A stretch of 38,589 bases of DNA, from the NCBI GenBank assembly GCA_025362495.1, contig JANYGI010000159.1, positions 1 to 38,589 on the forward strand, given 5' to 3'. Of the stretch, positions 1 through 38,589 are shown one piece after another. The notes below the pieces were generated by a model that did no database searches, was not told the DNA's origin, and saw nothing but the letters and a program-made list of their open reading frames with translations. Position 1 is the first letter of the stretch; each line of letters begins with the position of its first letter. A program made the translations under genes and the position numbers. Source of the stretch: Byssovorax sp. Its GTDB lineage: Bacteria; Myxococcota_A; Polyangia; Polyangiales; Polyangiaceae.

Positions 1-401
1 ATCGTGATGCAGCTCCGCGGCGACACGACGGCAGAGACCGTCATCCCGCAGATCGTCGAGGCGGGGCGGGAGCAGCTCGCCTCCGCTTGCGCCCCCACCC
101 CGACCGCTTCGGTGAGGATCTTCAACCCGCTCGCGGAGGGAAGTTACGAGGACGTCGCTTGCTCGACGATCCTCGACGGGGGGAGTCGGTCGGGCAGACG
201 AGTGAGGCTCTCACGAGCGGCGGAGAGCGGATCGGGCAGGTCCAGCAGGCACTCGGCCCCATCTCCGCGGTGTCGTGCCTGGCTGGTCCCGCCGTTGCGT
301 GGCTCGGCACGCGGTACGGCATCTGCGCCCACCCGGGCTCCGCGACGGAGCAGGACGGGCGAATTGCAATGACGTCGGCAGTTGGGGCTCTTTCGGGCTG
401 A
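1..401 (+). pseudogene. 3' part of an unrecognised gene, interrupted by a frameshift in a G-run
   Basis: I do not recognise the family. The frame opening at base 1 reads as normal protein (IVMQLRGDTTAETV...) as far as about base 177. From base 183 the natural-looking continuation (ESVGQTSEALTSGGERIG...) lies in another frame and stops with TGA at 399-401. The switch falls exactly on a run of six G at 178-183; a seventh G would join the two halves into one reading frame. In the first frame the residues after the G-run become Arg/Ser-rich, typical of a shadow frame. The gene is also cut by the left edge. It may be a true pseudogene, a phase-variable tract or an assembly error. That the two halves belong together is inferred from composition only. 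Confidence 0.5.
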
Positions 402-441
402 GCCTTCTGTGCTTCGCCATCATCCCGTTTTGACGGATGCC

Positions 442-672
442 ATGATAGCTGAGAGACCCGTTCGCGCCGTCTGCGTCGCCATCCTGATGGGGCTGCTCTA
501 TCTCCCGACGAGGATGTATTTTCACTCCCCACCTGAATACACTATCGTTGGAGTGCTCAGCACCCTGTTCCCGGTCTGGCTGCTCATCTTCGGATACCTG
601 TGCGTCCGTGAGGGTATGGACCGAGCGCGCGAACGAACCGACCGAGAGAAGCGCCAGCCCCCCGCCCCCTGA
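442..672 (+). CDS. small membrane protein, unknown function
   Basis: This 76-residue ORF carries two hydrophobic stretches, roughly residues 7-27 (VRAVCVAILMGLLYLP) and 33-55 (YTIVGVLSTLFPVWLLIFGY), followed by a charged Arg/Glu/Lys-rich tail (residues 56-76). That pattern suggests an inner-membrane hairpin with a basic cytoplasmic tail. I chose the ATG at 442 because the 20 upstream in-frame residues overlap the end of the preceding gene and are not hydrophobic. No strong Shine-Dalgarno is visible. No family is recognised. An isolated short ORF in GC-rich DNA could be spurious, but the membrane-protein composition argues for a real gene. Confidence 0.45.
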   Translation: MIAERPVRAVCVAILMGLLYLPTRMYFHSPPEYTIVGVLSTLFPVWLLIFGYLCVREGMDRARERTDREKRQPPAP

Positions 673-821
673 CCCCGCGTTAGGTCGACCTGGCGTGCGC
701 CCATGAGCCTACTTGAAGGACAATGCCTTACACTGTCCGGTCCCAGAGCCGTCACCAGTCCTACTTTCCGACGCCACAACTGAAGACGGGGCCCTCCGTC
801 ACGTCCAAAGCCACATCGACG

Positions 822-837
822 AGGTACTCAGGTACTC
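822..837 (+). repeat. tandem 8-bp direct repeat
   Basis: AGGTACTC occurs twice back to back at 822-829 and 830-837, immediately before the hairpin cluster. It has no evident function of its own. Confidence 0.6.
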
Positions 838-844
838 ATGACGA

Positions 845-967
845 GGTCCCGAGGGACCACCTCCCTGGTACCCAGCTACCAGGGATCACGTCCCCAGGTA
901 TCACTCCCCTGGCACCTGACCACCTCGCAGGGCGTACCCCGGGCACGCCCTCCCCGTACTTCACGGG
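845..967. repeat. cluster of five consecutive short hairpins
   Basis: Five perfect inverted repeats lie almost end to end: GGTCCC/GGGACC (845-858, 2-nt loop); CCCTGGTA/TACCAGGG (863-884, 6-nt loop); CAGGT/ACCTG (895-918); GGGCGT/ACGCCC (930-950, 9-nt loop); and CCCGT/ACGGG (953-967, 5-nt loop). The last ends 28 bp before the ATG at 996. The arms share GGTAC/CCAGG-like words, so the block may have grown by local duplication of a palindromic unit. It could be a terminator array, a structured leader of the next gene or a small REP-like cluster. The pairings are seen directly; the role is not known. Confidence 0.6.
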
Positions 968-995
968 TCGATGCTCCGGTCCAAGCGAGTAACCC

Positions 996-1571
996 ATGCC
1001 GTCCAAGATCGCAGATCCCGCTCCGCAGTCCCCGTCGCCGTCGTCGCAGGCCTCCGAGGCCGACTTCGACGACACCATCGCTCGCAACCGCTCCCTCGCG
1101 TCCCCCGACGCCGCCAAGGTGCCAGTCCCGCCCTCCGCGTACCGCCCCACGGATCCGGACGTCCGCAGGCGCCGCCTCCGCCGCCTCGCCGCCGAGCTCC
1201 GCTCCGAAGCCGGAGACGCCCTCCGCGAAGCCGCCAAGCGCGACATCAAGGCCGACCTCGGCAAGCACGCCCCCGATCCCGCGCGCGCCCCGGCCCTCCT
1301 GGAACGAATGACCTCCACGGGCGAGTTCGTCAATGCCGTGCAAACCCTCCTCGCGTACGCGCGCGAGGTCGATCAAATCGCGATGAGCGACGTGCTCATC
1401 TTCCTCGAAGCCGCGAACAAGGAGCTCGTCCACGCGCTCGATCACGAGCCCGCCCTCGCCACCCGCTATGCCGCGCTTCAGCAGCTCTTCGCCGCCCGCG
1501 CCGGCGCCATCGCCGAAGGCATGGCCCGCGCGAAAGACGAGGCCGCCGCCGAAAAGACCCCGCCGAAATGA
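996..1571 (+). CDS. hypothetical protein, helical, acidic/alanine-rich
   Basis: This 191-residue protein is not recognised. It has a Ser/Pro-rich, probably disordered N-terminus (residues 1-45), an Arg-rich helix (DVRRRRLRRLAAELRSEAG, about 54-72), and a predominantly helical body with Leu/Ala heptads to about residue 180. There is no signal peptide or membrane segment, so it is probably cytosolic. GC-rich third positions across the whole frame support coding. The ATG at 996 lacks a clear Shine-Dalgarno, and the hairpin cluster ends 28 bp upstream, so translation or transcription may be affected by that structure. It converges on a minus-strand gene, with a hairpin between them. Confidence 0.65.
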   Translation: MPSKIADPAPQSPSPSSQASEADFDDTIARNRSLASPDAAKVPVPPSAYRPTDPDVRRRRLRRLAAELRSEAGDALREAAKRDIKADLGKHAPDPARAPALLERMTSTGEFVNAVQTLLAYAREVDQIAMSDVLIFLEAANKELVHALDHEPALATRYAALQQLFAARAGAIAEGMARAKDEAAAEKTPPK

Positions 1572-1596
1572 CCCCAGCCCGCCCCGAGGGGCAGCC

Positions 1597-1622
1597 GAGG
1601 CTCTCCATCAATGGAGGGTCTC
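1597..1622. terminator. bidirectional hairpin between convergent genes
   Basis: Arms GAGGCTCTCCAT and ATGGAGGGTCTC pair at 10 of 12 positions around a 2-nt CA loop. The hairpin starts 26 bp after the plus-strand stop and covers the last codons of the minus-strand gene. No U-tract is present on either side. Confidence 0.45.
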
Positions 1623-2237
1623 GGATCCCTCGCGCTCGACCTTCGTCGGAATGTCATCGAGCCGCCCGCCGAACCCGATCGCCGCGATCAACGCCGCCAC
1701 CGCGATCCCCGCCGTGGCGTAGAGCCCCCACATCCACTCGATGTGCACCGGCCGCAAATTCGAGCTCTTCGGCGTGAACCCGAGGCGCACTGCGGCGGTC
1801 GTCAGCACGATCCCCGCGAGGAACGCCACCGCCACGCGCGAGCCGCGCATCTTGTAAATCGAGCGCCGCGTCAGCACGAGCGGGAGCATCACGAAGTAGG
1901 CGATCGCCGGCGCATAGAAATACCCCGCCAGCTTGGCCAGGCCGAAGCCCGAGAGATCGCGGAGCTCGGGCGCCGTCTCGCGGATCCACGGCGCGAAGAA
2001 CGCGCCCAGCCCGGCCACCGCCAGCACCAGCAAGACGCCGCGATTGCGGCCCAGGTACGTCCAGGCGAGGGGCTCCATGTGCGGAGGCGTCGGCTCCTCG
2101 GGGTACTCCACCTTCGCGTCGTACGACGGGGGGAGCTTGGCCAGCTGCTCGAGGCCGAGGCCACAGTCGGGGCAGGCTTTTGCCTCGCTTTGCTCGAACA
2201 TCTGCCGGCAGAAGGGGCACGCAATCAGACCGCTCAT
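1608..2237 (-). CDS. zinc-ribbon integral membrane protein, unknown function
   Basis: This 209-residue protein begins with a zinc-ribbon (CPFC at about residues 7-10, CPDC at 22-25), followed by a charged linker. Four hydrophobic segments then follow, roughly residues 68-82, 100-125, 135-155 and 173-192. Soluble zinc-ribbon heads on membrane proteins are frequent in myxobacteria, but no function is assigned here. The start is the ATG at 2237. An upstream in-frame extension to 2441 exists but would run into the divergent gene at 2335 and has non-protein-like composition. The 97-bp gap to that gene probably holds divergent promoters. Confidence 0.75.
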   Translation of the reverse strand: MSGLIACPFCRQMFEQSEAKACPDCGLGLEQLAKLPPSYDAKVEYPEEPTPPHMEPLAWTYLGRNRGVLLVLAVAGLGAFFAPWIRETAPELRDLSGFGLAKLAGYFYAPAIAYFVMLPLVLTRRSIYKMRGSRVAVAFLAGIVLTTAAVRLGFTPKSSNLRPVHIEWMWGLYATAGIAVAALIAAIGFGGRLDDIPTKVEREGSETLH

Positions 2238-2334
2238 CGGGATGGCCGCAGCATAGCTCACGGGCAGGGTCGACAACGGCGCCGCTTGCCGGTTCCCCGC
2301 CGCGCGTCGCATAGTGCCCGCCCCTGGAGAGATC

Positions 2335-2628
2335 ATGAGCAAACGAGACAAGCTATCCGCGCCGGTGATCGAGACATTCCTGGGGAGCCACCCCGGCTGG
2401 GCGCACAGCGGCGACGCGCTCGTGAAGACGTTCGCCTTCAACGACTACGCGGGCGGGATCGCCTTCGCCGTCCACGTCGGCTTCGCGGCGGACAAGCGGG
2501 ATCACCACCCCGATCTCGCGGTCGGCTACCGCAAGGTCGAGGTCCGCTGGTCGACCCACGACGCCGGCGGCGTCACCGGCGTCGATGTCGAAATGGCCGA
2601 GCTCTGCGACCGCCACCACCACCCATAG
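2335..2628 (+). CDS. phhB: pterin-4a-carbinolamine dehydratase
   Basis: This 97-residue protein matches the PCD/DCoH family, which dehydrates 4a-hydroxytetrahydrobiopterin and recycles the pterin cofactor of aromatic amino acid hydroxylases. The family signature is visible as HHPD (residues 57-60), then YRKVEVRWSTHDAGGVT, where H75 and D76 correspond to the conserved STHD segment. Length is normal for the family. The ATG at 2335 is preceded by a GGAGAG ribosome site, which favours it over the upstream ATG at 2314. The gene lies 39 bp ahead of rnc on the same strand. No phenylalanine hydroxylase gene is in the window, so its physiological partner is not known from here. Confidence 0.85.
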   Translation: MSKRDKLSAPVIETFLGSHPGWAHSGDALVKTFAFNDYAGGIAFAVHVGFAADKRDHHPDLAVGYRKVEVRWSTHDAGGVTGVDVEMAELCDRHHHP

Positions 2629-2667
2629 CCTCGCCGCACAGGGAGGCCGCCGGGCCCGATTTCCACT

Positions 2668-3459
2668 ATGTTACCCGAATATCTCGTCCAGCACGTCCGC
2701 CTCCCCGAGGGCAGCCCGCTCCTCGAAGAGGCGCTCACGCACCCGAGCTTCGCCAACGAGCAGCGGCCCGATCGGCGCATCGACAACCAGCGCCTGGAGT
2801 TCCTCGGCGACGCCGTGCTCGGCCTCGTCACGAGCGAGCTCTTGATGCAGCGCTTCCCCGCGGCCAACGAGGGCGAGCTCTCGCTGATGCGCTCGCTCCT
2901 CGTCAACACCGAGGCCCTCGCCGCGTGGGCTCGCTCGGTGGAGCTCGCGCCGTCGCTCAAGCTCGGGCGCGGCGCCGACGCGGCGGGCGAGCGCGATCGC
3001 GACAACGTGCTCGCCGACGCCGTCGAGGCCATCGTCGGCGCGGTCTACGTGGCGCGCGGGATCGAGGGCGCGCGCGAGATCGGGGGCCTGGTCGTGGGCG
3101 ATCCGCTCGCCCGCCTCGGCGAGAGCCGCGCCGTTGGCCGCGACGCCAAGAGCGAGCTGCAAGAGCAGGTGCAGGCCGAGGGATCCTCGTCGCCGCGCTA
3201 CCGCGTCATTGGCACCGAAGGGCCGGATCATCGCCGCGCCTTCCACGTCGCGGTCGAGGTCGACGGCGTCGTCATCGGCGACGGTCGCGGTCGATCGAAG
3301 AAGGTCGCCGAGCAGGCCGCCGCGCGCGCCGCGATCGAGGCGCGCGCCACTCCGAAGGTCGAGGCCACCACCTCGGCGCCTCCTCCGTCCAACGCGCCTC
3401 CGCCGCGCGAGCCCGCCGCGCTCACGCCATCCGTCCGAGAGCCTGGAGCCCCTGAATGA
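2668..3459 (+). CDS. rnc: ribonuclease III
   Basis: This 263-residue protein is a class 1 RNase III, the double-strand-specific endoribonuclease that processes rRNA precursors and structured mRNAs. The endonuclease domain (about residues 1-150) contains the signature NQRLEFLGDAVLG with E44 and D48, and the second metal-binding pair D117 and E120 in LADAVEAIVGA. A double-stranded RNA-binding domain follows (about 163-235: KSELQEQVQ..., ending SKKVAEQAAARAAIEA). A Pro-rich tail of about 30 residues after it is beyond the usual family length. The stop overlaps the next start (ATGA at 3456-3459), suggesting translational coupling. It probably belongs to a unit with the pterin dehydratase gene. 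Confidence 0.95.
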   Translation: MLPEYLVQHVRLPEGSPLLEEALTHPSFANEQRPDRRIDNQRLEFLGDAVLGLVTSELLMQRFPAANEGELSLMRSLLVNTEALAAWARSVELAPSLKLGRGADAAGERDRDNVLADAVEAIVGAVYVARGIEGAREIGGLVVGDPLARLGESRAVGRDAKSELQEQVQAEGSSSPRYRVIGTEGPDHRRAFHVAVEVDGVVIGDGRGRSKKVAEQAAARAAIEARATPKVEATTSAPPPSNAPPPREPAALTPSVREPGAPE

Positions 3460-3887
3460 CGCCTGCCCGCCTCCGCCGCCTCGCCACCGCGCTCGTCCTC
3501 GCCCTGGCCGCCCTCGGCCTCGCCCCGCTCGCGTGGGCCGGGAGCTACCTCGATCGCGCGGCCCTCATGCTCGACGAGGCCCGTCGCGAAGGCGACATGC
3601 TCCAGCCGCGCACCAACGACAAGGAGATGGTCCTCGTCGTCCGGAGCCTGGCCGAAGCCCGCGCCAAGGTCGGCCGCAAGATGGAAGTGCCGGCCGCCGT
3701 CGTCCGCGCCGCGCCCCACCTGCTCCTCGTCCTCGAGAACTACGAGCGCGCCGCCGAGGCCGCCGACGAGGGCAACTTCAAGAAGTTCATGGAGCACCTG
3801 AACACCGCGCGGGACGAGGAAAAGACCTTCCGATCCCTCCTGAGCGAGCTCGGGTACACCCTCCCGGAGATAACCTCGAAGCGGTGA
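3456..3887 (+). CDS. small exported protein, unknown function
   Basis: This 143-residue protein starts with a classical signal peptide: Arg-rich n-region, hydrophobic core (LATALVLALAALGLAPL) and an AWA-G cleavage site near residue 28. The mature part is helical and charged (SYLDRAALMLDEARREGDML..., then NYERAAEAADEGNFKKFMEHLNTARDEEKTF), suggesting a small periplasmic helical-bundle protein. No family is recognised. It overlaps rnc by 4 bp (ATGA) and is therefore almost certainly co-transcribed with it. The bfd promoter begins 21 bp after its stop. Confidence 0.75.
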   Translation: MTPARLRRLATALVLALAALGLAPLAWAGSYLDRAALMLDEARREGDMLQPRTNDKEMVLVVRSLAEARAKVGRKMEVPAAVVRAAPHLLLVLENYERAAEAADEGNFKKFMEHLNTARDEEKTFRSLLSELGYTLPEITSKR

Positions 3888-3908
3888 CCGGCCCCACGCG
3901 GGATCGTG

Positions 3909-3937
3909 TTGACCTTCCTGATGTTGAAAGCTATGTT
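3909..3937 (+). promoter_or_regulatory. sigma-70-type promoter of bfd
   Basis: A TTGACC -35 element (3909-3914, 5 of 6 matches to consensus) is followed by exactly 17 bp and a TATGTT -10 element (3932-3937, 4 of 6). The predicted start of transcription is near 3944, about 20 nt before the bfd ATG. The palindrome at 3919-3945 covers the spacer and the whole -10 element. Confidence 0.65.
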
Positions 3938-3945
3938 CAACATCA
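3919..3945. promoter_or_regulatory. operator-like palindrome, Fur-box-like
   Basis: TGATGTTGAA and TTCAACATCA form perfect 10-bp arms around a 7-nt spacer centred on 3932. Read as a 7-1-7 Fur box (TGAWAAT-N-ATTWTCA), bases 3925-3939 match at 11 of 14 positions. The site overlaps the bfd promoter, where a repressor would exclude RNA polymerase. Together with the iron-storage genes downstream, this suggests Fur-type iron repression. The exact regulator is an inference. Confidence 0.65.
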
Positions 3946-3962
3946 AGAAGAGGCAACCGGGC

Positions 3963-4181
3963 ATGTACGTGTGTCTTTGCATGGGGGTCACGGATCGGGT
4001 CATCAAGGAGCTGGCGCGCGAAGGCGCCTGCCCGGATGAAATTGCCGCTTGCACCGGCGCCGGCAGCCGCTGCGGCACGTGCGTCTCCACCCTCCGCGCC
4101 ATCGTCCACGAGACCCAGACCGCCTCTGACGGGCACCGCCGGCTCGACGTGGTTCAGCTCGTCGCCGACACCGCGGCGTGA
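3963..4181 (+). CDS. bfd: bacterioferritin-associated ferredoxin
   Basis: This 72-residue protein is a Bfd-type [2Fe-2S] ferredoxin (BFD/Fer2_BFD fold), which delivers electrons to bacterioferritin so that stored ferric iron is reduced and released. The four cluster ligands are visible as C4-x-C6 and C37-x-x-C40, the spacing of the E. coli protein within one residue. The ATG at 3963 sits 9 nt after an AGAGG ribosome site; longer in-frame starts at 3906 and 3933 lie inside the promoter/operator and are rejected. In E. coli, bfd is induced in iron starvation, consistent with the Fur-like site overlapping its promoter. Bacterioferritin follows 213 bp downstream. Confidence 0.9.
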   Translation: MYVCLCMGVTDRVIKELAREGACPDEIAACTGAGSRCGTCVSTLRAIVHETQTASDGHRRLDVVQLVADTAA

Positions 4182-4394
4182 TCCCGCACCCGCTCGATTC
4201 CGCGCAGTGAATGCGCCGACGGCCTCTGCCGTGCTTTCCGCTGGAATCGTCCCCTTCACCCTTCTAGTTTGGCGTAGCGTCAACCGCGAGGACGGGGTGG
4301 GTGCGCTCGCGCGCAGGTTCCTCAGCCTCGGATCCGACATCACCCGCCGTTCGGCGCGCGTGATAGCCGCATCCGTCACGCCGAAGAGGTCTTC

Positions 4395-4859
4395 ATGAAG
4401 GGTATCAAAGAGGTCATCGAGCTGCTGAACGAGGTCCTCGCCGGCGAGCTCGTGGCCATCAACCAGTATTTTTTGCATAGCAAGATGTGCACGAACTGGG
4501 GCTTCACGAAGCTCGGGGCGCACGCTCGCGGCGAGTCGATCGGCGAGATGAAGCACGCCGACAAGCTGACCGATCGCATCCTGCTCCTCGACGGCCTCCC
4601 CAACTTTCAGCGCCTCGACAAGATCAACATCGGGCAGACGGTGCCCGAGCAGATGCGCGCCGACCTCGCCCTCGAGATGCACGCGATCAAGCTCTTGAAC
4701 GCCGGCATCGCCATGGTCCGCGAGCGGGGCGACAACGGGACCGAGGCTCTTTTGAAGGAGATCCTCCTCTCCGAAGAAGAGCACGTGGACTGGATCGAAA
4801 CGCAGCTCCGCCTGATCGAGCACCTCGGCGAGGTCCCGTACCTCGCCGAGCAGATGTAA
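4395..4859 (+). CDS. bfr: bacterioferritin
   Basis: This 154-residue protein is a haem-containing bacterioferritin, the 24-subunit iron-storage shell. All ferroxidase ligands are at their standard positions: E18, E51, H54, E94, E127 and H130. The haem-ligating methionine M52 is present, so this is a true bacterioferritin and not a haem-free ferritin. Length is normal. The ATG at 4395 follows an AGAGG ribosome site. The 213-bp gap from bfd shows no clear promoter or terminator, so co-transcription is possible but unproven. The sigma-54-type regulator gene starts only 25 bp after the stop, which is unusual company for bfr. Confidence 0.95.
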   Translation: MKGIKEVIELLNEVLAGELVAINQYFLHSKMCTNWGFTKLGAHARGESIGEMKHADKLTDRILLLDGLPNFQRLDKINIGQTVPEQMRADLALEMHAIKLLNAGIAMVRERGDNGTEALLKEILLSEEEHVDWIETQLRLIEHLGEVPYLAEQM

Positions 4860-4884
4860 CAGGCCCTCGCCGCTGGAGAGAGCG

Positions 4885-6237
4885 ATGCCGAAGATTCTGG
4901 TCGTCGATGATCAGCGCAACATGCGCACGACGCTCGCAATGATGCTGCGAGGGGCTGGGTACGAGGTCGACGAGGCGAGCGACGGAAGCCAGGGCGCCGA
5001 CATGGGCGGCCGCGGCGCGTACGACGTCGTGCTCACCGATCTGCGGATGGGAGGCTTCGACGGGATCGGGGTCCTCCGCGCCGTGAAGGAGTCGCACGCG
5101 ATGACCGAGGTCATCGTGATGACGGCCTACGGCACGATCGAGAGCGCCGTCGAGGCCATGCGCCTCGGCGCCTTCGACTACATCCAGAAGCCCTTCACCG
5201 AGCAAGAGCTGCTGGTCAAGGTCGAGCGCGCCAACCACAACCGGCGCCTCGCCAACGAGGTCCAGCTCCTCGCGAGCGAGTTCAAAGAGCGATACAAATT
5301 CGAGAACATCGCCGGCCGATCGCAGGCCGTCCGCGAGGTGCTCGGGCGCATCGTCAAGGTCGCTCCGACCGACGCGACGGTGCTGATCACCGGCGAGAGC
5401 GGCACCGGGAAAGAGCTCGTCGCCAAGGCGATCCACGCCAACAGCCGCCGCGCCGATCGCCCGTTCGTGCCCGTCAACTGCGCCGCGATCAGCGAGACGC
5501 TGCTCGAGAGCGAGCTCTTCGGTCACGCGCGCGGATCGTTCACCGGCGCCGTCAGCGCGCGCAAAGGCCTCTTCGAAGAGGCCGACGGCGGGACGTTCTT
5601 CTTCGACGAGATCGCCGAGACCCCGCTGACGTTCCAGGCCAAATTGCTCCGCGCGATCCAGGAGAACGAGATCCGTCGCGTCGGGGAGAACAAGCCGATC
5701 CACATCGACGTGCGGATCATCGCTGCGACGAACCAGGAGCTGCTCACGGCCGTCGCCGAGAAGCGCTTCCGTCAAGATCTCTACTACCGGCTCAACGTCG
5801 CGCGGTTCGTGCTCCCGCCGCTCCGCGATCGCCGCGAAGACATCGCCGTGCTGCTCGAGTTCTTCCTCGAGAAGTACAACCGCAAGATGAACACCCGGGC
5901 GCGCTTCTCCGACGGCGTGGTCGAGGCCGTCACCGCGTACGACTTCCCCGGCAACATCCGCGAGCTCGAGAACATGGTCGAGCAGGCCGTGGCGCTCTCG
6001 GGCGGCGGGCCGATCACCGCCGACGACGTGCTGCCCGCGACGCTGCAACCGAAGCGGCCGTCGAGCAGCGGGCGCACCCTCGCCGACGTCGTCGACATGG
6101 CCGAGCGTCAGGCGATCGAGGCCGCTCTGCGCGACTGCGACGGGAGCCGCGAGAAGGCCGCCGAGGTGCTCGGCATCAGCGCGACGACGCTGTGGCGCAA
6201 GATGACGCGCCTGGCGATCACCTACCCGCCCGCGTGA
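4885..6237 (+). CDS. NtrC-family sigma-54-type response regulator
   Basis: This 450-residue protein has the full NtrC layout. A receiver domain (residues 1-120) carries acidic D8/D9, phospho-acceptor D52 and K102. The AAA+ domain (about 140-370) has Walker A GESGTGKE (170-177) and Walker B with D241-E242 (FFFDEI). The C-terminus (about 400-445) is a Fis-type helix-turn-helix (SREKAAEVLGISATTLWRKM). The sigma-54-contacting loop reads GSFTGA at 217-222 instead of GAFTGA. It lies 25 bp downstream of bfr, so it may share transcription with the iron-storage genes. No cognate histidine kinase is adjacent. Its targets cannot be read from the window. Confidence 0.92.
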   Translation: MPKILVVDDQRNMRTTLAMMLRGAGYEVDEASDGSQGADMGGRGAYDVVLTDLRMGGFDGIGVLRAVKESHAMTEVIVMTAYGTIESAVEAMRLGAFDYIQKPFTEQELLVKVERANHNRRLANEVQLLASEFKERYKFENIAGRSQAVREVLGRIVKVAPTDATVLITGESGTGKELVAKAIHANSRRADRPFVPVNCAAISETLLESELFGHARGSFTGAVSARKGLFEEADGGTFFFDEIAETPLTFQAKLLRAIQENEIRRVGENKPIHIDVRIIAATNQELLTAVAEKRFRQDLYYRLNVARFVLPPLRDRREDIAVLLEFFLEKYNRKMNTRARFSDGVVEAVTAYDFPGNIRELENMVEQAVALSGGGPITADDVLPATLQPKRPSSSGRTLADVVDMAERQAIEAALRDCDGSREKAAEVLGISATTLWRKMTRLAITYPPA

Positions 6238-6301
6238 CTCACCCGCTCCGCCAACCCCACGGCGGAGCGCCCGATAAATCCGGCCAATTTCAGAGTTGAA
6301 C

Positions 6302-6326
6302 GGGGAAGGCCTTCAGGGCTTTCCCC
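6302..6326 (+). terminator. hairpin after the NtrC-type gene
   Basis: GGGGAAGGCC and GGCTTTCCCC form a 10-bp stem with a single G-T wobble around a TTCAG loop, 64 bp after the stop codon. There is no U-tract. A second, perfect hairpin is directly adjacent. Confidence 0.5.
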
Positions 6327-6351
6327 GGTGCAACGTCCAACACGTTGCACC
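6327..6351. promoter_or_regulatory. perfect 25-bp inverted repeat, possible operator
   Basis: GGTGCAACGT and ACGTTGCACC are perfect 10-bp arms around a 5-nt spacer, abutting the preceding hairpin with no gap. It may be the second half of a tandem terminator or an operator for the response-regulator/queA/tgt unit starting about 100 bp downstream. Confidence 0.45.
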
Positions 6352-6416
6352 TGATGCCTCCATGCGCACCACGCCGCATTTTTGCGCAAACCGGCTCGCT
6401 GGCCCCCGAATTGCTA

Positions 6417-6428
6417 GCGCGTACGCGC
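6417..6428. promoter_or_regulatory. 12-bp perfect palindrome upstream of the receiver gene
   Basis: GCGCGTACGCGC is fully self-complementary and lies 12 bp before the GGAGG ribosome site of the next gene. It could be a dimeric regulator site, but short GC palindromes arise easily in DNA this GC-rich. Confidence 0.25.
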
Positions 6429-6453
6429 ACAAGTCGCAGCGGAGGTGGTTACT

Positions 6454-6834
6454 TTGCCTCGAGTCCTGATCGTCGACGACGAAGAGAATCAACGTCGAAC
6501 ACTGTCGATCGGGCTCAAGCTCGACGGCTTCGAGGTCTCCGTGGCCGGCTCGGCCGCCGACGCGCTCCGTCGCCTCGCCGCGCCACCACCCATCGACCTC
6601 ACCATGATCGATCTGATGATGCCGGGGCTGAACGGCCTCGAGCTGGCGCGGCAGATCCGGCGGCTGTACCCGGGCGTTCGCGTCGTGCTCTCCAGCGCGT
6701 ACCACCTCTCCGCGCGCCAGGTCGAGCGAGCCGACTGCGGCGCCGTGGGCTTCGTCCCGAAGCCGTACCGGCTCGACGAGCTCTGCACCTTCCTTCGCTC
6801 GAAAGCCAAGCCCACCTCGCCGCCGCCGGTGTAA
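6454..6834 (+). CDS. single-domain response regulator
   Basis: This 126-residue protein is a stand-alone receiver domain, with D8/D9 in VLIVDDEEN, phospho-acceptor D53 (TMIDLMMPGLNG), and the conserved lysine in FVPKPYRLDEL. There is no output domain, only a short Pro-rich tail, so it probably acts by protein-protein contact or as a phosphate relay. I chose the TTG at 6454 because a perfect GGAGG (6441-6445) lies 8 nt before it. The GTGs at 6445 and 6448 overlap or abut that site. The stop is 9 bp before queA, implying co-transcription with the queuosine genes, an unexpected partnership. Confidence 0.85.
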   Translation: MPRVLIVDDEENQRRTLSIGLKLDGFEVSVAGSAADALRRLAAPPPIDLTMIDLMMPGLNGLELARQIRRLYPGVRVVLSSAYHLSARQVERADCGAVGFVPKPYRLDELCTFLRSKAKPTSPPPV

Positions 6835-6843
6835 GCGAGGCGA

Positions 6844-7992
6844 GTGCGGCGCGATCTCCTCGATTTCGACCTGCCCCCCGAGCGCATCGCGACGCATCCC
6901 GCGGCCGCGCGCGACGGAGCTCGCCTGCTCGTGCTCGATCCCGCGCACGATACGCTCACGCACAGCACGATCCTCGAGCTTGAAGCGCGCGTCGCGCCGG
7001 GCACGTTGCTCATCGTCAACGACACGCGCGTCGTGCCGGCTCGCCTGCTCGGGACGAAGGACGGCACCGGCGGACGCGCGGAGATCCTCCTGGTACGACG
7101 CCTCGGCGAGGCTTCGATCACCGAGGGGAATCGATCGATCCCGGCCGAGCGCTGGCGCGCGATGGGCCGCTCCTCGAAGCCGCTCCGGCCGGGCGCGCGC
7201 CTCGCGTTCCGGGCGCGCGCCGCGGCCGCGGGCGCAGGCCCCACCGTGCTGCGAGCGCAGATCGAGCAGCGCTCCACCGACGATGGGCTCCTCGACGTGC
7301 TGCTCTTCACGCCCGACGCGAGCTCGATCGACGCGGCGCTCGAGGCGGCCGGCCACATGCCGCTGCCGCCGTACCTCCACCGCGCCGACGAAGACGAAGA
7401 TCGCGAGCGCTACCAGACGGTGTTCGCGCGCGTGAAGGGCGCCGTCGCCGCGCCCACGGCCGGCCTGCACCTCTCGCAAGCGCTGCTCGATCGCCTGGAA
7501 AACAAGGGTGTTCAGCGCGCCAGCATCACGCTCCACGTCGGCCTCGGGACCTTCCAGCCGGTGACCGCGGACGACCTCGACGATCACCCGATGCACGTCG
7601 AGCACTACGACGTCCCCGAGGCGACGGCGCAGGCGATCGCGGCGGCGCGATCCCGCGGCGCGCCGGTGCTGGCGATCGGCACCACGGTCGTCCGCGCGCT
7701 CGAGAGCACCGCCGACCGCGCGCGACCCGGCTGCGTGCGCGCCGGCTCCGGCGAGACGCGGATCCTGATCCAGCCCGGGTACGATTTCGCGGTGGTCGAC
7801 CAGCTCCTGACGAACTTCCATCTGCCGCAATCGACGCTGCTGGCGCTGGTTTCGGCGTTCGCGGGGCGCGAGCGCGTGCTGGATGCCTATCGCTCTGCCG
7901 TCGAGAACGGCTACCGTTTCTTCTCCTATGGCGATGCGATGCTGATCCAGTCCCGCGATCCACGGCCCGCCCGCGGCGAGGCCACCTCGTGA
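6844..7992 (+). CDS. queA: S-adenosylmethionine:tRNA ribosyltransferase-isomerase
   Basis: QueA transfers and isomerises the ribosyl part of SAM onto preQ1 in the tRNA anticodon loop, giving epoxyqueuosine, the penultimate step of queuosine synthesis. The 382-residue frame shows family landmarks in order: LLIVNDTRVVPARLLG near residue 54, YLHRADEDEDRERYQTVFA near 178, APTAGLH near 205, and NFHLPQSTLLALVSAFAG near 325. It is slightly longer than typical because of an insertion around residues 95-130. The start is GTG at 6844, preceded by GAGG-like sequence. Its stop overlaps the tgt start (GTGA at 7989-7992), so the two enzymes of the same pathway are translationally coupled. Confidence 0.93.
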   Translation: MRRDLLDFDLPPERIATHPAAARDGARLLVLDPAHDTLTHSTILELEARVAPGTLLIVNDTRVVPARLLGTKDGTGGRAEILLVRRLGEASITEGNRSIPAERWRAMGRSSKPLRPGARLAFRARAAAAGAGPTVLRAQIEQRSTDDGLLDVLLFTPDASSIDAALEAAGHMPLPPYLHRADEDEDRERYQTVFARVKGAVAAPTAGLHLSQALLDRLENKGVQRASITLHVGLGTFQPVTADDLDDHPMHVEHYDVPEATAQAIAAARSRGAPVLAIGTTVVRALESTADRARPGCVRAGSGETRILIQPGYDFAVVDQLLTNFHLPQSTLLALVSAFAGRERVLDAYRSAVENGYRFFSYGDAMLIQSRDPRPARGEATS

Positions 7993-9113
7993 CGGCGCCC
8001 TCGACCCCGGGCTTCGCGTTCCGTGTCGACGCGACGTGCGGCAACGCGCGCACCGGCGTGCTCACCACGCCGCACGGCGACGTGCCGACGCCGACGTTCA
8101 TGCCCGTCGGTACGCAGGGCAGCGTGAAGACGCTCTCCCCGGACGAGGTCGCCGCGACGGGCGCGCGCATCGTCCTCGGCAACACCTACCACCTGTGGCT
8201 GCGCCCCGGCCCCGAGGTCGTCGCGCACAACGCCGGCCTCCACGGCTTCACGAAGTGGCCGCACGCGATGCTCACCGATTCAGGAGGCTTCCAGGCCTTC
8301 TCGCTCGCGGAGCGGCGCACGCGCAGCGAAGACGGCTTCGTGTTCAAATCACACCTCGACGGTTCACGCCATGCGCTCTCGCCCGAGGTCGCCATGAAGG
8401 TGCAGGGGCAGCTCGGCGCCGACATCGCGATGCAGCTCGACGTGTGCCCGCCGGGCGAGTCGCCGCTCGCCGAGATCGAGGACGCGTGCCGCACGACGAC
8501 GCGCTGGGCGCGCCGCTGCCTCGCCGCGAAGCGCCCCGATCAAGCGCTGTTCGGCATCGTTCAAGGTGGCACCAACGCGGCCCTCCGCCGCGCCCACGCC
8601 GACGAGCTCGGCGCGCTGCCCTTCGACGGCCTCGCTCTCGGCGGCTTCAGCGTCGGCGAGCCGATCGAGCGAATGCACGAGGTCGTCGGCGAGATCGCCT
8701 CCACGCTCGATGAACAGCGCCCGCGCTACCTGATGGGCGTCGGCACCCCGCGCGATCTGATCCTGGCGATCGCCGCCGGGGTCGACATGTTCGACTGCGT
8801 CCTGCCGACCCGCAACGCGCGCAACGGCCAGGCGCTCACGCAGTCAGGGCGCGTCGTGATCAAACAGGCCCGCTACAAGGAAGACCTGTCGCCCCTCGAT
8901 CCCACGTGCTCGTGCCCGACCTGCGCCGGCGGCTACTCGCGCTCGTACTTGCGTCACCTGTTTCTTGCCGGCGAGATCCTCGTGCTACGGCTGTTCTCCG
9001 TGCACAACCTCCACCTCTACGGGCGCCTCGTGCGCGAGGCCCGCGAGGCGATCCACGCGGGCACCTACCCGGCCTTCGCCGCGGCCTGGGCCAGCGCCGG
9101 GAGCGCCTCGTGA
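7989..9113 (+). CDS. tgt: tRNA-guanine transglycosylase
   Basis: Tgt exchanges guanine-34 for preQ1 in GUN-anticodon tRNAs, the step before QueA. The 374-residue protein has the base-binding D97 in LTDSGGFQ, D151, the catalytic nucleophile D269 in FDCVLPTRNARNG, and the structural zinc site C307-x-C309-x-x-C312 with H339. The zinc-site spacing is one residue longer than in E. coli because of an extra Gly after the third Cys. It starts with GTG inside the queA stop. The next gene begins 58 bp downstream on the same strand and may be read through. No queuosine-precursor genes (queC/D/E/F) are in the window. Confidence 0.95.
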   Translation: MTAPSTPGFAFRVDATCGNARTGVLTTPHGDVPTPTFMPVGTQGSVKTLSPDEVAATGARIVLGNTYHLWLRPGPEVVAHNAGLHGFTKWPHAMLTDSGGFQAFSLAERRTRSEDGFVFKSHLDGSRHALSPEVAMKVQGQLGADIAMQLDVCPPGESPLAEIEDACRTTTRWARRCLAAKRPDQALFGIVQGGTNAALRRAHADELGALPFDGLALGGFSVGEPIERMHEVVGEIASTLDEQRPRYLMGVGTPRDLILAIAAGVDMFDCVLPTRNARNGQALTQSGRVVIKQARYKEDLSPLDPTCSCPTCAGGYSRSYLRHLFLAGEILVLRLFSVHNLHLYGRLVREAREAIHAGTYPAFAAAWASAGSAS

Positions 9114-9171
9114 CCGCACCGCGCTGTTGCCGTGGAACCCGCGCTCGGGTAACGTCCCCCGACGGCGTCGA

Positions 9172-11028
9172 ATGAGCGAAGACGCGAAGAAGCCGCTGGG
9201 GCGCATTCTGCTTCGGCAGCACGCGGTGACCCAGCCCGATCTCGACGAGGCGCTCGCCCAGGGCGAAGCCGGCGGGCTTCCGCTCGCCACCCGCATGATC
9301 GAGTCGGGCACCCTCTCCGAGATCGCGGCGCTGAAGGCCCTCTCCGAGCAGAGCGGCGTCCCCGGGATCGACCTCAACCAGATCTGCGTGCGCCTCAAGG
9401 ATCTGAGCATCCTCCCGAAAGAGGTCGCGGTCCGCCATCGCCTCCTGCCCGTGCTCGTGCGCGACGATCGCGTCTTCGTCGCCATGGCCGCGCCGACCGA
9501 GAAGAAGGTCATCGACGAGATCGAGTTCGTCACGGGCAAGCACGTTTTCCCGTACATCGCGCTCGCCGGCCCGCTGATGCGCGTGATCAGCTCGGCCTAC
9601 GAGATGCGCGATCGCGGCGAGGCTTTCTACGTCGGCCCGCAGTGCCCGCCGGAGATCCAGCGTCGCGCTGGCCTCGCGCCGACGCCGGTCGAGGCGCCGC
9701 CCGAGGTCGGTCGCCAGACCGCGCTGCCTCCCGCGCCGCCCGTCGGAGCGCGATCAATCACGCCGCAAGAGGCGCCCGTCATCCGCGCCTCGGCGCCGGC
9801 CGCATCAGCCAGGCCGCGCGAGGGCAGCGTCGCCGCGCGGATGCCGCAGCAGTCGCCGAACAGCCCGCGCGAGGGCAGCGTCGTCGCCCGCCTGGCGAAC
9901 GTCGGCGGCGCGCCGCCCCTCCCGAACCGTCGGCCGCCCCCGCCGCAGGGCTCGCTGCGTCCCTCGCTCGAGGGCCCGCCGCCGAGCGATCCGTCGGTGC
10001 CTCCCTCGCGCAAATCGGACCCCGATGCGGGCTTCCGGCCGGGCTACACCGGCACCACGAACGCCCCGCCGCCCCGCCCCGGCGCGACGGGCCCCGCCGC
10101 CACGGTCGCGCGCGTCGCGGCCTCGCTCTCGCCGGTGATCGTCGACGACGCGATGGGCAAGATGACGATCGCCGACGAGCTCAGCGACACCGACTTCGGC
10201 CTCGCCGATCGCGATCTCTCGGTGATGACGGCGCTCCCGCAAGCCGCGCCGCCGCCCGCCACGCCCGGCCAGCGCACCGTGCTCATCGTCGACGACGAGA
10301 CCGACATCCGCAAGCTCCTGCGCCGCGTGTTCGACGACCGCGGCTACCGCGTCCTCGAGGCCGACCGCGGCTCGACGGCGCTGAGCATGGTGAAGGAGCA
10401 CATGCCCGACGTGATCATCCTCGACGCGATGCTGCCGGAGGTGCACGGCTTCGACATCGCCAAGCGCCTCAAGGGCACCGAGCGCTACGGCCACATCCCG
10501 ATCGTGATGGTCTCGGCGGTGTACCGCGGCTGGCGCTTCGCCGAGGATCTCAAGACGAGCTACGGCGTGGACGCGTACCTCGAGAAGCCCTTCAAGGTCG
10601 GCGACGTCGTGCGCGCCGTCGAGAACGCCCTCGAGCGCAACGCCCAGCCGCAGGACCCCGAGAAGATCTCCGCCGAGGCCGAGAAGATGCTCAACGCCGG
10701 CATCGCCGCGTACAAGCAGGGCGACATCGCGACGGCGATAGACCACCTGCGCGAGGGCACGCGGATCGATCCGCTCGCGTACCGGCTGCACTACCACCTC
10801 GGCCTGCTCCACGGAAAGCAAGGCCGCGTGTACGACGCCATCCAGGAGCTGCAGACGGCGCTCGAGATCAACGGCCGCCACTTCCCCGCCCTGAAGAACC
10901 TCGCGGTGCTCTATCAAAAGGCCGGCTTCCGCAACAAGGCCATCGAGATCTGGGAGCGCGCCCTCGCCGTCGCGCCGGACGACGCGACGCGCCTGTCGAT
11001 CAAGGAGCACCTCGTTGGGCTCCTGTAG
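9172..11028 (+). CDS. GspE-N / receiver / TPR fusion protein
   Basis: This 618-residue protein joins three modules. Residues about 1-145 resemble the N-terminal domain of type II secretion/type IV pilus ATPases (LGRILLRQHAVTQPDLDEAL..., VAVRHRLLPVLVRDDRVFVAMA). Residues 150-365 are a Pro/Ala-rich linker in which PREGSV(A/V)AR occurs twice. A receiver domain (about 369-485: TVLIVDDETDIRK, phospho-acceptor D418, K in YLEKPF) and at least three TPR-like repeats (about 500-615) follow. There is no ATPase core, so it probably acts as a phospho-regulated adaptor. The in-frame extension upstream of 9172 overlaps tgt and is rejected. It is followed 57 bp later by the GltJ/AgmX-like gene; a motility or polarity role is an inference from that neighbour. 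Confidence 0.85.
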   Translation: MSEDAKKPLGRILLRQHAVTQPDLDEALAQGEAGGLPLATRMIESGTLSEIAALKALSEQSGVPGIDLNQICVRLKDLSILPKEVAVRHRLLPVLVRDDRVFVAMAAPTEKKVIDEIEFVTGKHVFPYIALAGPLMRVISSAYEMRDRGEAFYVGPQCPPEIQRRAGLAPTPVEAPPEVGRQTALPPAPPVGARSITPQEAPVIRASAPAASARPREGSVAARMPQQSPNSPREGSVVARLANVGGAPPLPNRRPPPPQGSLRPSLEGPPPSDPSVPPSRKSDPDAGFRPGYTGTTNAPPPRPGATGPAATVARVAASLSPVIVDDAMGKMTIADELSDTDFGLADRDLSVMTALPQAAPPPATPGQRTVLIVDDETDIRKLLRRVFDDRGYRVLEADRGSTALSMVKEHMPDVIILDAMLPEVHGFDIAKRLKGTERYGHIPIVMVSAVYRGWRFAEDLKTSYGVDAYLEKPFKVGDVVRAVENALERNAQPQDPEKISAEAEKMLNAGIAAYKQGDIATAIDHLREGTRIDPLAYRLHYHLGLLHGKQGRVYDAIQELQTALEINGRHFPALKNLAVLYQKAGFRNKAIEIWERALAVAPDDATRLSIKEHLVGLL

Positions 11029-11085
11029 CTGCCAGAAGCGTCGTAATGTGAGACCGTCCCCCCCTAGCGAGGTGGCCGCGCACCG

Positions 11086-13188
11086 ATGAAGTTTCTCTGC
11101 GACAACTGCAAAGCCAAGTACCAGATCGGGGACGACAAGGTCGCCGGCAAGACGGTCCGCATGAAGTGCCGTCGGTGTGGCTTCGACATCCACGTCAACG
11201 CCAGCACCATCGTCGAGGAGACGAGCGCCGCCCCGTGGCCCGACGCCTCGGCGACGATGCAAGGATCGATGGCGATCGTCACGCCGGAGCTCGCGGCGTC
11301 GCTGGGCCTCACCTCGCCCGCAGCGCCTCGTCCGGCGGAGGCGTCGAGCATCCCCAAGCCGACGATCCCCCGCGCCGTGGCCGCGCCGCGCGCGCCGATC
11401 GCAGCCCCCGCGCCGCCGGCCGCGGCGCCGCAGCCGGACTGGAACCAGGCGGGCGGCGAGATCGACGACGAGAGCACGGCGATCATGACGATCCCGCTGC
11501 GCGTCGCCGTCGCCGCTGCGAAGGCCGCCTCGAGCGCCGGCGCCCCGTCGCCCGCTGCGCCGCCGGCGGCCACGCCCTCGGCACGCCCGCTCTCCACGAC
11601 GCCCCGTCCCGCGCCCGCCGCGACGCCGCGCCCGGCCGTCGCAGCGACGCCCCGCCCCGCCGGCCTTGCGCCTCGCCCCGGCGCGCCGCGCCCCGGCGCC
11701 GCCTCGCCGGAGCCGGCGCCCGCCGCCTCCGCCAGCGCCAAGCCCGCGCCCGGCGGGGTCGCCGGCGCCTTCGCCCGCGCGGCTCAGGCACCGGAGCCCG
11801 CGGCGGCGTCCATCCCCGAAGACGGCTGGTACGTCGGCATCGCCGGCACGCCCTTCGGCCCCGCGAGCCTCGACGCGATCCGCGAGAAATGCCGCGCCGG
11901 CGACGTCCACGCCGAGTCCCTCGTGTGGCGCGACGGCCAGGGCGAATGGAAGCCCCTGCGCACCTTCCCTGCCCTGCTGACGATGCTCAACGTCGTCAAC
12001 GCTGGCAACTCCGTCAACGCTGGCAACGCTGGCAACGCTGGCAACGTCGCCGACGCGGCGCGCGTCGCCTCGCTCGCATCCAACGTCCCGGCGGCCACGC
12101 CGACCCCCGCGCCGTACACCTCGCCGACCGAGCCGGCCCCGTCCGAGCCGCCGGCTGCCGCGCCTGCTCCTTCGCCCGACCCGCCGTACGCGGTCTCGGC
12201 GTTCGCCTCGCCGATGGGGCGCGGCTCCGCGGCGACCGCCGTCCTCACCGACGTGTTCCCCGATCGCGCGGGCGACCCGTTCGCCGCGCTGGGGCTGTCC
12301 ACGGGCGCTGCCGCGAGCAGCGCGTCGCCGTCGGCTGCCCCGGTCGCGGCGCTCGCCGATCCTTTCGCGCCGCCGGCTCCCGCGCCCGCGCCCGCGCCGG
12401 ATGCGACGGCCGCGGCACCTGCGCCGTCGAAGGCGCCGTCATCGCCGGACAGCGCCGCGAGCGGCTTCGCCTCGGGGCCGACAGGCGTACCGGTCGACAT
12501 CGACGACGTGGTCCCCCCGCCGCGACGCTCGCAGCCGCACCCGATGGCGTACGCGTTCATCGCCTTCGCGGCCGTGTTCGGCGGCGTGGCGGCCTACGTG
12601 CTCCTGTCCAAGCCGCCGGCACCGATCGTCGTTATCCAGGCGTCGCCCAGCGCCGTCGTGGCCACGCCTCCGCCGTCGTCCGACAAGCCCCAGGCCTCGG
12701 CCGAGGTCGCCGTCGGCGAGCTCACGACCGACTCCTCCGGCGCCCCCGTCGTCCGCCAGGGCGGGCCCCTCACCGGCCCGAAGCCGAAGAGCTCCGCGGG
12801 CGCCGTCGCCGCGCCGATCGACACGTCGGGGTTCACCAGCACCATCCCCGGCCCGTCGACGGCCGTCGTGCCGCCGACCAACGCGGGCAGCCAGCTCTCG
12901 GCGGGCGAAATCCAGGGCGTCGTCGCGCAGAACCAGTCGATCGTCAAGCGCAAATGCTGGCAGCCCGCGCTCGAGTCGCGCGCCGCCAACGCGCCGAGCA
13001 ACGCGCGCGTGAACGGCTCGATCACCATCGGCGCGAGCGGCAGCGTCGAGTCCGCTTCGGCGAGCGGCGGCGAGCGCGATTTCCCCGGCCTCGCGAGCTG
13101 CATCGCCGGCCGCATGAAGGGCTGGAAGTTCCCGCCCTCGAGCAGCTCCACGCCGGTCAACGTCCCCTTCGTCTTCGCGGGCCAGTAG
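11086..13188 (+). CDS. GltJ/AgmX-like zinc-ribbon, GYF and TonB-C membrane protein
   Basis: This 700-residue protein matches the architecture of M. xanthus GltJ (AgmX), an inner-membrane component of the focal-adhesion gliding machinery whose cytosolic zinc-ribbon and GYF domains contact MglA. Seen here are an N-terminal MJ0042-type zinc ribbon with C5, C8, C28 and C31, and a long Ala/Pro linker. A GYF_2 domain follows (about 246-301: GWYVGIAGTPFGPASLDAI). After a second Pro/Ala linker there is one transmembrane helix (about 488-508) and a periplasmic TonB-C-like end (about 606-700: VKRKCWQPALE..., SITIGASGSVESA). A 9-bp tandem repeat at 11998-12042 encodes NAG units just after the GYF domain. 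Many myxobacterial paralogues share this layout, so exact orthology to GltJ is not certain. Confidence 0.82.
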   Translation: MKFLCDNCKAKYQIGDDKVAGKTVRMKCRRCGFDIHVNASTIVEETSAAPWPDASATMQGSMAIVTPELAASLGLTSPAAPRPAEASSIPKPTIPRAVAAPRAPIAAPAPPAAAPQPDWNQAGGEIDDESTAIMTIPLRVAVAAAKAASSAGAPSPAAPPAATPSARPLSTTPRPAPAATPRPAVAATPRPAGLAPRPGAPRPGAASPEPAPAASASAKPAPGGVAGAFARAAQAPEPAAASIPEDGWYVGIAGTPFGPASLDAIREKCRAGDVHAESLVWRDGQGEWKPLRTFPALLTMLNVVNAGNSVNAGNAGNAGNVADAARVASLASNVPAATPTPAPYTSPTEPAPSEPPAAAPAPSPDPPYAVSAFASPMGRGSAATAVLTDVFPDRAGDPFAALGLSTGAAASSASPSAAPVAALADPFAPPAPAPAPAPDATAAAPAPSKAPSSPDSAASGFASGPTGVPVDIDDVVPPPRRSQPHPMAYAFIAFAAVFGGVAAYVLLSKPPAPIVVIQASPSAVVATPPPSSDKPQASAEVAVGELTTDSSGAPVVRQGGPLTGPKPKSSAGAVAAPIDTSGFTSTIPGPSTAVVPPTNAGSQLSAGEIQGVVAQNQSIVKRKCWQPALESRAANAPSNARVNGSITIGASGSVESASASGGERDFPGLASCIAGRMKGWKFPPSSSSTPVNVPFVFAGQ
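11998..12042 (+). repeat. 9-bp tandem repeat inside the GltJ-like gene
   Basis: AACGCTGGC occurs at 11998-12006 and then three times in a row at 12016-12042, with a related unit (AACTCCGTC) between. It encodes NAG tripeptides in the linker after the GYF domain. Repeat-number change would keep the reading frame and only vary linker length. Confidence 0.7.
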
Positions 13189-13298
13189 CCCTCCGCTGGG
13201 CCCGCCCGCGGCCCGAACCCGGCTCGACGCGCCGGTTTGTTCGTGACGAAGCGCACGCGCGTTTTGACGCCTGCGCGCTTCGCGGCTAAGCGTGGACG

Positions 13299-13706
13299 AT
13301 GACCGAACGCAAGATCCGGGTCCTCGTCGCCAAGCCCGGTCTCGACGGCCACGATCGCGGCGCGAAGGTCGTCGCTCGGGCCCTGCGCGACGCCGGCTTC
13401 GAGGTCGTCTACACCGGCCTCCACCAGACCCCGGAGATGATCGCCGCGGCCGCCGTGCAAGAAGACGTCGACGCGGTCGGACTCTCGATCATGTCGGGCG
13501 CGCACAACACCCTCTTCCCGGCCGTGATCGACGCGCTCCGCGCCCGCGGCGCCGACGAGATCGTCGTCTTCGGCGGCGGGATCATCCCCGACGAAGACAT
13601 CGAGCGCCTCCGCGCGGCCGGCGTCAAAGGCGTCTTCACGCCGGGCACCCCGCTGAAGACCATCATCGACTGGGTCCACGCGAACATCGTCCCCCAGAAC
13701 GCCTGA
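13299..13706 (+). CDS. methylmalonyl-CoA mutase C-terminal (B12-binding) subunit
   Basis: This 135-residue protein is a stand-alone cobalamin-binding domain of the methylmalonyl-CoA mutase small-subunit type. The DxHxxG motif is D16-G-H18-D-R-G21, where H18 ligates cobalt. The SxL-equivalent (GLSIMSG) and the GGG motif ([12 protein letters not shown]) follow in order. In split mutases this subunit pairs with a separate catalytic subunit that interconverts (R)-methylmalonyl-CoA and succinyl-CoA or isobutyryl/butyryl-CoA; no large subunit is in the window. The ATG at 13299 is chosen over the GTG at 13292, which is in a different frame. The gene stands alone between the GltJ-like gene and the palindromic element. 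Confidence 0.88.
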
Positions 13707-13750
13707 GCCTCGGCGCCCGTCGAACGGCCCACCCTCCAGGGCCTCTTCCA

Positions 13751-13777
13751 GGTGGCTGGTGTCAGACACCAGCCACC
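13751..13777. repeat. 27-bp near-perfect palindrome, REP-like
   Basis: GGTGGCTGGTGTC and GACACCAGCCACC form perfect 13-bp arms around a single A. It lies 44 bp after the mutase-subunit stop and touches the larger inverted-repeat element, so the two may form one composite unit. It could also serve as a terminator for the upstream gene. Confidence 0.8.
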
Positions 13778-13900
13778 GGAGCCGTCGGTGATTTTCGTCG
13801 AGCCGGGCGCGCGGCCAAGGCGGAGGAGGAGCCGTACGCAAGTACGGTGACGACGACAACGCCGGCCCCGCGCCCGGATCGGCGAAAAGCACCAGGCTCC
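13778..13900. repeat. 123-bp inverted-repeat element (MITE- or REP-like)
   Basis: The arms 13787-13816 and 13864-13893 pair at 26 of 30 positions (cores GGTG-N-TTTTCG and CCGGGCGCG). Six more bases, GGAGCC at 13778-13783 and its complement at 13895-13900, extend the arms to the element ends. The centre holds a perfect CCGTAC/GTACGG stem (13832-13847) closed by a GCAA tetraloop, flanked by purine-rich GAGGAGGAG on one side and GACGACGAC on the other. The right end overlaps the first base of the minus-strand stop codon at 13900-13902. The whole unit could fold into one long hairpin in DNA or RNA. Confidence 0.75.
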
Positions 13901-15111
13901 TAGAAGATCATCCCGAGATCGACACCGAGCGTCCACTGCTTGGCGACGCCCTTGAACTCGTTGTCGCCCGTGCCCGCAGCGGCCTTGTCGCCGAGCTTGA
14001 TCCCCGTCACCGGATCGACCTGATGATCCGAGCCTTGATTGGCCGCCTCGGGGCTCGTCAGGTCCGTCACGAAGTGAACGCCGAGCTTCACCACCTGGAC
14101 GCGGAACTGCAGGCCGAAGTCGAGGCGATGGCGGGTGAGGCGAACGGCGTTGAACACGCCGGTGTTGTTGAAGTCGCCGCCGCTGCCCTTGCCGGCGTTG
14201 CTGGAGCACACCGGGGTACCATCGCGGTACGGCGTGGTCGAATCGGGGGTGGCCGGGGTATTGGTCCCCTTGAATCCACAGGCAGCCACAGGATCGGTGT
14301 TGGGCGTGAAGTCGACGAGGCCAGAGTCCCCGAAGATCCGGATCCACTGATAGCCACCATAAGGCGTGATGATCAGCGATCCTGCGATGGGGATGGGCTT
14401 GGAGAGCTGGGCGTCGAAGCCGGCCACGGTGAGCTGCATCTCCGGGGTTCCGGCCACCGTACGGACCGAGCCGCCGACGGAGATATCCGGGAAGATCGCC
14501 GGGATCCCGGTGCGAAAGCCCTCGAGGATCGACATCCGCACGTCGGCGCCGATGGTGAAGATGGTGGTGTTGGACAGCCACCCGAACGCGCCAGTCAGCT
14601 CGAGGCCGAAGGGGAAGCCCTTCCTGATCTTCATCTGGTAGAGCTGAAGGAGGCCGGCGGGCGTGGGGTTGCTGTCGGAGAAGCGTTTGCTCGAGGGGTC
14701 TTGAAGGCCCTGAGTCCCGCGCTTCCAGTAATCGGCCTTGTTGTCGATCGACGTGTAGTCCGCCTCGATGGCGAGCTCGAACCCGCCGAAGCCGGTGGAG
14801 CGCGCCGAGTGCATCGCCGAGGGGGCGACGGCGAAGCCGTACTGGGCGACGAGCTTGGAGAAGTCTCCATCCTTCGCGCGGCAGAAGGCCGGGGCGCCGC
14901 CGGTCGGGTGATACGCCGGGTTGTAGTAGAGTCCCCCGCCCGTCCCGACGGACCGACAGCCTTGATCGACGACGAACCGGCCGAGCGCCGGGTCCATCGT
15001 GTCGGCCGCCGCAGGGCGAGGAGAAACAATCGCCGCCGCGGCCAGGGCCAGCGCGGTAGCGAGACGGGCCGCAGAGCGGAGGGGGCGCTGTTTGTCTTTG
15101 GTTCCAGGCAT
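13900..15111 (-). CDS. outer-membrane beta-barrel protein, unknown function
   Basis: This 403-residue protein has a signal peptide (Arg-rich start, LATALALAAAAIVSPRPAAA, cleavage near residue 37) and a mature part rich in alternating, aromatic-flanked strands (FGGFELAIEADYTSID, FGLELTGAFGWLS, LIITPYGGYQWIRIFG, HRLDFGLQFRVQVVKLGVHFVTDL). The final residue is Phe in a strand (VDLGMIF), the C-terminal signal expected for BAM-inserted barrels. No substrate can be assigned. The start is the ATG at 15111; a longer in-frame opening to 15720 runs antisense through trmL and is rejected. The stop codon abuts the 123-bp palindromic element, and the divergent trmL starts 105 bp away. Confidence 0.8.
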   Translation of the reverse strand: MPGTKDKQRPLRSAARLATALALAAAAIVSPRPAAADTMDPALGRFVVDQGCRSVGTGGGLYYNPAYHPTGGAPAFCRAKDGDFSKLVAQYGFAVAPSAMHSARSTGFGGFELAIEADYTSIDNKADYWKRGTQGLQDPSSKRFSDSNPTPAGLLQLYQMKIRKGFPFGLELTGAFGWLSNTTIFTIGADVRMSILEGFRTGIPAIFPDISVGGSVRTVAGTPEMQLTVAGFDAQLSKPIPIAGSLIITPYGGYQWIRIFGDSGLVDFTPNTDPVAACGFKGTNTPATPDSTTPYRDGTPVCSSNAGKGSGGDFNNTGVFNAVRLTRHRLDFGLQFRVQVVKLGVHFVTDLTSPEAANQGSDHQVDPVTGIKLGDKAAAGTGDNEFKGVAKQWTLGVDLGMIF

Positions 15112-15216
15112 ACCGAAGTCTCGGGACGAGGCTACGTGTCTGCTCGTGGCTCCGTCAAGGGATAGGTCACGCGCGACGCGCTTGCTCCCCGCGCCGCGTC
15201 GCCGGATAGAGGCGTC

Positions 15217-15735
15217 GTGGCCAAGGACACGCTCCCCCGACTCCGCGCGCCGCGCGTCGATCCGCCGTTCCGCATCGTGCTCGTGGAGCCAGAAATCCCG
15301 CAGAATACCGGCAATATCGGCCGCCTCGCCGCGGCGACGGCGAGCCCGCTCCACCTGGTCGGGCGCCTCGGCTTCCGCACCGACGAGCGCTCCGTCCGCC
15401 GCGCCGGCCTCGATTACTGGCACCTCGTCGATCTCGAGCAGCACCCGAGCTTCGACGATTTCCTTGCGCGTCACCCGGCCTCGCGCCTGCGTATCTTCAG
15501 CTCGGTCGCGACGGCCTGCTACCTCGACGCCGATCTCCGCGCAGGCGACGCGCTGGTCTTCGGAAAAGAGAGCACCGGCCTCGATCAGGCGCTCCTCGAT
15601 CGCTTCCCGGGCGACGTCTTCGGCATCCCCACCATCGGCGCGGTGCGCTCGCTCAACCTGGCGAACGCGGTGTCGATCGTGCTCTACGAGGCGCTCCGTT
15701 GCACGGGCGTGCTCGGTCACGCCGCGCCGGGCTGA
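15217..15735 (+). CDS. trmL: tRNA (cytidine/uridine-34-2'-O)-methyltransferase
   Basis: This 172-residue protein is a SPOUT (SpoU-like) methyltransferase of the TrmL type, which methylates the wobble-base ribose of tRNA-Leu. Seen here are the N-terminal VLVEPEIPQNTGNIGRLAAAT (motif 1), GDALVFGKESTGLDQALLD (motif 2) and VRSLNLANAVSIVLYEALR (motif 3), the trefoil-knot SAM site. Length is slightly above the family norm because of a short N-terminal extension. The GTG start at 15217 follows an AGAGG-like ribosome site. The lipoprotein gene starts 38 bp after its stop, so the two may be co-transcribed. Confidence 0.92.
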   Translation: MAKDTLPRLRAPRVDPPFRIVLVEPEIPQNTGNIGRLAAATASPLHLVGRLGFRTDERSVRRAGLDYWHLVDLEQHPSFDDFLARHPASRLRIFSSVATACYLDADLRAGDALVFGKESTGLDQALLDRFPGDVFGIPTIGAVRSLNLANAVSIVLYEALRCTGVLGHAAPG

Positions 15736-15773
15736 GTGGACGACGTGCAGCGATCGGGCTATCGCGCTCCCTG

Positions 15774-16226
15774 ATGGCGAAGACGATCACCACCCTGCTC
15801 GTCGCGCTCGCGCTGACGGTCGCGGGCTGCGGGCGACGGCTCCCGGACGCCACGCCCGACGGCGCCGTGCGCGAGCTGGTCGGGCGCCTCCACCGCGTCC
15901 ACGGTGATCCCGCCGATGCGCACGCCGCGTACGATCTCCTCTCGAAGCGCACCCAGGCCAACCTCAGCGCCCGCGCCCAGCGCTACAGCGCCGCCAGCGG
16001 CAAGATGATCGCGCCCGAGGCCATGCTCGCGCCCTCGCGCTTCCTCACCCGCTTCGAGCCCCAGCGCTACACGGCGAAGATCGCCGGCGCTTACGCCCTC
16101 GTCGACGTCACGGGCCTGCTCGAGGGCGACCACGCCCAGATCGCCTGCGTGTTCGAAGACGTCGGGTGGCGCGTCGAGCTCGCGCTGCCTCCCCTCGCTC
16201 CGGTGCAGCTCCGCCCCGGGAGCTGA
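15774..16226 (+). CDS. lipoprotein, unknown function
   Basis: This 150-residue protein begins with a short lipoprotein signal (MAKTITTLLVALALTVAGC) with lipidated Cys at residue 19. The mature part includes helical (PDGAVRELVGRLHRVHGDPADAHAAYDLLSKRTQ) and beta-rich sections (YTAKIAGAYALVDVTGLLEGDHAQIACVFEDVGWRVELAL). The combination resembles small NTF2-like or DUF4878-type folds, but that is a guess from pattern only. The ATG at 15774 is chosen so that the lipobox sits at the usual distance. A strong hairpin lies 11 bp after the stop. Confidence 0.75.
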   Translation: MAKTITTLLVALALTVAGCGRRLPDATPDGAVRELVGRLHRVHGDPADAHAAYDLLSKRTQANLSARAQRYSAASGKMIAPEAMLAPSRFLTRFEPQRYTAKIAGAYALVDVTGLLEGDHAQIACVFEDVGWRVELALPPLAPVQLRPGS

Positions 16227-16237
16227 CGGCTCCGGCG

Positions 16238-16258
16238 GCGGTGTCCGTTCGACACCGC
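16238..16258 (+). terminator. hairpin after the lipoprotein gene
   Basis: GCGGTGTC and GACACCGC form a perfect 8-bp stem with a 5-nt loop, starting 11 bp after the stop. No U-tract follows. The stem contains the same GGTGTC/GACACC core as the 27-bp palindrome at 13751. Confidence 0.55.
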
Positions 16259-16340
16259 TCGCCGAATCTATCTGGCCCTGTTTACGCTGCGACCAGCGAC
16301 TCAACAGAGCACATCGAGCGTGCGCAGCGCGCCAGGGGTT

Positions 16341-16389
16341 GGGGCCGCTTGCGGCCCCATCTCAACCGACCAAGGCCGCTTGCGGCCCC
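16341..16389 (-). terminator. tandem repeated hairpins after carD
   Basis: The 16-bp word GGCCGCTTGCGGCCCC occurs at 16343-16358 and again at 16374-16389 (31-bp period). Each copy folds as GGCCGC/GCGGCC with a TT loop; the first extends to an 8-bp stem at 16341-16358. They lie just past the minus-strand carD stop and face the convergent lipoprotein gene, so they probably act as terminators in both directions. Confidence 0.6.
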
Positions 16390-16397
16390 AATCGCGA

Positions 16398-16904
<507 letters not shown>

Positions 16905-17288
16905 AGCTTCTCCTTTGCCAGACGACCCGCCTCGGTCAGCGTCTTGACCGACTGGAGCCGGTGCTACCGACCCTTCCGGCGTGGCGTCGGCGCCGGCGGG
17001 GAACCGGCGTCCTTGCTTCATCATTCCCGTAACCTCGGGATGCATCGCGATTTCGTCCACGATGCTTCGTTGGTGCGTTTACTGATTTGCGCGCTTGATG
17101 CGTGATGCCTGAGCGCGCAACCTGTCGAATTGGGGGGCCGCTCGTGGCCCCGGCGGAACGGAGCAAATCTCGCTGTTGGCGGCTTCCGGAACGACGTTCG
17201 TGAAACGTGGCCTGGTCGACGGAAACAGGGAGAAAACCGGACTCGGGGTTACCCCTCTGAAAGGGGGTATTCTGCGCCAGGCGCGCGC

Positions 17289-17317
17289 ACTCTAATGAGA
17301 ACGCGGGAGTGTGTCAA
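17289..17317 (-). promoter_or_regulatory. sigma-70-type promoter of carD
   Basis: On the minus strand a perfect TTGACA (17317-17312) is followed by exactly 17 bp and TAGAGT (17294-17289), 4 of 6 matches to the -10 consensus. Transcription would start near 17282, about 378 nt before the carD ATG. Confidence 0.55.
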
Positions 17318-17323
17318 ATCAAA

Positions 17324-17364
17324 ACAATGTCCATGACTCGCCGGACGATCAGGGTGGACATTGT
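17324..17364. terminator. inverted repeat between ppx and carD
   Basis: ACAATGTCCA and TGGACATTGT are perfect 10-bp arms separated by 21 nt. It lies just past the minus-strand ppx stop and just upstream of the carD promoter, so it could be the ppx terminator or an upstream operator for carD. The AT-rich arms stand out from the GC-rich surroundings. Confidence 0.45.
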
Positions 17365-17426
17365 CTGGCCGTGTGCCCCTCGATGCGGGTTTGTGTTGCC
17401 GCCGGCCCCGGACTGACCAGGCATCA

Positions 17427-18389
17427 CTATGGGGCAGATTCCCTGCTCGTCGAGCCCTCGAGCAATCGCGCCGCGAGGCCCCAGCGCACCCCGCGATCCG
17501 AGACCAGGAGGTCGCCGCGCGTGAAGGGGCGCGACCACGCGAGGATCTCCTCGGTGATGATCGCGCCGGCGACGATCACGTCGGCGCGCTTGGGCTCGAT
17601 CGTCGGGATGGCGCGGCGCTGCGCGACCGGGATCGCCGCGAGCTCGCGCGTGGAGCGAGCGATCTCTCCGGCGCTGATCCGCGCGCCGTGGATGCGTGCG
17701 GCGTCGTAGGGCGCGACGCCGAGCGCGAACGCGGCCAGCGTCGTCACCGTGCCCGCCACGCCGACGAGCTGCGCGTCGGGGCCAGGCGAGCCGAGCGAGG
17801 TCAGCGCGGCATCGAGCAGCGCGCGCGTCGTGCGGCGGACCTCGGCGATCTCGTCCGCGCTCGGGGGATCGGAGGCGAGGCAGCGCTCGGTCATGCGCAC
17901 GCTGCCGACGTCGACGCTGAGGGCGCTCGCGAGCGTCGCCGAGCCCGCGTCGACCGAGCCGCGGATGAGCTCGGTGCTGCCGCCGCCGAGATCGAACACC
18001 AGCGCGGATCCCTGGATTTCCAGGCCCGACAGCGCGCCCGCGAAGGTGAGCTCGGCCTCCTCGTGGCCGGAGATCACCCGGGGCGCGACGCCGAGCAGCG
18101 CCGCCGCGCGATCGCGGAAATCCTCGCCGCCCCGAGCGTCGCGCATCGCCGAGGTACCGACGACGTCGACGCGCGCCACGCCGGCGCGGCGGATTTCTTG
18201 CGCGTAGTCGCCGAGGCACGCGAGCGTGGCCTCGACGGCGGCGGGATCGAAGGCGCGCGTCCTGTCGACGCCGCGGCCGAGCCTGGTAATCGTCGCGCGC
18301 TCGAGCACCGCCGCGGTCGCGCCGTCGCGGCGCTCGGCCACGAGGAGGAGGACCGAGTTCGTACCGATGTCGATCGTCGCGACGCGCAT
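17427..18389 (-). CDS. ppx: exopolyphosphatase / guanosine pentaphosphatase family protein
   Basis: This 320-residue protein belongs to the Ppx/GppA branch of the ASKHA fold, which hydrolyses terminal phosphates of polyphosphate or pppGpp. Family motifs are visible: phosphate-1 loop ATIDIGTNSVLLLVAE at the N-terminus, TSAMRDARGGEDF near residue 83, the phosphate-2 loop LVFDLGGGSTELI near 135, and GVAGTVTTLAA near 215. It lacks the C-terminal HD-like domain of the long E. coli form, so it is the short, Ppx1/GppA-like type. The ATG at 18389 lies 8 bp after the stop of the OmpA-like lipoprotein gene, so the pair is one transcript. Substrate preference cannot be read from sequence. Confidence 0.88.
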   Translation of the reverse strand: MRVATIDIGTNSVLLLVAERRDGATAAVLERATITRLGRGVDRTRAFDPAAVEATLACLGDYAQEIRRAGVARVDVVGTSAMRDARGGEDFRDRAAALLGVAPRVISGHEEAELTFAGALSGLEIQGSALVFDLGGGSTELIRGSVDAGSATLASALSVDVGSVRMTERCLASDPPSADEIAEVRRTTRALLDAALTSLGSPGPDAQLVGVAGTVTTLAAFALGVAPYDAARIHGARISAGEIARSTRELAAIPVAQRRAIPTIEPKRADVIVAGAIITEEILAWSRPFTRGDLLVSDRGVRWGLAARLLEGSTSRESAP

Positions 18390-18397
18390 GGCGATCG

Positions 18398-19222
18398 CTA
18401 CTGGGTCAGGCTCTTGAGATCGAGCATCTCTTCGACGCTCGGGACCACGACGAGCTCGCAGCGGCGGTTCGCCTGCTTGCCGTCCGGGGTGTCGTTGCTC
18501 TTGACGGGATCGGTGTCGCCGAAGCCGGCCGCGCTCCACTTCGTGGGGCTGAGGCCGCCGCCCGGATCCTTGCCGGCGACCGGCGCGATCAGGAACGTGA
18601 GCACCTCGCGCGCGCGCATGACGCTGAGGCCCCAGTTGTCCTTGTAGCGGCCGCCCGCGAGGGGCGCGTTGTCGGTGTGGCCGGCGACCTGGAAGGTGCG
18701 CGACGAGAGCCCCGCGTCCCCGCGCACGACCTCGGCGATTTTGAGAAGGATGGCCTCGCCCTCTTTCTTCAGCGTCTCGCGGCCGGAGTCGAAGAGCACG
18801 TCGCCGGGGAGCTGGATCACCATGCGGTTGTTGCGCACGGTGACGTTGAGGCCGAGCTTCGTCAGCGCCTGGAGCTTGTCGCGCAGGAGCTCGAAGCGAC
18901 GCTTGATCGCCTCGAGTTGCTCGGCGCGGCGCTTGTAGTCCTCGAGCGCGCGGGCCTGCGTCTCCAGGTTGGCGTTGAGGTTCGAGATGTCGACGCCGGC
19001 GCCCTTGAGCTGGCTCTTGAGCTGGTCGATCTTCGCGAGCTGCTCGTCGATCTCGCCCTTCGATTTCTTGTTGCGCTCTTGCTCGGCGGAGAGCTGCGTC
19101 TTCAGGTCGTCGATCTGGTGGATCTTCGCCTGCATCTCATCTTCGGAGTAGCCGCACCCGGTGGTCGCGCTCGCGAGGAGCAGCGCCGAGAGGGTGGTGG
19201 CCGCGATGGATCGTTCGAGCAT
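18398..19222 (-). CDS. OmpA-family peptidoglycan-binding lipoprotein with coiled coil
   Basis: This 274-residue protein has a lipoprotein signal (MLERSIAATTLSALLLASATTGC, lipidated Cys at 23). A long coiled coil follows (about 30-120: IHQIDDLKTQLSAEQERNKK, IDQLKSQLKGAGVDISNLNANLE). A C-terminal OmpA domain (about 130-260) carries LFDSGRETLKKEG, AGHTDNAPL and SVMRAREVLTFLI. Such proteins tether the envelope to peptidoglycan, as Pal does; here a coiled-coil spacer separates lipid anchor and binding domain. The start at 19222 has a strong AGGAGGTG ribosome site, which decides it over the upstream ATG. The ppx gene follows 8 bp downstream. Confidence 0.88.
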   Translation of the reverse strand: MLERSIAATTLSALLLASATTGCGYSEDEMQAKIHQIDDLKTQLSAEQERNKKSKGEIDEQLAKIDQLKSQLKGAGVDISNLNANLETQARALEDYKRRAEQLEAIKRRFELLRDKLQALTKLGLNVTVRNNRMVIQLPGDVLFDSGRETLKKEGEAILLKIAEVVRGDAGLSSRTFQVAGHTDNAPLAGGRYKDNWGLSVMRAREVLTFLIAPVAGKDPGGGLSPTKWSAAGFGDTDPVKSNDTPDGKQANRRCELVVVPSVEEMLDLKSLTQ

Positions 19223-19525
19223 TGGTGCACCTCCTGCGCCGCCAGCGGCCGCGGGCGCGCAGGGTACGCGAAAAGGGGCCCTCTCGACAAGCACCTCGGG
19301 GCACCGGAGGCCGAACGAGCGCGCCAATCACGAATTCTTCTCATGGTCAACGTCAATCGTCGATCAAGGATTACCTGAGGTCCGATCAGGAAATGAGGCT
19401 CAATTCAATTGACATTGACGAAAATGTATCGACGACGCGCCGTCGGAGTCACCCTCGCAACGCTTGCAGAGCCATCTTCCCGGGAACCTGAGGGGTGACG
19501 CTCCAGGGAGGCCGCAAGATTTTCC
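19223..19525. other. intergenic stretch between divergent genes
   Basis: This gap separates the minus-strand OmpA-like lipoprotein gene from the plus-strand histone-like gene. No ORF, hairpin or convincing promoter for the lipoprotein gene was found. The stretch 19330-19430 is noticeably AT-richer than its surroundings. Confidence 0.4.
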
Positions 19526-19554
19526 TTGACCATCACGATGCGTGGCAATATATG
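19526..19554 (+). promoter_or_regulatory. sigma-70-type promoter of the histone-like gene
   Basis: TTGACC (19526-19531, 5 of 6) and TATATG (19549-19554, 4 of 6) are separated by exactly 17 bp. The predicted start is near 19561, leaving a leader of about 67 nt that ends in an AGGAGG ribosome site. Confidence 0.65.
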
Positions 19555-19627
19555 TGCTGCAACATCTGTTGCCTTGCCCCGCGCAGTACGCGTGTAGCGG
19601 GTGAGGCGGCCTACAGGAGGGTTCCAG

Positions 19628-20005
19628 ATGGCTGCTAAGAAGACCGCGAAGAAGTCCGCCAAGAAGGTCACCAAGACGGCGAAGAAGCCGGCTGCCGGCA
19701 AGGCCGCGAAGGTCGCGAAGAAGCCGGCCGCGAAGAAGACGGCCGCCAAGAAGACGGCCGCCAAGAAGACCCCGAAGCGCGCCGCTGCGAAGCGCGCTCC
19801 GGCGAAGAAGACGGCCAAGAAGGCGGCGAAGCGCGCCCCGGCCGCCAAGAAGCCGGCCGCCAAGCGCGCCCCGGCCCCCAAGCGCGCCGCTGCGAAGCGC
19901 GCCCCGGCGAAGAAGGCGGCCAAGAAGGCCTCCTCGTCGCGCGGTAGCAAGTCTGCACCCGCCTCGGCGCAGACGGCCGCCGCTTCGAGCGACGAGTCCG
20001 AATGA
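19628..20005 (+). CDS. histone H1-like Lys/Ala/Pro-rich DNA-binding protein
   Basis: This 125-residue protein is built almost wholly of AAKK, APAKK and AAKRAP repeats (residues 1-100), ending in a short Ser/acidic tail (SSDESE). Such histone H1-like proteins bind and compact DNA non-specifically; they occur in several myxobacteria and in chlamydiae (Hc1/Hc2 type). There are no globular-domain motifs. The ATG at 19628 lies 7 nt after a perfect AGGAGG, which decides it over the GTG at 19601. A good promoter is present upstream and two hairpins follow the stop. The repeated codons (AAG, GCC) make the gene itself internally repetitive and prone to slippage. Confidence 0.85.
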   Translation: MAAKKTAKKSAKKVTKTAKKPAAGKAAKVAKKPAAKKTAAKKTAAKKTPKRAAAKRAPAKKTAKKAAKRAPAAKKPAAKRAPAPKRAAAKRAPAKKAAKKASSSRGSKSAPASAQTAAASSDESE

Positions 20006-20014
20006 GCTGAAGGT

Positions 20015-20050
20015 CGCCTGAGGAGGCGCTCCGTCGCGACGAGGGTCGCG
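20015..20050 (+). terminator. two hairpins after the histone-like gene
   Basis: CGCCT/AGGCG (20015-20028) and CGCGAC/GTCGCG (20035-20050) are perfect stems, both closed by the tetraloop GAGG, starting 9 bp after the stop. No U-tract is present. Confidence 0.45.
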
Positions 20051-20234
20051 CGGAAATTCGAGCTCTCCTCGATTCACGGCGACGCTTCACCGGAAGGACG
20101 GCTGGCTTCATTGCCCGTCGTCTTTCTGCGTTTTGTGGCTGCCAATCTGACCCCTGCCCTCGCAGGACCGCAGTTTCGCGCTTCGATCGTGCATGGATGA
20201 CGAACTTTCGCGCTGGACGAACTAGCCTCGTGGG

Positions 20235-21500
20235 GTGATTCGCCGCCCCGCGCTGATCCTGGCGCTGCTCACCACGCTCAACCTCATCAACTACCTCGAT
20301 CGCTTCCTCGTGATGGCGGTCGGGCCGCGGATCCAGGACAGCCTCCATCTCGGTGACGCGCAGATCGGGTGGGTCGAGAGCGCGTTCATGCTCGGGTACT
20401 TTCTCACGAGCCCGATCTTCGGGTGGCTCGGGGATCGCTACCCGCGGAAGGGGCTCATCGCTGCCGGCGTCGCCATCTGGTCGGTCGCCACCATCGGCTC
20501 GGGGTTCACCCACAGCTTCGGGTGGATGATCGCGGCGCGCGTCGCCGTCGGCATCGGCGAGGCCAGCTACGCCACGCTCGCGCCGACGATCATCGACGAG
20601 ATCGCCGACGCGAAGAACAAGAACCGCTGGCTGTCGATCTTCTACGTCGCCATCCCCGTCGGATCGGCGCTGGGGTTCCTCCTCGGCGGGATGCTCGAGC
20701 ACCGCTTCGGGTGGCGCTCGGCGTTCTTCATCGCCGGCGGGCCGGGGCTCGCGCTCGCGCTGGTGACGACCTTCATCGCCGAGCCGAAGCGACGCGAGCG
20801 GCCGCGCGAGGCGTCGTCGGGCTTCTCGGCGTACCTCGATCTCGCGCGGCGCCCGGCGTATCGCGCGACGGTCGCCGGGTACGTCGCGCAGACGTTCGCG
20901 CTCGGCGGCTTCACCGCGTGGGCGGCGCCGTTTCTCTACCGCAAGCTCTGCCTCGAGCTCCACGTCGCCAACTTTCGCTTCGGGCTGATCACCGTGGTGA
21001 CGGGCCTCGCGGGGACGGCGCTCGGCGGCTACCTCGCCGACCGCTGGCCGGGCCAGGACCGCGTCCAGGCGGGGCTCCGCGTGTGCGCGTGGTCGTCGAT
21101 CATCGGCGCGCCGCTTTCGCTCGCGGCGGTCTTCGCGGGCAGCTCCACGGCGTTCCTGGCGGCCCTCGCCCTGACGGAGCTCGCCATCTTCGTCAGCGTC
21201 GCGCCGATCAACGCCGCGGTGATGCGCACGGTGCCGACGCACCTGCGCGCGCGGGCCATGGCGGCGTCGATCTTCGCCATGCACCTGCTCGGCGATCTGA
21301 TCTCGCCCCCGGTCATCGGCGGCCTCTCCGATCACTTCGGCGACGATCACGCCTTCTGCTCGGGCGCGCGCGGGCTGCAGCTCGGGATGTACCTGCTGCC
21401 CGCGGCGGTCGCGCTCTCGGCGGTGTTCTGGTGGAGGGCGTCGTCGAAGCCGGCGCAGGCCTCGGCGGAGGAGCTGCCGGAGGCGGACGTGGCGGGGTGA
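20235..21500 (+). CDS. major facilitator superfamily transporter, Spinster-like
   Basis: This 421-residue protein shows about 12 hydrophobic segments and is a complete MFS permease. The N-terminal half has LNLINYLDRFLV (helix 1) and the loop 2-3 signature GWLGDRYPRKGLI. GIGEASYATLAPTIIDE (helix 4) is characteristic of the Spinster (Spns)-like subgroup, whose vertebrate members carry sphingosine-1-phosphate or lysolipids; bacterial members have unclear substrates. The second half begins with a weaker GGYLADRWPGQDR copy of the loop. The C-terminal tail is Glu/Ala-rich. The start is GTG at 20235, with no strong ribosome site. It is transcribed towards the NlpC/P60-type gene, with a strong hairpin between them. 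Confidence 0.87.
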   Translation: MIRRPALILALLTTLNLINYLDRFLVMAVGPRIQDSLHLGDAQIGWVESAFMLGYFLTSPIFGWLGDRYPRKGLIAAGVAIWSVATIGSGFTHSFGWMIAARVAVGIGEASYATLAPTIIDEIADAKNKNRWLSIFYVAIPVGSALGFLLGGMLEHRFGWRSAFFIAGGPGLALALVTTFIAEPKRRERPREASSGFSAYLDLARRPAYRATVAGYVAQTFALGGFTAWAAPFLYRKLCLELHVANFRFGLITVVTGLAGTALGGYLADRWPGQDRVQAGLRVCAWSSIIGAPLSLAAVFAGSSTAFLAALALTELAIFVSVAPINAAVMRTVPTHLRARAMAASIFAMHLLGDLISPPVIGGLSDHFGDDHAFCSGARGLQLGMYLLPAAVALSAVFWWRASSKPAQASAEELPEADVAG

Positions 21501-21504
21501 GGCG

Positions 21505-21534
21505 GATCGAGATCGAGATCGAGACCGAGACCGA
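21505..21534. repeat. 6-bp microsatellite
   Basis: Five tandem hexamers (GATCGA three times, then GACCGA twice) lie 4 bp after the MFS stop codon, outside coding sequence. Confidence 0.7.
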
Positions 21535-21561
21535 GGCGGGGGGCGTCAGCCGGCGTGAACC

Positions 21562-21594
21562 TCGTTGGTGCTCCAACGGTTGGAGCACCAACGA
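21562..21594. terminator. strong bidirectional hairpin between convergent genes
   Basis: TCGTTGGTGCTCCAA and TTGGAGCACCAACGA are perfect 15-bp arms around a 3-nt CGG loop. The hairpin lies midway between two convergent stops, as expected for a shared terminator. No U-tract is present on either side, so a REP-type repeat is an alternative. Confidence 0.6.
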
Positions 21595-21619
21595 TCGCGG
21601 CGAGCGCGAGGGGAGCGGC

Positions 21620-22501
21620 TCAGTAGCCGGTGCGGCGGATGGCGTGGTAGGCCGACGACGCGGTGCGGAGATCGTAGACGCAGCCGTCCGCGCAGCCCTT
21701 GCACTCGTACGCGTACATCGAGCCCCAGCCGTCGCCCTTGGCGTAGACGAAGATGTGACCGTGGCCGCTCGAGTTGTAGACCATGGCGTCGGCCGCCTCG
21801 ACCTTGCCGCGCGAGACCGTCGACCACTTGCTCGAGTCCTGGTCGAAGTCGACCGTGCTGTACGGGTGGTTGTCGTCGTTGAGCACGCCGTTGGTGCTCG
21901 GGACCTGCCAGACCTTCGCGGCGAGGCCGGAGCAGTCGCCGCCGTACTGGCCCTTGTGCGAGCAGCTCGGGCAGCTGCCGGAGCACGAGCCCGCGGTGCT
22001 GCTCGTGGGCCCGCTCGTCTCGAAGCGGCCGTGGCCCCACCAGTACGAGTACCCGACGGCCGACTTGGCGCGGGCGAGGGCCTGGGTGCGCAGGTTGCTG
22101 GAGGGAGGCGGCGGGGGGTTGCCGGTGCCCGTCGACTTCAGCGTGTAGTACTTGCCGAAGCTCCAGCCGACGACGCCGCCGTGCTTGATCTTGTAAAAGC
22201 CGTTCGAGGGCGCGGAGGCCTCGAGCTCGACCGACGCGCCGCTCGGCACGACGTGAAGCACCTTGGCCGACGTCGAGGGCGACGAGCGGAGGTTCACGCC
22301 GGTGGTCGAGACCAGCGTCGAGCCGACAGGGAAGTCGCCCGAGATCGGGCTCTCGTTGGCGCTGACGGTCTCGTCGGCGCCGACGAGCTCGCCGGAGTCG
22401 GTGTCGCCGGTGCCGCTCGGAGCGCAGGCCGAGAGCGCCAGGAGCGAGCCGAGGGCGAGCGGGGCGGCGAGAGAAATCAAGCGGTAGGCGATTGATGACA
22501 T
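21620..22501 (-). CDS. lipoprotein with SH3b and NlpC/P60-like domains
   Basis: This 293-residue protein has a lipoprotein signal ending in LSAC (Cys near residue 26) and a Ser/Thr/Asp-rich spacer. A bacterial SH3 domain (about 60-120: VNLRSSPSTSAKVLHVVPSG) is followed by a Pro linker and an NlpC/P60-like catalytic region (about 145-290). The candidate nucleophile is the Cys in GGDCSGLAAKVW and the candidate His is in GHGHIFVY, suggesting a cell-wall peptidase or amidase. A Cys-rich insert (CSGSCPSC) between them and the CKGCADGC near the end are unusual and may form disulphides. The start at 22501 is chosen for lipobox spacing. It is divergent from the propeller gene, 63 bp away. Confidence 0.8.
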   Translation of the reverse strand: MSSIAYRLISLAAPLALGSLLALSACAPSGTGDTDSGELVGADETVSANESPISGDFPVGSTLVSTTGVNLRSSPSTSAKVLHVVPSGASVELEASAPSNGFYKIKHGGVVGWSFGKYYTLKSTGTGNPPPPPSSNLRTQALARAKSAVGYSYWWGHGRFETSGPTSSTAGSCSGSCPSCSHKGQYGGDCSGLAAKVWQVPSTNGVLNDDNHPYSTVDFDQDSSKWSTVSRGKVEAADAMVYNSSGHGHIFVYAKGDGWGSMYAYECKGCADGCVYDLRTASSAYHAIRRTGY

Positions 22502-22564
22502 TGTTTTTGCATCCCTTGTGAGCGCGTGGCGTAACACGCTTCAGCAAGGTGCATACCGTTCAAA

Positions 22565-23686
22565 ATGAGTATGCAACTGGAGACATCAGTGCACAAAGGT
22601 AGGACATCGATTCTCCTTGTAGTTGCCGCAGCCGGCGTGGCCCTCGTGGCCTGGCGAACGTGCGGATCGAACGAGCGCGGATCATCGCTGAAGCCTGTTT
22701 CCTCGGCGAACGCTGCTGACGACAGCCCGTCGACGGTCGCGGGCCACCCGGCTTCGACGCCGTCATCGACGTTTGGCGCCACGCCCGCTGACGCGACGCA
22801 TAACGAAGCTGGCGCAGGACGGGTGGTATTTTTTTCTCCATGGGGTGGATCAACGAAGGATCAGCTCGGCCACGACCGTCCTCTCGAAGGCAACCCGGTC
22901 GGACCGATGAGCCTCGCGCATGACGGCAAGGGGCGCGTCTACGTGCTCGATCAGGTCAACGGCCGCGTCGTGCGTCACGGCGTCGACGGCAAGGCGGAGG
23001 CGACGAGCGATCTGCGGCTGCGCAACCCGCAAGACCTCGCCGTCGCCGCCGACGGCTCGATGGCCGTGCTCGATCGGCTCGGCGACAAGGCGATCGCCTT
23101 CTACGACGAGGGCGGCGCGCTCCGCGGACAGCTCCCGCTCGAGGGCGAAGGCGTCGAGGAGCCGGGGCTGCTCACCGGCGTCTTCATCGACGGCAAAGAC
23201 GTCTACGTCGAGCGCGAGCACGGCGCGCTGGTCAACATCGGCGACACCGCCGGCAACCCCGCCGAGCCGCGGAAAGAGATCCCCGGGCGCCCGCTGCGCG
23301 ACGGGACGGGGTTCATCAACGCGGGCATCACCGACAGCGGCGCGGGGCGGGCGTGGGTCGCCGTCATCGATCGCGCGACCACCGATCACCGCTTCACGCG
23401 CGAGCTGCGGATGAAGGGCGAAATCCGCTCGATCCGCCTCCTCGACTCCGACAAGAGCGGGACGATCTACCTCGCGACCGAGATGCACCAGGAGCCCGCC
23501 GAGGACTGGATTTTGCTCCAGTGCCTCGACTCGCTCAAGGGCGTGCAGACCGGGACGGCGATGCTCCCCGCCAACACCATGCCGGAAGAGACGTTCCGCG
23601 ATCTCACGGTCCTCGACGACGGCGGCGTCGTCCTCGCGCACCAGACCGAGAAGGGCGTCACCTATCAAACGTACGAGTGCAACTGA
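22565..23686 (+). CDS. membrane-anchored NHL/beta-propeller-like protein
   Basis: This 373-residue protein has one N-terminal hydrophobic segment (about 15-32: SILLVVAAAGVALVAW) that probably anchors it, followed by a Ser/Ala/Pro spacer. From about residue 95 there are repeated strand units of the NHL or six-bladed-propeller kind: GPMSLAHDGKGRVYVLDQVNGRVVRH, PQDLAVAADGSMAVLDRLGDKAIAFY, and further units spaced about 45-50 residues apart to the end. Such propellers usually bind partners and have no catalysis of their own. It ends 15 bp before the stop of the convergent di-heme gene. Divergence from the NlpC/P60-like gene across 63 bp suggests shared regulation. Confidence 0.72.
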   Translation: MSMQLETSVHKGRTSILLVVAAAGVALVAWRTCGSNERGSSLKPVSSANAADDSPSTVAGHPASTPSSTFGATPADATHNEAGAGRVVFFSPWGGSTKDQLGHDRPLEGNPVGPMSLAHDGKGRVYVLDQVNGRVVRHGVDGKAEATSDLRLRNPQDLAVAADGSMAVLDRLGDKAIAFYDEGGALRGQLPLEGEGVEEPGLLTGVFIDGKDVYVEREHGALVNIGDTAGNPAEPRKEIPGRPLRDGTGFINAGITDSGAGRAWVAVIDRATTDHRFTRELRMKGEIRSIRLLDSDKSGTIYLATEMHQEPAEDWILLQCLDSLKGVQTGTAMLPANTMPEETFRDLTVLDDGGVVLAHQTEKGVTYQTYECN

Positions 23687-23701
23687 GTCGCGTCTGAAGA
23701 T

Positions 23702-24838
23702 TCACTGGCAGAGGTGCTCGGGCATGGCGTCGATCCACGCTTTCATGAGGGCCACGCCCTCGTCGTGAACGAGCTTGTGGCCCACCGGCGGCATGGTGAC
23801 CTTGGCGGTGAGCGTCTCCATGCGACAGACCAGGATCGACTGGTCGGCGTGGCCCGGGACGACGTCGAACGAGAGGCCGCAGGTGCCGCCCGCCCCTGCC
23901 GACGCGGGGGATTTGCATACGCCGAAGTCGGTCGAGTCGCCCTTGATCGGATCGGTGTGGTCGTAGTCGAGGCGCAGCGCGGTGCCCTTGGCGAGGCCGA
24001 TCACGCCGTGACAGTGGCTGCAGTTGGCGTCGAGGTAGGCGCGGCCGCGCTCGCCCACGTCGCCGGTGCCGGAGGGATCAATCAGCGTCTGGCGCTGCGC
24101 TGCCGGCGGCGGGGCCACGTCGAGGAGGCCGAGCGCGACGAGGTGGTCAATCTGGTTCTCGGGGCCCTTGCCGTAGTCGTGATCGCGGTTCCACTGGCGT
24201 GTTCGCCCGGCGAGCGAGCTGGTCTTGCCCGTCTTGCCGTGACACTCCTGGCAAACGTTGGTGTTGGGCACCTCGTAGGCGTTGGTCCGCGTCGCGCCCT
24301 TCTCGTCGATCCAGGTCATGTCGATGGTGTCGCCGGCGACCTTGATCGTGGCCGTCTTCTGCGCGGCGTCCCACTCGTAGGTGTGCGAGACCCAGCCCGC
24401 GGGATCGCTCTCGTGGACGAGGAGCCGAGTCTCGAGGAGGCGAATGCCCTTGGTCGGATCGCGCGCGTCGATTGGATATCCGAAGTTCTTGATCAGCACT
24501 GCGCCGACGGGGAAACTCCAGCGCTCCGTGTCCTGCCAGCCGATCTTGGTGCCCTTGGGCAACCAGAGGAAGCGACGTTTGGCCGTGTAGTCGGAGAACA
24601 GAGGGGCGTTGACGTCGTAGGGGATCACGCTCGCGCTCGGCGTCTGCGTCGCGGCGTCGGTGAAGAAGTGCCACTGGTCGAGCGTGTCCCAGGGCGAGCC
24701 TTCGGGGGCCGGCGTTGGCTCGGTGATTGCGCTCGGGCCGCCTCCGGCGCCGCCCGTCTCGGGCGACGAGCTGCACGCGGCGAGCAGGGTGACGAGGACG
24801 AGCGCGCCGCGGATGGGGGAGGCAAAGGCTTTGTTCAT
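23702..24838 (-). CDS. di-haem lipoprotein, HNE_0200-like family
   Basis: This 378-residue lipoprotein (LLAAC, Cys at 22) has two c-type haem sites, CQECH (196-200) and CSHCH (273-277), within a beta-rich body (YDVNAPLFSDYTAKRRFLWLPKGTKIGW...). Near the end, MPPVGHKLVHDEGVALMKAWIDAMP resembles the distal Met region of class I cytochromes c. From memory this matches the HNE_0200 family, which occurs beside a parallel beta-helix protein and a di-haem enzyme, exactly the neighbours seen here; the name should be checked. Its ATG overlaps the stop of the di-haem enzyme gene (ATGA), so it is the last gene of the minus-strand cassette. Electron transfer in the periplasm or outer membrane is likely. 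Confidence 0.82.
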   Translation of the reverse strand: MNKAFASPIRGALVLVTLLAACSSSPETGGAGGGPSAITEPTPAPEGSPWDTLDQWHFFTDAATQTPSASVIPYDVNAPLFSDYTAKRRFLWLPKGTKIGWQDTERWSFPVGAVLIKNFGYPIDARDPTKGIRLLETRLLVHESDPAGWVSHTYEWDAAQKTATIKVAGDTIDMTWIDEKGATRTNAYEVPNTNVCQECHGKTGKTSSLAGRTRQWNRDHDYGKGPENQIDHLVALGLLDVAPPPAAQRQTLIDPSGTGDVGERGRAYLDANCSHCHGVIGLAKGTALRLDYDHTDPIKGDSTDFGVCKSPASAGAGGTCGLSFDVVPGHADQSILVCRMETLTAKVTMPPVGHKLVHDEGVALMKAWIDAMPEHLCQ

Positions 24839-25911
24839 CGAGGGATCCGGAAGCCGTCGACGGGCACGGGCAGTCCGCTCGGCACCGTCTTGGGGCGCGA
24901 GGGGCTGCGAGACGCGTCGGTGAGGCCCTTGTTGAGGAACGTGACGATGGCGGTGATCTCGCCGTCGTCGAGCATGCGCGAGGCGCGCGCGGCCTCGTGA
25001 CGGACGGCGGCGTCGAGGGTGTCGACGGCGCCGGTGTGGAAGTACGGGCCCGACTCGCGGATGTTGCGGAGCGTGGGCACGCGGAAGGCAGCGTGGTCCG
25101 CGGGATCGTGCGTGACCTCCTGTCGTCCATCGTCAACGACGCCGGGCAGAGGCGCGACGCCGCGATCGATGAAGCGGCTCTCCTCGAAGAGCGGGGGCGC
25201 GTGGCAGCCCGAGCAGCCGACGTCGGCGAAGAGGTTCATCCCGCGCTTCGCGGTGTCGCTGAGCGCGCCCGCATCGCCGGCGGCGTACTGATCGTAAGGC
25301 GATCGATCGCTGACCATGGAGCGCTCGAACGCGGCGATCGCGCGCTGCAGGTTGATGACGGTGACCGGCTTCGCGTCGGCGGGGAACGCCGCGCCGAAGA
25401 GGGTGACGTACTCCGGGATCGCCGCGAGGTCGGCGGCGACGGCGGAGGGATCGCGGTCGAGCTCCTTCTGCTCGTGGAGCGGGCCGAGCACCTGCTCTTC
25501 GAGCGAGGCGACGCGGCCGTCGGCGAAGAGGAGCGGCCGATACGCCGCGTTCCACAGCGTCGCGGCGTTGCGGCGCGTGACGTTCGGGCCTTCGCGCCCC
25601 GGGCCCGTCGGGCCGACGCCGTCGACGCCAATCGAGAGCGCGAGGCCGTCGGACATGCCCCAGATCTCGCTGTGGCAGGTGGCGCAGGCCGTGGCCTTGT
25701 CGGACGAGAGGATCGGATCGTAGAAGAGCAGCTCGCCCAGATCGATCTTCGCGCTCGTGCCCGGGTTGTCCGCGGGCTCGGGCGCGCGCGGCATCGCCAC
25801 GGCGGGCCAGGGCAACGGCGGAGGCTCCACGGGGACCGCAGATTCACCGCCGCCGCCGCAGCCCGCGAGGGCGACTAAGGCGCTGAGGAGGGGAGCGCGG
25901 GGAGGTCGCAC
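24835..25911 (-). CDS. di-haem cytochrome c peroxidase-like enzyme, MXAN_0977-like
   Basis: This 358-residue lipoprotein (LVALAGC, Cys at 18) belongs to the CcpA/MauG superfamily. It has two CxxCH sites, CATCH (76-80) and CSGCH (233-237), in the usual half-and-half arrangement, with LGELLFYDPILS before the first and RVPTLRNIRESGPYFHTG after the second. Peroxidase or MauG-type oxidative chemistry is possible. From memory it resembles the MXAN_0977 di-haem family that accompanies the two neighbours. It starts with GTG at 25911, overlapping the 3' end of the beta-helix gene by 37 bp, and its stop overlaps the next start. No thiol or peptide substrate is evident. Confidence 0.85.
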   Translation of the reverse strand: MRPPRAPLLSALVALAGCGGGGESAVPVEPPPLPWPAVAMPRAPEPADNPGTSAKIDLGELLFYDPILSSDKATACATCHSEIWGMSDGLALSIGVDGVGPTGPGREGPNVTRRNAATLWNAAYRPLLFADGRVASLEEQVLGPLHEQKELDRDPSAVAADLAAIPEYVTLFGAAFPADAKPVTVINLQRAIAAFERSMVSDRSPYDQYAAGDAGALSDTAKRGMNLFADVGCSGCHAPPLFEESRFIDRGVAPLPGVVDDGRQEVTHDPADHAAFRVPTLRNIRESGPYFHTGAVDTLDAAVRHEAARASRMLDDGEITAIVTFLNKGLTDASRSPSRPKTVPSGLPVPVDGFRIPR

Positions 25912-27191
25912 TGGTACGGCTTCGTGTCGGTGGACTGGAGCGACTTGCCCATGTCGGGATCGGCGAGGTGAGCCCCGGCGAACATGCGGAACGAGGGATA
26001 AGGGGCCTTGGTCCCGAGGCAGAACTTCGCGTCGTTCTTCGAGGGATCGGCCGTCTTTCCGATGCCGTCCCAGGTCACGTCTTCGAGGGGCTTGACGCCG
26101 ATGAGGTCGAGCGGGGTCTGGGGATCGGTGCCGTTGCCGGAGAAGAGGTTGTCGTGCACGAAGGTGCGATCGGGGTCGGGATCGATCTTCGGATCCGTCT
26201 TCGCGCCGGGGACGAGCTGCGACATCAGGGTGTAGCTGACGACGAGGACGCCCGCGCTCTGGTTGTTCTTCACGGTGTTGTTGCGGATCTCGGTGTCGTC
26301 GGCGCCGACGACGAGGATGCCGCTGCCCTGCGGGACCGACGAGACGAACGTGGACTTGTCACCGAAGTTCTTCCGGTTGTTGTCGTGCACGTTGTTGTCG
26401 TGGAGCAGGTTCTTGCTCGCGTCCTTCTTGTCGAGGTTCGCGAGGAGGAACACCGCGAGGCCGCCGGTGTTGTCGTAGATCTCGTTGTCGTAGGCCTCGC
26501 CGTTGGTCACGTTCTCGAGCTCGATGCCGAGCACGCTGCCGTGGGCCTTGTTGCGGCGGATGATCGCGCCCGTGCTCTGACCGACGTAGATCGCCGCGTC
26601 GGCCGCGCCCGAGACCTCGCAGTCCTCGACGAGTACGTGGGTGCACTCGGCGGGGTAGATCGAGTAGGCGCCGTTCGAGGGGAGCGAGCCCGCGTCCCAG
26701 CTCACCTTGAGGTTGCGAAACGTGGGCTTGTCGGCCTGGCGGACGACGACGCCGTTGCCCGGCGTGTTCTTCACCCAGAGGTTCTCGATGGTGAAGTTGT
26801 CGGACGTCACCAGCATCGTGTCGTTGCCCCCCTTCGTGTCGCCCGCGAAGTCGAGGACGCTGTCGGTGACGAGCTTGCCCGCGCCCTTGAGCGTCACGCT
26901 CGGGACCGTGAGGCTGAGCTGCTTGTCGAGCTTGAAGGTGCCTGGACAGAGGCAGACCGTCTCGCCCGATTTGACGTTGATCAGCGCCGTTTGAAGCTTC
27001 GTCGAGTCGTCCGAGCTGGTCGCGACGGTGGTGGTGCAGCCGGTGGTGTCGACGGCGACGCCGGCGCCGCAGGGGCCCTCGGGCGCCGCGCCGCCGCCGC
27101 TGGTGGTGTCGCCGCCGCCGCAGCCGGCGAGGACGATCGAGCCGAGTGCGAAGGCCACCCAGGGGCCGCGGACAAGAGAAGGCATGCGCAT
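25875..27191 (-). CDS. parallel beta-helix repeat lipoprotein
   Basis: This 438-residue lipoprotein (SIVLAGC, Cys near residue 24) forms a right-handed parallel beta-helix: a run of short strand repeats rich in Asn, Val and Asp, such as NFTIENLWVKNTPGNGVVVRQ, AIYVGQSTGAIIRRNKAHGSVLGIELENV, AYDNEIYDNTGGLAVFLL and DTEIRNNTVKNNQSAGVLVVS. This fold is common in pectate lyase-like and carbohydrate-active proteins but also in structural ones; no catalytic cluster is obvious. The start at 27191 has GGGAG 10 nt upstream; 27185 is the alternative. It lies between the Cys-rich lipoprotein gene (62 bp) and the di-haem enzyme (37-bp overlap). Confidence 0.82.
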   Translation of the reverse strand: MRMPSLVRGPWVAFALGSIVLAGCGGGDTTSGGGAAPEGPCGAGVAVDTTGCTTTVATSSDDSTKLQTALINVKSGETVCLCPGTFKLDKQLSLTVPSVTLKGAGKLVTDSVLDFAGDTKGGNDTMLVTSDNFTIENLWVKNTPGNGVVVRQADKPTFRNLKVSWDAGSLPSNGAYSIYPAECTHVLVEDCEVSGAADAAIYVGQSTGAIIRRNKAHGSVLGIELENVTNGEAYDNEIYDNTGGLAVFLLANLDKKDASKNLLHDNNVHDNNRKNFGDKSTFVSSVPQGSGILVVGADDTEIRNNTVKNNQSAGVLVVSYTLMSQLVPGAKTDPKIDPDPDRTFVHDNLFSGNGTDPQTPLDLIGVKPLEDVTWDGIGKTADPSKNDAKFCLGTKAPYPSFRMFAGAHLADPDMGKSLQSTDTKPYQCDLPALPSSAP

Positions 27192-27253
27192 GAATCGAGG
27201 CTCCCACGGGGTGGGCGCTGCTGTCGAGAGCGAACGCAATGCGCTGCGATGCG

Positions 27254-27673
27254 TCACTTCGGGGCGCAAAATGATTTGCAGGTGCTGCCAGATGTCGACT
27301 CGACGCTGAACCCGTCGCACTTGGTGTCGGCCACCGGATCGCAGGTGTCGGGGCCGCCGCTGCCGACCGTGTTCTCGCTGCCGCCGAAGAAGTCCTGATT
27401 GCAGGTGCCGCCGGAGCACGTGCACGTCTTGCCGCTCCAGCCCGAGTGCTCGGTGATGCACTGCGCGCACGCGGCGACGAGGCCCTCGGTCGCGGTCACG
27501 CAGGCCTGCTGGCAGTCGGCGGGATCCTGACTTCCGCACGCTCCCGCCGGCGGTTTACAGGCGAGCACGCACTTGTCGGAAAACTCCCCTGACGCGACGG
27601 AGGAGCCACCGCAGGCCGCCGGGACCAGGCCGAGAGCGGGAGCGAGCACGATCATGGCAATCAAGGAGCGCAT
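27254..27673 (-). CDS. small Cys-rich lipoprotein, first gene of the di-haem cassette
   Basis: This 139-residue protein has a lipoprotein signal (MRSLIAMIVLAPALGLVPAAC, lipidated Cys at 21). The mature part contains a dozen or more further cysteines in pairs and short spacings (DKCVLACKPPAGAC, DCQQAC, CAQCITEH, CTCSGGTC, DTKC, CKSFC), which suggests a disulphide-knotted surface protein. No CxxCH is present, so it is not a haem protein. The family is not recognised. Position and strand make it the first gene of the minus-strand unit leading to the beta-helix and di-haem genes. It is divergent from the hydrolase gene at 27766. Confidence 0.72.
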   Translation of the reverse strand: MRSLIAMIVLAPALGLVPAACGGSSVASGEFSDKCVLACKPPAGACGSQDPADCQQACVTATEGLVAACAQCITEHSGWSGKTCTCSGGTCNQDFFGGSENTVGSGGPDTCDPVADTKCDGFSVESTSGSTCKSFCAPK

Positions 27674-27765
27674 TGGAACGCGCTACTTCAGGGGCAAGAG
27701 GTCGACAAGGGCTGGAATCGGCGGCGGGACACGACCGCGCACGTGGGCTATGGGTCCCCTCCCCG

Positions 27766-28902
27766 ATGCCGCACTGGACCGTCGCCACGTTCGCGCTGCT
27801 CGCCCTCGCAGCGCTGGGGTTCTTCCTCGCCGCCACGTGGGCCCATTTTCGCTTCTGGACGCGGCGGCTGACGCTCTCGCTCGAGTACGCGTCGAACGAG
27901 CAGATCGTCACGCCCGACGGCGCGACGATCGAGCTGCGGCGCGTGCCGATCCCGGAGGCCGCGGCGAAGGTGGCGCTGCCGCCGGTGCTGCTCGTCCACG
28001 GCCTCGGCGTCAACCACCGGAACCAGGATCTGCACCCTGATTTCTCGCTCGCGCGCTACCTCGCGGCGCGCGGTCGCGACGTGTGGCTGTTGACGCTTCG
28101 GAGCGGCTTGCGGCCGCGGAGCTGGGCCGAGCGGCAGCGGGTTCGCTTCGGCGCGATGGCCGAGAACGACATCCCCGTCGCGGTGCGCGGCGTGCTCGAT
28201 CGCACCGGCGCGGCGGCGCTCGACTACGTCGGCTTCTCTATGGGCGGGATGCTGCTCTACGCGGCCATCGGCCGCAGCGTGCCGGAGGCGCTGTTCCGAC
28301 GCGTGGTGATCGTCGGCTCGCCGGGGCGCATCGGCGTCGCGCGGTGGCTGCGTCCGCTGCTTCGTCGCGTGCCCCGCGCCCTGGTGCCGACGATGCGCTT
28401 TCGCCTCGGCGCCGCGGGCATCGCGTTCGCGTCGGAGTGGCTGCGCACGCCGTTCCACGAGCTCCCGTACAACCCGGGCAACGTCGCGAAGGGGATCACC
28501 CGCGCGGCGTTGATGAACCTGATGGAGGACATCCCCGGGCCGCTCAACGCGGACTTCGTCGAGTGGGCCGGCGCCGACGGCGAGATCCGCACGAGCCGCG
28601 GCGCAGCGCTCGAGGGGCTCGCGAGCCTCGACACGCCGGTCCTGTTCCTCGCGGGCACAGCCGACAAGCTCGCGCCGGTCGTCACGGTGAAGCGAGCCTT
28701 CGACGCGTGGGGCAAGGATCGGCCGTCGACGTCGAAGCGCTTCGTCACCGTCGGCCGCGCGCACGGGCAGACGCAGGATTACGGGCACGGCGATCTCGCC
28801 ATCGGCAGCACCGTCGCGGTCGATCTCTTCGCGCCGATCGCCACGTTCCTCGAGGAGGACGCCGCGGGGATCGAGGCCGCGGCGAGCGCGGGCAAGGGCT
28901 GA
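27766..28902 (+). CDS. alpha/beta hydrolase, membrane-anchored
   Basis: This 378-residue protein starts with a hydrophobic helix (about 5-25) that probably anchors it. An alpha/beta-hydrolase core follows: oxyanion region VLLVHGLGVNHRNQDLHP (about 75-91) and nucleophile S158 in GFSMGG. The acid is probably the Asp in FLAGTADKLAPV, and the His lies in the GRAHGQTQDYGHGD segment. The layout resembles lysosomal-lipase/PhaC-like hydrolases, so an ester or polyester substrate is plausible but unproven. The ATG at 27766 is chosen over the upstream 27673 because the earlier residues are not membrane-like. A membrane protein gene follows 45 bp downstream. Confidence 0.82.
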   Translation: MPHWTVATFALLALAALGFFLAATWAHFRFWTRRLTLSLEYASNEQIVTPDGATIELRRVPIPEAAAKVALPPVLLVHGLGVNHRNQDLHPDFSLARYLAARGRDVWLLTLRSGLRPRSWAERQRVRFGAMAENDIPVAVRGVLDRTGAAALDYVGFSMGGMLLYAAIGRSVPEALFRRVVIVGSPGRIGVARWLRPLLRRVPRALVPTMRFRLGAAGIAFASEWLRTPFHELPYNPGNVAKGITRAALMNLMEDIPGPLNADFVEWAGADGEIRTSRGAALEGLASLDTPVLFLAGTADKLAPVVTVKRAFDAWGKDRPSTSKRFVTVGRAHGQTQDYGHGDLAIGSTVAVDLFAPIATFLEEDAAGIEAAASAGKG

Positions 28903-28947
28903 AATCTTGGCGAATTCGCCGCTCAGCGCGAGGATCGCGGGAGAGTC

Positions 28948-30594
28948 ATGGACCGCGTAGTCGACGTCGTCACCGCGATTTTCTACACGGCGACGCTCGG
29001 GGCGCTGCTGTTCTTCCTCCACAAAGTCCTCTGGCTCGTCCGCTACAAGTGCCTCCAGGCCGCGCTGATCGACGCCTCGGTCGCGGAGCTCGATCGCGCG
29101 AACGCCCCGGTGATCGCCGAGTGGAACGCGTTCACGCGCGACTGCTGGAGGAGCGGCCTCGACGGCGCCGACGTCGAGGACGCGACCGATTTCGTCGATC
29201 GCGTCGAGGCCAGCCTGTCGCGTCTTCGTCACGACATGCGCGCGACGCGGACCTCGCTCGAGGCGCGGATCGGCGACGCGCTGACGACGCGCGCGCCCGA
29301 GGGGACGACGACGGTGCTTTCGCTGCGGCGGGTGTCGGGGCCCGATCCCGAGGCGACCGTGACGGTGACGATGGACCTCGTGTTTCCCGCCGTGTCGCCG
29401 CCGCGACCGCCGGATCGCAGCCTCTACGCGCTCGAGTCGCGCTCGCGCTACGGCGTGCTCCGGCGCGCTCTCGTGTTCTTCTCGGGCGCGGCCGACGTGG
29501 TCTACAGCTCGCACCACGTCGCGCTGATGTCGCAGAACGTCCACGTGCCGACGTCGATGATCGTGCGGCGCCTCTCGCTGGTGTTCCTGATCCTCGCGGT
29601 GGTGCTCGTCGATCTCGTCTTCGGGGTGAAGCGCTGGCTCGCGGGGGTGCTCGACGGATGGCTCCGCGATCCCCTGCCCGCGCACGCCGGCAACGTCGCC
29701 GAGGCGGTGAATCAAGGTGATTTCTTCTCGAAGAACCTCGCGCAGATCCTGGCGTTCGGGGTGTGGATGGCGATCTACGGGGCCATCTACCTGGCGCTCT
29801 ATTTCCTGCTGCGGCGGCGCTACCAGGTCAACGTGCGGCGCCTCGCGGAGATGGCGGCGGGCGAGGCCGCGGCGATGAAATCGATCTACCGGCGGCACCT
29901 CGGCGATCTCGTGCGCTGGGGTCGCGCGTACGGGCGCAGCCTCGACGGCGCGGTGGAGATCACGCTGCGCCACGCCGACACCCTCGTCGATCACGACGCC
30001 CACTCGCTCCGGCGGCGCCTGGCTCATCCCGCGCTCCTCGCGCAGGCCACGACGAGCGCCGAGTCCTTGTTTTTACGGCTGCCGGAGTCGCGCGGCGAGC
30101 TCCAGGACGTGGCCACGCGGCAGAAGCACTCGCGGCTGCACTACCTGTGGCCGCGCGCTGACGAGATGGGCTATCAAGCGCGCTTCGCGCAGTACCGCGC
30201 CGCGTGGCAGCACCTCGAGAGCGCGGTGAGCGAGCTGCGGAGCGAGCGGCCGGATCCGCGGAAGGCGCATGATCTGTGGCAGAGCGCGGCGACGTACGCG
30301 ACGGTGTTTGCGCCGCTGGTGCCCGTGGGCGCCGCGGAGGCACTGCGGGAGGCGTATGCGCAGATGGTGACCGAGTGTGTGGCGGAGACCGAGAAGGATA
30401 TGGTCGCGCTCGACCGGCGGTTGGGGGAGCTGTCGAGGAGCTTGAATGAGCAGCTCGGGTCGGCGCGGGCGCTGTGTGCGTCGAAGGTGGAGCTGTGCAA
30501 TCAGGCAATCCAGGGGGCCGCGGCGGCGCGGGCGGCGGAGATCATTCGCTTGCGCGAGCAGGCGCGGCTGGAGGCGATGGCGTTCGAGATTTGA
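28948..30594 (+). CDS. membrane protein of unknown function with helical C-terminus
   Basis: This 548-residue protein has an N-terminal hydrophobic segment (about 9-30) and two more around residues 210-232 and 270-290, leaving a large helical region on each side. The C-terminal half (about 300-548) is rich in Arg/Glu/Ala heptads (AEMAAGEAAAMKSIYRRHLGDLVRWGRAYGRSLDGAVEITLRHAD, later AETEKDMVALDRRLGELSRSLNEQLG) and probably forms coiled coils. No family is recognised. The ATG at 28948 follows a GGGAGAG ribosome site. It lies 45 bp after the hydrolase gene and is probably co-transcribed. Confidence 0.7.
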   Translation: MDRVVDVVTAIFYTATLGALLFFLHKVLWLVRYKCLQAALIDASVAELDRANAPVIAEWNAFTRDCWRSGLDGADVEDATDFVDRVEASLSRLRHDMRATRTSLEARIGDALTTRAPEGTTTVLSLRRVSGPDPEATVTVTMDLVFPAVSPPRPPDRSLYALESRSRYGVLRRALVFFSGAADVVYSSHHVALMSQNVHVPTSMIVRRLSLVFLILAVVLVDLVFGVKRWLAGVLDGWLRDPLPAHAGNVAEAVNQGDFFSKNLAQILAFGVWMAIYGAIYLALYFLLRRRYQVNVRRLAEMAAGEAAAMKSIYRRHLGDLVRWGRAYGRSLDGAVEITLRHADTLVDHDAHSLRRRLAHPALLAQATTSAESLFLRLPESRGELQDVATRQKHSRLHYLWPRADEMGYQARFAQYRAAWQHLESAVSELRSERPDPRKAHDLWQSAATYATVFAPLVPVGAAEALREAYAQMVTECVAETEKDMVALDRRLGELSRSLNEQLGSARALCASKVELCNQAIQGAAAARAAEIIRLREQARLEAMAFEI

Positions 30595-30770
30595 GGGGCG
30601 GCCTCGGGGGTGGCATCGGGGGTGGGATCGGCGTGCGGTTGGCGGCTCGGGGGGTGGGATCGGCGTGCGGTTGGCGGCTCGGGGGGTGGGATCGGCGTGC
30701 GGTTGGCGGCCCCAGGGCGGCGGGGCGCTTGCGCGGCGCGGGAGCGGCATGGGAGGTCCGACGGAGCCGC
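30595..30770. other. non-coding stretch with a 32-bp tandem repeat
   Basis: Between the membrane-protein stop and the broken gene there is no credible ORF. It is dominated by the GC-rich 32-bp tandem repeat described separately. Confidence 0.5.
30621..30710. repeat. 32-bp tandem repeat, about 2.8 copies
   Basis: The unit starts GGTGGGATCGGCGTGCGG and repeats at 30621, 30653 and 30685 with no spacer. The first two copies are identical; the third is cut after about 26 bp. A degenerate copy precedes 30621. There are no unique spacers, so it is not a CRISPR array. Confidence 0.85.
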
Positions 30771-31283
30771 TCAACGCCTTCGCGCTACGCAGCGGCCCGG
30801 CGAGGCCGGACCGTCGTGCACCAGCGGCCAGCTGGGCCGGGTGAGGCGGGGAAGACGAGGACCGGAGGACCGCAAGGGCGCGAGGGACGCAAGCGGAGCA
30901 ATGCGCTCGACGGCGTCCTTGAATCGATCGATGTTGGCGTCGATCTCGGGCGAAGCGCCGAAGTGCGCGCGATTGAGCTCATGAAGCGCCAGGGGCTCGC
31001 CGGCGATCGTGGGGAGTCGACCGAGACGCGCCGGCGCGGGGAGGAGCGTCAACGATTGTTCCGCTCTCGCACAGGGGACAGCGCAAGTCCCATTCGGTCT
31101 GATTGAAACCGAGGTCGCGCTCTCCGAAGAACTCGCAGTATTGCCAGAAGAACTGGCACTCGCGCAGGAGCACGTCCTCGCGCGAGCCGGCAAGCGCAGG
31201 CCCCAGCAGACTCGCGAGGCGTCGTCGGACCGAGCGTAATCGCGTTGAAGGTCACGCAGGAGATCGTCAAATGCGTTGGCCAT
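30771..31283 (-). pseudogene. frame-disrupted gene, unknown function
   Basis: The outer parts read normally in one frame: a start at 31283 (MANAFDDLLRDLQRDYARSDD) and a C-terminal piece (LPTIAGEPLALHELNRAHFG, then DANIDRFKDAVERIA). Between about 31020 and 31210 that frame turns into low-complexity Ser/Ala/Arg, while another frame gives protein-like sequence (LLRECQFFWQYCEFFGERD, later EWDLRCPLCESG). Two compensating frameshifts would explain this. The middle piece has a CPLC motif that could bind zinc. It lies 44 bp downstream of the nucleotidyltransferase gene on the same strand. It may be decayed or contain sequence errors. Confidence 0.4.
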
Positions 31284-31327
31284 CGGGATCCTTACGGATG
31301 AGGTTGCGTGCATAGCTGGTAGGTTGG

Positions 31328-32167
31328 CTACGTCCCCGGCTCGCTCAACCCCTCGTCGTCGTCCCCGAAGAACTCCGATTCCTCGTGCATATCGTACCTA
31401 CGAGCCACCTCGGGATCGGTGGTAACCAGTTGTGCGTAGTCGTCTGCGGTGCCCCCCTCGGGGTCGAGAACGACGCCGTCGGCCTTCATCTTGCGGAGCT
31501 CCTGCACCGCGTGGTCGAGCGTGGCGATCATCTCGTCGAGCGACTTCGCCTCGAGCGTGAGGAACTTGTTCCGCCAGAGAAGCACGTACCTCTTCTCGGT
31601 CGCCCGAAGCCCATCCCAGAGCTCCTCGTACTTTGCCCGAACGTACTCGTGTACTTGGCCTGAGAACGTGCGCGGGAGCGACAGCGTTTTGATGAGCTGC
31701 TGAACATCCACGAGGTCCTTCGCCCGGTCGGCTCCGCCCGTCATCCCCGAGGCGAGCTTCAGCTCCACGAGGCGGGCAAGCCCGATGAACCTCACGCCGT
31801 CCTGCACGACGGGATCCGTATCGGATGGGTTCGGGAAGCTGACAGGCTGTACCCGGCCGCTTCCTGGGTAGTCACCCGTGAGCACGAACTCGATCTTCAC
31901 CAAGGTGTTCGTATCGCGAAGGTTCTTGGCTCCGGCGAACTCGCGCTTGTACCCGCGTCCGACAAGCTTCTCGTGGAGCTTCTTGAGCTCGGGGCGCGTG
32001 ATGAGAATGTCGATGTCCTCGGTCATCCGCGCATAGCCGTGCGCCGTGAGCGCCATGCCACCGATGACGACGTAGGACATGCCCAACTCGTCCAGATTCT
32101 TCGTAAGCTCGCGGAGGGTCTCGTGGAGCTTGCTGGAACCATCGAAGAAGCGCGCCGACTCGCTCAT
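31328..32167 (-). CDS. nucleotidyltransferase-fold protein, MNT/AbiEii-like
   Basis: This 279-residue protein has the minimal nucleotidyltransferase signature: GGMALTAHGY followed by MTEDIDILI, i.e. GG-x(n)-DxD, near residues 39-60. The rest (FVLTGDYPGSGRVQPVSFPNPSD, then ARLVELKLASGM and AKDLVDVQQLIKTL) resembles AbiEii/DUF-type nucleotidyltransferases used in toxin-antitoxin and abortive-infection modules. A C-terminal acidic tail (about 240-279) is additional. The start at 32167 follows an AGGTGG ribosome site; an in-frame upstream extension with Gln-rich sequence remains possible. The gene downstream is frame-disrupted, so any partner may be lost. The toxin reading is an inference. Confidence 0.68.
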   Translation of the reverse strand: MSESARFFDGSSKLHETLRELTKNLDELGMSYVVIGGMALTAHGYARMTEDIDILITRPELKKLHEKLVGRGYKREFAGAKNLRDTNTLVKIEFVLTGDYPGSGRVQPVSFPNPSDTDPVVQDGVRFIGLARLVELKLASGMTGGADRAKDLVDVQQLIKTLSLPRTFSGQVHEYVRAKYEELWDGLRATEKRYVLLWRNKFLTLEAKSLDEMIATLDHAVQELRKMKADGVVLDPEGGTADDYAQLVTTDPEVARRYDMHEESEFFGDDDEGLSEPGT

Positions 32168-32439
32168 GGCCCACCTGGGATCTTGCTGAAGGCGTTGCTC
32201 GTAGGGGAGCTGAGTCTGCTCTGGACGAGCGCGATCCAATAGCCCAACCGCACGGGGCGTTCCTGGTTGCTGAGACGGCGTCACCGATCCACTCGCCACG
32301 GGCCGACGATACCACGGAGCATAGACCGAGCAAACGTCAAGCAGATCGAGCGAGCGGCCCGCGAGGCTCCCGTCGGCCCAGCCGGCGTCGAGGAGGCCCT
32401 GCGCGAGGCCGTCGCGTGCGCCGACGACCCGATGCAACC

Positions 32440-33132
32440 CGCGGGGAGGCGGACAGGGGCGTGCAAACGCTTTCCTACGTCATGTCGAGTCCCGCGTAGG
32501 GGAAGCGTTCACAGCGACAGTGCGTCGCAGGGTGCCATGGATCTTGGTCGAAGCATGGCCGCTCGGCCCTTGGCAGAGCGATGTCCGCCCAACAAGTAGT
32601 AAGCAGACCTGTCGAGCTCTCTACCTCCGCGATAGCCCTACCCGTCTAGCGCACCTCCTCCGCTGTTCGCCAGATCAGCCGCTCACGCGGCGGCGGAGCA
32701 ACCGGCCGTCCAGCAACCCGCGATGCTCCGCTCAGCGCCGTGAATCCGCAAGGGAAATCATGCCCGAGATTCCTGGGCAGATCGGACCAGCGCCGTAGCT
32801 CCGCGAGCCTCGCTGTCGTCGGGCAGATCGGCCGAGCGCCGCGGTTCCCTGGCCGACTTTACCTGGCCCATCACCGGCTCGCGGCAGGCGGGCCTTGTTT
32901 GGAACCCCCGCTGCCAGAGCCAATCGCGCCCCGCATCTGGACACGTGCGATCGCGCGCATCGGCACCGCGACCCCGCCCCCTCGGCGGCCGGCTGACCGC
33001 GAGCCGCACGGGGTGCCGACCACGAGCCCTGATTCGCACGCGATCCCCACTCACAAGGCTTGACTCTCGATGTGTGCCCCGGCACCATGCCGACTCGGAC
33101 CGGGCGAACCTCGCCCGGGGAGGAGAACATCA
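32440..33132. other. gene-free stretch with an imperfect inverted repeat
   Basis: No convincing ORF was found on either strand. An imperfect stem (AACGCTT/AAGCGTT plus CCTACG/CGTAGG, 32466-32509) is present. A 24-bp word starting GGGCAGATCGG occurs twice with a 46-bp period (32775 and 32821), the copies differing at several bases. The region is less strongly GC-biased than its neighbours. Confidence 0.4.
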
Positions 33133-33879
33133 ATGCTCGATCTGCAGCGCCTGATCATCGTCCGCCAGCGCCGCCTGGCGCAGACTCTCGGCGAGACAGC
33201 GCAGGACAAGGCCTTCGTGAAGACGCTGGCTCCCGATGTGCGCGCCGCGCTGACGGAGACGGTGACGGCGGGAGAGGCCCTCGACTCCGCTCATGTGCTC
33301 CCACCGCTCCTGGTCGACAACAGCACCGATACCGTGTTCGGCGCATTCGACGCGTTCGTGGCGAGCATCGTGCGAGGGATGACCGATCGGGTGATTGCGC
33401 CGCTGCCGGCGCCGCAGGCGAAGAAGAAGGCCGCGGCGGCGACACTGCGGCAGCGTGCGTTCCCGCACGGCGTGGATTTCCTGTCGCGCTCGATGCCCCT
33501 GCAGTACGACGCGATGGTGACGGTGATTGGCACGCTCCGCAATGATCCGGAGTGCGTCGCCGCCGTCAAGGAGCTCGACGCTGGTTACTTCGTCGATCAC
33601 ATGGAGGCTCACCTCGCGCCGTATGGCCGCGCCGTGAGGACCACCGACGACCGCGACATGGAGTCCGTCGGCGCCGCCTTCCATGCGGCGTACGTGGGCC
33701 TCGTGGTCAAGAGCACGGCGCACCACGCCGGCGCGGCCGAGATCGAGAAGCGGCTCTGGAACCCGTACCAGCACGAAATCGCAGCCCAGCGCGACGAAGA
33801 GCGGCTCGCTCGCGTCCGCACCAAGACCCGGAAAGCCGAAGCCGCGAAGGCGCCGAAGGGCGAAGCGCCGAAGGCCTGA
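33133..33879 (+). CDS. hypothetical protein, helical, possibly cytosolic
   Basis: This 248-residue protein is not recognised. It is predominantly helical (LQRLIIVRQRRLAQTLGETA, later FDAFVASIVRGMTDRVIAP), with a more mixed middle (SMPLQYDAMVTVIGTLRNDPECVAAVKELDAGYF) and a low-complexity basic tail (KAEAAKAPKGEAPKA, about 233-248). No signal peptide or membrane segment is visible. The ATG at 33133 is preceded by GGGGAGGAG, a strong ribosome site; the upstream in-frame start at 33070 lacks one. It stands alone between a gene-free stretch and a hairpin, in a region that looks accessory. Confidence 0.65.
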   Translation: MLDLQRLIIVRQRRLAQTLGETAQDKAFVKTLAPDVRAALTETVTAGEALDSAHVLPPLLVDNSTDTVFGAFDAFVASIVRGMTDRVIAPLPAPQAKKKAAAATLRQRAFPHGVDFLSRSMPLQYDAMVTVIGTLRNDPECVAAVKELDAGYFVDHMEAHLAPYGRAVRTTDDRDMESVGAAFHAAYVGLVVKSTAHHAGAAEIEKRLWNPYQHEIAAQRDEERLARVRTKTRKAEAAKAPKGEAPKA

Positions 33880-33916
33880 GCGTCGGCGAGCGTCATCACC
33901 CCATCGCGGATCACAG

Positions 33917-33939
33917 TCACGCCGAGACGGTCGGCGTGA
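33917..33939 (+). terminator. hairpin after the hypothetical gene
   Basis: TCACGCCGA and TCGGCGTGA form perfect 9-bp arms around a 5-nt loop, 37 bp after the stop at 33879. A wider GTCATCAC/GTGATGAC pair (33892-33943) could also form. No U-tract follows. Confidence 0.5.
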
Positions 33940-33994
33940 TGACCCCCTGCCCTGCGATGATCTCCGGCATCGGGGCGGCGGTGGGTTTCTTCAT
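33917..33994 (-). CDS. doubtful 25-residue small protein
   Basis: A minus-strand ATG at 33994, preceded by GGAGAGG at about 8 nt, opens a 25-codon frame beginning MKKPTAAPMP, with no tryptophan or cysteine. It might be a small peptide or a chance ORF. The downstream hairpin overlaps its stop codon, which argues against it. Low confidence. Confidence 0.2.
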   Translation of the reverse strand: MKKPTAAPMPEIIAGQGVITPTVSA

Positions 33995-34253
33995 GGTCCA
34001 TCCTCTCCAGCGTCCGGAGCTCCTACGTACACTCCACCGCTCGGCTCCATCGCTCTTCCGCGCGCAAGGCCCTGGGGTCTCGGCTGAGAGGTCCTGCCGG
34101 AACACAGCCTCCGAGGTCCTCATCAGCTGCAACGTCCGAGTTGGGCGGCGGCGTCTTCGACCGAGCCCCGTCAATCAACCAGGCCAAGCCGCTCGCGCTT
34201 GCGCGATGCTCCGTTGCTCGACTCGGTCATCTACGTCCAACTCGCGTCGAGGA

Positions 34254-34988
34254 CTACCGCTCTCCGTTCGCGATCAGCGCCATCATCTCCGGGTAGTGAT
34301 ACGTCGTGCTCGTCACGGGGTGGTGCTTAGCCGCGGCGACCATCGCCTTCGCGATCTGTTCCACGCTGATCGATTTGTACTTCGCCGGCGTGACGAACGA
34401 GAACAGCGGCAGGGCCTTCTCGAGCAGCCACGGCGTGTGCTGAGAACCGATGATCATCGCGGGGCGGAACACGCTCACGATCGCCGGCCCACTCGCGCGC
34501 ACGGCCTCTTCGGCCTCGCCCTTCACGCGGCTGTACCGCGACATGCCAGCGGCGCCGCTGCCGCTGGCCTTCGCGGTCGGGTCCGCCCCCGCGGCAGTCA
34601 TGAAGGCGAGATGCCGGACCTTGCCCGAATCTCGCAATGCCCGTGCGAACGCTTCGTTCAGCGCAACATCGACCGCGCGATGCTCCTCGAGCGTGAGCTT
34701 CGACGTGCCGGCCCCGACGCCGAGCACGCTGAATCCTTCCAGGTCGCCGTCGAATTCCCTCGCTGCATCGAGCGTCGCCACGGCGAGGGGCGCGGGCTTC
34801 ATGTCGGGAACGAGCTTCTCCACCAGCCTGCGACCGGCGGTGTGAGCCATCGCGACCGCCTGGGGTAGCGATCGGCGCGATAGGGTGATGACGGCGTCGA
34901 AGCCATCGTCGTGGAACAACTCACGGAGCAGGGCCGTTCCGACGGACCCTGAGCCTCCGAGGACGATCGCGGTGCGTTTGCTGGTCAT
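34254..34988 (-). CDS. atypical short-chain dehydrogenase / NAD(P)-binding protein
   Basis: This 244-residue protein has an N-terminal Rossmann motif (AIVLGGSGSVGTALLREL) and the SDR-like YSRVKGEAE (YxxxK) segment near residue 151, in the order typical of atypical SDRs of the NmrA/HTATIP2-like group. The central part (LAFMTAAGADPTAKASGSG) resembles their strand-loop after the nucleotide site. These proteins often act as redox sensors or reductases of unknown substrate. Length is normal. The next gene on the same strand starts upstream at 36000 and ends at 35059, 70 bp away, so co-transcription is possible. Confidence 0.78.
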   Translation of the reverse strand: MTSKRTAIVLGGSGSVGTALLRELFHDDGFDAVITLSRRSLPQAVAMAHTAGRRLVEKLVPDMKPAPLAVATLDAAREFDGDLEGFSVLGVGAGTSKLTLEEHRAVDVALNEAFARALRDSGKVRHLAFMTAAGADPTAKASGSGAAGMSRYSRVKGEAEEAVRASGPAIVSVFRPAMIIGSQHTPWLLEKALPLFSFVTPAKYKSISVEQIAKAMVAAAKHHPVTSTTYHYPEMMALIANGER

Positions 34989-35058
34989 GGCGGCGCGATG
35001 ATACCCGCGGGTTGCCGGGGAACGGGTGCTCAGAATCGCGCAGCGCTGCCGAATGCGA

Positions 35059-36000
35059 TCACGCGCCGGCGCTCGCTTTCATCAGGGCGAGGCCGAACCA
35101 CCATTGACCTTCTCCCGTGGCGACGTTCAGCTCGCCGCGCGCCATCCGCTGATAGAAATCGGCGAGCGAAGGCGTCGAGTCGAGCGTCTCGCCACCGGTG
35201 GCGCCCGCGTGTCCGCTCTGGCGGGCCAGGCGCAGGAACGCCGCGCCGGAGAGGGCCGCCACCAGCCGACGATTGCAGTCAAATCGGGCGGATAGCGCAG
35301 TGACCGGCTCACCGTCATGGGCCGAGAGCAGGCTCAGGCAAGTAGCCTCGTCCATGCGGAGGAATACCGCGATCGCCGCGAGATCGTAGAAGGGGTCATT
35401 CGGCCCGGCGGTGTCCCAGTCGAGCAGCAGAATGTTCTCGCCGTCGTGAACGAGGTTCGATGGATTGATGTCGTTGTGACTCAGCACCAGGGCGCGCTCG
35501 CGGGCGGGCGGCTCCTCGGTCAGCACGCGTTGCACCGCGTCGACGACGAAGGTTGGCAGCGCGAAGCTCTCCGCGAGGTCGGACCAGATGGAGGCGAGGA
35601 ATTCCCGCGGATCCTTCGCGTCGGCGTCCGGCGGGAGCGGGAGATCGTGGACGCGGCGCACCGTGCGGCCCAGTTGCGTGAGCGCCGCCTCGTGGGTGTC
35701 CGGGTTGCGGTAGAAGGCCGGAAACGACCGGTCGACGACGAAGGCGCTCACCACCGCGCGCCGCGCCTCGTCCACGTGGAGGATGCGTGGCGCCAGACCC
35801 GCGTTCGCGGCGAGCTCCTGGATGCGTACCTTGTGACGCCAGCCGGCGGGCGGCTCGCCCTCACCCGCGATCTTCAGCACGAACGCCTGTCCGGCGGCCT
35901 CGACGCGATAGACACCGGCGCCGGAGAGCCCCGCGGCGATCCGGGTGATCGTGGGGGTGGTGCTCTGGAGATCGGCGGGCAGGCAGGCTTCGAGGTTCAT
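35059..36000 (-). CDS. aminoglycoside phosphotransferase / choline kinase-like protein
   Basis: This 313-residue protein has the APH/choline-kinase fold. The catalytic loop reads LVLSHNDINPSNLV (H-x-D-x-x-x-x-N) and the metal-binding motif LLLDWDTAGPNDPFYDL follows, both in the right half of the protein. The N-terminal lobe (ITRIAAGLSGAGVYRVEAAGQAFVLKIAG) carries a probable ATP-binding Lys. Substrate is unknown: small-molecule or aminoglycoside kinases share this signature. The ATG at 36000 with GGAG 9 nt upstream is preferred; ATGs at 36057 and 36072 are in frame but without a better site. A gene remnant lies 68 bp upstream. Confidence 0.8.
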   Translation of the reverse strand: MNLEACLPADLQSTTPTITRIAAGLSGAGVYRVEAAGQAFVLKIAGEGEPPAGWRHKVRIQELAANAGLAPRILHVDEARRAVVSAFVVDRSFPAFYRNPDTHEAALTQLGRTVRRVHDLPLPPDADAKDPREFLASIWSDLAESFALPTFVVDAVQRVLTEEPPARERALVLSHNDINPSNLVHDGENILLLDWDTAGPNDPFYDLAAIAVFLRMDEATCLSLLSAHDGEPVTALSARFDCNRRLVAALSGAAFLRLARQSGHAGATGGETLDSTPSLADFYQRMARGELNVATGEGQWWFGLALMKASAGA

Positions 36001-36068
36001 CCTCGGCTCCGGCGGCAGGGTGCGGTTGGAGAGGACCAGGTTCGATCTCGCATTCATGTCGGGCAAGC

Positions 36069-36242
36069 TCACGATGGGCAGCTCGTGAAGCTGGAGACGG
36101 TGAACGCACCGCTGTCGTCGCCGAAAGCGTGCTCCTTGTCATCGAAGTTGAGGAAGAGCCGTTCGAAGCGCAGCGGCGGCTCCGGAGCGTTGCCGCTCCC
36201 CGGGAACGCGCGTAGCGTGGCCCGACCTGTGGAGTCGCTCGA
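36069..36242 (-). pseudogene. C-terminal remnant of an unrecognised gene
   Basis: The minus-strand frame ending in TGA at 36069-36071 reads as protein-like sequence for 57 codons (SDSTGRATLRAFPGSGNAPE, then FERLFLNFDDKEHAFGDDSG and a final SCPS). No start codon lies in this frame, and upstream it runs into the kinase gene on the other strand, where composition becomes unlike protein. It may be the leftover end of a gene broken by rearrangement, and it occupies most of the space between APH-like gene and kinase. The family is not recognised. Confidence 0.4.
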
Positions 36243-36250
36243 AGGCCACG

Positions 36251-38589
<2,339 letters not shown>

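Follow-up and report, generated by a model that had tools for sequence, protein, structure and literature searches.

A dispersed folded repeat, antisense to the gene ends it adjoins, in myxobacteria and Patescibacteria

The window analysed here is a whole 38,589-nt stretch of DNA from Byssovorax sp. (contig JANYGI010000159.1). In it, two genes that the initial annotation had correctly described as convergent flank a repeat locus. The plus-strand gene (13299–13706) encodes a protein of 135 aa that we take to be a B12-binding protein. The minus-strand gene (13900–15111, with an uncertain start at 15111 or 15720), called the barrel gene, encodes a protein that ends in ...DLGMIF and has no Pfam match. 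The main element occupies 123 bases (13778–13900, plus strand). The strand that carries the conserved fold, hereafter the P strand, is the plus strand in the window and is antisense to the barrel gene. The element does end on the barrel gene stop codon, a minus-strand TAG (13900–13902): its last base, 13900, is the first base of that codon in plus-strand reading. A second hairpin lies directly at the left edge of the element (13751–13777); it is the perfect 27-bp palindrome previously claimed, with 13-base halves (13751–13763 and 13765–13777) that match without exception around a single central base. By eye, no such element was seen at the other gene ends of the window.

The arms of the long stem (13787–13816 and 13864–13893, plus strand) pair at 26 of 30 positions (87%), as had been proposed, and the GGAGCC/GGCTCC ends, the sequences GAGGAGGAG and GACGACGAC and the CCGTAC-GCAA-GTACGG stem were all found where the initial annotation placed them. 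Folded as RNA, positions 13740–13910 reached -112.7 kcal/mol (z -10.74), and none of 200 shuffled sequences was equally stable. Inside the long stem, GAGGAG on the 5' side of the core (13826–13831, plus strand; columns conserved in alignment A1) can pair with TGACGA on the 3' side (13848–13853, plus strand) in the order G.A/A.G, G-C, G.A/A.G, G.U, and the isolated G-C and G.U pairs were also found by RNAalifold. The core GAGGAG/YGACGA can thus be read as two tandem G.A/A.G modules split by a G-C pair, for which we infer a sheared G.A geometry. Between the two core strands stands an apical stem with a variable loop (13832–13847, plus strand), and this stem covaries, being CCGTCC/GGACGG or ACGTAG/CTACGT in other copies. 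The core had been described as GNRA-capped; the GCAA loop is indeed present here, but other copies carry GCAC, GAAT, GAAC, GACC, TCCT or others, so that the GNRA cap is incidental and no family trait.

Copies of the element are dispersed. In the window's own genome (G000; 10.8 Mb in 240 contigs), blast found 20 near-full-length copies, that of the window included, with 84–100% identity where aligned (two aligned only partly), plus shorter matches. A covariance model (R1) built from 27 sequences of three genomes recovered the same 20 at E values below 1e-20, among 52 matches listed at E <= 1 that include weak matches and matches of the palindrome on the mirror strand. Across the order, 43 of 183 genomes, the own genome included, matched at E <= 0.01; at most 18 candidates were scored per genome, and copy numbers are therefore lower bounds. 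The possibility that the element exists only at this locus, which would have spoken against the initial proposal, can be set aside, since copies are dispersed in the genome, in the order and beyond. Thirteen copies of the own genome abut a gene 3' end, and ten of these genes were characterized by Pfam: a methyltransferase, a phosphate transporter, a chloride transporter, TamB, OmpA, a response regulator, an Arf-like protein and three without a match.

The second hairpin is less regular. Clean second hairpins adjoin 5 of the 20 own-genome copies (manual reading of eight that passed a filter), and similar sequences also occur without the main element. One of these solitary sequences, which begins CGGCTCCGG, lies in the window directly 3' of a TGA stop codon (16227–16264, plus strand). 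Three further solitary copies were inspected: two adjoin a stop codon (L358 and L359, near 1501–1527) and one lies 18 nt away (L360). The solitary hairpins at 16227–16264, L358 and L359 are possibly remnants of lost copies, or else belong to another family of hairpins that is sited in the same way. The 27-bp palindrome alone gave no match in a scan of a genomic contig collection from which records of the own or very near genomes may be absent.

The initial annotation suggested that folding was maintained, and base pairing has indeed been kept. Across 27 copies drawn from three genera, paired cells made up 97.8%, against 89.4% after shuffling. Both sides had changed in 15 of 27 pairs, compared with 4.7 in shuffled data, and in 43 cells, compared with 7.9 +- 2.0. 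When the partner was slid by one to three columns as a control, at most 7 pairs and 12 cells did so. Differences between copies are thus compensatory, contrary to what would have counted against maintained folding; the cells used here and in the strand test below share ancestry, and strand-biased mutation lies outside the model. Changes were also followed in place. At one orthologous tRNA-Arg site in three species the arms changed together, with two double changes against four broken or gapped pairs in one comparison and four against four in the other, some of the broken pairs stemming from the placement of alignment gaps. At two greA sites of related Parcubacteria the arms have diverged and can still fold.

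Which strand folds was examined from the single mismatches inside stems, counted after folding copies with G.U forbidden, so that G.T and A.C were treated alike. On the P strand, the G.T:A.C ratio was 21:5 in the own genome (20 copies), 105:42 in the rest of the order (99 copies), 32:4 in Patescibacteria (50 copies) and 22:1 in Tahibacter (10 copies); the corresponding G.A:C.T ratios were 30:2, 145:9, 35:1 and 9:2. Folding of the opposite strand gave nearly the mirror image of these counts. The conserved fold is thus that of the strand antisense to the abutting gene, and selection seems to act on this P strand.

Most copies examined in myxobacteria and in Patescibacteria lie at a gene 3' end in a single orientation. 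For the order, 119 copies from 26 genomes were used, namely the 20 own copies and 99 taken from the best-scoring listed matches; excluded were L076, L077 and L079, which are incomplete copies of the own genome, L138 and L146, which are truncated by contig ends, a weak match in L130, and mirror-strand matches. Genes were called with our own codon-usage script rather than a published gene finder, tRNAs were called with ARAGORN, and the right edge is defined in P orientation, that is, on the plus strand in the window. The right edge was within 8 nt of a gene 3' end, either a stop codon or a tRNA end, in 95 of 119 copies (a gene was called there in 116), and the left edge in 3 of 119 (gene called in 107); tRNA 3' ends account for 5 of the 95. 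The exceptions among own-genome copies, of which 13 of 20 abut, include one at the 5' end of a tRNA-Tyr (L060), one abutting from the other side (L069) and two near start codons (L067, L074). At eight loci and at L091, elements form tail-to-tail pairs, mostly one per convergent gene.

In Patescibacteria, 50 copies from four genomes were sampled (20 of 22, 10 of 31, 10 of 27 and 10 of 45 matches). To the right of the element midpoint, a gene 3' end was found at a distance of 45–75 nt in 35 of 50 copies, versus 3 of 50 to the left; when no more than 15 nt from the edge of the folded hairpin was allowed, a stricter criterion, the counts were 27 and 3 of 50. A start codon occupied the right-hand place in 7 of 50 copies. 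Tahibacter copies showed no side preference (2/10 versus 2/10). The products of the 14 abutting Patescibacteria genes that were read presumably include GreA (two), ribosomal protein S7, a peroxiredoxin and a malic enzyme.

The abutting stop codon is most often TAG, found in 58 of 99 abutting genes compared with 56 of 236 others (odds ratio 4.5, p 1.7e-9); TGA is the commoner abutting stop in genomes G001 (7/11) and G135 (4/5). Among 55 copies abutting TAG, the head tetranucleotide was CTAG in 30, GTAG in 18, TTAG in 5 and ATAG in 2. The register of the stop codon against the element varies (TAG|GAGCC, TGA|GCC, TAG|CC), so no frame is kept, and a coding or readthrough element was rejected by eye on this ground. 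The rplS gene was compared across species. According to the model, the element adjoins its stop codon in G009 and G135, weakly in G138 (E 1.9e-5) and at a second rplS of G137 (E 0.0012). The protein end and the TGA stop are unchanged with the element (G009, G135, G138) and in most genomes without it; other stops are TAG in G113 and G116 and TAA in G115, and for G107 and G108 it is doubtful where the protein ends. G137 is a genome bin that holds two different rplS genes (L180, L202), one followed by a weak, G009-like match to the element, and may be contaminated.

The family is present in more than one phylum. A scan of the genomic contig collection with a core pattern returned 60 stretches which, by record titles, comprise 32 from myxobacteria, 17 from Patescibacteria, 5 from Tahibacter soli, 1 from a 'Deltaproteobacteria' and 5 others. 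The folds of 29 of them, mostly non-myxobacterial, were inspected; in these a comparable long stem encloses the core, and three are cut by contig ends. Identity of the core across phyla is no evidence, because the search pattern imposed it; the position of the stop codon and the strand bias are independent of the pattern. A second covariance model (R2) was run on 14 genomes carrying 16 core-pattern loci, one locus excepted. At E <= 0.01, where mirror-strand or weak matches may be included, it gave 7–45 matches in each of eleven Patescibacteria genomes of 0.4–1.0 Mb, 19 in G190, 12 in Tahibacter and 1 in the deltaproteobacterium; matches in all 14 were expected, since R2 was built from copies of those genomes. 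With up to 31–45 matches each in Patescibacteria genomes of 0.7–1.0 Mb, the element may make up a sizeable share of what very small cells have in non-coding DNA. In Zambryskibacteria PPGI01 (L209, L243, L250, L254) several contigs terminate in the core; the assembly seems to be broken by the repeat there, which suggests very recent duplicates. The core pattern had no match in viral contigs, and a viral origin was rejected for that reason. Rfam 15 gave no match in the window and only a tRNA in 15 loci, the best weak matches being far below the gathering threshold. As no description of the repeat was found in the open-licence papers searched, this folded family is apparently undescribed.

The initial annotation had proposed a non-autonomous mobile element mobilized by a Y1/RAYT-type transposase. 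The first part of this proposal agrees with the similar copies dispersed at unrelated genes: they are non-coding and have terminal inverted repeats, as in a MITE. Mean identity between copies was 0.76–0.87 within a genome and 0.69–0.71 between the genomes compared. Comparison of 94 abutting proteins gave ten blastp rows, of which five pairs, in two genera, were taken as orthologous; about 0.2 shared genes would be expected by chance (estimated by hand), and the five seen suggest preferred sites. In the four comparable pairs, copies at orthologous sites were 0.64, 0.75, 0.72 and 0.67 identical, compared with random cross-genome means of 0.69–0.71. Being no more alike than random copies, they led us to reject ancient fixed copies at orthologous genes; their likeness is as would be given by independent insertions. 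One comparison with a close genome offered no syntenic site at which an empty site could be read, and no target-site duplication was noticed by eye in the flanks.

The transposase part of the proposal was not supported. Y1_Tnp (PF01797) had no match in G000 or in the copy-rich G009, G024, G001, G122, G149, G185, G187 and G191, and a Y1/RAYT transposase was rejected; PF01797 is present in 11 of 30 genomes of the order (G000 being among the 30) and in 7 of 14 others, some of them copy-bearing. Reverse transcriptase (RVT_1, PF00078) occurs in 10 of 15 genomes, including all six copy-rich genomes of the order tested. It was not found in the copy-rich G185, G187 and G191, the eight reverse transcriptase loci fetched had, like the Y1 loci fetched, no significant match to the element, and reverse transcriptase was rejected as the mover. 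G000 encodes an integron integrase (G000:C55:307-1248; L386, L398), which scores 437 bits under TIGR02249 (cut-off 265) and 338 under the stricter NF011946 (cut-off 435). None of the other 14 genomes searched has one above the cut-off, G024 giving a partial sub-cut-off match of 166 bits, and neither a convincing copy of the element nor a cassette array was seen on the 33 kb contig of the G000 integrase. An integron was rejected on these grounds and for lack of R boxes.

Among known systems, the element works most like an attC site or a REP hairpin, yet it lacks defining features of both. An attC site sits behind a gene in one orientation, with the stop codon in its terminal repeat, and has R boxes of consensus RYYYAAC ... 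GTTRRRY. The ERIC sequence is an imperfect palindrome. PMC4792948 describes attC sites as palindromic, with structure conserved over sequence, and as used in the form of a folded single strand, preferably the bottom one. The element resembles them in that its conserved fold is on the bottom (antisense) strand in all four groups; it differs in that none of 179 copies ends in AAC/GTT R boxes, and in that its copies are scattered singly, in many cases beside ordinary genes, instead of forming cassette arrays. With REPs and REPINs as described in PMC2817692, it has in common dispersed extragenic palindromes, an NTAG head and a lineage-specific sequence, and REPs beside rayt genes can adjoin the rayt stop codon directly. 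It is, however, much longer, has a conserved G.A core, is found in many copy-rich genomes that lack a RAYT, and is biased to the 3' ends of many different genes. The CGTC-tagged REPs treated in PMC3733652 are likewise palindromic repeats in several phyla, seemingly without a dedicated transposase, but measure 20–40 bp. ERIC and bacterial MITEs are similar in size (127-bp units) and in intergenic location (PMC2759123); the element differs from them in its fixed orientation to gene ends and in that no terminal duplication was noticed by eye.

We consider the element to be a non-autonomous mobile DNA hairpin that moves as folded antisense-strand DNA, tentatively and with a probability of slightly less than one half (about 0.48). 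According to this proposal, the antisense strand would be exposed during replication or repair and would fold around the G.A-rich core; a recombinase encoded by the host or by the element would recognize the folded strand as single-stranded DNA and join the right end of the element to the 3' boundary of a gene. The stop codon, most often TAG, would be either a part of the terminal repeat or the target, and for this reason insertion would leave the gene product intact. Movement as folded single-stranded DNA by a recombinase is what we infer, and the compensatory changes made in place at the tRNA-Arg site suit a local function equally well. Such changes would fit a structured RNA transcribed from the P strand, for example a small RNA or a ribozyme by which gene 3' ends are masked or processed, its copies having spread through gene conversion or retro-mobility. 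RNA commonly contains G.U wobbles and tandem G.A motifs like those of the P strand, in 7 of 50 Patescibacteria copies a start codon follows closely in P sense, and RVT_1 is found in all six copy-rich genomes of the order tested. We regard this RNA as rather unlikely: where the second hairpin adjoins the left edge, as in 5 of 20 own copies, a P-strand promoter has little space, RVT_1 was not found in three copy-rich genomes, and folded DNA likewise tolerates G.T and G.A. That the element is instead a 3'-UTR structure or terminator, acting in stability or termination of the mRNA of the abutting gene, would account for its place directly 3' of stop codons and tRNA 3' ends, and in Parcubacteria greA it is preceded by the stop codon and followed by a terminator-like hairpin. 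A role in the mRNA is distinctly unlikely, since the odd pairs G.T and G.A belong to the antisense strand: in all four groups the mRNA strand would have A.C and C.T, the reverse of a selected mRNA fold. The other gene ends of the window also do without such an element.

The place 3' of a gene in fixed orientation, the stop codon in the terminal repeat, the folded antisense strand and the integrase of G000 are all consistent with an attC-like single-strand site for an integron-type or Xer-type tyrosine recombinase, whose carrier genes could become cassettes. This we find very unlikely, given that the R-box pair is at the ends of 0 of 119 and 0 of 60 copies and that 14 of 15 copy-bearing genomes have no integrase above the cut-off. 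A REPIN or REP element moved by a RAYT (Y1) transposase is highly improbable: heads such as (G/C)TAGGAGC resemble the GTAG-tagged REPs listed in PMC2817692, but only 18 of 55 TAG heads are GTAG, PF01797 was not found in G000 (of which a few percent is missing) or in the other copy-rich genomes, and the element, which has a conserved core inside, is at least some 120 nt long, compared with 20–40 bp in PMC3733652. A further reading, which we judge unlikely, would make the family a cross-phylum class of single-strand recombination sites that install themselves exactly behind genes, with the anatomy of attC and a different enzyme. If so, ordinary genes would have a natural route by which to gain sites and become mobile cassettes. 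If the attC-like explanation is true, the origin of gene cassettes, which to our knowledge has no settled account, becomes testable. Fixed orientation at gene ends, the antisense-strand fold and the spread across phyla go beyond the initial annotation, and the first two point to a mechanism of targeting, for which a cultured host would allow a test.

Some copies and relatives depart from the common form. G000 contains two further, more diverged subfamilies of similar architecture (L361, L362 and L365; L363, L366 and L367), the latter of which resembles the Patescibacteria type (AGGCGCG ... GAGCAACGC). At L039 (G009:C98:50-180), near a contig end, the palindrome extends about 40 bp past the element, possibly a fold-back assembly artefact. 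In two G000 copies (L021 and L022, contigs C218 and C201) the same arm is interrupted by an insert of the GGGCTCGC..GCGAGCCC type, which may be a smaller repeat nested in the element.
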